NCBI GenBank assembly: GCA_025558075.1
Contig: JAHLKF010000005.1
Span: forward strand, 1,146,510-1,210,509
Length of the DNA stretch: 64,000 bases
Source: Gaertneriomyces semiglobifer
Lineage: Eukaryota > Chytridiomycota > Chytridiomycetes > Spizellomycetales > Spizellomycetaceae
Direction: 5' to 3'
The translations under genes and the position numbers were made by a program. Below the pieces are notes generated by a model. That model did not search any database. It saw only the letters and a program-made list of their open reading frames with translations, and had not been told where the DNA came from. Of the stretch, positions 1-64,000 are shown one piece after another. Position 1 is the stretch's first letter, and every line of letters begins with the position of its first letter.

Positions 1-1201
1 GAAGAGGCTGCTCCGGAACAGGTCGCGGAGGAAGAGGTTGTTCTGGAACAGGACGGGGGGACGGCACGCTAGCATGTGCATCCTGAGGTTCAATATGACG
101 CATCTCTTCTGGTTCGTGATAAATCGGGCTCTGAGGGATGTTTTCATCTGGAGCGGGATGAGGTTTGGGCATGCGCGGCGGTGGGCCCGTCGACAACATG
201 CGATTCAGGTTGGACATCAAGTCAGGACGTCCAGCCGCTTTTTGAGGAGACTCGGCAGTTGGAGCTTTGGACTCCTGTTCAGGCTTATCGTCGACACCGG
301 ATCCTCGCGTTTTTGCCACTGGAGATTTTCCAATGGGCGGAGGGCGAGCTGCCTCGAATGAGGGATCTGTAAAATCAGCAACCCCGCTTTTTGGACGCGG
401 TTTGGTATGCAACGGAGGTGCTGGAGGTTCATAGCCAGGAACATCGTCATTCGAAGTTATCCTCTCGGGCTTGGGTACTGGGACAGCCTTTGGGGTAGCT
501 GCGCGAGGCGGAATGGCGGCCTGTGAGGGCTTGGGTGCTGACGATGGTGGTGCACCCGACTTTGCTGGACCCTGCGTTTCGTGAATCTGGCGGAAAATGC
601 GTTGCACCCTGGCCTCAAGCGTACGCTCACTGGCCATCTTCGTAGTGTCAATCATGGCGGCATATAAATCCCGAGTTCTTCGCACAAGCTTTGTTTCCAG
701 ATACTCATTCAAAGCACCCTCAAGTTCGGCAACGATATCAATATTTGATGCAAGTTTGCGAAGATCTTGCAACACCATCTCATCATCTAGATCGGAGGTT
801 GCGGTAAGGAACAGTTGGTTAAAGTCTTTTGATGGTGCATGATAGATGCTGTTTGACTCACCGGCATCGTCTGATGGATCAGCAGCCTCAAAGACAAATC
901 GAACCTCATCCACAAGCGTGCTTGATAACTTGTCCAATTCCCTCCTCATAGTGGCTTCAGCCTTTCCAAAGATGTCTCTGAGAGACATCTTGACCGCTCT
1001 CATCAAGCGTTCGTCAATAACCTGGTTCACATTATCGGTGAGGCTGTGGATAACATGATTATACGAGTCGACGTCCTCTTCTGCTGCATGTGCAGCGCGT
1101 ATCAGAGCGGGTGGAGCATTGTAGTCGGGGCCGTTCACCTCGGCCAACAAGGCACGCAGACGCGCATGTGCGTCCGGTAGGTTTGGATACTGTTGAGCCA
1201 T
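1..1201 (-). CDS. Proline-rich protein, N-terminal ~400 residues (3' end beyond window)
   Basis: The minus-strand frame is open without a stop from an ATG at 1201 to the window edge, so this is the 5' part of a longer gene. Residues 1 to about 200 are predicted mostly helical and free of low complexity. After about residue 210 the sequence becomes Pro/Ala/Ser rich, and near the edge a PVPEQPLPPR unit occurs twice in tandem. Around residue 262-270 the string LHTKPRPK partly resembles the capping-protein-interaction motif (T-x-x-R-P-K core), and near residue 325 there is a WH2/linker-like stretch followed by polyproline (MLSTGPPPR). These hint at an actin-regulatory scaffold, but neither match is complete, so I leave the function open. 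No intron is needed in the visible part. The start is the first in-frame ATG; an upstream exon cannot be excluded. Confidence 0.7.
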   Translation of the reverse strand, partial: MAQQYPNLPDAHARLRALLAEVNGPDYNAPPALIRAAHAAEEDVDSYNHVIHSLTDNVNQVIDERLMRAVKMSLRDIFGKAEATMRRELDKLSSTLVDEVRFVFEAADPSDDAGESNSIYHAPSKDFNQLFLTATSDLDDEMVLQDLRKLASNIDIVAELEGALNEYLETKLVRRTRDLYAAMIDTTKMASERTLEARVQRIFRQIHETQGPAKSGAPPSSAPKPSQAAIPPRAATPKAVPVPKPERITSNDDVPGYEPPAPPLHTKPRPKSGVADFTDPSFEAARPPPIGKSPVAKTRGSGVDDKPEQESKAPTAESPQKAAGRPDLMSNLNRMLSTGPPPRMPKPHPAPDENIPQSPIYHEPEEMRHIEPQDAHASVPSPRPVPEQPLPPRPVPEQPL

Positions 1202-1714
1202 GAAACGCCCCCAGCTTAATGATGGCCTAATCCCAAATATGAGCAAGACACGCTAGAGACTTTCGACGCTACAACCAAGCGGGACAGGAGTTAACGTTGA
1301 TTGGATAAATACTGGGGTATATAGCGGGGTGAGTCGTGACACTTACCCCACGGGGTATGATTGCGAACTGAGAATTTCACTTGCGAACCCCGGCGTGTGG
1401 CCGTACAGGTTTATCTCTGGTTCTACCCTCGTCCGCCCCTTCGGTCGTGCCGCTTGATCCCTTGCAGCCAAGCTGGTTCAGGGTAAAGCTTACAAGTGCG
1501 CTAGTAGCTAGTAATGGTGAGGTTCCCAATTGCTAACAAAAGGTGTTCCCAAAGGCCGTCCCCGTCACTCAACTCAACGCCCGCGACGTTTCTGTGGGCG
1601 CACCTCGGCGCGTGTGCTTACAGTCACACTTGTGACTAAGCGCACGCCTTGCAATCGATTACCCGACTGGCGATGCAAAATATGATATCGATATGTTGGT
1701 TCACGAAGCTTCAA

Positions 1715-1737
1715 ATTCAATTCACTGTGAATTGAAT
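1715..1737. repeat. 23-bp palindrome
   Basis: Arms ATTCAATTCAC and GTGAATTGAAT are perfect 11-nt inverted copies around a single central T. It lies in a gene-free stretch and could be a dimeric regulator site or cruciform-forming sequence. Function is unknown. Confidence 0.6.
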
Positions 1738-2018
1738 CTGTGATATGCCCGCAGAGTGCTTCCGTCTCTTCGCTGGCTTGCAGGAATTAGTGAACTCCGT
1801 TTCTGACAATCCGTCAACTGTGTTAACTGGCAATCTCCCGCTGCCTTGATTGATAAAAGCATCGACGCAGGAAGGTTCGATCGTCAATGTTACATATGCA
1901 TGTAGGGATCGATGGGCATGAATTTGAAGACAGACGGCCTGAGTCTCGACATGGATATAGACCGAACTGAATTTGCAGGTGCTGCAATCAAACCCAACCT
2001 CTCTCCCTTGGCCTTGGC

Positions 2019-2037
2019 GAGTTTAAAATTTAAACTC
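2019..2037. repeat. 19-bp AT-rich palindrome
   Basis: GAGTTTAAA and TTTAAACTC are perfect 9-nt arms around one A. It lies about 300 bp from the first palindrome in the same intergenic region. Confidence 0.55.
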
Positions 2038-2385
2038 ACAAAGGATGACACACCAAAGCACTGACGGCCGCTCTGCTAATATTGTAATACGCGACTGTTA
2101 ACTGTTTCGGGTAAATGAAGGCGATTGGGTGTGCAGGCAGGCCGGGCAAGACGGGTACGACGTGGGGGTATTTACACGCACGTGGTCTGTGCGACAGCAA
2201 ATTCTGCCGTGGCAAAATTTTGGGGTTTTTTTCCCCCGGTTTTTATTATTATTATTACGTGCGATGCGATGGGGGACGCAATGCTGGATGGGTCTCTTGT
2301 CATTATGTTAACGGTTGGGTGGGTACTATGCACATGCACATATCCACATAGGCACATATGCAGACAATTGGCTGAGTGAGCTTCA

Positions 2386-2405
2386 GGGGGGGGGGGGGGG
2401 GGGGG
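2386..2405 (+). repeat. Poly-G run (20 nt)
   Basis: Twenty consecutive G residues about 345 bp upstream of the FABP-like start codon. Such a run can form a G-quadruplex, and its exact length in an assembly is unreliable. Confidence 0.8.
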
Positions 2406-2516
2406 TCATGGTCAGTTTCAATCAATGAATCAATTCCAAACAAATGGCAAAGAGACCCCAACAACAAAACTCAAAATTCCCAATTGCATCAGTCGAGTAG
2501 CAGATCATGATCAGGT

Positions 2517-2632
2517 CCCCGCCCCGCCCCGCCCCGCCCGCGCCGTCCCGCCGCATTGGGCAGAGTACGTAAATTATTATTGCATTGGTCGGGGCAGATC
2601 GGGCTTTGCTCCCCTTGCGCGCATATAAAAAG
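2517..2632 (+). promoter_or_regulatory. GC boxes and TATA box of the FABP-like gene
   Basis: Three tandem CCCCG/CCCGCC units at 2517-2543 are followed by a canonical TATA element (ATATAAAA, 2623-2630), about 100 nt before the ATG at 2731. The stretch between TATA and ATG is a CA-rich pyrimidine leader. Together with the strong C-ending codon bias of the downstream gene this suggests a highly expressed gene. Confidence 0.7.
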
Positions 2633-2730
2633 GGAGCTACCTGTCTCCCTTCCCTCTGTTGGACCGCAAACGCGGCAGCTATCACACTCACACTCACACT
2701 CTCACACTTACACACCACAACACTCACATA

Positions 2731-3186
2731 ATGGCTGTCGCTCCTACCGCTTACAACGGCACTTGGGTCATTGATGCCAAGCGCACAGACGAGTACCAGG
2801 ATGTCCTCGGCGCTCAAAACGTCGGCTGGATCCTGCGCAAGGTCATTGCCAACTTGACCCTCACCTACACCATGACCGCAACCCAGAACGCTGACGGTAC
2901 TTGGGTCATCTCCTCCATCAACCCCAAGGGTGACGAGCAGGTCTTTACCTTTGATGCCCAACCCCACTCTGCCGAGGACAAGGTCTACGGCCCCGTCGCT
3001 CACTCGGCCACCTTTGACCCCGAATCCGGCTTTGTCAAGTTGACCACCGTCAGCGAAAAGAACAACTGGAAAAATGTCGGAACCTGGTCCTTGGAGGAGA
3101 ACGGAACCGTCATGGTCAGGCACCTCAGCTTTGAGAGCCCCAAGCTCACAAAGACCTTCAAGATGACCTTCACCAAGAAGGAATAG
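2731..3186 (+). CDS. Fatty-acid-binding-protein-like (intracellular lipocalin fold)
   Basis: A single-exon gene of 151 residues. The N-terminal GTW (residues 10-12), the following DEY...LG and RK positions, and a run of alternating short beta strands ending in a basic C-terminus match the pattern of cytosolic fatty-acid-binding proteins (about 130-140 residues), which carry hydrophobic ligands in a ten-stranded beta barrel. There is no signal peptide, so it is probably cytosolic. An upstream in-frame start at 2659 would only add a translated CA-repeat, so I chose 2731, which follows the leader and lies about 100 nt from the TATA box. Codons are strongly C/G-ending (GTC, ACC, AAG), unlike most neighbours, suggesting high expression. 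The family call rests on pattern, not on alignment; another lipocalin-like barrel is the alternative. Confidence 0.65.
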   Translation: MAVAPTAYNGTWVIDAKRTDEYQDVLGAQNVGWILRKVIANLTLTYTMTATQNADGTWVISSINPKGDEQVFTFDAQPHSAEDKVYGPVAHSATFDPESGFVKLTTVSEKNNWKNVGTWSLEENGTVMVRHLSFESPKLTKTFKMTFTKKE

Positions 3187-3373
3187 ATATAGATGCCCCC
3201 ACCAAATTTGAGGCATCCTATTTTTTGGGACATGCTAGAATAGAAGATCTCTCAAAACGCCCATGGGCGGCTGGAAATCGCGAGATCCGCATCCTCTAGA
3301 CCCTATCCTCATATACAGTTTTGTCTATAGTATTGTACACTTCCCATATACATATATCCTGTCACTCTTATTT

Positions 3374-4559
3374 TTACCCGCTCGTGTCCTCCACCTTTAC
3401 TTTTCGTCTTTCAATCTTGACAAGTTCCTCTAACGACCGTCCGTCGCGTTCCTCAGACAAACAGCACTCCAGATCTTCCAGTGTCACCTGCTTCACTTTC
3501 CATTTCCCTTCGTTCTCTTTCTCTTCAACTTCAAGATCAAGGTCGGACGCGCCATCTCGGGTTCGCGTTTCCTTTACAACCTTGGCCAACTGCTGGAAGA
3601 GCTCCACACGGTCCTGCCGACTATACGCCCTCACTCGCCCACTCGTACTAGGAATCACAAACAACAGCGTCTCACGCATCTCCCCGTCTTCATCTCGCCA
3701 TCGATACGGCTCTTTCTGTAGTCCCAATGCGAAATCGGCTTTACCTATAAACACCTTGAACACTTCCATTCCAATAAAGCACCAGACTTTGGGCGCGTAC
3801 GTTCGGATTTTGGTGTGTAGCGCGGGAAGGTTGGAAGCATGCTCGTTCCGAAGGAGATCGGCGCTGGATGGGGTTGGACGGGGTGTTACGTTCGTGAACC
3901 CAATAGCGTATTGGGTGAGCAATCGCCTGTCATCTAAAGAACAACGTTTAAAATTCTCCCAAAAAAGTGTAGTCTGTCTTTTCTTTCTTTTGCCTCACAC
4001 ACGTACCGATATGGGTCACTTTTTCTTCTGATCCACATAACCCACTTTGACTCATACAGATCCAGAAATGGTTTGTTGGTCCTGCGAAATGGTGCCCTCG
4101 TGTTGCGCTCATCACGCCCGGGTTGATTCCACAAAAGATAACGTCGAGGTTTGGTGCTAACAGATCTTTGAGTGGTGGAAGGGATGTTAGATCTACAGGT
4201 GTCTTTCGTGCACGACTTTTTGAGACTTTTTTGGGCTGATTTCCATCATCGATGTGCTTGACAGCGCTGGTACAGACGGTGACGCTGTTACACTTCGTCT
4301 CTACCAAAAGTGTGTCTGATGTTGATGCCTTGATTTTAACAACTTCACCCGGTTTCGGAGACCCTCGACTGATCATGCGTTGCTTGGTGTTCCGCAGTCT
4401 CTGGTTGATCGGCACATCTTTCTGCGTACCGTCAATTTCCTTTGTGGAATGTGAGAAACTGCTTTTGCGTTTTTTGAGGGTATATGAAAACTGGGTGATG
4501 GATTGGCGAAAGGCGGAATCTCTGTCTTCTTTGTGAAGGGTGTCGGTTTCTTCTGTCAT
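3374..4559 (-). CDS. G/T mismatch-specific thymine/uracil DNA glycosylase (TDG/Mug family)
   Basis: Two exons (4007-4559 and 3374-3933) joined across a 73-nt intron with a GTACGT donor and TTTAG acceptor, giving 370 residues. The enzyme removes T or U mispaired with G in base-excision repair in the nucleus. The catalytic motif GINPG (with the active-site Asn) sits in NLDVIFCGINPGVMSA followed by GHHFAGPTNHFW, the signature of TDG. The second conserved segment, IPSTSGR, corresponds to the MPSSSAR loop. The spliced junction reads VTHIDDRRLLTQYAIGFTN, as expected for the family. Residues 1-150 are Ser/Thr/Lys-rich and disordered, like the N-terminal tail of vertebrate TDG, and the C-terminus is a charged tail. 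It is divergent from the U2AF35 gene, with about 490 bp between the two starts. Confidence 0.92.
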
Positions 4560-5052
4560 TTTGATGGAGATTATTGGGTCATCGAGAAAAGTCTTCCGTT
4601 GTTCCCTGGTCGTTGTTGCGTGGGGTGCCTACAAAAAGGGGCCCTTCCACAATCCGCGAGGGCAAATACAAGCGTCTCTAGGTTCCCAATGGTGTGCACG
4701 ATACACGAAATCGAGCGCTGGTGGATGAGATGCAAAACGTTCCGAGAGCCTCACAACTTTTTAATTTGAGAAAAGCCCGCGGAGTCGGCTGATTATGTAA
4801 CCGCAGACGTTATTGCTAACGCAATTGTAATTGCTAAGCAACCGCCCTTTGGATATGCGTTCGAGTTGCGTTTCTGGTTTCAACCATTTGATCTGCATAC
4901 AAAAACAACGAGCTGCACGCGAGGATCAGCGGCAGAGTGCAGGCGTGAACTTGAGGAAGTGTGGGAATCAACTTAGAGCCGAGAACATTAGACGGTCACG
5001 TTCACTACTTAACAAACAGAGAAAGAAGACGAAAGCGTGATACGATCTCAAG

Positions 5053-5932
5053 ATGGCTGGTACGTAAAGGTGTGCTCTCTGACGATGAAAAAACAATGGA
5101 TGTCCGTGTTCTGACCCCACCCACACTCATACGGTCTTCACGATTTTCAGATCATCTGGCGTCCATCTACGGAACAGAAAAAGATAAAGTCAACTGCAGT
5201 TTCTACTTCAAAATCGGGGCATGCCGCCACGGCGACCGGTGTTCCCGAAAACACGTCAAGCCCAACTTTTCACAAACCGTCCTCCTCTCAAACGTATATC
5301 AGAACCCGGCATACGATGGTGTTTCCAATTTGACGGAGGAACAGCTGCAGGAGCATTTCGATATGTTTTTTGAGGATATGTTTATGGAATTGGCCAAGTA
5401 TGGAGAAGTGGAGGAGATGAATGTGTGTGATAATGTTGGGGATCATTTGGTTGGAAGTAAGTTGTTCATGTCGACATATGACCCACACGCCTTTATACAG
5501 TGTGCTAACTGACAGTATGTGATAGATGTATATGTTCGCTTCAAGTTTGAAGAGAATGCAGGAAACGCAGTCGAAAACCTCAACAGCCGGTTTTACGCCG
5601 GCCGACCCTTATACGCCGAACTCAGTCCTGTAACCGATTTCGGCGAAGCCTGTTGTCGGCAATACGAAATGGGCGAATGCACACGTGGCGGGTTCTGCAA
5701 TTTCATGCACTTGAAGCTTCCCAGTCGGAAATTGGAAAAAGAATTGTTTCAGGCACAGGATGAGAGTTTGAGGTTGCAGAAAAAGGAAAAGCGACGAGCG
5801 AGGTCGACGTCGAGGAGTCGGAGTCCGAGTCCGAGTCGCGAGAGGAAAAGGCGTGAGAGGTCGGCGGATAGGGATAGACATGAGCGCCGTAGAAGAGATG
5901 ATGGACATGGGAATGGGTATGGGGGTTATTAG
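5053..5932 (+). CDS. U2AF1: U2 snRNP auxiliary factor small subunit (U2AF35)
   Basis: Three exons (5053-5059, 5151-5456, 5526-5932) encode 239 residues, the usual length of U2AF35. The protein binds the AG at 3' splice sites and, with U2AF65, recruits U2 snRNP. The order is: first CCCH zinc finger ([20 protein letters not shown], with the conserved Ser after the third Cys), a U2AF-homology RRM ([21 protein letters not shown] across the second junction), second CCCH finger ([20 protein letters not shown]) and a C-terminal RS domain ending in a Gly-rich tail. The first exon codes only for Met-Ala plus one base, a common arrangement in this family, and was placed because it restores the conserved [15 protein letters not shown] start. 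Introns are 91 and 69 nt. Confidence 0.96.
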
Positions 5933-6861
5933 CTTACTTGACGAGCGACACGGTGCTCGCTTTGTATGTAAGATCGTCATTAGCTGCGACGGGAGTAGAT
6001 GTAATCAACGCTGCACTGGACTGCGTGTATATATGCCGCTAGGCAAATAAGACTACCCAAATTGCGTATCAAACAAATGATCGTTCTTAGCATTTGTGAA
6101 TAGTAAACTGTAATGTGGTTGGATTTGGTTTGGAGATGGTGACAGCAGAGCTGCTCGAACCGAGCGCGTTCAGATATCCCGCAAAGGCGCCGTTGGACGG
6201 AAATCCCGTAGTACACGCCAGTCTGCTGTGCGTTTTCTCCGTGCGTGGCCATGCGTTGCAACAAAGTGCACCTCTCAGTGAGAACTGACTTGTGGGCTTT
6301 CAAAAAATCTGTGGAGTGGTCAACGGCAGTTCAGAAAAGCGAAATCTTAGACTTATGCACGTGTATCAGTGGAGTATGGAGTACATTTGGGACGGTGCTG
6401 ACACTGTGATACACATGAAGGAACAGGCATATCACAGATGCTCATATTTAGCCATAAGGGCTTCATATCTTCATATCTCTGCATGCTCAAAAACAAAGAT
6501 GCTCTGAAGATGGAATATTTTCACTTTCGACGTATAACGGATTTCTGTTGCTGGGGAGTGGTGCGCCAAGCAATGTGGGGAGTGTTCTGCGTTCGTTTTT
6601 GATTGTTGCCAGTTAAGGTATTGTGGGTGACCGACTTGCGAGTAGAAGCGCTAACAGCAGTCTGTGACAACTTACATCAATCAATGATCCCCCGTTGCTT
6701 TGACACTTTCAAGGCAAGTTCGATACTCTCACACGATTTTCCCACGCGGTCCCACGGTCGCTGTCGGAGCTTACATAAGCGGCCCCTACGCGTTTGTCGG
6801 TGTTGGGACTCGAAAACTGACGGTTTTTTGTAGCTGGAGATGGCCAAACCCAATTTAACAA
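5933..6861. other. Non-coding stretch
   Basis: About 930 bp between U2AF35 and the next plus-strand gene. Short open frames exist on both strands but none shows protein-like composition or splice continuity. I see no repeat or RNA gene. Confidence 0.5.
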
Positions 6862-9398
6862 ATGCGTTCCAGAACCTACTTTACAAGTTCCAAATCCCGA
6901 GTAGCTGTAGCATCTGGCAAACGGTTGAAAAAAGCATGGGATGGGTTCTTAAGATGTATGGAGAAAACCATGAACGTGGGGGTCATCTGGATCGAGGTAA
7001 CAAATTTTGAATTTTCCCATCGTAAAAACCATTTCTCACAAATGGATATATTGTTTGGAAATGTTTTAGTATGAGGCCCCGCATAGTTCTTCGATTCATG
7101 AGACGTTTGTGACGCTTGTCCGGCGCGCGACGGAACTGCCGATCTTGTCACGCACGTACTTGGCGTCTTTTGAAACTTATATACAATGTTTGACGGCGCT
7201 TCGAAATGCGAATTCGCAGCAGAAAGAGCGGTTGAAGAGAACGGAGGGTGTGACTGCGTTGAAAGCCGTGTTGGAGGGCGGGGAGGATATGTGGACACGG
7301 TTCTGTACGATTTTTGAGGCAGTCACGTACCCTGATGATGAAGAAGAGAAAAGTCATGATGAGATACGTAGCGTGGATGAAACTGAAGATCATGGCGATA
7401 AGAAAAAGCTGAAAGCTTTGAAAAAGATGTGTAAAATGGCTGAGAAGGCGTTGTTCATGTGGGAAACGATTGGGAAGAGTGAAGAAGAGCATGTTCGAGT
7501 CGTTCGGGAATGGTGGAGACGAGATTGGCTGGTACGTTGATAAATTCTCAGAATAAGAGGTTATTACCTGCAGACTTGCTTACGTTTTTATATAGGCACA
7601 TCTCAAATATGCTACCACGGAGGAGACTCCAGCGTACTTGCATTACTTGGATGCGTGGCATACACACATTACCAGTCCCCAAACCGCGGCCACAGCACAA
7701 TCCATGACCACGGCACTACAATGTCTCGTTCAGACGCTCGCACACCAACTCTCCCGCGAACAGGGTGCAACTGTGGTTCGCCGAGAAATCCTACAAGCTG
7801 GAAAGAAAGCGAAAGCGGCATCCCGACAAAATAGTCGAAGAAAAGTGACACCAGATGGTATGAGTAGTGCCAATGGTGTGGGTGGCATGTTGGACATGAC
7901 CCATAAGCGACGCGTGTCGAGGAAACTGCATGTACTGGATACAGCAAGGTACAAGCTGAAAGTGACGTTACGAAATAACCGAGAGTTTGCGTGTCAGAAT
8001 GTTTTTGGATCCATATGTGAGATGTGGGCATGTGCGCGGGACGTGGCTGTGGTTATGAGAGATGGGTATGCCCAGAGTCTCCGTATTGGGAAAGACGACC
8101 AGAGGCGAAAGTTGAAACGGTTGTCCCTGGAGAGACCTGATAGTGCTGAAACTGTGCTGGCTATACCTACGCCTCCGGAGGACTCGGTTCCGATAAGTCC
8201 TGCAATGGGAAAACGAGCAAGCAGATGGCGGCGTCCCTCGAACCTTTCTATATGCTCGTCGGTCCAGTCACTTGATATTAACGTGGAAAACTTGGTTCTA
8301 ACTGAGAGGGCGGCTGAGGATGATGGTCAGATTCAACGGTCACCCTTAAGTCAAGCATGTATTGGCGAGACCGCTGCATGGAATGAAGGTGTGACATACC
8401 TGACTAGTCCGCTTACGAAGCCATCTGCGCCTCCCGAACTTGACATGGAAGACTGCTCTACTGCCAGGCACGGCCTCAACAACGAAGGGCAGCGAGTGAG
8501 TTCCCCAACAGGAACAGGATGGTTTTGTAGTCAATCGCCTGATCGACGACGGTCAAGCGGGATCATCAGACCGGCGGTCTCCGGTGTGCATGAGGAGCCC
8601 CGCCGCAAAGGGACTCTCTCGGGGTTGGTTCCATCACCTGAAACTCCTTGTAATTCGACTGCCACAAAGAGTTCATTCCACCCAAGAGCACAATCGGAAT
8701 TTATACTAAGGGAAACTTCCAATGATCTTCCATTTAATCGATCGCGCCCTGATACCACTACTGCCGCTGAGTCGTGTCAAGCTGAAGCATCAAATTCACG
8801 GTACCACTTTCATCCACGATCACGATCCGAATTCAGTGGTGGCCAGGCCGCGGCACTCTCTCCTGATTTGAAAGCATCAGGAAATCACAGAAAGGGGATG
8901 ATGGCGGCCTCAGGTTCGTTGCATAGATCGGAAGAGTGCTCGCCGCCACAGTCGGCGACTGTAAGCCATCCTCGTGCGTACTCAGAGTGCGTGTCCGGCT
9001 CGCGTTCTTCGCTGTCTCATAACAACGGTCGTACTCATATGTACTCGCGGTCAGAGTATATGCCGCCGCCGACGCCTCCACCAGAATACTCTCCCGTAAC
9101 AAACTCTGCGCGTCCTGCGAGTCGGAGCAAAAGCATACAGAGCCACGCAAGCACTCGGAAGCCGCCTCCTCCAGTACCACGGCCGCGCACGACAACAGGT
9201 AGTAGCGTATTTGAGCGAACCCCGTCAACGGCAGGTAGCTCGGTGGGTGCTACTTTACAGCGAGATTTGATGAGGTTGGAACGTACGAGTAGCTCGAGAG
9301 CGGCGGGGCACTCCAGAGATGTGAGTACGAGAAGCTCGAAAAGTATGAGTGGGTTCTCAACCTGGAGAGATGCTCATTCGGGCGCGCAAACTCCGTGA
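6862..9398 (+). CDS. Unknown protein: helical N-terminal domain, disordered Ser/Pro-rich C-terminal half
   Basis: Three exons (6862-6996, 7070-7531, 7596-9398) give 799 residues with phase-0 junctions. Residues 1-350 are helical and charged with aromatic spacing (WWRRDWL, YLHYLDAWHTH), possibly a membrane-curvature (BAR-like) or other helical-bundle domain; I do not recognise the family. From about residue 400 the protein is Ser/Pro/Arg-rich with a four-fold motif of the form H-x-R-x-x-S-E-aromatic at about 8678, 8810, 8967 and 9040, plus a PPxY-type segment (PPTPPPEYSP) that could bind a WW domain. The regular motif spacing suggests phosphorylation or docking sites. The first exon was chosen because its frame runs through the GAG|GTAACA donor in phase; an additional upstream exon is possible. 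Confidence 0.75.
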
Positions 9399-9739
9399 TC
9401 GCGCGGTCGCAAACTGGAAAAGATGTAGATAACTTCATGCTTGATTGTACACATAATTATCAAAGATTCTTGATTGGAACGCCACGCCAGGTTTATAGCA
9501 GCGTTGGCACCTCCATGCTAACCCTTTTTTCAGCAGCAGATGCTGTTACTTTCATCCTCCATCGTATGCCGCTCTTGCGTTCGTTGGTGTGTTGGGAGGT
9601 TTCCTTTGACGCGTTTGTGGTGTTTTTCTTTTCGGCGTTTTCTTCAACGAGCCCATAACTTATTCCTAGACATTCCTGCTTGCCTCGTCACAGCAAAGTA
9701 GGGGGGGAAAGCAGCTAAGGGTCGACATCTTACTGACGA
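9399..9739. other. Short intergenic region
   Basis: 341 bp between two genes on the plus strand. I see no distinct element beyond an AT-rich start and a purine run just before the next gene. Confidence 0.4.
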
Positions 9740-11826
9740 ATGGACTCTCCAGACGACAATCCTCAAGTTTACGCAACGTCGGATTCGTGGCAGGTGCGCC
9801 CTTCCCGCTCCAACACCGCTTCTCCAATTCCTTCTCCAATGGATCTGGACGGGTCTCGTCAGCCATCTCCTTCCCGCAATGGCGTCATAGCACATGCAGC
9901 CAACCCTATAGAAGAAAGCCCACAGTCTTTACACACCATTCTGGACCGACCCGTCGACGATGAGCATCTTCAAGATGCCTTACACCCGAACGCCGAAGAC
10001 ATTTCTTCTGATTCTGAAGCGGAAGGGCCAACCCCGGAAGGGTTCTGCGTTGAATGTGAGGATCAACCGGTGCGGATACTTTGTCAGACGTGTGACGATG
10101 CGTTCTGTGAAGTGTGCTTCCGCAGCTTGCACCGGAAAGGAAAGCGAAAGCGACACGCCACGAAACTTTTGGGAGCGGAACCAAAGAAGAGGAGAGGAGT
10201 GTTAGGCCTAAAGATTGGATCTTCTAGCCATGATAACCATGACAAGGTGGTTCCTGCAGAACAAGTTCCCGTCACAGAAGAGGAGGTGAAGCTACCATCA
10301 ACCGGCGAGAAACCTGGCGACTACTTTGTAAAGCGCGCCGAGTACATCCCGCTTCGTCTCACGCTGAAAGAACGCAAACTTCTCCGTTTACTGGAAGCCG
10401 CGCTTTCGGTTTCGGAATACACGGATAAGATTGATATCCTCACTTACGGCTCGAAGCAGAAACGCATTGTTGCCCAAATTCGAGAGTTGTGTTCCATCCT
10501 TTCCGGTCTTGTCTTAGCAGCGGACTATAAAACAGGACAGGACCTTTTTAAGGATCGCGACTTTGAAGCCAACGAGGCGTTCTTTCAGGAGGTGTTCGAG
10601 ATCGGGCGGCGGTATAAGATTTGCAACCCAGAGAAGATGAGAGATACGTACGGCAAATTGTGCTACATGCTTATGGATTCCCAGTTGCCTGAGGTGAAGT
10701 CAATGTTAGGATTCGATTGTGTGGTACCAATCAAGACGGTATACACCACACTCGAACAACATGAAGGCGGACTGAACATTTTACATGATGAGTTGATTAC
10801 TTGGGCCACGATGGAGATCTTACCGGCAGAAAAAAGCCGACAACAAATTCAAAAGGAGATCAAAATGAAGGAGCGGGCGATTGAAGCGATCGCTCGTAAA
10901 TATGCCACGAAAACGTTGGATGCCGAGTTGATTAAGCAATGCCTTTACTCTATCGGAGACAATCACGCCTTCTTGAGGTCGAATCGCGACCCCTGCCTCA
11001 CCCTTCTTGACTTCTTGAAATCAAACTTTCCGCCTGCTGATACTGCCGATGAGTCGAGGTCGCTGGCAATTCGATCAGGCAAAGATGGTGCCCGTCTATC
11101 ACACAATCACTCGCGGCAGTACACGTATGTCCTACAGTCGCTCACGTTATGGTCTGAGATCCTCTATGACATGTTTGAGCTGTGGATGCTTGCCGAAAGG
11201 GATATGTTTGAAGGGACATACCGGCTGCGGGATACCGGCCAAGGCTTGCAGCGCGTCCAGGGCGCTCGCAGGGTAGGACGTGCAATGCAGGGAATTTTGA
11301 GCAGATGTATGCAAAAGTGTGGTGGATGGGTTGGAAGTAGTGTTGTGCATCTGGGAGATCACGTGAGTATCGTCGTTGATCTGCATTTAACATCATCCGT
11401 GTCCAACTGACGCTTTCGTGCCTTGCCCAGAACGTACCGAACGCCCTTGTTTTTATAGACAAGTATACCCAAGTGCATCGAATTCTCCTGCCCATATGTA
11501 CAACGCTGTCGAAACTGCCATCGCTATCGGCTGAGCCCAATGTAGCTATTTACTTTTGCAGTTTCCTATCGAAAAAGGCGGTACCACCTTCATCAATGTC
11601 CACGGCTTTGGTCACGGAAGCGGTCAACAATATTCGAATGGAAATCTTACAAGACTTTTTCAAGCATGGGTTCGATGGAAGTGGGGCAGACAATTTCTTC
11701 GATGCTGGAAGCTGTATTGATGGCCGATTGACGAGTGCATGGAACTGGTGTAGTCAAGTGGAGAAAAAGCGGTGGTGGGGAGTGTTTTTAGTGAGCGGAT
11801 TCAGAGGCTTTGACGGTGAATGGTGA
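9740..11826 (+). CDS. B-box zinc finger + DUF2009 (UPF0652) protein
   Basis: Two exons (9740-11362 and 11431-11826) encode 672 residues. An acidic Ser/Pro-rich N-terminus is followed at about residues 95-135 by a B-box-type zinc finger (CVECEDQPVRILCQTC...CEVCFRSLH...H). From about residue 190 to the end lies the DUF2009 domain, conserved from fungi to plants and protists and of unknown molecular function. Its hallmarks are all present: DYFVKRAEYIPLRLTLKERKLLRLLEAAL at the start, CLYSIGDNHAFLRSNRDPC, LSHNHSRQY, and at the end HGFDGSGADNFFDAGSCIDG and SAWNWCSQVEKK. The GTGAGT donor lies exactly after GDH, and the next exon resumes NVPNALVFIDKYTQV, so the intron is firm. The conserved DNFFDAGSC block suggests an enzyme, but that is inference. 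Confidence 0.92.
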
Positions 11827-12035
11827 GGAACATTGACATTCCTTGTTGGGCTTTGGGGGGAAATTTTGGCGATAGATCGACCTGAGAGTGTCCGAACAAG
11901 GGTCGCGTCCGGATGCTTTATTAATATTAAAATGTAACGCGCTCTCAGAACACCCTCTCGCTTCTCGCATCTTCGCACCTCGTATAACACTTGAAGGTCG
12001 ATGTACTCTTCGTTGTCTGCCTTCCAGCCTTCGCC

Positions 12036-15000
12036 ATGACCACCGCGAGCACGGAACCGCCGCCGGATTCTCCGTCCCCCGCATCCACTCATCCGCTTCC
12101 AGACGCGGCGACGCTCCGGCTACGGTTAGAAACGTTAGGCTACACGGAACCGTTACTACCGGAATCCATCCCCCTCGTCCGTCATCTTTTTGCTGATCTA
12201 CTGTTAACCACTGAATCCGCCAAAAAGTTCAAAGCGCAACATGACGACCTTTTGTCAGAAAGTGCCAGCTTGAAAGGACAAGTGGGACCTTTGCGAAACA
12301 CAGTTGCACAGCTCACTCGTGAGAATGCCGAGTTACATATGGAGTTGGTCAAAGCCAAAGAAGAAGGAGACGATAGAATAAAGAAAGTCAAGGGCGTTGT
12401 GAGGCAGATGGAGATACGTGAAAAGGATCTGCGGTTCCTGGTGGGTCAGTATGCAAAACGGGTGGAGCTGGAGGAAAAGAAGGCAGAAGAGGCTCGAAAT
12501 AAATGCGAAGGGTTGTTTGCCAAGATCGGCATGTTTGAGAACGAACAGGAGAAGTTGGGAAAGAGACAGCAAAAGGCGGTGGATAAAGCAAAGCTATTCG
12601 AGAGGCTACAGAAGATCGACGTGGAGACTGGCTTGGAAGCACTGGAAACCAATGGTTCGACGTTTGTACCACCCGATCCCGTTGTCGCAGATATGGTTCG
12701 ACTAGCTCAAGGAAGGGTGGATGAGTTGGAAAAAGATTGTACGGTCCTTCGGACGCGAAATGACGATTTGGAGCATCAGGTGAGCAAGCTGGACGGAAGG
12801 CTTGATTGTCGAGGGTTGCTACGACTGACTTTTTTGAGATGATAGCTGGAAATGATGCAAAATAACCTTGCTCATCGACATCAAGAAATTACCCGTTTGA
12901 CCACCGAACTCTCACTGGCCCGCTCTTCCGTCCTATACCCGCCGGTATCATCCAATTCGGATACCCCAGCGCAACACACCTCACCAACGTCCTCCGCTTA
13001 CGCCATACCCGATCTTCCTACTGCCCATCAACGCATTCAACACCTAGAGTCCCAACTCCAATTACTAAATCAACACTGCGAATCGCTAGAAGGCGAGATC
13101 AGTTTTTTCCATCGTGAACGAAAGGAAGTATGGAAAGCCGTAGAAGAAGAACGCAAGGTTGGGCAGCGTGAAGTGGAAGGTGAGCGGGAGCTAAGGAGAG
13201 GCCTTGAACGTGGCTTGAAAGACGTGAGCCAACGCGTGCGGGAAATTGAGCGAAGTCGGAGTCGAAGTCCGCGTAAAGGGTTCGGAAGAGTGGACAGATC
13301 AACGAGTCCCACCAAAGCCGGAAGCGAGGACGATGATGGGGGTGAGGCTGCGTTCTTGAGGCAGCAAGTGGAGCACTTGAATCAGCTACTGGAACGAGCG
13401 GAGAAGAGAGTCAAAGATTTGAGCCATGAATGCGAAGGATTACGAGCCTGGAAAGCGAAGTGGGCATTGAGAGAAGAAAAACCGGTGCCGGCGCATCAAC
13501 GGAAGACTCAAGTGCAGCGAACAAAGGAGAGAGACGAAAAAATCAGCGCCGACAATGGCGAAAACGAAGCTGCTGCAGATGTAGAAGACGAACGACAGCT
13601 GTTACGCGAGCGAGTCACGGAGTTGGAAGCTGCAGTGTCACACCACTCTGGGAAGGTAACGTTATACCTTTACATCCGTTCAGAGTCCCCGTATCTTAAT
13701 GTTCTTATCTGATGCGCCTAGGAAAGGGATTTCAATCAGCAACTTGGGGAAGCGGCGCAAGTAGTAGATCAACTCGCACAGCAAGTCCAGGCGTTGGCCG
13801 GGGAGGCGGATTCCCTTCGAGTGCAATTGTCAGCTTCGCGAAGCGAGATAGACCGACTTACTCTTCATCTTGGGGTAACTAGTAAAGAACGCGACGATTT
13901 GATTGAAGTTTTGAAAGGATTTGAAGAACAACTCTTGCGGGTGCAAAAGTCTGTTGCGGATGTAACTGAAGAGCGCGATGCTGTGCTAGAACTGTATGAG
14001 CAGGTAAGTAGTACAGCAAGCTGCCATGATATTTGTGAATACTCATGCAGAATAACTGTCACAAAGGCTGCAAAGCAACTGCATTCAGGAAAAGCTGCGA
14101 ACTCTGACAACAATAGTGCGGCTCCGCCCGAGCTCATTGCCGCACGCTCGCGAGTGTCTGATCTGGAAACTGAGCTTGATGCTCTTCGCGCCGACTTGCA
14201 ATCTCTACTAAGCCGGCAGCATGCTTCATCCGAGAATGATCGCGAAGCGTGGAAAGTCTTACAGAGCGAATGTGATCGCTTGAGGGAACTGATTACGCAA
14301 AAAGATAAGGAAAGAGATGCTCTACTTGAGAATATTCAGCGACGAGAGCAAGAGTCCCAGCAGCTTCATGCAACTGTGCAGACGTTGCAGAATCAACTAG
14401 AAATGGAACGAAATCGTGTTTCGGACATCCAGCAGGCTTCCTCTAACGATGCACAGCAAGTGCAACAGTTGAAAGCCAAGTTGGACAATGTAACGGCTGA
14501 ATTAGAACGTGCCCATACCGATTATGATAAGCTTTTCTCAGTTAAGGCTTCGCTTGAGCAACAACTTTCGGAAAAAAAAGAACTCGTAATGGAGCTTGAC
14601 CGCGAGCGCGACCGAGATAGGGATGTTATTGACCATAAAACTGAGCGCATAGTTGCTTTGGAGAGCCATATAACGGAGCTGGAGAACGACATTGTCGGGA
14701 CTAGGAGAGAGCGTGATGAAGTGGGTTCGCGCATAGATGTATTGGAAAATCTTCTCAATGAACGTGAGAAAGAGTGTGATCACCTTATTCGGCGATTGGA
14801 GAACACCGCACAAGATCGTGACGCCCTCAATCATGATGCCAACCGGCTCAGCGAAGAAAATCGGGCGCTTACGTCGGATCTTTCGGCTTTGACTCGGGAG
14901 AACCAGCTGGTGTCTGCCCAACTGTCCACTGTTACCGGCGAAAACCGCTCCCTCAAAACGGAGATTGCGGAACTGGAACGGCAGGTACAAAAACTGGATG

Positions 15001-16521
15001 ACATCGTTCTGTCTAAGGAAGGCGAGTTGGAGCGAGTTATGTCCATGTACCGCAAGGTGGTAGCGGAGTTAGAGCGGATGAATCAGGGACTAATGGTCGG
15101 CGATGAGGATCGAAAGCGCACGCAGGTGGAGTTGACGGTCAAGGAACGTAAGATGGCCGAAGTGTTACATAGACTAGGTGAAGTAGAGGAAGAGTGTTCA
15201 CGCATGCGCATCGATATGAGGGCGTGGGAAGGCAAATGCAGCTCTCTTACAAGGGCGTTACACACATCTGAGAAAGAGAAAGGCTTTCTCGAAAACGAGC
15301 TAAAACGAATGGACAGAGAGCTTACCAGAGTGATGGAAGTTCTGAGCGGTGTTGAGAGAAGTCGGGATGAGATGAGACGAACGGTGGATTTGTTGCGAGT
15401 GGAAGGGGTCAGATTCGAAGCAGAAATGAAGAAGTATGAAGAAGAGATTCAGGAGCTTAATGGTGTTTTACACCGAGAACGAGACAGAAATAGAGTTCTG
15501 GAGGGTTTGGTGCGAAAGGAACGGGATCGTGCGGCTAGAGGACTTCTTACCTCACCTGGAGTAGACGCTGGTGATGCAATTGCCAAGGAGGGGTTAGAAA
15601 GATTGGTGAGGGAGCTTGAGGAAGAGCTGGCAAAGTGGAGAGGAGAGTGCGAAAGGTTACGTGAGCGAGCAAGCAGCTTACAAGAAGGTGAGTTGGTCGG
15701 AAACCTGCCCATGCTTGAGTTTTCTTGTCACTGAGGCATGCCGCCATGTCGTAGAGCTACGCCTAGGACAGAGGAAGATGTCAACGCTTGAGCAACAAGT
15801 GCGAGACTTGACATCCCTCCTTGCGTCTTATGACCAAACCCACCATGATGCTCATCGCAGTCATGTTACCCATGACTCATCCTTGTCGTCTATCCCGGAT
15901 ACTCCGAACAAGACAGACCTTGAGCGCCGAATCCTAAAGGAGCTTGGAAGAACTAAACACCAATTGAAAAAGTACGAGGCACAAATTGCCAGACGGATTA
16001 GCATTGGCGAGTTGAGTGAAACTAGTGAAACGGAACAAAGTGATGAAACGTCAAGCCGAATAAGTGAGCTTTATCGCGAGAACGCCGCTGTGAAAGATGT
16101 TGAGCCGCGTACGCCTCAAGCACGATCGGTTCAAGGAGATCGAGCTGGCACTGCGCCTAATAGCGGTGATGGTGTTCGATCTCCCAAAGTCGGGCCTGTT
16201 ACAGTGGATGACGAGCGTAATACGAGAGTTGAGCCCAACCAGCAAGAGGAGGTAACCAAGAGCGGCGAAAAGCTGAACGGGAATGATGATGCTTTCACTA
16301 GTGAGAGCGAAAATGAAAATGGGGTCGCAACTCCATCTACTATTCGTAGTGGCATGACTATCAGAGGTCGTACAACTACGGCTGGTTCAAGCGAACCGCG
16401 AGGCAATGCTGGTGAGTTGGAGAGTGATGGTAGAGCACGGCACCGACGGCGAGTTGAAGAAAGCCGAAAGTTGCTGGAGACAATTGTACAGGTGAAAGAT
16501 GTTTTGGCAAATACAAGATGA
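12036..16521 (+). CDS. CEP135/Bld10-like centriolar coiled-coil protein
   Basis: Five exons (12036-12779, 12846-13655, 13722-14003, 14067-15687, 15755-16521) give 1407 residues. CEP135/Bld10 links the cartwheel hub to centriole microtubules and is needed to build basal bodies. The N-terminal block TLRLRLETLGYTEPLLPESIP followed by LVRHLFADLLLTTES matches the conserved CEP135 start, and it continues into LTRENAELHMELVKAK and VGQYAKRVELEEK. The rest is almost uninterrupted coiled coil, with a basic SR-rich insert near residue 390. The C-terminal 250 residues are disordered and Ser/Thr-rich. Intron 3 (14004-14066) is 63 nt and has no stop, so it could be retained without shifting the frame. Presence of this gene is one reason to infer a flagellated life stage. 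Confidence 0.88.
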
Positions 16522-16719
16522 TGGTAATACTGTCATCTGCACTGTAAATATAACAAGCTGCTAATGTTAACTGTTACGGGCTTTCCTCGCTCTTTCGGTG
16601 GCCTTCGCGTGAAGGGCCTCCTCGGCTCACGTGACTTAACGCGGTATGTCACTGCACGCTCAAAAGTTCGCCTGTTAGTTTGCAGGACATGTTCATTCCC
16701 CACATCTGGTAAAGCGACG

Positions 16720-17117
16720 ATGAATCAAACAATCGCACATCAGCAGCTCATGGAGACGCTGCGAGAGTTTGATCCTTACATCGTTCCCGGGTCGATCTCT
16801 TTGGTCGACAACCCTGATAATGATGGCAAGCCGGATATACGCCTGTCCATTTTGGAGCAAGTGTGGTTGCTAATACGATTGGAAGGCGACGGCTATCGCG
16901 TAGGTTTTCCATTAGGTGCCTCGTTCAACGTATTTCTAACTACGATTCACAGATTATACATGTTGAGCCCGCGGATGGGTCGGGGAAAGCCGAGGAAATC
17001 AGACGGGATTTCTTGGGCACACGGTTTGAGCAAATGGACATGCTCCTCGATACCGTAAGCCCATTGTATAGAGAGAAATTTGGTAGAAGGTTGTACAAGA
17101 GACTGGAGGCGCTGTGA
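16720..17117 (+). CDS. GSKIP-domain protein
   Basis: Two exons (16720-16899, 16953-17117; 53-nt intron) give 114 residues. GSKIP-type proteins bind GSK3 and PKA regulatory subunits in animals. The C-terminal segment DMLLDTVSPLYREKFGRRL followed by YKRLEAL matches the GSKIP signature ([25 protein letters not shown]), and the middle segment (IRLEGDGYRIIHVEPAD across the junction) fits the beta strands that precede it. I start at the ATG at 16720. A longer frame from 16564 would add 52 residues of Arg/Cys-rich sequence with no domain character. It follows the CEP135-like gene by about 200 bp on the same strand and converges on the WD-repeat gene. Confidence 0.85.
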
Positions 17118-17680
17118 AAAAGGATGTTCTGAAGAGGAGTTATTAAGAGAGGCTTATGTTTACTATGATGTCAACCAAGTACAAACAAAGAAAGACAACT
17201 GTTGATCTGGACCAGATCATTTTCGTCACAAGAACCACTAACAAGAAACACTATGAAAAGGCCATCCGGATTTGCGTTCTCCATATCAGGCTCATCAAAG
17301 CCCTACATACAGGCGCTTTGCTTTGCTTGACTTTCACCTCTGGCCTCAGGATAAATTTACTCCTCCGTTCTTCATCGCTTTGTCGTCCCTTTAATGCCTC
17401 TTCGGATTGTTGAAACCATTCTGGCCTTGCGGAATCTGGAGGACCCTGCCATGCCATCCGTGGCGTAACGTAACATTGCATCCACAGTGAAGGAAAAGCT
17501 GGACAGGCTGAGAACCCCGGATAGAGGACATGGAAGCATGAAAAGTCTGCCTGGGAGGAGATGCCTTTCGATATATTCAAACAAGTGACGCTGGCGGATT
17601 GTCGCTACAGCGGGCGATTGATGATTGTTAACTCTATGTACACTACGTGGCAGCCGTTCAGTCTAGGTACACTGTCTATC
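17118..17680. other. Convergent 3' region
   Basis: 563 bp between the ends of a plus-strand and a minus-strand gene; presumably 3' UTRs. I see no further element. Confidence 0.4.
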
Positions 17681-20600
17681 TCATTCAGCAAGGCCTAGAG
17701 TCTGTCCACTCGCGATGGTTTCGTAAGCGACCGCCAATGCCGGGATAAAGTATTTCCTCTGTGTCCGGAAGCTAGAACCAGAAACCATTGCTTCGCTCTT
17801 TGCAGTGCCAGTATCGCTTCCGTGAGGCATTTCGGAGCGGATGTAGGCCAATTCTGCAGAGGGCAGTACTGACGATAAGTCTCGCAGATATGAGGTAGAC
17901 GACATGGTTGTCGCAGCGGATGGTGTTGGCCCCCTCGATGGATTGTTGCTAGAGAATGGAAGGATCTCAACGCGTTCCATGGGCATCGATCGGTTATACT
18001 TGCGGATATGCATAGATATGTTGGTGTGGTGGTGAGGATGGCCCGATATTGGCGGGAACTTGCCTGTAGCATCAACGCAATGTAAATGAAATGACCACAA
18101 TGACTCAACCGAGCAAATACTAGTTGCTCAAAACTTACGATATTCATAATCGATAGTCTCCCTTGAATCGTGGCAGGCGCTTTGATGTGTCAATCCAATT
18201 CCTTTTGTTCTCATCTCGCTCATCTTTCGTGGAGGATGCAGGCCTATACCCAATTCTCGGTTTCTTCGTTCCTGTTCATCCCTTTCCTTTTTGAGTTTCT
18301 GCTCCTCGAGCCTTCGTCGGCGCTCTTCGCGCTCTGCCTTACGCTTTTTCAGCAGCTCCTCTCTTTCAGCTTGTTTTCTAGCCTCCTCTGCTTCACGCGC
18401 AACCCGCTCTTCCGCCTCTCGCAATAACGCCAATCGCTTTTGTTCCTCACGCAGTGCGGCATCCCGTTTCTTGTATATGTGGTAGTTGAGCGCAGTGATA
18501 TAGTCTTGTGCGTGCGGGTTTTGCAGTATCGTGGCAGGGTTGCGTGTTGGGGATGGGTACTCAATCCTCAGATCCGGATATGAAAACGGTGAGGAAGGAG
18601 TATGAGGAATGGATCCCGGGGACTGACGGTAGGTGACCAGAGTCAAAATATCCACATCACTCGTAAAGTCGGTAGTGGATTTTGCCGACGTAGGGCGGGA
18701 CGCCGATGGCGTTTGGACCGAAGACGAAGGAAGAGCATTTGAATCTGACGTAACCGGCTGAGGTCGAGGCACCGTCACAACGGGTCGATCCGTTGTCTGT
18801 TCCACCGGGGTAACGTCAAACGTTACCATGCGCTTCCGCTCGCTGGCCGCTGGGCTGACACTTGAACCGGCAGGATCTGTTTGATCCATACCGTCGATAA
18901 CCTCTCCTGATCTCTGGCTGCTGGACGGAGATGATACAGTCCTTTTCCCACTTCCAGACCCTGCCGAGCCCGCTCGGGCAACTCCTTCCTGAAAGGAAGT
19001 GTCCACATTCTCCAAGGTAACTGTTCGTACGGATACCTTGATGGGCCTGGGCATGGCAGAACCGCTTGCCGGCCTGCTCTTGCTTACTCTACTTCCTGCA
19101 CTCCCTCTGCTCCCCGGTTTGTTCTCTGGCTCTTCCTCTTCTTCAGAAACTTTGCTTTTGTCTGGCAATCCAAAGATAGTCAGTCTTTGGATTTGCTTTG
19201 CGACCTCTCTGTTGGGCGTCGCTCGAACAAGGTAAGACTTGAGTTCTTTCCGCAACAAGGTTCCCAACGCGGTGCGAAGTTCGTGGACCTGAAGGTTGTT
19301 GTTGGTGCTCATGGCGCTCGCGACCATCTGCTCTGTGGTGGTGGCTAAGCCGCCCCAAGCTACTGCAGGTGCTTGTGACTGTGAACTTGAACTTCCGGGG
19401 GTGTCCGTAATCTTCATGACAATTTCAGAAACAGTCTCCATCAGTAGTGATGAATCTGGAGTATGTACGCCGAGTGTACGCAGGAAGGATGTAGCTTTCT
19501 CACTGGCATTGATAGCTGTGATGAGAGGAAAGAATTCTGAGCCTTAACGCGAATTCTTTACTTACCGTAGCTCTCCATGAGGAGATGTCAATTGCAATAA
19601 TAAGGTTGGTATGACCTCTTGGTTGTTGGGGTTGAACTTTGCAATTGTATCTAAGATTTGGGACCTCAACTGTAGCAGTGGTTGGTGTCAGCCAGTACTA
19701 TTCACCACGCTTATAACACAGAGCATACCTCGACTTCATCCTCTGTAAGCTGTGCGCTAGGTGCGGCCATCAAATACCGGCAGAGCATTCGCATTACATT
19801 CGTCGTATCTTGGATGCCATGTTCGTCATACACCCAATTCAAATACTCCACCACTTCGGTCCGAGTGTTAAAGGATGGTGCAGCGCGGAAGACGTCCAGA
19901 ACAGGATTGAGGAGTTGGTCTGAGTTAGGATCAATTTTCTACCAATACAGAGTGAGTATAAATAGTGAGGGTAAACGCCGTTCTCAAAGTTACCAGTTGA
20001 CGAGTTGTTCGAATGCCAAGGGGATCCGTCACCGAAGGCTCCCCAGGGTGGAAAAGCTGCAGCCAGTGTTTAACAATCAATAAAGAGACTCGACACCAAA
20101 GGCCCACTGACCTGCTCCGTCGGGCACCAGTCGTACTGCATCAGTTTCTTAGCCGGACCAGGCATCTCCACCTCCAGCACTTTATTTACTACGACCCTGG
20201 CTGACAACGGTTTGAAGCGCCCAGGAGCTCGATTGTTTGGCAGCCTTGACTTTTTTACTTCTTCTCCTCCATCACCACCGTCTTCAGGACTAGCAAGCTC
20301 ATTATCATCATCTCCGGCGTCTTCTTCGTTCACCTCTTGAGGCAAAGCTTCCAACATTTCTTTTAGGCGCGCCTTGTACTCATCGCTCCTACGTTTCTTC
20401 TCTTCACTTTCTTTCTTCACTGATTCCTTCTTACGTTTTGCATAAGTCCGCGTGACTCGGTCCGCCAGTCCCTCTCGCTGATGTTCCTTGGCCCAATCGT
20501 CCACCTTTTTACGGAGCAAGGAGTTGGGAACCGACCCGTCCGGTGCAACTGCAACATCACCGCCTGCTGTGTCCCTTGATCTGTGATCTCGTGCGACGCG

Positions 20601-23600
20601 AGTTACAACCACGGAACCACCTTTGTAATAAGTTGGTATCACTGTAGCGCAAAAGATGAGAAAATCGGAAGCCAAAACGTTCTTTGTTGCAGCATACCGA
20701 TGCTCGGGTTCTCTCCTGTTCTCGTTCTCGGTCGCGACGGTTTCATGATTCTACCCCTTTGCTTCAAGGCGGTCTTCGTAACAGGCACTTGTTCTTTTAA
20801 ATTCAACAGCTCCTGATATACCAATATCGCGTGAATAATCTTTTCCCACTTTTCGATTCAATCCAGCTTACCATGTTGGGTCCGGGAATTGCGCTCTCAG
20901 GCCTCGTCTCAGGGGTGCGCACCTCGGGTGTTGTCAACACCCAATCAGTCGGAATCTCGTCGAGTGCCTCTCCTGATGTACCCAAATACTTGCGATTCCG
21001 TGCATAATGCATGTACGCCTCATGCATAATCTCTTCCTTTCTCTTTTCATCTGCCATTTCGGAGTCCATGCGTTTTTTCATGCTCTCAATCAATTGTTGT
21101 CTTTTAATAGAAAGTAGGTCCATTCTGCGCATGAGTTCCTTATAAAGCGCTTCCTCCGCTTCACTGGTGTCAGTGACACTGGCACCTGGAACAGTCCGGT
21201 CCTGGCCTACAAGGTTGATCTCCGGAAAGAGCTGCCATTTCTCATGAGAAGGTGCGACGCTAAGGCAGAGAGAGAGAGTATCTGTGAATGCCTGAACGTT
21301 GACCGCCACTGAACTACGAGCTACCTTCGCGGTATTTGCCTGTGTTGCAGGTCCTTCCATTCGGTCCGCTCTTCATCAAACAGCACAGCTGACTCTTCCC
21401 GAAAGTTGCTAAGGTCCAGTTTTTGCGCCGTTTGAATGTAACCTGGAGGAAGATCTGCCCAAGAATTGCCATCAGGCAACAGTCTCTGATAGCCAACGTC
21501 TCGGCACCTACATGTATCGTAGCGGATAATATCAAGCCGGTCATGATATCCGAACAACAAGTCGCCTCTTGGCGAAGCAACGCAGAGAGTGTCAATAGAT
21601 TCTTGAAATTGCACCTCGCTGGAAAAGTGTAAGATGGGCGAAGCGCAGGAGGACGACACAATCACTCACCGGACAAGCACATTGAAAGCATCCCACACTC
21701 TCAATGTTCCGTCCTTGCTGCCGCTCACAAATAGGCTGAGCTCCGGGACAGCCTGCAGTACGGTAACGGTGTCCGTATGATCATCGCTTCTGTTGTGATT
21801 GGATCCTATCCTCCATTCTACAGTTCCCGTCCGGTGAGAACGTGCTGTTAAGCTAACCAAAAGTCGGGCACACGTACCACCGCGATCAGCGCGGAAGGAA
21901 TACATCTGTACAGTCCAGTCGTCAAAAGCTGCGCACAAGGTTCCATCCATAACTGCTACCAGTCGCGGTACAGAGTGAGTAGATATGGATACAGCCACAC
22001 GGAGGATGTCGGGTCCGGATGGGTTGACTTTGCATATCTTAATCATCTCATCTACGGCACTTTAGTTGGGGTCGCAATTCGTGGTGACGACGCAAGCTAC
22101 CATACCTGTTCCGGCCGTAACTACCAGCTGGGTTCGCGAGTCGCAAAGCAGCTGCGTAATCTCTCCACTATGCAACTGATATCTGTCTCGCACACCGCCG
22201 CGTCTGCCGTATACGACGACCTGCCCATTTTTCGTTGAGCCAAGAAGGAAAGCAAAGCCCTTATCGCGATCGTTGTAATGAGGAGGATAAGAAGTGTCAT
22301 CCGTGAATTCCCCGTCAAAGACGGTGATGTGTGTGATGTCCTCGCGAACTGTTTCACCAGTTAAAATGGTTTTCTCTTAGTTAGAATGGCAGCGACCTCT
22401 CACCTGCGACTTGCGACTTCCAAATATTCACCACGACACAAGGATTGTAATTGGATGCTGCTACCCAGATCTCACCATTATCAAGCATTAAATACAGTCG
22501 GTCTAGCGTCATGTAAACATCAGTCACCGCCCCAAGGGCAACGAAGAACACGATCCCACCTATTTTCCCACAATACGCCAAGCATTTCAAATAGTCCGTC
22601 TCTAGCAAAGGTACAACGGTCGTCAAACTCTTTCCAGATATAGGCGAAAGAATCCTGATTATTCCATCTTCGGTGCGAGCGATGACTCGCAAGGTATCCT
22701 CTGAAGATGTATGCGCGGAGAGCGTACGAACAGCAGAGCTATTGCCGAATTTCTGTTACTCGCGAACAACTGGGAAAATCCTAACCTGGCTCTTACTTGG
22801 TACCCACGAAACCGGTATTGACATGGCTGAAACTCCACACCTGTATCTGCTCCCCAGTAAATATGCACATTCTGGTCGCATCCATGATTTGCATCATCAA
22901 TGGAACGTCACGAAGGTTCAAACTAACACGGGTAACGATCAGCTTCGCTGATTCTCATTGCCCTTAGAAATGGACTCACCACCAAACTTCTCGAAAGCCT
23001 TTCAGCGTAGATATTCGCAGTGTACGGTCATTGCCGCAACTGACGAAAAGGCTCGGGGTACTGGGATGCTCTGCCAAGGAAGTCACGGCTGCGGTGTGGT
23101 TTGTTAGCGTGTGTATGAGGGTATTCGGGCTGATTATGCGTGCTTGAACTGTAACATTTGTCAGTTGAATGCTCTTTGAAGAGCAGCATGAACTTTAACT
23201 CGCAATACTTACTCGAGCCATCACTACACCCGACAACTAGGTATCCAAAAGCCTCATGCCACAAAAGGGATGTTATACGTCGCCTAGATATGTTGCGGAG
23301 GGTATCCAGAGTTTCCCCAGTATAAGACGAGTAAACCTTTGATGGCCCATTACTAATGCGGACATTATTGACGAGATGAGAAGAGAACTCACCAAAACGC
23401 TGCGACCTGCCACAACAAATATTCTTCCGCCTTTTTCATCAAGCCACAACCCGGTGATCCACTCTTCAGTTGGAAGTTGGGTGTCGATTGTGTGCGTCAT
23501 GACGGGCGTAATTCTCAGCACACCTCTTGTACACTGTTCAGTATTTCAAGAAACAGCAAACGGTTGACTTCAGAATTTACCTAGTCTTCGATGCTTCTAA

Positions 23601-25805
23601 GCCCCAAACCGTTATGGTATGAGTACTGGCCGTAATCAACTCTTGTGTTATCTTATTATAGCGAATACTGACCGATGCGTGATCACCTTTAGAACGGCAT
23701 AATGAGAGGCGTGCGAAAAAGAATGGTTACTCACAATATAGTAGCTTCTAAAGTATGGCACCTGTTAATCGGTTCGAATCTCGCATTATAGAAAGTCATT
23801 CCCCATCCGCATCCCGCAACGTAAATACTCTTTCCTTGCAGAAACGCAATCTCACTGATCTCGTCCTCAACAGTAACAACACTCCTGGGTCGGATACCGC
23901 CGTTTACGCCAATCGCGGTATGTCGTGTGAGGTCATAAAGAGTCGCGGTTCGTGCCGCATCGAGATGCAGAAATGTGTACGGGGTAAGTGTTTCGTTCCG
24001 TTTGGATGTATGTGCATCGACCTCTGTTTCCTCGTCAACCGCGTTCTCGTCATCTTCACCATCATCCTCTGCATCTTCTGAAGATATGGATGCCCCAATT
24101 GCTCCTTCACTCTGAAGATGTTTTCTCACGCGTATGTGGGCGCAGACAAGGCCTCCACTTCGCTTGGGCCTCATGGCGGCCTTTAGCAAAAAACCATGTC
24201 TCAAGGTAATGCTGTACGGGATGCTTTGGTCCCGCAAATGCTGCATCTGCAAAATTCCCAACAACGCAGTGAGACTTGGACTTTTCGTCTCCCAACCAGG
24301 TAGATAGTGGTCCCGCAAAAGTTTCCAGTATTCCTTGGCTGTGCGCTTACGCTTTCCGGTTGACGGACGAGACTTGTGTCTAGGACCTGAAGAAGCAGAG
24401 GCCGCACGCTTGGCATCCGCTGTAATCGAGGTCGCGGAAGAAGGACGCGAACCCGCAGCCATGATGGATAGGCGATTAACGGGATTTGCAAACTCTGCTG
24501 CCGTAGTGACGATTTTCTGCGATATACTTCGAGCTTTGGCGTGTGCTGCAGCTTCCATACGTTCAGATAAAGATTGCGCTATCCGCTTCTGGGATTCTGC
24601 TGCGTCAACTTCTTCGTTTTCCCCGTGTGCTACTGTCGGTGAAACTGCACGTGGTCTCTCAGCATCCCAAATCCGTCCTCCCTGCCTTATGCCTTCATGA
24701 CGGTCGTGATCAATGTTCTTTCCCTCGTCACTGAAGGAGCGTGCCTTCTCAATCTCAAGGTTCTCATTCCAGCTTACTCCTCTCAAAATTGGCGTGCTAC
24801 TATTAATCAATCTCCCGGTTCCAGCGGACAAGGGTCTGATGAAACCCGCAATTCCGGCACTCATGGGCCTTAGTAACGGCTTAAGCTCTCGTAAAATATC
24901 ATGGACTTGGTTCCCAAGTATCCCTCCGCTAATGGAATGTCGCCCACCTGCTGATCTTCGAGAGGTCGACCTAGTTTGACCTGCCGAGACAGATGGGCGA
25001 ACTGTTTTGGTAGGAAGGATACTTGTAAGTGAGGTTGAGGTTTGGCTCATGGCTGCACCATGGATGGGTTTCGACAGCCTACTCTCCGGAAATGCCGACG
25101 ACTTATGCTCCTCAATCGTTTCTTCGACTGAATCCAGTACGCGAGCACTGTCAAGATATCGCTCAGCGGCTGCTAGTGCCTGAAGGGCGTCGTCAACTAT
25201 AGCAGGTTTGTCTAGTAGTTTCGCATATTCGTGCACACATATGACGGGGACGTACCTCTATCTTTATGTTCTCTAATGTCATCATTTTCCAAACTCTCCC
25301 TGACCATCTCCGCTCGCAACGCATCAAGCTCCTCAACCGATACCTTTTCCAAATGAGGATCCGCGATACTTGTAGCAGGTGCCGTAGCGTCTACAGGAGC
25401 CTCCATTATGCTCGGCATGCTACGCCGGTATTCATTGAGCTCGTTCGCGCTGTCTCGTGGTGATGCTGGGAGCAAGCGAGGGTCCGTGGATACCCACTGC
25501 CCCTCGTCCTTGCGAACGAACGAGCCATCTGTATCCACTATGCCATCATCTGCGGTTGCATTAAAGTCCTCACTCGCTCGCACCGTTCCACGTCCTGTCG
25601 TGGCTGCTGATGCAGGAAGAATGACTCCCTCATCCTCCTCATCAGCAAGTCCTGGTACCCATGTGCCTTCGTCATTTGGTGCATCACTCAGAAGCCATCG
25701 ACCGGCGATGTTCGTTTGTGACGAGGCACGAGACGACTCAGCGGATATTACCGGCGTTTCATCATCTGCGGCGCCTCCTGAGGTACCAATGTTTTCATCT
25801 GTCAT
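17681..25805 (-). CDS. Very large WD40-repeat protein, probably cilium/flagellum-associated
   Basis: I assembled 20 exons, 3' to 5': 17681-18063, 18139-19502, 19566-19669, 19729-19938, 19994-20056, 20112-20641, 20698-20812, 20872-21259, 21325-21618, 21670-21817, 21878-22051, 22106-22348, 22404-22738, 22797-22922, 22980-23148, 23213-23336, 23393-23525, 23581-23667, 23735-25211, 25256-25805. Together they give 7017 nt and 2338 residues with continuous phase. The first ~650 residues are acidic and Ser-rich and carry a basic helical block. Residues of about 650-1250 are WD repeats (for example ITQELITASTHTITVW, LFVSCGNDRTLRI, LFVSGSKDGTLRVWD). Then come a charged coiled coil, a HEAT-like helical segment (LLNPVLDVFR to TLLLQLTSPHGELREKATSFL), a disordered region and a highly charged ERK-rich helix near the C-terminus. 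Architecture and company resemble WDR87/WDR97-type axonemal proteins, but I cannot assign an orthologue. The 44-nt intron 25212-25255 is the least certain junction. Confidence 0.78.
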
Positions 25806-26865
25806 TGGTGCAAGTAACCTGCAATATTTGCCTATGCGTGTTTGCAACACGCAGTCTGATTTGAGTGTCCGTAATTGTGTGGACTACAACAAACCCCGGA
25901 GAATTTCTTCTAGCAGGTATTTCATCAAAAAAGTAGACAGATCAAGAAAGTAAACCCTGGTGATTGACGACGTTCAACATTGGACAACCGCACAATGTTA
26001 GAAAGACTTTTTAGAAATATATAAATGTGACAGCCATACAATGTCAATCCATATCGAAAGTGCTAAGCTAACTCCTTCAACCCAAGTCCCCTCTATTTGC
26101 AAGCATAAACGTGCCATATATCAGTCGACGTCCAATTGTAATCTACATCATTTCTCTTCCATCTGGAACCTGCCACTGTCCATAGCCGCTTCGTGATGTC
26201 TCCTAATGCTTGCGAACCTTTGCAGCTCATTATGCTCAGTGCAAGGAGCGCGATGGTTGCTGACGTAACTCCGCCAGTTGGCGCGCCACATTGGTTCGTG
26301 GCGTTACTTATATGTGGTCCCTCTTCGCGAAGCGTGGAACAATTCGAAAGACGTGAAGAGGTCTGTTTGATAGTGAAACCACTTTAAAGCGGATGAAAGC
26401 CGGACTGTTAGGATAAGCGCCGTTCCAAGGTACAAAGGTTCCTCTTACGCAAAAAACAAACATGCACAATCACAAGAACATCTTATTAAGAATATCTCAT
26501 CATTGTCTCTCGCTGTCACAGTTTACTTTTCACATCACATTCCCTACCAAAATATCAAATATGATACAAATGAAAATCATAAAGTTAAAAATATCAGTTG
26601 TGCATGTGCTTCGAATGAAACATCCAACTAATGCTGACAGTGTTCGTTTGCTCAATCGCTCATATTTGTTGCAGGTCATGAATGGCGGGTATCAATAGTA
26701 GTATGTCTTGTCCATTTCATCACTTGTAAGATCCGTGACTTGATTGGAACGAAGTGCTCAATTCTCTCTTCAACCAAGAGGAAGTGGCGGTACGAGGCAT
26801 CACATGATCGGCCGTTGATGTGAACCACTTCATTTGGTATACTCGATAATGCGACTGAATGGCGT
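25806..26865. other. Non-coding stretch upstream of the WD-repeat gene
   Basis: About 1.06 kb between the start of the WD-repeat gene and the 3' end of the histidine kinase. It is locally AT-rich (26440-26700). I found no supported coding frame or RNA gene. Confidence 0.45.
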
Positions 26866-29800
26866 TCAAACAACACCCCATCGCTCCAACACGCTCCAGA
26901 TAATCTCCTTTGTGAAAGGCTTCCCGACAGCTTCGTCCGCTCCCACGTCTCTCAACTGCTGCTCGGCTTCCGCGTTCCCGCGAACCTGGTTGGCCGTCGT
27001 GATGATGATCGGTGCGTGAAATTGCATGGATCGGATGATGCGTGTCGCTTGGTGTCCGTCCTAAAACGCCACCATTAACAAAAATGTCCAGTACGTTTCG
27101 CGAACATACTTCCATAACTTACCATAACAGGCATCACAATGTCCATAAATATCATTGCATACTTGTCCTTGACTCCACCATCTCCCTTCTCACCCCGCCC
27201 TTGTTGAACCATGTCAACAGCCATCTGGCCATTCTCCGCTTGTTCCACAATATATCTCGTCCCGCCATACCATTCACTACGGTTGGGTACTTCACCGCCT
27301 ATACCATTCAAACCGATCACTTCACAGCCTAGCATTTTCTGTAGCATTCGCGCCAAAATACGTCGGTTGATCGTACTGTCGTCCACGATAAGAAGATATT
27401 TGGTTTCGTAGTCAAGCGAACGAGAAGAGGCGGGCGAATCAGGTAAGCGACCGTGGTCGGTTTCAGGCTCGCATTCCGTGTCAGGAATGCGAAGGAGGGG
27501 GAGGGTCTCGGATTGGGGTGTGGGGATGGGAGATGTGGCTAGCTTATCAGACGGGTGTAGTTGGCTCGAGGCAAGGACAGGTCGCTTTGAAGAGGCGTGA
27601 GGGTCATCTAGGGCTCCTGGCGGAATCGTAGACGCTGCTGGTATTGATAGCGTAGAAACCGGCATGGCAGAGTCACCTGTAGCGGGTGTTCCTATACTCG
27701 TCATCTCCAAGGCAAAGCTACGGGCACCGGTTTCACGGCTTCGACCGCTCACCGCGCTCGTTCGCCGTTCTTTCACCACGCCTGATACAAACTCCACACT
27801 TTCGCTTACACCGATGTCCCTTGCTGCAGTATCCCCACGGACATTGACATCTGAGGAAGAAGGACCAATCATCGATAGCCTCTGTCCATCATCACTTCTA
27901 GAGGGTTTGATCTTCTTCTCGGCAGAACCCTTAGCCTTCGTCTGTTCCTTTTCCTTACACCGTTCTTGGACAGTCCTTTCCAACGTCCCCGGCTCACTCC
28001 CACGTTTCTTCCACCCTCGTCGCTTCGAACTTCGCCAATCCTTGCCTTTTCCTTCATGACCATCGACTCCTCGTAAGGGTATTATGATCGAAAAGCGCGA
28101 TCCTTTCCCAACTTCAGTCTCAACACCGATGGCGCCACCCATCAATCTGACAATCTTGTCGGTAATAGCCAATCCAAGTCCGGATCCACCGTACTCACGC
28201 ATTGTCGACACGGCGGCTTGAGCATATGGTCGAAAGAGCGTGGAGACAACCTCCGGTGTCATGCCAATTCCCGTGTCAAAGACCGAGACTTCGATGAGAT
28301 GCCATGTCGCGGTGTCCTCGTCAGTCACCGAACTCGTCAATCCAACGGACGTGCTCGTAGGCGGCGGTGGGGGTGGAAACCTTCTTAAAGGCATCACGCC
28401 CTCAAAGCCTTCATCCACTACCCATCTCACCTTACCCAATCCTTTCCCTTTCAATAGATCTGATGATCCACTTGTTCCGGCCTCATCATCTACTGAAATG
28501 ATTACGTCTTCAATTTCATACCCTGGATCTTTCACTCTCCCACCCGTAGTGCCTCGACCTAGTGTGCTCAGCTTACAGTCGTCCTTATTAGCCTCACGTC
28601 CTTCAAACCGACACCCGCCATACTCGAGTCCCTTCTGACATCGCCAACTTCCCAAAGTCTTTACCTCAACCCCCACCGCACCACCTTCCGGTGTAAATTT
28701 ATAGGCATTGCTGACCAAGTTGTTCAACACTTGCTGCAGCCTTACCGGGTCTGTTTCAACCCATTTTGGTACATCATCTGCAATCGCGCCCCGAAATGTC
28801 ACACTGTGTCCACGCACCAGCTCGGTTGAGCATGAGAAATTTACAGACAGTAGATCCCATAAATCAATCGGTAAATTTTCCAAATTCACGCGACCAGCCT
28901 CAAACCGACCGAGATCAAGGACATCGTTCACGAGGGCAAGCATGTACTCAGAAGAGAGCTTGATCGCGCGGGCGGAGCGGTTGAAAGATGATTTATCGGA
29001 TGCTGCTGTGAGTGTTGACTGGGTACGTTGTAATATGGCTCCCATGGGAGGTCTGGGATTGCGCGGCGACCGAGTATGTGGGTCTATCGTTGCGATAAGG
29101 GAGGGATTAATGTCTGGATCCGGTGCCGCTGCCAAGAGGGTCGCGGCAGCCATGTCGGCGCTCGGTTGGCGACTTCGCGTATCTCGACCGCTAGCCCCAG
29201 TAGTAGTTGCTTTTCTCGACGGTGATGACTCATCAGCACTCGCATTCGCCGCATCCAAATCTTCCAAGAGAAATTCAGCCATGTTGGTTACAGCATGCAA
29301 AGGATTTCGTAATTCGTGGCACAAAAAGCTGAGAAAAATCGCCTTATCATGGTTGGCGCTTTCAGCCGATTCCTTGGCCGCATCCAAACTTTCGAGAGCC
29401 TCTGTCAACTCCATGGTCCGATGCTTCACCTGCACCTCAATATCCTGGTAAGCCCTGTCCAGCTCCATTAATACGGTGACAAAAGCCAGCGCGGTAAAAA
29501 TTAACACACTAAGGAAGAGCTGTATCCAGACCAATTGTTGCGCGAGCGGGAGGGCAGCAGGATAAGACTGTCCGCGATGTGTCCGGGCGAAAAGAAGGGC
29601 GCTCGTTGCCACGCTTAGACCAATAATGAGGCAACTGCTTGCCGCGCCAAACACGCCCAGGAGCGCGGAAACGTACATGACGAGGGGGTAACAGACGTAC
29701 AAACCGGCAATCGCCGAGAGCACAGTCTTTTCGAGCAGAAAAGTCGACAGTGCGGGGAATGCTCCCACAAGGATAAGCGCGACGGCGGATTTCATGGCGC

Positions 29801-30851
29801 GGCCAGGTTTGTTCCGTATGCCATTGCAGACCTCGTTGAATTTGACATCTGCTAAAGAGACAACGAGGGGCGCGACAAGCGCGATGCCGACAAAATTGCG
29901 GCCGAGCCACTTTGCATACGCTCCGCCATAACTCCGTTCCTCGTTGATATACATCCTCGTCATTTGCCCGCCCATGTTGGCAGTGATACCACACATGAGG
30001 ACGCCGATGCCAAACGCCACCATGTGGCGTTTATGCGTGAGATCAATCGCACCCGGCTGGGTCAGCCAAGAAGCGATAAATAGAGCGACCAGCGCAACCG
30101 CGTTTGATTCAATTGTGTTGACGATGGTGAATGCCAGACAGGTTTGCCAATCCCATCCCCAAATAATGTTCAAGACAAAAATGGCAATAGCCATCGTGAC
30201 CAGGTGCACTCGTCGCAGGCGCGGAGAAGAAGCGAGCATGAAACCCACGTAAATGCCGTTCGGTGGCCAAAAAGATGAATAATCTTCAACGGTAAACTGG
30301 AGAGCGGCGTAGCCCACGACAGACCAGATGACACCGGCAGCGATGGCCTTGGAAATGACGACTATCCAAGAGTCTCGGCTCTTACTCGGATCCGCCTCTA
30401 GAAATCCTGTGTACAGGAGACCCTTTTTCCACCACGGCCAATGTTTCCAGAGGGGCTCGGAATCGCCATGTTGAGAATAATAGGTGGAGAATTTTCCAGA
30501 ATGGGAACTTTTTGGCATGCTCGAGCTTGATGTGCTATTTCGCGTGGAACCAGCCATTGCTGGTGGTGATAATCTACGACTACTTCTAAACGCATCTGTC
30601 TGGGAAACGGTACCAGTAGTGTAAATGCCGAATGCTTTGATACAATACATACGAAACCCGAGGCTTACGTTTATAGAGGATGACTTGTCTGCCAGTGTGT
30701 TTGTAGTAATGCTTACAGTTGGAACGACGGGAGCGACGTATTTCAAGTAAGCATCGTGGCCGTTGGTGCGAAAGGCAGCATTCGTGGTCGACGTCGTCGT
30801 CGTCGGCGTGGTTGTGGTGTTCGTCGGAACCGTTGCGGCGATGGAATCCGT
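26866..30851 (-). CDS. MASE1-type membrane hybrid histidine kinase
   Basis: A large exon (27123-30851) and a last exon (26866-27060), split by a 62-nt intron inside the receiver domain, give at least 1307 residues. The order is: Thr-rich extracellular-type leader, a MASE1 sensor with about eight membrane segments (FWPPNGIYVGFM signature near 30,270), a HisKA dimerisation helix with the phospho-acceptor His in CHELRNPL (near 29,320), a long disordered insert, an HATPase domain with N box (NNLVSNAYKFTPEGG), G1 (DTGIGM) and G2 (GGSGLGLAI), a Ser-rich linker, and a receiver domain (IVDDS; phospho-acceptor Asp at 27,141-27,143 in FMDIVMPVM; conserved Lys in GKPFTKE). It would signal through a multistep phosphorelay from the plasma membrane. 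The 5' end is unresolved: an acceptor (CTCTAG) at 30,852 implies an upstream exon, and ATGATG|GTAAGT near 31,080 is one candidate start. Confidence 0.9.
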
Positions 30852-31164
30852 CTAGAGGAAGTAGGAGAAGAGGCAGTGTGTCAGATAGTTTCTCTGCACC
30901 GAAGCACATCCCGGTAGCACGATCATCGCCTCAGAAAAAAGGTGTAATAAGATGCAGTCATTTGGGCTGCCACCCTGTGCACGCAGTTGGAAATCGGCGA
31001 TCCCGATGCGAGCGTGTACAAGCAGCCCCGATTGTCGCCCACGACGGCAGCGTTTATGCATTGACAACTTACCATCATCAATGAGAGACGAGGAGGAGGA
31101 AGAAAGCGAGGGCGTCTCCCCGAAGAATCACATAAGTCGCTGAGCTGGCCGTTATAGCTTCAAA

Positions 31165-31204
31165 TGTGTATGTGTGTGTGTGTGTGAGTGTGTGTGTGTA
31201 TGTG
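31165..31204 (+). repeat. TG dinucleotide microsatellite
   Basis: An interrupted (TG)n tract of about 40 nt upstream of the histidine kinase gene. Confidence 0.8.
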
Positions 31205-31367
31205 AGCCCCACAATTCTAATAGTACCCAAGTCTCAAAAGTAATGTTGTCGATAGTATGTGTTTGCAAGTAAGCGTATTATAGTTTCTCAGACTAAAAAT
31301 ATGCGCCAGTTTGTGGAATGACAATTTGGCAACTGAGGTGGGGTAGCAACAATCTTTTTTACTTTGT

Positions 31368-31379
31368 GGGGGGGGGGGG
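31368..31379 (+). repeat. Poly-G run (12 nt)
   Basis: Twelve G residues in a gene-free stretch; length is likely variable. Confidence 0.7.
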
Positions 31380-33032
31380 ATTTGGTTGTGAGGGTTAACA
31401 GAAAGGAACTTATTAGCAGCGAGCGGGAAGGTAACGTTAGTCAGTGGAATGGATGGGCGGCGGGAGGTTCCCGTCGAGCGTCGGGCGGGTATGTGTGGGT
31501 ATTGGAGGAATGCAGGTAACCTACGCTTTCTTGTTTCTCGATCGAGTATTTGGCATACCTTAGTTTTGAGGGGGACCACGAAATAGATGAATGGCAGCAG
31601 CACGCAGCCCCATTCATGTTCATATTCGTAGTACGTTGCCAGCGCACCACCCCCCAATTTTCAATGGCCAAACGAGGCGGATTTATATCCCCCGTTTTCG
31701 CTGTTTGCCACACGTTAACTCGCTCGCTGGTGTTGCTGCCCATTGCACACACACCACAGCCTGACGTTGAACCGCTGTTATCCCTGCTAACCATACCATG
31801 TAAATTCAACCCGATACGAATACTAATACCCAAGTAAAAATGCACACGCAGGCCGTTGTAATTGTTCGTCTCTCGCATCCCGACGTCTTTTCAATTTCGT
31901 CCATCGCCCGCCCATCCTTTGCATTTGCCACCCCATCTCGATTGTTCCAATCTCTCGGGCACCCATCTTGACAATTGATCCCATTTGTCACCCGCGTATG
32001 GGCGGAGAATGTGCTCATGGACCTATGCATGTGCATATGGCACACGATGGACAGAGAGACGACCTTCCTTTGGATTCAGTTCCAATTTCAAAGGAAAGAA
32101 TCAAACGAACAAGGTTCACTTGACTCGAGACTTGCCTTACACAGCCCCCACTCTCGTGTCAGGTGGCTCTGCCATTTTGCCGCCAGGGCCGAGACCGTCC
32201 GTGAATCTTCTGCCCAGACTGGGCACCTCTGGTGCCCTTGGTAAAAACCTTGTTTTATCCAAACGTTCTGCCTCATGGGTCGTGGGGTCTCAGTGGCTGA
32301 GCACTTTGCCAACTTTAACCCACAAGCACGTTATCGATTCGAACAACCAGACGTGCGAGCTGCAATATCAATAACCGGTGCCAGTTCATACGTACAGCCT
32401 GGAAACTTATTACGTCAGCATGTACGCCGACATGTCCGTCCGCTTGCCACGACCTCCTCCTCCAAAGTCTAGATTTTCCTGCAGGCAATTTCCATTCAGA
32501 ACAGAGACATAGTACTCCCGCGAACACCCTTACGAGTGAAAATAAGGTCGGAGCGACGCAACGAATGATGTCGGAAGTGTCGTAAGGAAGACAAGCAGAA
32601 CAGTGAGGACCATAACAGACTAACTTCGCAAATATACACGCATTTCATCAGTTGGCGGACCAGTCCGAAACAGCAAAGATCATACAAGCATACCAGGTGG
32701 GAGTTTGACTGTAATTGACCAGTAAACATCGGATTCGAGTATATGTAGCAACACCTGTGACGCCAATTGTGCCACACGATATAGAATATCGGTCAGCCAT
32801 TTTGCCGCACTTGTTTTAGCTAAACCGTGAGGTTCTTTCACGTCTTGGTGAGTACTCGTACCGGTTCCGGGCATCCATCTCCAGCTTCTCCCCCTGCGTC
32901 CCACTACTTGTGATTATTCACCTTGGACTCATCATCTTAGCAATGTTCACATACAGAACGGGAGTGTCCGACACTTTACGCGTCAAGATCAAGTACCTTC
33001 ACCTTTAGTACTCCGTAAGAAAGCACTTACCC

Positions 33033-34461
33033 ATGTCCATGAAGCAAGAAAAGGGCCTTATCAACGCCTACCTCGACCAAACAGAGCCAGGACGATGGTC
33101 CGTCCAGGAGTTTCTGAAGTATGGCTCGCAGCAATGCTCAACCTTCGTCAATTATGGTTTGGATACCTGGATGGATACCCTCCGAAAAGTTATTAACCAT
33201 CGATGCGATAAGTTGGCGGCCGGGAAGTCTGAGAACGACGAGCAGGTGACGAAGGGCATTCCCAGCAGAATAGCGGCAGGGCGCGCGATGCTCTCAATGA
33301 AGGTAGAGTGAAATATTTCGCAGCCAGCTGGACCAAATTACTGACATCCTTCCAGCGCGAAGTTTGGGCTAACTTCAAAGCATGGTACCGCGACCAGTGT
33401 CATGCGCATCAGGTAATTATCGAGGTAAACCCTCTCGTGCTAACGGCAGTCAGTCAAAGGGCCAACGTCCTCGGAGAAACCCTGGGGAGAAAGCGACCCA
33501 GTGCAGGGCATTCCAAAGAAAGGTCCTGCATCACCGCGCACGCCAGAGAACCGTCGCGAGTCTTCACCAGCGGAATATCAAGAGGCCTCCCTCAGTGAAG
33601 ACCATGAAACCATCAGCGCTCCCCACGGAAGCGAGTCTGAACGCCATCCGCCTGCCTGTATTCCTCGATGTTGAAACCGATATGGCGGGTAAAGAGCCCG
33701 AAGTTGATTCTTTCTTTGAAGCTATCAACGCATCCCAGCAATTCTTGGGATTCCAAAAAGCCGCATTCCGGATCGGCCAGACACAAGGGTTAACTTTCGA
33801 GAGTCACGTCCATGAGATGTCAGCACTCTCCTCAGTGCTGCTTGTGAAACCGGCAGAGCACTCACGAGTACAGCGAGTTGAATTTTTCCAACAATCATTC
33901 CTCGACAGGTTCGGCGGCCACGTCCTTGCTAGCATTGGGCTTGCGCCAAGTGAGCTCACAGACGAGCTACAACTGTTCTTGCGCAAGACGTGCACAGAAG
34001 TCGCCGCGTTGGGTGTATTGTCAGATTCGCTGGACGCGCGAATTCTCGATCGCATGATTTCGCAGCCAAAGGAAAAGCGCATCTTGGACACGTTCCGGAC
34101 GCTGCTGCGTGACCTTCCAAAAAAGAAAATCAACATGGCGAGTTACACAGAGTCGGATCTGATTGCATCTTATTTGCATTCATTTATGAAGTTGTTTTTC
34201 GGTAGGAACGCTCTCGTGCGGTTATCGTGGCTAAACACAGCTTCAACTGCGGCTGTTCAAGCCAGAACCGAGATGGCCCAGAGCGGCCAAGCGAGACAAC
34301 CGGATATGATAATGTTCACCGTCAAAGCATCAAGGGAGCACCAGGAGGTTGGGTACGGCGAAGTCAAGGTGCAGAGTCGCCAAGAAGACACATTTGCGCT
34401 GAACGTCGACCTTTATCGGTTGGGGAAGTTCGCCATTGACCGTCTTGGCGAACTTCCCTAA
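33033..34461 (+). pseudogene. PD-(D/E)XK-nuclease-like protein, frame cut by a palindrome
   Basis: Four exons (33033-33302, 33356-33412, 33450-33657, 33722-34461) join in phase to 424 residues. Exon 1 is helical, exon 3 is Ser/Pro-rich, and exon 4 carries a globular domain. Its core (QARQPDMIMF, then EVGYGEVK after a short loop) has the D...ExK spacing of PD-(D/E)XK nucleases and resembles the variable, often multi-copy restriction-nuclease-like proteins of early fungi (family-level impression only). The frame stops at TAA 34459-34461, inside a 25-bp inverted repeat. Sequence typical of the domain's C-terminus (ICLYYGVLHGDGLYIVIE) reappears from about 34,570 and splices in phase to a last exon ending at 34,851. 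I therefore think the gene is either truncated by the palindrome or expressed through an intron I could not resolve. Confidence 0.6.
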
Positions 34462-34470
34462 CCGATAAAG
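34411..34470. repeat. 25-bp inverted repeat (hairpin) inside the nuclease-like gene
   Basis: Arms at 34411-34435 and 34446-34470 match at 24 of 25 positions around a 10-nt loop. The right arm supplies the in-frame TAA stop of the upstream gene. The size and perfection suggest a recent inverted duplication of coding sequence, for example by template switching. Confidence 0.85.
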
Positions 34471-34569
34471 TCCAGTAATCACACTGATACAAGTAGTCGG
34501 TAAGTATGCTTGCCTCATACCCACCAATATAAACTTCGTACTTACGGTCTCTTTATTCAACAAGGAAGA

Positions 34570-34851
34570 ACATCTGCCTCTACTATGGGGTTCTGCATGG
34601 GGATGGGTTGTATATCGTCATAGAGGCCGGTCGACTGCAAATGCCGACCAGCTTGGAGGAGATGCTCCCGCTCATTGACTCCATTTCAGTGTTGGAGAAC
34701 TTTTCTGGTAAGTAGGGTTGCGTCGCCGCCCACCATGCCACTTGCCTGACGGACCATCGTAACAGGATGCCAGTATGGCCCATATCGAGCGCATGGTCGC
34801 CAACACCAACCGCCCCCGAACCGTACGCAGCATCCATCACCTACGGCCTAG
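34570..34851 (+). pseudogene. 3' exons of the interrupted nuclease-like gene
   Basis: Two blocks (about 34570-34707 and 34766-34851) separated by a 58-nt GT-AG intron read in one phase through ICLYYGVLHGDGLYIVIE and SLEEMLPLIDSISVLENFSG into a His/Pro-rich tail and a TAG stop. They look like the missing C-terminal part of the upstream gene. A possible linking segment (VITLIQVVG, near 34,475-34,502) precedes them, but its phase does not join cleanly, which supports disruption. Confidence 0.45.
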
Positions 34852-35503
34852 CTGGATGACTTCTCGGACCGCCGCAGAACTTCGTTCGTCTAAGTAATCT
34901 AAAGTAATCAAAGGTGTTTTGCCATTGCGGATTCCATGTTGTTTGCGCGTAACAGTCGGAGTTACGTAATAGTAAATTGTTCTGTTATCGAAAGCATGGG
35001 CGCTTACGCGAGGGTCAGGGTTTCTTAATTGCGCAGCTGCGCGCCTGTAAAAAGGCGTCGTGTCGCTCGTTCTCCCATCCAATCTTCACTTCGTTCTTTC
35101 TTTTGCATTGGCGTCATAGGTTTGCTTTTGCCGTTATAAAGTCAAGTTCCATGGGGTACATGGACGCTGATACCAGTTAGCTCGTTGGCTACTTGGGCTG
35201 GAGCTAGTCACCCCCCTTTCACCAGCTTCTGGCCGGGACAGGGGTGGGGATGGCTTCAGATGTATCTTCTGGACCCGCTCTTCGTTGAGCTTGTGCTTCT
35301 CCTGTGCCTATTTTATATTGCGCTGTGGATTGTCGAGGCAATCTTCAACCTCCAGTTTACTACATGTTTCCCCCACAAGGTACGAAAAGCTGTTTTTGCC
35401 CACTCTTGTGTCATGTTATAACAAATGTATCTCTTTTAGATTCAACAAAACTATTCGACGAAACCCTCCATACAATCCCTCAGTGCTTCTTGGCTTGCGT
35501 TTG
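34852..35503. other. Convergent 3' region
   Basis: About 650 bp between the ends of convergent genes; I see nothing assignable. Confidence 0.4.
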
Positions 35504-36654
35504 TCAAAATCTGCCAGTTCTCTTGCCAAACTCTTCCAGGCACTCTCCAGTACTGATGCCATAAGGTTTGTCTCCTTTGAAAATGTAAATAGGAATGTGT
35601 CCCCTGAATCCGGGAATAGGCCGTTCCTTGGTAAAGTCCTTCAGAGGGCCACTGTACCCATGCGTTGATATGTCAGTAGGCGGAATGGGCGACGGTTTGG
35701 TGTGATGGCCAGTGAACCCTTGATTCCACTGTGGGTGAGCCCTGCGCGCTTTGCACTTTTAAAAGCGTACATGACCACTTACCTGGAACGGGCTTGATCA
35801 CCTCTTTCTTGGCGACCGTCAGCAGCGGTGTACTCAAATCAACGACTTTGCCGCTAAGAGTTGAAGCCCCCGTGGTCCTGCTGGCGTTACCTACGATCTT
35901 GTACGTCGAACTGGGACGGTGCGTCGTAAGGGTGAATTCATCCAAAGCATGACGTACAGTTGTAGGATAAGGCTAAAAAACGGAGTTGTCCATTAGCACA
36001 TCTGCAGTGCTCCTACCGTAAAGCATCATTTGCAACTGTTGCTTCTGTTACCTCTCCAAAGTGCTCCTGTAGCCTAGGTACGAAACCGGTATATCCACTG
36101 ATGAACGTTTTCCGTTCGTGGCGTGGAGGCAGACTGTAAGGGCTTATGTCATCGATGGGACTGTGCATCTCAGGAGCTCTTAAAAAGGGCTTGATTGTCG
36201 TACTGCTGCCATCTACACTTCCATTCGAACTGACGCCACCGTTCCGCTCACGAGCTCTAAGAGCTTCCTCGCGTTTCTGAACTGCATGCTGAACGCGAGG
36301 GCTGATGTGGTTCGCGTGGGATCGCATTTCGTCGAATTCGTTCAAGCATTTTCGAGTCCCTTCCGCATACGGCCGTCCAAAATGCTCCGACGAGCGAGGG
36401 ATGTAGCCCGTGTATCCAGGAACGGGAGGAAAAGTAAAGCGGGAATCAGGGTTTCTTCTAACAATAGTGCTGGGTCGATGTTCTTTCGGAATGTGCGCTG
36501 GTTTTGTTGGTTTGCTTGTTTTGTGCTGCCGACGCGATTGGAGAATGGACCGGGTTGCGTTGCCGTAGGTTTGACCGTATTGATGCTTTAGCGTTGGGAC
36601 AAAGCCTGCGTAGTGCGGTACCGCCGCTGGCGGATCTGTGACAAGCGATGGCAT
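35504..36654 (-). CDS. CIMIP2/FAM166-like ciliary microtubule inner protein
   Basis: Three exons (36052-36654, 35783-35972, 35504-35718) give 335 residues. The defining feature is a repeated module of the form PGYTGxxPxxxxxFGxxYxxxT: HYAGFVPTLKHQYGQTYGNAT near the N-terminus, PGYTGYIPRSSEHFGRPYAEGT, GYTGFVPRLQEHFGEPYPTTV across the first intron, GFTGHHT across the second, and IPGFRGHIPIYIFKGDKPYGISTG near the end. This is the DUF2475/FAM166 pattern of proteins that line the inside of axonemal doublet microtubules. Both junctions complete a repeat exactly, so the exon models are firm. The presence of this family again points to a flagellated zoospore. Confidence 0.88.
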
Positions 36655-37715
36655 GATTTTATGCTGCCCCGAGCAATCTAGTCGCCGTCAAACGCTACCA
36701 CACTCGTTTCGTCCAAAAATGGGATCCCTCGCAAATGCCGACTGTCTCGTTTTCCTTTTGTCTGCTCCGCAACTTCCGAAAGCGACACACAGTCTGTCGG
36801 AGAGTTTAGATCTTATTCTGTGGCACACTTTTATAGGTGCTTGAGAAAATCTCCGTGAGATCTATTCCTGTCACTCTGGGATATAGGTAGCGTCCAGGTC
36901 ACTCTCCTACTGTTCATACTGATCATGTCCAGTCCGTCGGAGATTTTAGCTCTCTTCTCCTTTTGAGACAGTTTCTTGGAAAAGTAGGCGCTGATGATGC
37001 CGGGTCCCTCTAGGTGGTTGTCGTCCTGCTTGCCTCTTGCTTCCTCCCGAAGTGATTTCTTTTAATGACGATCGCTAATGCCTGCACTGTCCTGGCCTTC
37101 CACCGAGTAAGTTCCCTACGGGTTGCGGGCGCACACTCGTCGTCGGAGGTACACACTTGCCCAAGTTGTTCGGGCCTTCAATAACCGTCATTCTAAGTTG
37201 CTCGACATCGTTCAGGGATAGTACTCCCTCTCACTACATGGCAGTCAACCATTGTGGCGTTACAGTCTGAATTAGCTAGCGATCGTTGTACATGTAAGTG
37301 TGAGTACACATACAGGCCTGTACCCAACGTCGCGACTAGAATCTGCAAGTTGGAGATTGGTGCACGCACCACTCCGGCAGTGGATTAACCGACTGCTTAT
37401 GCTACGTTTCCTGAACCCACAATGGCCGCCAACGGGCGCAGAGAAAGAAGTAATTATTGTCAATAATAACACATCGTACAGCTGCGCAGCTGTACTGATA
37501 CTTCTAAAAAAAAACTAATTCCATTAAAAACTTGCTCCCTTGAGTCCATTTCCCCAAAGTCCACCCAATTCTTTAGCAAACCGCCATATCACTTCCAACA
37601 GAGTAGCCTTGCGGAGAAAAACTTCAGCACCGAACAAGGGTTTTCCGCTCCAATCGGACCGGCATTTGTTGTTTCTTTCCAGTGCAGTCGCAAAACCCTT
37701 GCAACTCGTATGCTT
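36655..37715. other. Non-coding stretch
   Basis: About 1.06 kb upstream of the CIMIP2-like gene and downstream of the MARVEL-like gene. A perfect 20-bp palindrome lies at 37476-37495. Otherwise I see no supported feature. Confidence 0.45.
37476..37495. repeat. Perfect 20-bp palindrome
   Basis: GTACAGCTGCGCAGCTGTAC is identical to its reverse complement. A smaller inverted pair (TTATTG/CAATAA) lies about 20 bp upstream. It sits near the 3' end of the MARVEL-like gene. Role unknown. Confidence 0.8.
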
Positions 37716-38333
37716 TTACACATGGCCGAGGTTCACGTAAGACAAATACGCTGCTGCCGCCCACGCAGGAACAGAGAAGAAGCTACGCAAAGAAAAATCG
37801 GGTAAGCTTTTAGGAACCCATTGATGGTAAGCATTAGAACTTACGCAAATGTAACTCCAGCGTTAAACCTGGCGCAGCCCTCTGATGTACCGCACGTGCC
37901 CAAAGCTGCCAAGGCAATGGCAGCACTTAACCAAAAGACGGTCCAAACGGCATCAACGCCGAGCTGCACTATGGCAAACAATCTGCCACGTGTAAAACCC
38001 AAGCTCACGAGAGACATCGCAAAGAAGAAAGCAGCCAGAAGCCAAGCAGTAACACCGGTAAAGATGGCGAAACCGAATTCACTGCTGTGGCGCACGACAA
38101 AAGTCCCATAGGACGCGAGGGTGGAAAAGGAGACAAGGGCAAAAAACCACTGGAGGCAACGGAGAATGGAGATAGGCCTTTTCATGACATCGCTGGCAAG
38201 ATATCAGTTGGCATGAGGTTTCCGTAGTGAATGTAAGATGCAAATTTCAATGTACTCACAGCAATGATCCGTTGGCGGCCACAGGGGGCACAGAGTACGG
38301 CTGGGTACCGGTGTGAGCGTTTGGGTCGGCCAT
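37716..38333 (-). CDS. MARVEL-like four-helix membrane protein
   Basis: Three exons (38260-38333, 37845-38192, 37716-37782) give 162 residues. A short hydrophilic N-terminus ending NGSLLDVMKRP is followed by four hydrophobic helices (LQWFFALVSFSTLASYGTFV; GFAIFTGVTAWLLAAFFFAM; LFAIVQLGVDAVWTVFWLSA; FSVPAWAAAAYLSYVNL). The spacing and the loop with two Cys between helices 3 and 4 fit MARVEL-domain proteins (fungal Nce102-like and related), which organise membrane domains or vesicle traffic. All three exons join in phase. The first exon was placed because it starts with ATG, has a GTGAGT donor and completes the frame. Confidence 0.8.
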
Positions 38334-39290
38334 ATCTTTGCTATACGAGGGAGTTCAAACTCTAGATCTAGACGTCTAATGGCAAGGTGTCTATTTCCTC
38401 TGTACGGTTTTGGGATTGTTTTGCGGGGTTCGTTGCGGGGGCCGAGGTTTTGTTTTGCAGGGACGCCTTTTGCGATGTGAGTCGAATTGGATTTCGGCTG
38501 AGTTTTGCGCGAAAAAACCCCGCGAAAGGAGCGATCCCGAAAAAAGAAGCACACCGCATCCGGTTTTCAACGGACGCCGCATCCGCACTCGCTGGTCTTC
38601 AACTTGGGTATTCTGATTCAAGACAATGGCATTGTATTCACTTGCGAAGCACGCCCCTCCGGCGTAACATTCTTCGGAGCCTGTTCGGAAGATAACCTTC
38701 TTTCAGCGCACATTACCATATTGCTCACTTCTTGAGTATTAGTGGCCAGGATCGCTTATTCGAGACCCAGACTGGGAGTGATAGAAGCCTATTTAATTGT
38801 GATGGTGCTGTTGGTGGGATGAAGTAGGGTTGACAAACTGCTGTCGACGGCGGTCATACTCCATATTCAGTAGTACGCAAAACTATTCTGCTATTTCACA
38901 AAAGTACCTTTCGGAGACACTTATGCCAAGAGTCGAGGTGGAGCAGCCACAGCTCTGTTGAAGACGAGCTAGATCACAGATTGACAAGTGTCTGGTCTCA
39001 GAAACAAGTGTCGCTTGGCCCTGACGGTTGACAATTCCTATCGTGTATATATAACACCACATCGTAACATAGAAAAGTATGCAGTGACACTATGGTAAGA
39101 CTGCTGCCTTTACGATCGGGACACTAATGCTGCTAGTATGTTGCGTTTCTGCCTATGGACACATGCGCACGGCTTAACTAATCTCCCCAACAACTATACT
39201 TACGTATTGCCGGCTGCCTGTGCGTGATCGCTAGTACCTAGATGTTTGGCATAGCTTGGACGGCGCGGTTAGCGCTGTGCATCTCCATTA
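38334..39290. other. Non-coding stretch
   Basis: About 960 bp upstream of the MARVEL-like gene. Overlapping short frames at 38370-38700 in several phases show no domain pattern. No feature supported. Confidence 0.4.
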
Positions 39291-40033
39291 TCACCGCAAT
39301 TGTACCCAAAATGCTCTTGTGGCCTCCATAACCTCGTCCTGAGCATCCCTGGATCAAGGATACATCAGTCTACCATGACAATTTCAGTCGAACACTAAAC
39401 AGTTGAGACATACCTGCCAACTTCACCATCCACAAAGCTTCCCGAGAATCCTTCTGCACTTCCATCTCCACCAAAGTAAGCCACCTCACGGCCACCCAAG
39501 TGCGCCATCCATAGCACGTCCTTTGCACATTCCGAGATCTCTAACCAATAGTACCACGCAACGCTCCCTTCTTCCGGCTCAGGAATAACAATGGTCGGAT
39601 CCAGCAAGACGACCTTGGATATGCCTTCTCCACGACGTAAAACCAACAACTGTAGTGCAGCGATACACGCTGCTCCAATGGAGACGATCGCCGTATCCGT
39701 GGCACCGGCAGCGGCAATCTCACGTTCTAATACCGCATCGAGATCGGTCGCCCATTGCGTCACAGTTGGTGCGCTCATTCCCAATCCTGTTTCGAGGCCT
39801 TTGTTCTGTACGGCACCAAAAGTGGACCCACCTACTCCTCGTGGTTGGGGAACGATCACTGTATGATTGGGAAAGGCAAAAGGCAGGCGGACAGGGAGCG
39901 GAGCGAAAGGCGATGGGATCACAAGGATAACCGGACGTGAGGACGAGGACGATGGGACACCATCGAGCTTGTGAACCGAGTATTTGATGGCCGCACCGTC
40001 GGGCGTGGTATATGTTTCATGCGTTACTGACAT
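39291..40033 (-). CDS. Small alpha/beta-hydrolase-like protein
   Basis: Two exons (39414-40033 and 39291-39348) give 225 residues. The order of strands (PVILVIPSPFAPLP, HTVIVPQPRGVGGS, a helix, then TAIVSIGAACIAALQLL and KVVLLDPTIVI) follows an alpha/beta-hydrolase core. The candidate nucleophile elbow VSIGAA lacks the first Gly of G-x-S-x-G, and I see no clear catalytic His in the short C-terminus, so the protein may be an inactive or divergent member. The frame extends upstream of the chosen ATG at 40033, but that extension reads as low-quality sequence. It is divergent from the ankyrin gene. Confidence 0.6.
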
Positions 40034-41060
40034 GACTGGTTTACTTGATCTCTTTGGCGTCTCGTAGGTATCCCCATTCGTTCGAGCCGTTTGTTCCGTT
40101 CGTGTGTGCAGCTGGTTGTTGCAGTTCAGATTGTAGGAAACGCGCACCGTCCGTTCCATCTTCGTATTGATAACACAACTGTGTTGCCTTGTCTCCAACC
40201 GAATGTTCATTCAACCGTCGATGGCACAACAAAGTGCACTCACCGTCAGGTACATGCCGCATTTACTCCATCGGCTCGCCACAGCAACTCTTGGCAGTAG
40301 GCCTTTTGCTCGAACATTTTCCGCTTCATCACTGACGACGCGCATTCCGTCTGACGTCAACGTTTGTCGGGAGTGTGTTCTACTATCCTATTGCTTCTAC
40401 CTACGCATCCTTTCGCATTCCCGTTTTTCGTAAGCTGAGACCGAGCATTTGGATGCACTCTCGGCCTTTAAGCAACCACGACATTGTATGTTCTGCTTGA
40501 CAGCATCGATCTCAGTATGATGACTGTGCCGTCACGCCAAGCACAGTCATGATCTAAGGTTTTGACATGCACTTCTACGGCCTGCGAGTGAACAGAGCTG
40601 TTTGCTGGAAGTTCTTCCCTTTCGGATGAAAAGGTTCTCTGGTTCCGGCGGGCCCTCGAACAGAGGCACAGGCCAGTTCCCAGGGGAACTCTTCCTCAGG
40701 TGGGTGGTCCAACGACTACGCGTCACATCACAGCTCATTTCCCGCGCGAGGGCACCAGCATGTTAGGCACATTACGCTACCCCTTTTTGTGCACTCCCCC
40801 ACACTTTGAACCCGACGAACAAGTTAGTTCGCAATCTTGAAATGAAGAGCGGAAAGCGATATGTGGGCAGTTCACAAGTCTTCGGGCTATATAAGTGGTG
40901 TTTCTCAGCAGTCTCTGTGACTGACACTTGTATCATTCGGTTAAGCCTCCTCCAGAGCGGAGCCCGCTCCGCCAGTGTTTTGATCCTACAATCATCTTTT
41001 TCAGAGTAGTGTGTGAACAGAATTAGCTTTTGTTAGCATCGTAACTAGTACCCTAATTTA
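40034..41060. other. Divergent intergenic region
   Basis: About 1 kb between two divergent start codons; presumably both promoters. No distinct motif recognised. Confidence 0.4.
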
Positions 41061-44000
41061 ATGGAGATGCCTCTCAACCTTGCGCGATCGGCGTTTGCAA
41101 ATGATGTGAAGGAAGTGGAGCGGTGCCTGTCCGCCGGCTGGAATCCGAATGCTGTTGTAAAGTGGGATGCTGACAATGGGCAGTGGATAGAGCCAGGGAG
41201 TATGAGGCGGAAATCTGCTGAAGATAAAGAAGGAAGTCACGACGAAAAGAGGGTATACGAAGCACTGCCATTGCATCTGGCTGTTCTCAGAGGTCATATC
41301 GAAGCGGTTCGTACGTTGTTGGATGCGGGCGCTCGCGTGCAAGAGAAAGATGGTCGAGGAAGGTGCGTCATGTTTTCAAAGAGAGCATCATTGACGAGCT
41401 GAAAGCTGACGCTTCTTAAATGACAGAACTGCGCTCATCTGTGCGATATATGGGCATGACACAACACATATAACCTCCAAGAACTACTCGCTCATTATTC
41501 GACCGTCTGCAAAGCACTGCTCGATTATTAGCTTGCTGATATCGCATATCCGACGAAAGTATCCGGAGGAACAGTTTGAGAAGGTTGTAAATCGCCCGCA
41601 GGACGGAGAACTGCTCCGTGGAATCACTCCTCTGTGCTTGGCGTGCTACCTTGGCAAGGCAGACATTGTCAGGTGCCTATTGGAAGAAGGAGCTGATGTG
41701 AATCAAAAGGATCGAAATGGCGCTACTGGGCTCATGTATGCCGCGCGAGATGGACATACTGGCGTGGTCAAGGCACTTTTGGAATATGAAGCCGACGCGA
41801 CTGTTGTCGATGTGCATGGATGGGATGCCCGAAAATATGCCCATCAATATCCGGATATACTCCAACTGTTGGACAATCCGCAAGAGGTTTTCATTGGGAA
41901 ACTACAGGTAAAATTTTGTAGTGGATCTTGAAGCTACTCTTTCGACTTACTCGCTAAGTACATATTCCCACAGCACCTATATCCACCCCGACTTCTACAG
42001 ACTTTACCGTTTGATGTATTGTCCCAACTCTCGCGCTTATTCTCAGCTCCGCCGGCAATGGGTTCGCCGGCCGCACCTACTACAACCTCGCTTCTATTGC
42101 GCACTCCGCAACCGCCCGTACGCGATCTCTTGGCCGCTATCTGTCAGACATCCCTCCCACAATTTCTCGCGGTCATCGTAAAATTCCCGCGCGACGTGCT
42201 GTCCGGCGTACTTGACACCCCGGATCCATTGAGTGGCTTGATACCCCTCCAGTACGCTCTTCGGCAAAGCTTGACTAAAGAGGCCGAAGTCATCGCACGA
42301 ACGCTGGTGGGCTTAGGAAGTGATTTACTACGTGTAGACAGAAAGCGCCGAACGGGCGCTCATTATCTTCTCAAAGCCCAAAACCCTGATGAGGAAGTCT
42401 TGATACGCTTGTTGGAGTTTCTTCTTGAACATTGCAAGGAAATTGCGAATATGCAGGATCAGAATGGTCAGACACCACTCCATTACGCGTGCAAGTTGAC
42501 ACTCCCGGCGGTGACCGTCAAGGCTTGCGTTAAGACATTACTGGCACATGGCGCATCGACAAGCGTACAGGATGGCAAAGGGAAAACACCACTTGATGTT
42601 TTGAAGCATCCTGATGTGCGAATATTACTGGAAAGGGGACATGAAATGAAAGTGGATTCCGTATACGAATCGAGTGGAAGCACGGAAGCTATGGACTTGA
42701 GAGAGCCCTTGGTTGGACCCAGTCTAAGGGCGGTAAGACGAGCAAGTGAGCTCCAACGCTTAAAGTTTGCCGCCGAGAGACTGGAAGAGCAAAGAACCAG
42801 TTCGGATTCTTTGTCATCGTGCCGGGACCGTGATGGGATTATGAATGAAGAGCGAAAGAGCGTCTCGAGCATCATACACTCTGCTTTTGACGCTGCTTGC
42901 GAGTGCCTTTCGGATGAGGACCATCCTGAGCACTCGCTTGTCGGGTTGACGTCACGACTCGACGAAGGGGAGGATGAGACTATTATTTACGCGCTCCTGA
43001 GCTTGTTAGATCACTATGCAACACAGTATAGCGCGTTGCAGGACTACCTCAAGAATGACTGCAACTGTGCCCACACATATGAAAAGTATATTGCGCGGCT
43101 TGAAAAGGATTTGGAGCTGAGTGACGCTAACTGGCATCGGGCGGCCAAAGACGTCGGCTTCTTGAGAAAACGATGTGAGGAGCTGAAGGACAAGGAGCAG
43201 AAAGAACGAGAGCGAGCAAAGATTTTAGGGAATACCCTGAAGCGCGCATGGGCCAGAATCCAAGAGTTGGAACAAAGGGCAAATATCGACGGGTCCGATG
43301 AGCCAGCTGTCTGTCAAGAATCAGAGGAGGAAACAGAGATCTTTCAAACTCCTGCGGAGGAGATGGACGAGAGTGAGTGGCGAATGGCCACTGAAGATGC
43401 GATGGTACCCTACCTCCCGAGAGGCTCCAGACCACCTCCGCGGACAGATAGCCGACAATTTACTCCTGACGCAAACACTGTGACGCATCGCTTAGCACAG
43501 CTGTCCTTGCAACTGGATATCTTACTCGCTAACCTCCATGCGATAGACTCTGATATCACCGATGCGAGTGGAGCTCCTAATTCGTTGCCTCGACATGACG
43601 CATTAAATCAAGAAAAGGAACGCGTGGAGCAGGAAATTAAAGAACTGCAAAATCAGCGTCGTTCACTGTGGAATTCGAGTGCGGAGGACGTCCTTCGCCG
43701 GTCTGGCATACCAGAAGACAAGATACAGCACTTGCGGCAGTCCATTATCTCCCCAAGTAATCTGGCAGCAGATGCTACAAAGCGAAGCCTGGATGAGCTG
43801 CTTGAAAAATTGAAGGACGAGATACATTCATTCCCGGTAGCAGCCATCATTCCGAATTCAGCGTGTTCCGAGTTTGATAGCTTCGGTGGCGATCAATCTT
43901 TCGGTGACCACTCATTCGCTTCTGTGATATCGATCACTGTTCCAGAATTCGGCGAGCAAGTTGAACTGGATGCGCCTACACTTTGGAATCTTCTTAGTGC

Positions 44001-45705
44001 AGCACGGCACCGTATTCAAAATCTGAAGAGCGAGCTCCGCAAGTACCAATTGGAATCTTCGCAGTCTAAGCTCAAACATGCTCAGGAGTTGGAGGACCGT
44101 GATGACATACTGCTCAAGGCAGACGGATACGTGAGCGCACTCGAAGAAAGTGTGAGCAAGCTCAGGGATGAACGAGTTGAAAGAGAAGGAAGGCTGATAG
44201 CCTTTGAGCAAGAGGTAGAACATTTGAGAGATTTAAGGAAAAACGATGTGGCAAGGGTGCGGGAACTTGTAGAAGTTTTGCTTGGCAAAAACTGGCAAAA
44301 AGGCGCCCATGCGATTGTGAAAGGAGACGAACCAGAAGGATTGCTGATGAAATTCCAAACCTTGCTCATGTCAATTGATCCCGGAATCATATCTAATGTA
44401 TCGCAGATGCCCTCATCAGTTAGTCTGCCAACTGTCGATTCGCAACCGGCCGGAGATGCTACTCCGGAAGATGAGCTGAGTCGCGCACTCAAGATTCTCA
44501 CCCTCTCCATTCACCGTTTTGTGAAGTACTTTCACATAACCTCACACTTGTTGCAGACCCATTATGCGCGCATATCTGCTGAGAGAAAAGACCGAGATGC
44601 TCGGGAGAAGGAAGACCGGGAGCAGGCAATCAAGAGATGGAAAGGGCGCGTTGGCGATTACGAAGGTAGTGAGTCTAGCCGCCGGAGCGTGACATGGGCT
44701 CGCGATCCAAGAGGTGCAGATATTATCCAACGGAATTCTGATGAGATTGCGGACGGATCAACGGCGCCGGTGCTCGTTTTGAGCAGTGCAGCGCCTGCCG
44801 CGGGGCCAGGGGTTCCGGTATCGCCACAGGTGCAACGAAAGTCTGAAGAGGCTTTACATGTGCCCCACAAGCAGCAACCACCCCTTTCACCCAAAGCGAG
44901 CAAGGATGAAGTGCATGGTTCGGGTAAGCAGTTGACTCGACCGGAAACGCCGTCGCCTTCGCGACAGCGGTTCTCTCCTTCAAGAGCGGTTCAACCGGAT
45001 TTAATACCACATTCACCGCAGGTTACTGCTCCCGACCCGGCATCCATGTCATCGACGACGCCCACATCTCCGCCTCGTAAGTTGACGACCACCCCTTCGA
45101 TAGATATGGCCCTCTCGCACCTCTCGCGGCTGAAGTCAGAGCTGCAATCGTTTGATGTCCCCGCTCTTTCACGCGCAACTGCTGATGAACGTGAAGCCAA
45201 AAGAAAAGAGTACCACGCGCTAGCCCGAGGTCTTTTAAAAAGCATTAAAGACAACGCCGATAAGAATACGAGCAACGATGTGGATTCGTCAACAAAGGGT
45301 CCTGATGTTCTCAACACTGACGACTTTGCACCAACAATAAATAATCGGGAGGATGGATGTAACCTGCAACGACCATTCCCGCCGCCGAAAGGCCAGTCGG
45401 ACGCCAGTCAGCTGAGAATTAACACTTCGCCAAACACATCTTATCCCCGTCAACGGGTAGATGATGATTCTCTGTACCCGTCCCTTCCTCGGCGAACGAG
45501 CACAGGGAGTCGGAACTCTGGTGGGTATTCACCCAGCCTACCTGTAATTCAAGAGGATGAGAAGGAGAATGTCGAAGGGCATGACGGTGACAGCAATGGA
45601 AGCAGCACTACGAGTAAAGTCTTGAAAGGCAAGAAGACTTATCGGATCGAGGAGCATGTTGTCGAGCGTGGACTTTTGGGAAAATTGAAAAGGGGCTTAT
45701 ACTGA
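41061..45705 (+). CDS. Ankyrin-repeat and coiled-coil scaffold protein
   Basis: Three exons (41061-41362, 41427-41907, 41974-45705) give 1504 residues. Ankyrin repeats occupy roughly residues 1-290 in two groups: LPLHLAVLRGHIEAVRTLLDAG and TPLCLACYLGKADIVRCLLEEG / ATGLMYAARDGHTGVVKALLEY in exons 1-2, then a second set with TPLHYACKL in exon 3. The middle of the protein (about 350-900) is coiled coil with an internal acidic segment, and the C-terminal 400 residues are Pro/Ser-rich and disordered with several SP/TP sites. I do not recognise a specific family; similar layouts occur in centrosomal and cytoskeletal scaffolds. It ends 84 bp from the convergent MBL-fold gene. Confidence 0.82.
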
Positions 45706-45789
45706 AGGTCGTTGTTTAGCCTTGTAGAATATTGCGCGCGGTACTCCACCGCGGAGATGAATATATGTATGTACATACCAATCACTATA

Positions 45790-46701
45790 TCACCCACTAT
45801 CTTGACTATCTGCCAATGTTGGGAACCGCGAAGAAATATCAGAAACTTTCCATCCAGCGTACCGTAGGTATCTGCGTGCACTTTCCCAAACTTTGCGCCT
45901 TGCTTCTCCTTTGACAAACTGATTTTGGAAAGCGCCGTATGCATCATCGAATTCGAACGGGTAGACGGCTTCCCAGATCCCTGAGATGTCTTCAGGAGGA
46001 AGGGGAATGTAGTTGGGATAAGAGTACATGAACGAGAACGACTTTCTGTCGGCATTGACCATTATTGTGTCAGCAGTAAATAAGATAGCTCGGTTCATGT
46101 TGTCGGGTACTGGCCGTTTCACGTGGAGGACAGTGGAACCTGCAAAATGACCGCCACATCGTATCGCAGTCACTCCAGGAAGCGGCGAGTATGTGGGCTC
46201 CTCAAAAAGAGTAATTGTGCTGCCCGCATTGTCTGTCCAGAACCTGTCATGGACATGTGCGAAAATTTGGCAACCAAAGGCGTCCGAGAAGACTTTATGA
46301 GCCGAGTAGTAGTGCGGATGTGAGATGATAATGGAACGAATCCCTCCAAGCTCAGTGATCTTTTGGATCGCTTCCTCGTCCAAGTAAGGAATACAGTCCC
46401 ACAGTACATTGCCATTTTCGGTTTGGATTAGGTATGCACGTTGTCCGATAGCAAATTTGGGCTCGACGGTGAGAGCGTAGATGCCTTCTTCAACTTGACT
46501 GAAAACGATTCTATCCTGATGCTGCCGCATTGCAGAAAGTGTGGTGAATGACTGGCCGTCGACGGGGATGTACTGGCGCTCATCGTCGCATACGGCACAG
46601 TTGGTTCTGGCCAGCGAACCACTGCGCGGGTAGTAGGTACCGCAAGCGACGCAAATATCATGTTCATGCGAGTTTGAGTTTGTGGTGGGGGTCGTAAGCA
46701 T
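45790..46701 (-). CDS. MBL-fold hydrolase-like protein with N-terminal zinc ribbon
   Basis: A single exon of 303 residues. A CxxC...CxxC pair (CVACGTYYPRSG...NCAVC) at residues 16-40 resembles a small zinc ribbon, then a metallo-beta-lactamase-like domain follows. The core strand/loop GGIRSIIISHPHYYSAH keeps H-x-H but has Tyr-Ser where most MBL enzymes have D-H, and HFAGSTVLH and FTADTIMV supply the later metal-site His and Asp. This variant HPHYYS loop may mean one metal ion rather than two, or altered chemistry. I start at the ATG at 46701; a longer frame to 46791 adds low-complexity sequence. No substrate can be assigned. Confidence 0.78.
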   Translation of the reverse strand: MLTTPTTNSNSHEHDICVACGTYYPRSGSLARTNCAVCDDERQYIPVDGQSFTTLSAMRQHQDRIVFSQVEEGIYALTVEPKFAIGQRAYLIQTENGNVLWDCIPYLDEEAIQKITELGGIRSIIISHPHYYSAHKVFSDAFGCQIFAHVHDRFWTDNAGSTITLFEEPTYSPLPGVTAIRCGGHFAGSTVLHVKRPVPDNMNRAILFTADTIMVNADRKSFSFMYSYPNYIPLPPEDISGIWEAVYPFEFDDAYGAFQNQFVKGEARRKVWESARRYLRYAGWKVSDISSRFPTLADSQDSG

Positions 46702-47891
46702 GTTTGCTATGTCTGTTGTTGGTGAACGCGATGACTTTGTGTAGTTCGGGCATGACGAAAGCAGGACAGCAGCTCCCCTTTTATAGACCACGGCGAGGGG
46801 GTTGCTGCCCTGTCCGTCAGTGTCCGTGTAGCATTTGTCAGACTCGCAACTTGAATCCGCTCAGGTTATCTATGTGGTCGACGCAAACTGTTCAAAGAGC
46901 GGGATTCGCTCATCTCCGCGTAACAATGTCACATCTTCTGCAAAGGCCGCTCAAACTCTCCGCAAACGGGACGGAGGTGAGCTGAGTGTGATCACTCCAG
47001 ACGGAGCCAGCGCATATCCAATCGACAGGGAGAAGATTAACGGGAAATGATGTCTTGCTGGTGCATCAGCGGCTGATAAATGTCCGCAACGGGATATATG
47101 ATAGCCTCCGCTGCCCAGCGAAATATCGGGCCATGGAAGAAGAGGTTGCCAGTACGCTCTCCAAAACTCAAATGATTGAATGGATTTTAGCCTTCCACCT
47201 GGATTTTAATTACCCTCCGTAGCTGTGTATAATGTATTTCAGGAAGGATGGGCTTCTACGTAGATGTCAAACATACCGAATGAGGACGCAGAGCTGTATA
47301 TGTAGGTAAGGCTGCCAACTCAACGCACACCCAATCCGTTCTGCACTATTGCATTGCTTGCCGCTGGGCCACGCAGAAAGGTATGGATAGATGCACCTCA
47401 CCCCACAGCCAAGGCTAATTTGCCACGGGCATTGTAATAGTCTGGCATCTCTGACGAGCAGCTCCGTCCCTTGGCCATGGCGGATGCTATCGCTCCATAG
47501 TGCAGAGAGACGCACCTACCCGCAAACAAACACCAGAGGGTGAGTCGGCACAGGCTGTGCTACTTTCAAACGTGGGCCATACTCCAATCAAGTTCCTCGG
47601 GTGGGCAGATTCACCTTGTAACAATGTATTACAGGCTGACAGCACTTTCACAAGTATTCAAGTGCTTGCTGAGAGTCGCCGTTCACGAGCAGTCTATTCT
47701 TAATGAAGTTGGATTCAGAATGAGCGCAATGGCTGATCAATCGAATCAACACAGATATCATTCTCACACGTGGGGAAGCTGATGGTTGCATGTAGATACG
47801 ACCGAATTCTGCGACGTCCTTGAGGACCACATTCGGTAACGATGCGTTTAAAAACGAGTTATGCATGCTGTTGTTGCAGTTGGGCATTCCA
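46702..47891. other. Non-coding stretch
   Basis: About 1.2 kb between the start of the MBL-fold gene and the end of the PACT-domain gene. A plus-strand frame at 46835-47050 is the longest candidate but has no ATG start or recognisable domain. Confidence 0.4.
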
Positions 47892-50800
47892 CTAATCGAG
47901 GATTTGTTCCCAGCTGCTAGCTCTGCCTACACTGGTCGGTCCGGTTTCGCTAAGTATTTGATCATAGAATGCCTTTGCAATTTCGTGCCGACGTGCGTTC
48001 GTGCATTTCGCCAACACCCTACAGTATCAACGACGTCAAACACAATTCGAAGGTGGGCTTGCCCGACAGCAAAACCTACCTTAGTCTGATAATCCCTCTT
48101 ACAGCTCCTGATACGGTTTTCCATTTGTTGACAGGTGTGGCGGCCTCTGACATTGGTTGCGTTCCACCAACGACGGTCTTCAATGTTCTCTCGTAGCATG
48201 CAATCCTTAGGCCAAGATATCGCTTCTGGAAGCACAAGTCTTGCCGGAATAGACGGAGTCTCTCAACCTCAGCCCTCAAATACAGCAACTCTTCGACCAG
48301 GTTTTGACATTGTTGCTTCAAAGTGGAAATATCTACAAGTGAAGGTGTTGTCGTACCAGACGGGGAACTTTGTGCGAAAGCAGTTGAAGTGAGTGTCGAC
48401 CGCAACAACGCCAGTATTTTCTTTGACGTTTGTTTTACACGAGTGAGCTCATCCCTTAGTTGCAACGCCTCAGCGTCAACTGGAGCGAATCCAAGGTGAG
48501 GCAATGAGCCTCTAGATTGCTGTGCCGCTTCTTCCTCCAATGCATGAATAAGTTCCTCCATGCCACGCCTTTCTTCGTCTCCAACGGCGAGCATGTCCCT
48601 CATATGATAGACTTCGCCCTCGAGTCCGGCGACGCGCCCATGGAGGAATTGAATTTCTCCGCGTGCCGCTTCCGCGTCATGTTGAGAAATCTCGAGGAGT
48701 TCAACCAATTCCTCCAATTCGCGGCGAAGCTGGGCCTCGGCATTGGAAGTGGTTCCAGAATTGAAGGATAACTCTGATCCCGAAAAGGATTGGTCAGGCG
48801 ATTGCTTGAGTTGGTTCTTTTCGCGAGCTTGAGAAAGCTCCGCCTCACTTTCGCGTAGCCGCTCTCCCGCTTCTTCCAATGCTCGGTGCAATGCGTCTAC
48901 ATCTGCCTCCAACTTCTGCACCTTCTCCCTTAGCAGAATTTCGTTATCTCCTAGCCTACCCTTCTCACGCAACTCCACAAGCTCAGCTTGCAAGGCCACA
49001 ACTTCGTCATCCTTCTTCAAAATGAGCGATTGTAGCTCAACTTTTTGTTGCTCCAAACGCCCATACAACTCTTGTATGCTTCGGTCTTTCTCCTGATTAT
49101 CATACATCGTTGTGTCAAGTTGCTGTTGAATACTCGCCAGCGATGTTTGGTGCTGAGCAGCAACAGAAGCGGCCTCATCACGGGCGGAGCGAGTGGCGTC
49201 TAACTCAGCTCGAGTTTCATGTAATTCGGATCGCAGACGCGTCTCTTCGGATAGGCTGTTGTCGGATTGGAAACGAAGGGACTCCACCTGAGACTCCAGC
49301 TCGACGATGAGAGACCGCAATTCATCTGCTTCGGCGGACTTTTCGGTTAATTGTTGTTCCAAGTTACCAGACGAAGCCTGCAACGCCTCCAGTTCCTGCG
49401 CGCGTGCGAACCACGCTTGGTGTTGAGCCTGCTCACGATGGCGTTCTGCTTCTACCGATTCCAATTGCGATTTTAACAGAGTCAATTGGCCTTCAACTTC
49501 CGCGAGCTGTTCGACCACAGCTTGCTTATCCGTTACACAGACTATCAACTCTGTTTTCACCCTTTCCACTTCACACTCTGCATTCCGCAATTTTTCTTCA
49601 CAATCTGTTGTGTCGCGCTGTGATTGACTGAGGGCCTCCTCCAGTGACAATCTTTCGTTCTGCAAACGTTCGGCTTCCAAAGTAGACTGTTCTAGCATGG
49701 CTTTCAAATTCTCTACCTCTGAAACTGACGCACTCATTTCGGCGCGAAGCGCCTCGGAGTCGCTCTGAGCGCCTTGCATCTCCGCTAGCTTGTCTTCCAA
49801 TTCTAGTATTGCCTCTTCCAATTCGCCAACCTGGACTTGGAGGCTTTGTACCGCCAATTTCGACCGTTGGGATTCATCTCGTGCATCGTTGACTTGACTT
49901 TTCATCTCATATACACGAGTTACGACAACTTCAGCCGCAATTTCCTCCGGGTTGTCGTCGAACTGTAGTGACTCTGCCATCTTGCAAATTTCGGTGCGGA
50001 ATGCTGTGAGGTTTTGTATCTCCGTGTGGCACAGAGCTATCTGTTCCTCAAGTGACACGTTCGACTGCTTTCGGTCCTGAACAGCAACTTCCAAATCCTG
50101 ATAACGGCTGCGCCATTCCTCAACCTCTTGCTCCAAAGCCTCACACTTTCTACCAGCCTCCCTCCTTTCTCGTTCATACTCCTTTGCGCGCTCTTCCCAT
50201 TCACCATTTTCGGTGGAGAGATTCATCAAGCGTTGCTCACATTCCATGAGCTTGATGCGGCCAATTTCCATGGATTGTTCCAACTCGACCTTCTCATCTT
50301 CCACATTCCGGAGCGCACTGAGCTCAGACTCTACTGCAGTCTTCTCACTGGTAATGGAGTCAATCACACTTTGCAAATGCGAGTTCTGACCCTTTAATGA
50401 TTCCGCTTCCTCTTCCAACGTCGACGCGCGAGTTCGCAAATCAGCAATCTCAGCTGTAAGCGAGGACGCCTCACTAATTTGCGCACGAAGTTCGTTCCGC
50501 TCTGACTCGATACGGCGCCCAGCATCTACGGCTGCAAGCAGTTGTGTTTTTAGGCGGTCCGCAAAATCTGATTTCTTTTCGAGCAGGTCGATGGTTGACT
50601 GATAATCAGATTCTTTCTGGGCGAGGGCCTCTTGCAGCTCGGCGAAATCCGCTTCACGTCTCTGCAGCTCACCTTCTAAAGTACTAATCCTGGACGCATA
50701 GTCGCTCAACTGTGATTGCGCCAGAGAGAGTTGAGCTTGCGCTTCAGACAAGTTAGTGGACCGTTCCTCCAAAATCGACAGTTGTACATTAAGTTCTGCC

Positions 50801-52295
50801 GAGATGGACTGAATTTCGTGTTCTTTAGTGGTCACTTCAGCTCGTGCCTTGGTGATCTCATCTCTGGCATCCGCGAGCTGCACGGAGAGAGTCTGTATTT
50901 GACCACTGGTATCTTCACGCGCTTCCAAAGACTCGGATAATTCCTTCTGAAGGGCGTCAATCTGAGCGTCTTTTTCTTTGCAACTCACTTCGCCCTCGGA
51001 AAGTCGAGCCCGTAACGAGTTTACTTCGTCCTTTAGGTCAGAGTTTGACTCGGTCAAGTTGCGCATAGTATCTACTAGCTCGTTAACATCAGCCTTCTTT
51101 GCATCTTCGGCGTCATGCATTTGGGATAATTCTTGTTGCAGCGCATTGCACTTGCTTCTCTGAGCCTCCAAGTCGGCACGCGTCTTTTCTGCATCAGTCG
51201 TTGCGGCATCTCGCTCATCAGTAAGCACTTTGATCTTTCCCGCCATGTCATCCAAGACTTTGCGCATATTCGTCATCACGACGGACTGCTGCTTCCTGGC
51301 GTTCCCGAGTTCCAGCTGAGCATGCTCCAACTGGCTGCGTAAATGAGCCACCTCCTGAGTTTCGGAATCCTTGCTGGCTGTCTGTTGTCGAAGCTCATGA
51401 ACTTCCTTCTGAACGTTTGCAAATTCCGTTGTGACATCCTCAAGGTGTTTTCGTAAATCCAGAACCTGTTGGTCTTTTGCCTCTAGATCGGCCGTCAAAG
51501 ATCGGAGCTTGGTCGCGAGGTCATCTCGTTCCGATTTCACCTGAATCAACTCTTTGACTGTTTCTGAATGCTCGGATGTATGAGCGGACGGAATTTGGTC
51601 AAGTTGCTGGGAGGATTGCCGCAGCTCGTTGAGTTCGGACTCTAATGCCTCCTTGGTGATTTCTAGTTCACTAAACTGCCGTCGAAGAGTTTCTAGTCCG
51701 GCGTCCTCTTGCGCTTGCCGTAAGTTTGTTAATAATTTTTCTCGCTCAGCGGCCATTGATGCCAGCTGATCTCGCAGCCCCGGAAGCTCGACAAGGTCAT
51801 TTTGAAGACGCCCTATATCAGCTTTCAAGAGCTCTATTTCTTCCTCTATTGCCGTTGACGGTGGTTGCGTTTCGCAAATTGCTTTAAGCTTTTTGTTTTC
51901 CTCACTTAATTGCTGACATCGTTGTGCCAAATATTGATTATCGGATGATAGGGAGCGGATACGTTGAGCAAAATCGTTAGCGTCCTGGTGTAGCGTTGAA
52001 GATGAATGAGATGCAGGAACAGATGGAGATGATGCTGTTATGGAGTGCCGTGGAGTGGATCTGGCAGAGCAATGATACGTGTGCATGAGTCTCAACGATA
52101 CACTGGTTAGACGGCCGTCGTAACGTACCGGACACTGGTTGCTCCGCTCGCAGTTAGCTGATCCAAAGCATCATCGCTCCCGCCCTTATCACTGCGTAAA
52201 CCAATGCTAGAATTCAGCGCTGGTCCCTTTTTGTAGTCCCGGAGCCGTTTCTTAGCGGCTGCCAGCTTGGCTTCTCGTGCCGCCGAGGCATTCAT
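47892..52295 (-). CDS. PACT-domain coiled-coil scaffold (pericentrin/AKAP9-like)
   Basis: Three exons (52129-52295, 48080-52090, 47892-48018) give 1434 residues. The N-terminal motif AAREAKLAAAKKRLRDYKK resembles the start of AKAP9/pericentrin and of GM130. Nearly all of the protein is one long coiled coil. Near the C-terminus LLYLRAEVERLRLFRQDLCF continuing QKRYL matches the PACT motif (basic/aromatic core QKRYL) that targets pericentrin-type scaffolds to centrosomes, basal bodies or spindle poles. The last intron (donor after RLR, acceptor before VLAKC) adds 41 residues in phase, ending SSWEQILD. It would anchor gamma-tubulin or signalling proteins at the basal body; that is inference. The first ATG is 52295, and the AKR gene diverges from it. 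Confidence 0.82.
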
Positions 52296-52938
52296 GGCCG
52301 CATGTATCCGTTGCAAGACAAGTGGCGGTCAGCAACCATCAAGGCCTCGCACTCTCCATTGGTTTAATGTGTGTGATTGCGGTCCTGTGTTTTTGATAGA
52401 TCCAACCGCTGTACTCTGTCAAATGCTGTAAATACCCCGCGGAAGGCGAGACGCAAGTTGACACACCGGGGTTGAACACTTGCAGCGTCTCTCTGGAAAA
52501 GGGAAAACCTGCCATGGCTGCGGAACAAATTCAAAGGCGGTTGCACCATGGCGGTGCCGCATGGAGTCATATTCAAAGTGTCACTCCATGATGTGCATTG
52601 TGTATGGTCAAAGGTGTCGCATATGAACATTTCATAGACGACGGCAGAATGGCGGCAGATTTGTGCCAGTGCAGCATCGGGCGCTACGTGGCCATATCTG
52701 ATGCTTGGGGCATCATGGAAAATATGAGAACCCACCATGCCGTTGACTCTGCACGGAATCCCTGACGTCGTGTCGCCAGTGCTTTCGAACCAAAGCCTCT
52801 GACTCGTCAGAAAATGTTACAAATCCGCTGGCGCCTATATAAAGGGGGGGATGGGTACTGTTCTGTTAGTGGCAGGAGCAGCAGGACCAACAGTTGCTAG
52901 TGTGCCAATACAACCAGCCTTACGCTAGATTTGATAAA
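52296..52938. promoter_or_regulatory. Divergent promoter region with TATA box for the AKR gene
   Basis: 643 bp between divergent starts. A TATA element (CTATATAAAG, 52834-52843) lies about 100 nt before the AKR start codon. No second TATA faces the PACT-domain gene. Confidence 0.6.
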
Positions 52939-54397
52939 ATGGCTTTCCAACCTCCTCCAAAACCCAAGAGCGCCCTAGGCTACCACCGGATTCTAGCCCC
53001 TGTTGCGGGTGTCCGAGTGTCGCCCTTGTGTCTTGGCTCAATGAATTTTGGGAATGCTTGGAAAGAGTTTATGGGCGGTATGGTGGTGCTGAAGTGATCT
53101 TTTTCGGTCATTTTGTATTATGCTGACTTTCAGATCTCATTGGTAAATAGAATGCAACAAGGAAACGTCGTTCTCGATCTTGGATCATTTCTTTGAAAAT
53201 GGCGGAAACTTTATTGACACGTATGTCATGCGTTTGAGCATCTAATACTCATTGTCATTCTCATTCTCATTCTCACTCTCTCTCCTTACCGACGACAAAA
53301 GGGCGAGCAATTATCAGAATGAAGAGTCTGAAAAGTGGCTGGGAGAATGGATGGAGACTCGCAAGAACCGTGATCAGATTGTGCTTGCTACCAAGTTCAC
53401 CACCTGTTACCCCGCTGTGGAAGGGCCCGAAAAGATCCGAACCAACTTTCAAGGCAATCACGCCAAAAGCTTGCGTGTCTCGCTAGAGGCGTCTCTGAAG
53501 AAACTGCGGACTGACTATATTGATATTGTGAGTCACGCTGGTTTGCAGAGCAGTAACGGACCTGGAACTGATCTATAGCTATGTCTTTCGCAGCTCTATG
53601 TCCACTGGTGGGACTTTTCCACGTCGATTCCCGAAGTGATGCAATCTCTCCACAAAATGGTCATGGCCGGCAAGGTCTTGTACCTTGGCATCAGTGATAC
53701 CCCAGCCTGGATCGTTGCCAAAGCCAACGAGTACGCGCGCAATCACGCATTGAGCCAGTTTGTCATCTACCAAGGCAAATGGAATGCAGGTCTTCGCGAT
53801 TTTGAAAGGGACATATTGCCCATGTGCGAGTCGGAGGGGATGGCCATTGCACCGTGGGGCGCGCTTGGAGGCGGTAATTTCAAATCGCGGGAGCAGCGGG
53901 AAGCCGCAGCCCACGAAGGACGTCACCTTGGAGATGCATCGCAGAAGGATATTTTGATTTCAGAAAAGCTGGAAGAGATTGCAAAGAAAAAGGGAACGTT
54001 GATAACCAGTGTGGTAAGTCTTTTCTCTTGTCGGGTTGGCGCGCGATAGTGGGCGCCACGAGACATCTTCTTAACTGCTATTTTGTGTGTGCAGGCCTTG
54101 GCATATATCATGCACAAGTACCCGTGGGTGTACCCGATTGTGGGAGGCCGTAAGGTCGACCATTTGCGAGGCAACATCGAGGCGTTGACCCTCGAGCTTA
54201 CAGAGCAGGAAATCGATGACATTGAATCGGCCGTCCCGTTCGACGCTGGCTTCCCCTTGGCGTTCTTGTACGGCTTTACTCAGGAAGGATTCAAGTATAG
54301 TACGCGCTTGAGTACCAAGGATCTGCCGCTCGTCAAGGTGGCAGGATACCTCGATGTTGTAGACGGACAAGCACCTATCCGCCCTCGCAAGATCTGA
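52939..54397 (+). CDS. Aldo-keto reductase, aryl-alcohol dehydrogenase (AAD) type
   Basis: Five exons (52939-53077, 53151-53220, 53302-53527, 53594-54013, 54095-54397) give 385 residues. NADPH-dependent AKRs of this fungal group reduce aromatic aldehydes and ketones in the cytosol. The tetrad is visible: Asp in FIDTASNY, Tyr a few residues on, Lys in LATKFTT and His in LYVHWWD. The cofactor-binding C-terminal part has ALAYIMHKYPWVYPIVGGRK. Junctions complete conserved motifs (the FIDT/ASNYQNE split and the TDYIDI/LYVHWWD split), so the models are firm. Intron 2 contains a short CATTCT microsatellite. An earlier start at 52894 is possible but less likely given the TATA spacing. Confidence 0.93.
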
Positions 54398-54546
54398 TGG
54401 ATTGATTGATCAATTAGGAGGGCGTTTTTGTCGTGCACTGTTTTTTGTCGTTCCAAATACATTTCCCTGTGATCCCTTGCAATGCACTTTTCTCTATGTA
54501 CATTCGCTAGCACGTCATCTCTCATGAACAGTAAGAGAATAACAAG

Positions 54547-54620
54547 GCCCTCGTGGTGTAGTGGATTAGCACTTCTGACTTCTAATCAGACGGTCGCAGG
54601 TTCGAACCCTGCCGGGGGCG
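54547..54620 (+). tRNA. tRNA-Arg (anticodon UCU)
   Basis: The cloverleaf folds cleanly. The acceptor stem GCCCTCG pairs with CGGGGGC, the D stem is GTGT/GCAC, the anticodon stem is TCTGA/TCAGA around loop CTTCTAA (anticodon TCT), and the T stem is GCAGG/CCTGC around TTCGAAC, with discriminator G. No intron. A short T run at 54625-54628 can terminate Pol III. The 3' half of this gene is repeated downstream and marks the apparent edge of the virus-like region. Confidence 0.95.
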
Positions 54621-54883
54621 CACTCTTTTGCGAAAAACTAGGTGGTCGCGCTTCGAACCCTGCCGGGGGCGCACTCTTTTGCGAAAAACTAGGTGGTCGC
54701 GCTTCGAACCCTGCCGGGGGCGCACTCTTTTGCGAAAAACTAGGTGGTCGCGCTTCGAACCCTGCCGGGGGCGCACTCTTTTGGGAAAAACTAGGTGGTC
54801 GCGCTTCGAACCCTGCCGGGGGCACTCTTTTGCGAAAAACTAGGTGGTCGCGCTTCGAACCCCGTCTGGCGGTTTTTTTTTTT
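54621..54883 (+). repeat. Tandem array of tRNA-Arg 3'-end copies
   Basis: Units begin at 54621, 54672, 54723, 54774 and 54823 (period 51, last 49). Each has a ~30-nt spacer (CACTCTTTTGCGAAAAACTA core) followed by the variable loop, T loop and acceptor end of the upstream tRNA, except that the AGG in the 5' T stem is replaced by GC. The final unit degenerates (CTTCGAACCCCGTCTGGCGG) into a T11-12 run. The units lack the 5' half of a tRNA, so they are not genes. The layout fits repeated site-specific insertion/excision at, or slippage next to, a tRNA 3' end. Confidence 0.9.
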
Positions 54884-55045
54884 TGGCCATTTTCCATGCC
54901 ATTCAGTTATCAATATGTCAGCCAGTTCCAGCTGTCAAGACGCGTTCTCCGCTTTCCCAGCTGTCAACTGGCGAGTGATACATCTTGCACGCATTCCAAA
55001 CCGGAAAAGCGGTTTAAGACGGCGGTTTCAATTTCCGTATTTAGT

Positions 55046-55650
55046 CACTTCCATTTTGATTAGCTGCAACAGATTGGAGGGTTGCACTCACTGATTTCAT
55101 AGATTTTTTCTCTTTCCTGTGTCTTCAGTGACCACCGTATGGATTACTTTTATTTCATTACAATTGTCAACACAGACACAGGAAAAAAAACAGTTTCGGC
55201 ATGCAGCCACTTCCGTCTCGTCTGCAACAGATCAGAGGGTTGCCACTCACTGATATATGATAGGTTGCGACTTTTCTCTTTCCTGTGTCTCTGTTGACGA
55301 CTGTATGGATTACTATTATTTCATTACAATTGTCAATGTAGACACAGAAAAGAAAACAGTTTCGGAATCCAGTCGCTTCCGTTTCGATTAGCTGGAACAG
55401 ATCGGAGGGTTGCACTCACCGATTCCATAGATTTTTTCTCTTTCCTGTGTCTCTGTTGACGACTGTATGGATTACTATTATTTCATTACCATTGTCAATG
55501 TAGATGCAGAAAGGACACCAGTTTCAGAATCCTGCCGTTTCGATTAGCTTCAACTGATTTCATGGATTTTTTCTCTTTCCTGTGTCTTCGTTGACAACCA
55601 CATGGATTTAGTGTTTTTTCCTCGTCAACAAAGACATAGGAAAGAAAAGC
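55046..55650. repeat. Four tandem ~160-bp units, each with a ~20-bp hairpin
   Basis: Units begin near 55046, 55208, 55374 and 55534 and diverge by several per cent. Each has an A/G-rich lead (GATTAGCTGCAACAGAT...GGAGGGTTGCACTCAC), then TTTCTCTTTCCTGTGTCT followed by GTTGAC, a 30-40-nt loop, and the inverted arm GTCAA...AGACACAGGAAA. In the last unit the arms match at about 19 of 21 positions. They lie between the tRNA array and the first virus-like gene, so an origin, packaging site, terminal repeat or transcriptional control region are all possible. Confidence 0.85.
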
Positions 55651-55662
55651 CTTCCACTGAGG

Positions 55663-55672
55663 TATAAATGAG
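55663..55672 (+). promoter_or_regulatory. TATA box of the first virus-like gene
   Basis: GGTATAAATG directly follows the last hairpin unit, 120-130 nt before the ATG at 55793. This spacing is longer than for the minus-strand genes of the element. Confidence 0.55.
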
Positions 55673-55792
55673 AACACTCTCACTCTTGGCTGGCCAGAAT
55701 CTCGACAAAATCTCACGGACAGAAGGCCAATAGAAGTTCATATCTCTCGCTTTTCTCTTAAACAATTCTTTACTTTCTTCGCTGGGTTCGCC

Positions 55793-56563
55793 ATGTTCGG
55801 CCCCCTTACATTTCCCGTTGGAACAACTTTTGCAACCATCCAAAAAGACCTGACGAATGTTCTGGTCGACAACTGGACGAAGGAGCGCTCGTCCATCGAA
55901 TTCTTGGAACTTGCCGGCGCCGAAACCATCGATGTTCGCAAGCTTGAAGGCCCTTTGAACGGCCGTGCAAAGAGTTTCTATGGATTAACCGAGTTTCAAT
56001 CTCGACCTCTCGGCTGCTTGTGGAAGCAGGAGAAAAGGGACGCCATTGTACAGTTGATGCATCAACATTTGAGAGACCCTTTCGCCATGCCCGAGGTGTT
56101 GAACTCCTTTGATGCCGTGGCAGTGGATGAAGTCCTTGGCAATGGGATCATCAGGGAGGCCGATGATGATCAACTGAACAGCATCCAGTTCACCTTATAC
56201 TGGATGACATTAACCGTCGACAATCGAGTGGATGAAGACGGCAGCACTGGTTTTCGCCGCACCTTGGACACCTTCAAAGCAATTCGGCTAGGGGATACCA
56301 TCTACGCCAACTTTCTCAGTGAAATCCACAGCGTGCAAAGGGAAACAATCAGTTTGCACTATGTCGGAATCACAGTACGAAACCCTGGCCTACACATCAC
56401 GGAGCATCTTGCGGCCAGCGACAGAACTGTCTCTCGCTTCCAGGCAATGCGGTTGGCGGCAGGGGATGATCTGCAGAGCGTTTCAGCACACACCCTACTG
56501 ACCGCGGAGCTTCCGGTGGCAGTGGCACTACCGGGGTCACAAGCACGAGAGAAGGGGGCATGA
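55793..56563 (+). CDS. Unknown 256-residue protein of the virus-like element
   Basis: Single exon, first gene after the tRNA array and hairpins, preceded by a TATA box. The protein is mixed alpha/beta with no signal peptide or membrane segment. It has an acidic central part (EVLGNGIIREADDDQLNS) followed by likely beta strands (IQFTLYWMTLTVDNRV; TISLHYVGITVRNP), which would fit a structural or jelly-roll-like protein, but I recognise no family. The C-terminus is Ala/Arg-rich. It faces away from the other complete genes of the element, which lie on the minus strand, so it may be a differently timed gene. Confidence 0.75.
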   Translation: MFGPLTFPVGTTFATIQKDLTNVLVDNWTKERSSIEFLELAGAETIDVRKLEGPLNGRAKSFYGLTEFQSRPLGCLWKQEKRDAIVQLMHQHLRDPFAMPEVLNSFDAVAVDEVLGNGIIREADDDQLNSIQFTLYWMTLTVDNRVDEDGSTGFRRTLDTFKAIRLGDTIYANFLSEIHSVQRETISLHYVGITVRNPGLHITEHLAASDRTVSRFQAMRLAAGDDLQSVSAHTLLTAELPVAVALPGSQAREKGA

Positions 56564-56907
56564 TAGTTTGGGACAACATTTTGGATATCGATCACGCAAA
56601 AGTGGGTGCGGCAGCGGAGTAAATTTCGGATAAATTTCATAGATTTCGGATATATTTCGTAGATGTCGGGTGTGGCGCGTTTTGTGATGAAAAGAATGGA
56701 AACAATGGAAATGTATGAAAGTTTCGTGAAAGAAATAGAGTTTGGATTGTGCACGTGACCCGAAGTTTGGGTGCGGGGTGACACCGAGTGAGGCGAGTGA
56801 CTCATGCACACAGCACAAGAGGGCGGTCGGACAACAATGAGAAAGGCAAACGGTTTTTGCGACAAGAACTAGGATGATGTATTAAATATATAACAGAAAT
56901 ACGATGA
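56564..56907. other. Convergent intergenic region with short tandem repeat
   Basis: 344 bp between two convergent genes of the element. About 2.5 copies of a 20-nt unit (ATTTCGGATAAATTTCATAG type) lie at 56625-56670. Otherwise empty. Confidence 0.5.
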
Positions 56908-57360
56908 CTAGGCAATATCAAGATGGATGTGCGTGCTGAGAATGTTGAGTCCACCGTCTAGCTTACATTGAACACAGGACATATAGTTCTCACTGATGTT
57001 TTGAAGGAAACAATCATTGCAGTAGAGGTGGGCGCATTTCGGAAGTTTCAAGAGACCGGCAACCAAATTGTTGCAAAGGCAGCAACAGACTGTTTCAATA
57101 GGACAGCTTAGAACCGCGGAACAAAATGGGCCTCTACATATCATATCAGAGAGCGTGGCAAAGCAACCAGGGTGGTAATAGTGGTAGCAATTGGTGTACA
57201 CCCGAAGAGTGTTGGGGAGAATGGCTTTGAGACAGACACTACAGTCGGTCTTGAAGTTGCTACCCTGTGAGGCTGTGACGTAAGGAGGAGGAGGAGGAGG
57301 AAGAGGAGGACGAGGGGGAGAAGAGGAGGAATCATCGTGAATAGTATTGTGATGGGCCAT
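56908..57360 (-). CDS. RING-like double zinc-binding protein of the element
   Basis: A single exon of 150 residues. After a Ser-rich stretch and a polyproline run (encoded by GGA repeats near 57,280-57,320) come two Cys/His clusters: CSVCLKAI...CYHYYHPGCF and CCCLCNNLVAGLLKLPKCAHLYCNDCF, ending CVQC. The second has C-x2-C...C-x-H-x2-C-x2-C spacing as in RING fingers. Viral RING proteins often act as ubiquitin ligases or transcription regulators; that role is inferred. I chose the Met at 57360 (MAHHN) over the in-frame Met at 57411 because it places the start about 70 nt from an AT-rich TATA-like element (CCTTAAATT, 57428-57436), as in the neighbouring genes. Confidence 0.65.
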   Translation of the reverse strand: MAHHNTIHDDSSSSPPRPPLPPPPPPYVTASQGSNFKTDCSVCLKAILPNTLRVYTNCYHYYHPGCFATLSDMICRGPFCSAVLSCPIETVCCCLCNNLVAGLLKLPKCAHLYCNDCFLQNISENYMSCVQCKLDGGLNILSTHIHLDIA

Positions 57361-57479
57361 GCTTGAGAGATGTGAGGCAGAGAACAGGAAATAGGAGAGC
57401 TTTCGCAGCATAAAAGCTTTCGCAAAAAATTTAAGGGGTAGTCAAACACAAACATTCGTGTTCTAATTATGAGAGTGAG

Positions 57480-57863
57480 TCATACACATGTACTGTCGTG
57501 TTGAATCGTGTATGGGTTTCCGTCAGGACCTTGAACTTGAACTTTGAAGGTTGTCGGTAACACTTTCCAAACACTACCGTAAGGATAGGGGCGAGCGGTG
57601 TAGATACAATGGTCCCAGAAAAAGATCAATCGATTGAAGCGAGGATCAAGTGCTGCAAACAGGTGCAGTCCAACAGCAGAATCGAGAGAGTGGAGAAGGC
57701 GTGTAAATGCAAAAGAATCAGCATTCATAAAGCGACCACTCAAGGGTGTTTTGACAATAACAACGTGTCTATAAGCAAACGCTGCAACAGGGTCGGTGAC
57801 TCTGAGGGTATGCTTGAGGGCATCGTCGCAAGCATCATCCGCTTCGGTTTTACGCTTGACCAT
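57480..57863 (-). CDS. Element protein, paralogue A of a tandem pair
   Basis: A single exon of 127 residues from the ATG at 57863 (MVKRKTEADD), about 70 nt downstream of a TATA box. It resembles its neighbour at 57967-58494 along its length. Shared features are a basic start, HxxxVKxPLxGR, a central H-x-LD-x-x-x-x-L-x-LF block, a RLIFFWDHCIY / RRILFWAHAVY segment, and a C-terminal Q-G-x-D-G-N-x-Y motif ending in Cys-Val. No known family recognised. Compact alpha/beta fold without membrane segments. Confidence 0.75.
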   Translation of the reverse strand: MVKRKTEADDACDDALKHTLRVTDPVAAFAYRHVVIVKTPLSGRFMNADSFAFTRLLHSLDSAVGLHLFAALDPRFNRLIFFWDHCIYTARPYPYGSVWKVLPTTFKVQVQGPDGNPYTIQHDSTCV

Positions 57864-57930
57864 GAGTGAGAATGAGAACTGAAATAACACTATAGAAATG
57901 TTTCGAGGGAGTGGCGAACAGTGTAGAGCT

Positions 57931-57940
57931 TTTATATTTT
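57931..57940 (-). promoter_or_regulatory. TATA box of paralogue A
   Basis: Reads AAAAAATATAAAAGC on the minus strand, about 70 nt before the ATG at 57863. The same A-rich lead and spacing recur upstream of the two following minus-strand genes. Confidence 0.7.
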
Positions 57941-57966
57941 TTACATCGTTATTTAAAACCATGGTC

Positions 57967-58494
57967 TTATTGTTGGATGTATCCGACAGGTTGTTCAACA
58001 CAACAGATATTATGGTGTTTCAACATGTAAATATTCCCTTGACGATCTTGCGCCTGAATACGACACCTATGCGGTTTAATCTTCCAACACATGACTTCCA
58101 ACGGTTTGGTGGGACAGTCGTCGTTGGAAATTTTGTCGATTCTTCTAGCAAGTTCGAGTTCATCTGGAAACCCTTCGATGTACAACGGACACAATGGAAT
58201 ATGTTCGTTGATCCATGTGTATCGTTTTCCGACCGAGTAGACAGCATGGGCCCAGAAGAGGATACGTCGTCCAATACCGCGATCGAAATAGGTGAACAAC
58301 TGGAGCTTGGTGATTGCATCGAGGGTGTGAACAATTCGGACATCGTAGAAGAGTTCGTTGGAGACTCGCCGACCATCTAACGGATGTTTGACAAAATCAA
58401 TATGTCTTGCTACAAAGCGTTGAATGTTGTCGTAAGCCGAAACAGTTCGTTTCAACGTGTGGTCTGGTCTGTCTTGGGCTTGTCGTTTGCCCAT
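57967..58494 (-). CDS. Element protein, paralogue B of a tandem pair
   Basis: A single exon of 175 residues from the ATG at 58494 (MGKRQAQDRPD), about 60 nt from its own TATA box. It is related to paralogue A but longer at the C-terminus by insertions around the motif equivalent to QGxDGN. The two genes probably arose by tandem duplication within the element. The 5' end overlaps the 3' end of the VLTF3-like gene by about 43 nt, a compaction typical of viral genomes. Function unknown. Confidence 0.75.
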   Translation of the reverse strand: MGKRQAQDRPDHTLKRTVSAYDNIQRFVARHIDFVKHPLDGRRVSNELFYDVRIVHTLDAITKLQLFTYFDRGIGRRILFWAHAVYSVGKRYTWINEHIPLCPLYIEGFPDELELARRIDKISNDDCPTKPLEVMCWKIKPHRCRIQAQDRQGNIYMLKHHNICCVEQPVGYIQQ

Positions 58495-59265
58495 TGTAAG
58501 ACAGGATTCTGCTCCTTCATGTTTGAAAGTAGCTGGGAGAGTTGCTTCCTTTTTATACTTGTACGAGCCCAAGGGATCCGATAGGGTGGTAGGATAGTAT
58601 GCCGATGAAGTAGCATGAGCACAACGTACTGGACCTTGGGAAACCGTTGGCGACCAAGCGATCCTTGTTTTTTGAGGTAATCAAAAGTCCGATGAAGTTG
58701 AAAGGCATCTTCCAGAACAAGTTGCACCTTATGGTACGGAACGTTCCACCGTGGACCACCAAGCCGGGAAATCAGTAGGGGTATAGCGGGATAAAGATGA
58801 GGGAGCTTGCGTTGCTTTAGGTACTTTCGAATAACTTCATAGATATTGCGAGATATCAACAGGGATCCGTGGATGTGTTTCTTTAAGTCACTTTCCAACG
58901 TGGGCGGCAGTTTGGTGGTCGCATGTCCTAGAAGCTGAAAGAAGGTTCTACGTATTCGATAAAGTCGATCATAGTGGTGTGTGCGTTGGCGGTTCATTTT
59001 CCATTGTTGCTCGTCCTGATAATCCATAACCATGGGATGCGCAGTTTCCTCATCTTCGACAACAGTACCGGTGGTAACCAAAAGTTTCAGGGTCGCACCA
59101 AGCAATTTGGGAGGACGTGAATATCGGAAGATGATCGTCGTCTGAGTCATAATAGGCGGGCTCGGAGGGTAACAATGGTGGGGAACGTGGCGCAGGATCA
59201 TTAGGAACGTTATGGGCCGAGTTCCATTCATCAGGACTAACCTCGATCCCCAACTCGGCAAGCAT
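58452..59265 (-). CDS. VLTF3-like viral late transcription factor, frame shifted once
   Basis: The C-terminal 190 residues (from about 59,020 to the stop at 58,452) follow the pattern of the poxvirus/nucleocytovirus VLTF3 C-terminal domain: HHYDRLYRIRRTFFQLL (YKRINHF-type helix), LPPTLESDLKKHI, IRKYLKQRKLPHLYPAIPLL then ISRLGG, FQLHRTF, then a PPYRIPWARTSIKRKQLSQL end. In viruses this factor directs late gene transcription. The N-terminal part lies in another frame, starting at an ATG at 59265 (or 59316) and ending in TGA at 59050-59052, in the middle of a Cys-rich segment (WCDPETFGYHRYCC) expected to be the zinc-binding region. A +1 shift there would link the halves. This could be decay, programmed frameshifting, an unrecognised short intron or an assembly error. 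The start at 59265 sits about 60 nt after a TATA box. Confidence 0.6.
58551..58560 (-). promoter_or_regulatory. TATA box of paralogue B
   Basis: Reads CAAGTATAAAAAGG on the minus strand, 57-66 nt before the ATG at 58494, and lies inside the coding frame of the VLTF3-like gene. Confidence 0.7.
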
Positions 59266-59318
59266 GGACAGGAAAGCTGGGTAGGACAGAAAAGAGAAAT
59301 GAAAAAAAGTACTCATGC

Positions 59319-59330
59319 CTTTATATATTT
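59319..59330 (-). promoter_or_regulatory. TATA box of the VLTF3-like gene
   Basis: Reads AAAAAATATATAAAGG on the minus strand, 54-65 nt before the Met at 59265 and immediately after the stop codon of the upstream GDPD/fibre frame. Confidence 0.7.
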
Positions 59331-59331
59331 T

Positions 59332-61656
59332 TTACAATGGGGCAACACGATAGAGAGTCAGACCACTACCGATCCAACTCAGTATTAACTCTGCTATTGT
59401 TGGACCATCTGTTGATCTTATACGTATTCGTAACAATGTGTTTGCTTCTGCAATTGGAATTAACCATCGACCTTCCATTCGTCCATCCTGTGGGATGGTT
59501 TGTGTGTATTGTCCTCCCTCCACATAAACACTCGACGATGGAGCCTTCAGACGATAGTTTGTCCAGACTTTGGCATTGCCAGTCATTCCACCCGTTAGCC
59601 CCGAAAAATCAACATGGTAAACACCCGGTTCAACGATAAGTATTTCATTACGGTTCGCCGTGACCAGTTGAATCAGACTTGTTTGTACTGGTGTATCTGA
59701 CCAAAGCACATACATTTCTTTAGTAGCGGAAGGCACTTCGGGTTCAGCAAAAATTGTATGGTCTGTTGTTTTAAACACAGCGTATGCGGGGGCTGCGATG
59801 GAAGTGTTCAAAGTTGGTTTGTTGGTGAGTTCTTCATAAGACAAGGTCTCTTTGAGTGCCAAAGCACCAAGCGTCGGTTTGTTGATGATATCGTTGCTAT
59901 TCCAGTCCAGACTCTGTTTGAGTGCCAGGGCGCCTATAGGTGCACCCTTCACTTTCAGGTTACCCAACATGTTCACATCCCCTGTCCCAGGTTCCACGGC
60001 AATTCCGCCATTTACATTGTCAGACTGTAGTAGCAGAGACCCTCCACCGGTATTACGCAACATACAGGTGTTCGGTCCACCGTTGCCGGTGTATATAGAT
60101 GAATTGTATTGGAGAAAAGCCCCCTTGGTGGTATCGTTAGCAAGGCGTACTTGTGTAAAAGCACCTGCATGCTTGAATCGGTTGGTGCATATCATTTGAA
60201 CCATTGTGGAATTCACAGCCTTGCTGCCAACGTTCATAGAACCCGTTGTTTCAATGTTGGTGTATTCCATGTAATGTGTAGAATCACCGGTTCCAACAGT
60301 GCCTGGCGAGTTTGGCACATAGTACTCAATGTACCCTTGATGCACACCGTTGCTCAACAAAGTCAAGTGTCCAAGACTTAACCAAGGTGTGTTGGCCACA
60401 TTGGTGAATGTGGACAGAAGCACTCGTGTTGATGCAACTAATTCAGATCGGGTATTGCCAACGTACACCGAAAGCTCAACTGTATCGGAGATCGTCTGAC
60501 GCACGATACGGAAATAGAGATGGCGCGGATCCGGTAGGGTGTGGGTTGCAGAAGCTACTTTTGTCGGTTCACTGTTAAAGCATGTATATACATCCACCAC
60601 ACGATTGGCCCGGAAGAGGATGTTGATTTGCGGTGGTCGGTTCCCAGGTTGGTCGTCCACTTCGTACGTATCAAACATACGAATAAGGACACCAAACCAT
60701 CTGGTACTCTCACCAACAGCGTTGAGCCGGATACGCCCTTCAATGGTTGCATCGAGATGATAGTTGTGAAACACCGCTCCATACATCTTACTCAAATTGT
60801 CTGATGATCCTGCAACAGACAATCGCGCTGCCCATCTTTTCGGTAACCAATCGTAACGAGCGAACCGTGGCTTGCCAGCCACACCATAGAACAATTTTGT
60901 GGATACGTATCCGTTGAGAGGATCCAAACATTCCCACTGATACGGAGCAAAGGATCTGTACCATTGCGAAACCGGTACGGGTGCATCTGCATACGCACCC
61001 ACAACGCGCTCATACTGTTCCCGATAGGTTTTCCATTGGTGAGGAGAATCCAAAGTGTACAAGAACAGATGTTTCTCCAAATTGTCAGCGACGGGATACA
61101 TTGTACTCAGTTGATCATGAGAACAACACAGATGGTCATACGTTGTAGGATCCTGAGCTTGGACATCGGTTGCATTGTTGACTGTCCAAATGGTTAAATA
61201 GCCGGCCGCTTTGAAAAATGTAACTTGATCTATTTCAAAGTCAGAGAACACCATCCGGTCTGGAGTCAACCCAATGGCTCGACATTCATCCAATAAGGCG
61301 GCAGGGTCCCCATTTTTGAGTTCCAAGAAAATGATGACCTGAGGGTACTTTCTCAAAGCATCCCAAGCTTCACGTAAAGTTGGTAACGGTTCACCGTCAA
61401 AGAGATGTGACCATCCAGATTTGAGGTGCCCTTTTTGGAGCTGCTCAGAGGTAGTTCCTGGATACTCGTATTCTTCCATGTTGTTGTGTGACAGGTACCA
61501 GACACCATCGAGGGTACGGCAGACATCAAATTCGATATACTTGAGTCTCCCCCTTTGAATCAGACGTTCCACATTTGATAACGAATAGATAGGAATCGAT
61601 AATGGTCCAAAACGATGGGCAATAATAATGTTACGATCGGACTTGTCAAGTTCCAC
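59332..61656 (-). CDS. Glycerophosphodiester phosphodiesterase domain fused to a virion-fibre-like C-terminus (3' block of a broken long gene)
   Basis: 774 codons, entered without an ATG (first codon after the preceding stop that can start is GTG at 61656), so it is probably the 3' block of a longer frame. Residues of about 8-190 show the GDPD TIM-barrel pattern: NIIIAHRFG, then IEFDVCRTLDGVWYLSHNN (E-x-D and H-x-N catalytic positions), then IIFLELKNGD and a late LTIWTVNN strand. GDPD enzymes hydrolyse glycerophosphodiesters. Residues ~250-480 form a beta-rich lectin-like region. About residues 600-640 hold two copies of a GALALKxxL...NKPTL unit seen in phage and giant-virus fibres, and the last 120 residues look like a trimeric jelly-roll head. 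I infer a surface fibre that could bind or cleave host envelope lipids or teichoic-like polymers. Confidence 0.7.
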   Translation of the reverse strand: MELDKSDRNIIIAHRFGPLSIPIYSLSNVERLIQRGRLKYIEFDVCRTLDGVWYLSHNNMEEYEYPGTTSEQLQKGHLKSGWSHLFDGEPLPTLREAWDALRKYPQVIIFLELKNGDPAALLDECRAIGLTPDRMVFSDFEIDQVTFFKAAGYLTIWTVNNATDVQAQDPTTYDHLCCSHDQLSTMYPVADNLEKHLFLYTLDSPHQWKTYREQYERVVGAYADAPVPVSQWYRSFAPYQWECLDPLNGYVSTKLFYGVAGKPRFARYDWLPKRWAARLSVAGSSDNLSKMYGAVFHNYHLDATIEGRIRLNAVGESTRWFGVLIRMFDTYEVDDQPGNRPPQINILFRANRVVDVYTCFNSEPTKVASATHTLPDPRHLYFRIVRQTISDTVELSVYVGNTRSELVASTRVLLSTFTNVANTPWLSLGHLTLLSNGVHQGYIEYYVPNSPGTVGTGDSTHYMEYTNIETTGSMNVGSKAVNSTMVQMICTNRFKHAGAFTQVRLANDTTKGAFLQYNSSIYTGNGGPNTCMLRNTGGGSLLLQSDNVNGGIAVEPGTGDVNMLGNLKVKGAPIGALALKQSLDWNSNDIINKPTLGALALKETLSYEELTNKPTLNTSIAAPAYAVFKTTDHTIFAEPEVPSATKEMYVLWSDTPVQTSLIQLVTANRNEILIVEPGVYHVDFSGLTGGMTGNAKVWTNYRLKAPSSSVYVEGGQYTQTIPQDGRMEGRWLIPIAEANTLLRIRIRSTDGPTIAELILSWIGSGLTLYRVAPL

Positions 61657-62050
61657 TTTTTTGATGGTACCATCATCCGGAACACCACCATCACCACCAC
61701 CACCACACCACCATTATCGATGGCTTTTTGAATTTCCTGTTGCAATGTACGGTAGTTGACCAGTTCGGTTCCTTCGTACGCTGAGCCAGGATCACCCGTA
61801 GCATCATGATCATAGAATGCACGCGCATTACCATCCTCGTCTACAATCACTACAAAGGCGTCCGCGCCGTTAGAACCACCATAAGCTTTAGCAATGGCTG
61901 CGGTCGATAGTCCTAAACATGCAGCCAAAGCACCCATGGTAATGATGGTACCGTTGTTGGCATACCAAGAGACAACACTGTTTGCTAAACCTCCCAAAGA
62001 TCCAGCAACACCTTCCTTGACAAGATCTCCAGCTGCCGAGCTCCTTTGTC
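61560..62050 (-). CDS. Middle block of the broken fibre gene (Gly/Ala membrane-like segment)
   Basis: An open frame ending at 61560 and overlapping both neighbours. It reads SSAAGDLVKEGVAGSLGG (about 62,040-61,990), a hydrophobic Gly/Ala helix (TIITMGALAACLGLSTAAIA), then a short domain ending LQQEIQKAIDN. It then enters a GTG/GGT run at 61682-61713 where its phase differs from the GDPD block by one base. No ATG lies at its start. I read it as a piece of one ancestral frame running from 63534 to 59332. Confidence 0.5.
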
Positions 62051-62823
62051 CTGGAGCTTTTGTGCAAGGCTGATGACACCGTTGCTGATGCTTATTCCAG
62101 TTCCACCACTGTAATTTCCAGAAATTTTTCCGGTGTTGTTGTCCACACTGATACCTCCACTACCATGATAATTCCCTTTGATGATACGATGAAGACCATC
62201 CTGTGAGGTAGCAGTTGTCAAAGTAGCATTGTCCACCAGTTTGGTTAGGTCCACTTTGATCTTCACTTCTCCCGTGTCCGGATGAGTGTCAACGTTCAAC
62301 GTCTGATTGTCAATCAGGTTCTTGACATCCACTTCAATCAAATACAAAGGACGGTTGGATACATCCTGGGTTGTTTTGATACGAAGTGTCCTCTTATCAA
62401 TCAATCCTTCGGTTCGAACTGCTAGACGACCGGCAACGTCGGGATCGGGATATTCAGCTGGTGGACTTAACAACTGCTTCATCATTGTGTTGGTGTCAAA
62501 TTGAACGCCAAAGCTTGCCAACTTGGACGGCTTGGTGGTATCATTGTCTGGTTGGGGATCGTATGTGTGAAGTGTCCAGTCATGGTTGATGGACATTTGA
62601 AACTTAGCTTTGTCATAAGTCAGGGTTTTTCGATCCAGGATATGATGAAAATTGATGCTGAGACCGGGCGGTTTCTCGATGTCGTTGGCGGATAATGCAA
62701 CCAGCGTATCATCATGGATGACTGTTAGCGCTTTAGGCGTATATGGCATCCCTGTATCATCATCTAACGACAGCTCTTCATTGGTGTAGAGATCCTCAGT
62801 GTCCACAACATTGAGAGGGGTTT
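61985..62823 (-). CDS. Fibre-shaft-like block of the broken gene
   Basis: About 280 codons with repeated short units of alternating beta strands and turns (LVDNATLTT, LIDNQTLNV, LIDKRTLRI, ILDRKTLTY) and a Gly-rich end (GNYHGSGGISVDNNTGKISG). The regular 'ID-(N/K)-x-TL' spacing of 15-25 residues is like a triple-stranded beta-spiral shaft of viral fibres. Its phase differs by one base from the block upstream at the AAACCCC run (62817-62823, read on the minus strand), where the upstream block loses its frame. Confidence 0.55.
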
Positions 62824-63534
62824 GTAACGAATGTTGAGTTCTTTTTTCTTGAACGTCCCCGCCTTTCTCGGGGTGGTTGTGATAGATACAGGAGAGTCTT
62901 TTCCCGGTCGCATGAATCGCCAGACGTAGAAAACAGGTGCACACACATTGTCAGGAAACTCCATCACATTGAGAATGTTGAACCCTCCGGAAGTGATGTA
63001 TATCGGTGAGTAGACAGCACCTAAACTGATCGGTCCCAAGGGAAGCTCTCCATAAAAGAATTCCTTGCTACATTCGTAACCATCAGGATTGTCCGGGTCA
63101 TCCTTGTCGGAACCGCTTCCAAAGAGAACTTGACGGGCTCCAATGTTTTTGATCGTGAGTGTTCCGTCTTCTTTGATTTTGAAAAAGGTATCATCCGATT
63201 TGAGTTGGATCTTAGGATTCCCCGGTGTTTCTATAATGGGAGCGTCAAACGATTTGGCAGTCGACAGAGCTCCTTGAGGGGTGACTCGAAACTTCTCATT
63301 GTCCAGTTTGAGCGTCACAACGGCATTCTCTTCATCGATGAGTAACGGAGGTGCATGGTCAGGTATAAGGGCGGGGATGTCGGCCTTCACTGCTAACTGA
63401 TCGTCCTCATTGATTTTCAACGATGTCGGATCCAGGCGAAGCGTAATCTTGTTGTTACTATCCACAACGAGAGGAACGTCAGCACTCACACCGCCTACAC
63501 CGCCCGGTCGACGTCCAATAGTGGAGCCACCCAT
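62764..63534 (-). CDS. N-terminal fibre-shaft-like block (start of the broken gene)
   Basis: 256 codons from an ATG at 63534. After a Gly-rich tail (STIGRRPGGVGGV) come shaft-like repeats of about 25-35 residues (PLVVDSNNKITLRLD; PLLIDEENAVVTLKLD; PKIQLKSDDTFFKIKEDGTL) that resemble adenovirus-type fibre shaft units in pattern, then a more globular beta region with two aromatic-rich strands. The last ~25 codons after the AAACCCC run look out of frame, because the other frame carries acidic, repeat-compatible sequence. It is divergent from the gene at 63618, with 83 bp between start codons. Confidence 0.6.
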   Translation of the reverse strand: MGGSTIGRRPGGVGGVSADVPLVVDSNNKITLRLDPTSLKINEDDQLAVKADIPALIPDHAPPLLIDEENAVVTLKLDNEKFRVTPQGALSTAKSFDAPIIETPGNPKIQLKSDDTFFKIKEDGTLTIKNIGARQVLFGSGSDKDDPDNPDGYECSKEFFYGELPLGPISLGAVYSPIYITSGGFNILNVMEFPDNVCAPVFYVWRFMRPGKDSPVSITTTPRKAGTFKKKELNIRYKPLSMLWTLRISTPMKSCR

Positions 63535-63617
63535 GGTTGGTTGGCTACGTATACTGTCGGTTGCATACTATCTAGCTGATCTTTTTGTGTGCATCTCATC
63601 ATATTGGGACAAACAAA

Positions 63618-64000
63618 ATGAACGCCGACCCTCGTTCACAGATCCTCCTGAACCAATTGGGAGACGTCCCAACGATTCCTCAACGCAAACTGGCTGTCTT
63701 TGTGGCGCCATTAGAGAAACTCAAGTTCAAAAAACGACGAGGGCGTGGGGGTGCCAGCTACAACGACCCAAATAACCTCGTCAAGGAACGCGTGAAGAAA
63801 GACCTCCCCGACAAAAACGAGGAAGACGATGATGAACCACATGTACAAGTTGATCCAAAACAAAAGGTAAGGAATTGGTTAGACAAGCTAAAACAGGACA
63901 CGCTGCTGCCGCCGACAACTTCCCTACCGAAAAGACACACGACAACACCCAACAAGGAAAAACATGGTGTTCCATCAGCGGACGAGAAAGAGGCACAAAA
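63618..64000 (+). CDS. Basic protein of the element, N-terminal 127 residues (runs off window)
   Basis: Open frame from an ATG at 63618 to the window edge with no stop. The sequence is Lys/Arg-rich (EKLKFKKRRGRGGASYNDP) with an acidic patch (KNEEDDDEPH) and a Pro/Thr-rich region. That composition would suit a core, scaffold or nucleic-acid-binding virion protein, but I recognise no family. It shares a short divergent promoter region with the fibre gene. Confidence 0.6.
   Translation, partial: MNADPRSQILLNQLGDVPTIPQRKLAVFVAPLEKLKFKKRRGRGGASYNDPNNLVKERVKKDLPDKNEEDDDEPHVQVDPKQKVRNWLDKLKQDTLLPPTTSLPKRHTTTPNKEKHGVPSADEKEAQ

Follow-up and report, generated by a model that had tools for sequence, protein, structure and literature searches.

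A probable Polinton-type DNA virus with a VLTF3-family gene, integrated in the genome of the chytrid Gaertneriomyces semiglobifer

What occupies the right end of this Gaertneriomyces semiglobifer contig, and whether a nearby tRNA gene took part in its arrival, are the questions raised by the window (the whole stretch of 64,000 nucleotides that we analysed). G+C content changes from 0.501 at positions 1–54,546 to 0.465 at 56,547–64,000, and compact open reading frames (ORFs) occupy 56.9–63.5 kb. In the original prediction, a chytrid genome carried a virus-like element joined to tRNA-Arg; viral-type genes, repeated termini and many copies support the element, while the tRNA junction is refuted. 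We consider it likely (probability roughly 0.83) that the right end of the window is the VLTF3- and fibre-bearing end of an integrated Polinton or polinton-like DNA virus (PLV), by our estimate about 23.5 kb long, with terminal inverted repeats (TIRs) of at least 110 bp and matches to a polymerase and an A32-type ATPase at its other end. The window stops at the end of the contig, and the element is cut off there.

The genome of G. semiglobifer holds many near-identical copies of this element, and since identity among them reaches 99.6%, recent spread is indicated. All four of the other copies compared with the window align with it only from 56,540–56,547 rightward, which is where the following features meet:

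55,793–56,563, plus strand: ORF X, an orphan ORF and the first larger one right of the tRNA array, interrupted by the insertion
56,544–56,547, no strand: CACG, candidate 4-bp target site (consensus CNNG), from flank comparison across 31 termini
56,547–56,656, plus strand: left terminal (inverted) repeat, at least 110 bp, found at 31 sites genome-wide

The terminal repeat was found at those 31 sites against none for a reversed control. Over the inner 110 bp, the two ends of the copy on contig C38 match at 105 positions, those on C35 at 90 and those on C1 at 92%; terminal inverted repeats, by which Polintons/Mavericks are recognised, are present. The motif CNNG stands in full at 28 of the 31 termini and is departed from at three. 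Its C, at position −3, occurs at 29/31 termini, 26/28 distinct flanks and 19/21 flank clusters (P 3.8e-10), while its G was part of the searched pattern and is no independent evidence. One pair of ends is closed, with CCCG on both sides of the C35 copy; the pairs on C38 and C1 (CGCG/CATG in each) do not match as duplications, and because these two copies have one right flank in common, at least one of them is rearranged. Given CNNG at 28 of 31 ends and the closed CCCG pair, integration was transposon-like, probably with a 4-bp target duplication. The idea that two flank families are the two sides of one target repeat was unsupported, as an empty site built by joining them had no match with up to three mismatches allowed.

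ORF X is the interrupted target and lies outside the element, its stop codon falling within the terminal repeat. Its only relatives in the genome are a 667-aa frame on C17 (37% identity) and fragments on C4, and the protein database returned nothing except ORF X itself. The window ORF matched no Pfam family up to E 0.1, and the C17 relative had one Pfam match, at E 0.057 (13.8 bits, cut-off 25), while its PDB matches stayed at 0.4 or worse. An assignment as a GIY-YIG nuclease, suggested by eye, was dropped for want of a match.

Rightward of the terminal repeat, the window carries the following genes:

56,908–57,411, minus strand: RING-like zinc finger protein, 167 aa (Pfam zf-RING_11, 4.7e-5, 23.4 bits, below the cut-off of 27)
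57,480–57,869, minus strand: small protein, paralogue of 57,967–58,572 (BLASTP; no Pfam family)
57,967–58,572, minus strand: small protein, paralogue of 57,480–57,869 (BLASTP; no Pfam family)
58,455–59,277, minus strand: gene of the VLTF3 family, spread over two reading frames in the window copy (99% and 95% to P0001)
59,332–63,534, minus strand: giant fibre gene with an adenovirus-fibre-like N-terminus, a GDPD-like part, repeats and an exchangeable C-terminal tip
59,335–59,858, minus strand: fibre tip cassette of type A (the C-terminal end), with a sharp breakpoint
63,585–63,998, plus strand: divergent ORF cut short by the contig end (no Pfam family)

The RING-like, VLTF3-like and GDPD-bearing fibre products that had been named from the letters alone are present, with window scores that are weak or below Pfam cut-offs, as are both the adenovirus-fibre-like and the GDPD-like matches of the fibre; relatives of the VLTF3 protein do pass. 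The two small proteins are 26% identical over 168 columns (BLASTP E 3e-20), and searches against PHROGs matched solely families of unknown function. The fibre gene is broken into four frames in the window copy, and some copies of the element have long open genes. Fibre tips vary among copies as clean cassettes; the window, C7 and C63 all have the breakpoint relative to C25 at one identical base.

Assignment to VLTF3 draws on the wider family. The window protein (18.3 bits) and P0001 (19.3 bits) fall below the Pfam cut-off of 25, whereas the relatives P0013 (45% identical) and P0042 score 29.2 and 37.9 bits, and four of the six relatives scanned reach or pass it. Judged by these profile scores, the element appears to have VLTF3, a gene by which Nucleocytoviricota and mriyaviruses are recognised. 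All nine main-family VLTF3 genes sit 1.8–1.9 kb inside a terminus. Besides the two Gaertneriomyces proteins there are 40 relatives, with contigs all of 27.7 kb or less; for eight of the 40 the longest contig is 24.2–27.7 kb. The VLTF3 alignment, used as a profile against PDB, gave no matches, and no relatives were found in IMG/VR viral contigs. The NCLDV-type major capsid protein, also characteristic of Nucleocytoviricota and mriyaviruses and one form of the major capsid protein suggested earlier as a check, is absent at this level of search: across the genome Capsid_NCLDV (PF04451) stayed under cut-off, the best match being 17 bits on C15.

The other end of the element is marked by its polymerase. 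Matches to PF03175 over cut-off lie 4.4–5.2 kb inside 10 termini (the C38 one passing only when neighbours in frame are included), while among 14 control genomes one had a match and none was over cut-off. This family, which we take to be the Polinton/adenovirus-type polymerase (protein-primed family B), would place the element with Polintons/Mavericks on profile evidence. Exceptions to the 4.4–5.2-kb rule are further polymerase matches on C52 (9.9 kb from a terminus), C45, C59 and C1:8816. As for a packaging ATPase, A32-type matches (PF04665) are found 9.9–10.0 kb inside seven of the 10 polymerase-end termini, but they are weak (22.2–25.8 bits, cut-off 22.8, two over it only with neighbours), and control genomes match too (4/14, two over cut-off).

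On C38, the VLTF3 end and the polymerase end face one another across 46.9 kb with no further terminus match between them. We rejected this span as the true element length on finding that it contains a nested second Polinton-type element, with inverted repeats matching at 599/600 bp and a 5-bp duplication, CTCGT. Removing the nested element leaves about 23.5 kb, which we infer, from a reading of C38 outside 63.9–70.5 kb, to be the length of the intact element. On six polymerase-end contigs (C2, C19, C30, C34, C39 and C47), an rve match lies 25.3–25.5 kb inside the terminus and no fibre match is listed among the 58 of 79 candidates scored; the 23.5-kb model fits these six only by assuming another nested element, in which the rve perhaps lies. 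No rve match was found in the stretches assigned to the window-element family on C38, C1, C7 and C10, while the whole genome has 77, many in long frames of the retrotransposon kind.

Could the tRNA nevertheless have been the target? The host side of the boundary holds three features to be considered:

54,547–54,621, plus strand: tRNA-Arg(TCT), a host gene and bystander (ARAGORN and Rfam, 64.8 bits)
54,592–54,862, plus strand: tandem array of 5.3 copies of a 51-bp unit made up of the tRNA 3′ tail and its downstream flank; host side
55,043–55,648, no strand: inverted-arm repeats of 162–166 bp on the host side, preceding ORF X

It is the 51-bp array that does look tRNA-linked, and a virus that recombined at the tRNA-Arg 3′ end, as a tRNA-targeting integrative element, might have left it as attachment sites: the tRNA tail is repeated five times just downstream, and a second, complete tRNA-Arg on C4 likewise has a tail array alongside, shorter and adjoining a piece of ORF X. 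The 162–166-bp unit is also present on C4, inverted, and further tail copies lie on C46; the 10 kb read around the C4 tRNA-Arg, which supplies the second tRNA 3′ end that was to be sought, contains no element terminus. The end of the element, moreover, is 1.9 kb further right (the terminal repeat begins at 56,547, 1,925 bp from the tRNA) and recurs at 31 places, and nothing in 54,622–56,539 aligns with the four other copies. ARAGORN runs on four copies, each taken with roughly 4 kb of flank, located tRNAs in three of them, always within the element; the T-arm motif present in the tRNA-Arg tail is in none of the 31 outer flanks (35 bases). A six-frame search of the genome for a tyrosine recombinase (Phage_integrase, PF00589) gave no match, with 14 of 14 control genomes positive. 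The position of the terminus, the tRNA-free outer flanks and the genome without a Phage_integrase match refute the bacterial-style integration at a tRNA 3′ end that had been proposed, and we regard a tRNA-targeting element as exceedingly improbable.

A more serious alternative, which we nonetheless think unlikely, is that two separate families sharing terminal repeats are involved, one with the VLTF3/fibre end and one with the polymerase end, in which case C38 would be a recombinant and the window element would have no demonstrated polymerase. The six rve-bearing contigs without a listed fibre match would fit this, five of them also having a second ATPase match, as would the right flank, but not the left, that C38 has in common with C1; and in a divergent copy on C45 the polymerase, fibre and VLTF3 matches are on one strand, unlike on C38. 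Yet those three C45 matches fall within about 12 kb, C38 carries both ends with no terminus match between, and its length less the nested element agrees with the 24–28-kb contigs of VLTF3 relatives. The VLTF3 family might instead suggest that a giant virus (Nucleocytoviricota or mriyavirus-like), and not a Polinton-type one, survives here as a decayed fragment, but the defined inverted repeats, the length of about 23.5 kb, the PF03175 polymerase and the lack of a Capsid_NCLDV match over cut-off make this quite improbable; the proposed large-DNA-virus type holds only in part, VLTF3 being the one giant-virus-like gene beside this length and polymerase.

Under the preferred reading of an integrated Polinton or PLV, a linear virus genome would be copied by its own polymerase and inserted at CNNG through a DDE-type strand transfer that duplicates 4 bp (for which there is one closed pair, CCCG). 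VLTF3 would turn on the late genes, particles would have a capsid of double jelly-roll type, one not seen here, and the fibre would serve in host attachment, its tip traded as a cassette between lineages; tRNA-Arg would be uninvolved. A broader proposal, which we put forward tentatively and with the odds somewhat against it, is that these elements represent a fungal dsDNA virus lineage in which VLTF3 goes together with inverted-repeat ends, a polymerase of Polinton type, fibre-tip cassette swaps and CNNG insertion with 4-bp duplication, the integrase being of neither the usual rve nor the usual tyrosine type, a PLV–NCLDV intermediate still mobile in a culturable chytrid.

G. semiglobifer is reportedly a culturable saprotrophic soil chytrid, said to have been grown in vitro in one paper, and with many near-identical copies, some having long open genes, it becomes possible to ask in the laboratory if viruses of this kind are alive in fungi. 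A 2023 abstract states that to date no dsDNA virus is known to infect fungi (PMC10640383). VLTF3 within a Polinton-type genome would, if true, bear on giant virus origins, and the fibre cassettes offer a natural series for attachment-protein change in such viruses.

Spizellomyces belongs to the Spizellomycetales, the order of G. semiglobifer. The closest precedents are the PLV that is integrated in Spizellomyces punctatus, likewise a DNA virus in a spizellomycetalean chytrid, and the PLV group named after S. punctatus (Bellas and Sommaruga 2021, PMC7805220, in the portions available). According to the same portions, PLVs have capsid, minor capsid and ATPase genes in common and often end in TIRs, three integrated PLVs have target duplications of 5–7 bp, and predicted E3 ligases occur in every PLV group except the S. 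punctatus group and Chi, whereas the window element has a RING-like gene. That group rests on capsid phylogeny. In Rhizophagus irregularis, also an early-diverging fungus with integrated DNA virus genes, the available text describes one continuous 1.5-Mb region with Asfarviridae affinity (PMC10640383), in contrast to the repeated short elements with defined ends seen here. The term VLTF3 does not occur in PMC7805220 (main text), PMC10120064 or PMC10675990, and the accessible parts of PMC6905037, PMC6459981, PMC12638062, PMC11633385, PMC12945077 and PMC5294986 use it for NCLDVs, virus-like contigs or NCLDV genes in eukaryotes. In the literature examined, outside subscription papers and preprints and with PMC11253617 included in part, we found no report of VLTF3 in a PLV, nor, judging by listing, of integrated viruses in Gaertneriomyces.

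Mriyaviruses, as far as described in the available part of PMC11253617, have genomes of 35–45 kb with an NCLDV-related capsid, VLTF3 and a packaging ATPase. The window element resembles them in having VLTF3 and a packaging ATPase match in a small genome, and differs in its estimated 23.5 kb, its TIRs, its PF03175 polymerase and the lack of an NCLDV capsid match over cut-off. With Polintons/Mavericks it has in common the PF03175 polymerase, the A32-type ATPase match, TIRs, size and a fibre-like protein. The target duplication of Polintons is usually 6 bp. Unlike them, the element here shows CNNG with a probable 4-bp duplication, no rve in the family stretches and VLTF3. As to the suggestion of an undescribed system, a PLV from the Spizellomycetales is already published; what is odd here is VLTF3 beside a Polinton-type polymerase.

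The virus-like element suspected in this chytrid genome (Gaertneriomyces semiglobifer, order Spizellomycetales) is real and viral, and it is not joined to the tRNA-Arg gene. The window (contig C5, 1146510-1210509, in a 20.9-Mb genome of 66 contigs) has the contig end as its right edge. A genome search with its VLTF3-like protein matched 11 places, nine at 97-100% identity (window counted) and two at 57%. When DNA from four copies (C25, C7, C28 and C32) was aligned with the window, the alignments began at 56,540-56,547 and ran rightward, with no alignment to the left; in three copies identity starts at 76-78% over an initial 260 bases, and further in it is 90-94%. The element's first 24 bases were found at 31 genomic sites at ≤2 mismatches (26 exact; reversed control 0), and these sites, together with the alignment limits, place the element start at 56,547.

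The original prediction had the element integrated at the 3′ end of tRNA-Arg(TCT) (54547-54621). That junction is not upheld: 1,925 bp lie between the gene and the element start, and the outer flanks examined contained neither a tRNA nor a T-arm motif. Across about 4 kb of outer flank in four copies, ARAGORN called tRNAs only within the element; the T-arm motif, present in the tRNA-Arg tail used as control, was absent from all 31 outer flanks (35 bases each). No element terminus was present in the 10 kb read around the second tRNA-Arg(TCT) gene, on C4. A tyrosine recombinase had also been proposed as a check, and a six-frame search of the genome gave no Phage_integrase match. A tRNA-Asp(GTC) gene does belong to the element in three of the four copies fetched, where it sits about 265 bp in from the end; the window and C28 lack it.

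tRNA-Asp(GTC) genes inside three virus copies (Rfam 46.6-48.1 bits)
L044, 4278-4350: tRNA-Asp(GTC)
L045, 4298-4370: tRNA-Asp(GTC)
L047, 2183-2254: tRNA-Asp(GTC)

The target interrupted by the insertion is ORF X, an orphan reading frame (55793-56563, + strand) whose end falls inside the terminal repeat; its relatives are confined to the same genome: C17 has one in a longer frame, at 37%, and C4 has pieces. Several repeats were observed on this host side. The tRNA-Arg tail and its flank occur in a tandem repeat beside both tRNA-Arg(TCT) genes found (window 54592-54862; L005, a piece of C4, 8040-8131), and C46 has tail copies with no tRNA call (L008 5359-5393 and 8988-9026) plus a piece resembling ORF X; these arrays may be a separate tRNA-linked repeat. 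The 162-bp repeats, an upstream region and ORF X form one unit adjoining both tRNA-Arg genes in opposite orientations (window 55043-56546; L005 8131-8615, inverted), the C4 copy being truncated at its junction with the tail array. By eye, C46 (L008 1-3980) also holds reading frames resembling a Copia-type retrotransposon.

We read the outer flanks of all 31 termini, of which 28 were distinct. A C lies three bases outside the terminus in 29 of 31, and C-N-N-G spans the junction in 28 of 31, the G being part of the searched pattern and hence not independent evidence; the exceptions are C19 and two C30 ends, one of the two having A in place of G. Clustering similar flanks left 21 clusters, 19 with the C (P 3.8e-10). 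Three pairs of termini face each other: C35 has CCCG on both sides, and C38 and C1 each have CGCG/CATG. Insertion likely produces a 4-bp target duplication, with one pair, that on C35, as basis. C38 and C1 have an identical 35-base right flank found nowhere else in the genome at ≤3 mismatches, which suggests that sequence there was duplicated or rearranged. Two clusters of outer flanks (L049-L074) are each common to five places, so that certain host repeats were either hit repeatedly or duplicated along with the element. One C30 flank resembles, by eye, the interior of some other copy; the flank on C52 is palindromic.

The two ends differ in gene content. All nine main-family VLTF3 genes sit 1.8-1.9 kb inside a terminus, and the polymerase that had been proposed as a check was found as PF03175 matches 4.4-5.2 kb inside 10 termini; matches on C52, C45, C59 and C1 (8816) are off this spacing. 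An A32 ATPase-family match lies 9.9-10.0 kb inside seven of the 10 polymerase ends, at 22.2-25.8 bits for a family that also gives matches in 4 of 14 control genomes. On C38, a VLTF3 end (33,886) and a polymerase end (80,768) face each other with no additional terminus match between them, and a second element, lying between about 38.78 and 62.20 kb, interrupts the fibre gene.

Element nested in the C38 copy
C38 38.78-62.20 kb (L031, L037, L048): second Polinton-type element; inverted repeats ≥600 bp long, 599/600 identical; 5-bp duplication CTCGT

Its interior holds an rve match together with a fibre that has an F5/8 type C domain; two fibre-like genes were observed, one a weak match. With the nested element taken out of the span between the facing ends, the main element would be about 23.5 kb long, C38 63.9-70.5 kb being outside the stretches read. 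Among 40 VLTF3 relatives (besides two Gaertneriomyces proteins), the longest contig is 24.2-27.7 kb in eight and longer in none, sizes that fit this length.

Other observations are at odds with it. Six of the polymerase-end contigs (C2, C19, C30, C34, C39 and C47) all stop at 27.7-27.9 kb from the terminus, which implies some long repeat or a real end there. They have an rve match at 25.3-25.5 kb and, in five of the six, a second A32 match at about 20 kb; no fibre match on them was among the 58 of 79 candidates scored. The stretches of C38, C1, C7 and C10 assigned to this element's own family (family 1) gave no rve match. We read the six as putative copies with another nested Polinton.

The predicted VLTF3-like product stands through its relatives: the window protein scores 18.3 bits and P0001 19.3, below the Pfam cut-off of 25, but P0013 (45% identical; 29.2 bits), P0026 (25.0), P0043 (33.7) and P0042 (37.9; picked up by the family profile at 4e-34) reach or exceed it. 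P0041 and P0035, from the same relative set, had no match at 0.01. In the first alignment, six of seven members matched the Pfam family at E ≤1 (best 6.9e-4). Judged by sequence similarity, the assignment of the window protein to this family appears good.

The predicted GDPD-bearing fibre holds as a fibre gene with a GDPD-like middle, but the GDPD matches are weak (PDB phmmer 7.5e-4; NCBIfam 17.7 bits, cut-off 264). For the N-terminus there is a weak Pfam match to avian adenovirus fibre, at 21.6 bits against a cut-off of 22.7. In the pieces of C25 and C32 that were read, the frame stays open for 1,550 codons; the window's fibre is broken into four frames and its VLTF3 copy lies in two, breaks close to the contig end that may reflect decay or assembly error. 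The C-terminal tip is of two kinds, about 524 bp (window, C7, C63, C38) versus about 1,356 bp (C25, C32, C28, C58, C45). When the window, C7 and C63 are aligned to C25, all three alignments break off at one and the same base and restart near the VLTF3 side; the variation is a clean cassette difference. Among the matches listed, relatives of the shorter tip at 26-27% occur in eight further places.

The C25 and C32 copies are 99.6% identical across 2.5 kb, and the window copy is 90-94% identical to the four compared; spread of the element has been recent and repeated. According to the mriyavirus paper (PMC11253617), VLTF2 and VLTF3 homologues are thus far undetected outside Nucleocytoviricota. 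Another paper (PMC7805220) describes an integrated polinton-like virus in Spizellomyces punctatus, the namesake of a group that may infect fungi. Our element, in which no capsid gene was found, is most likely of the same general kind as this S. punctatus virus.
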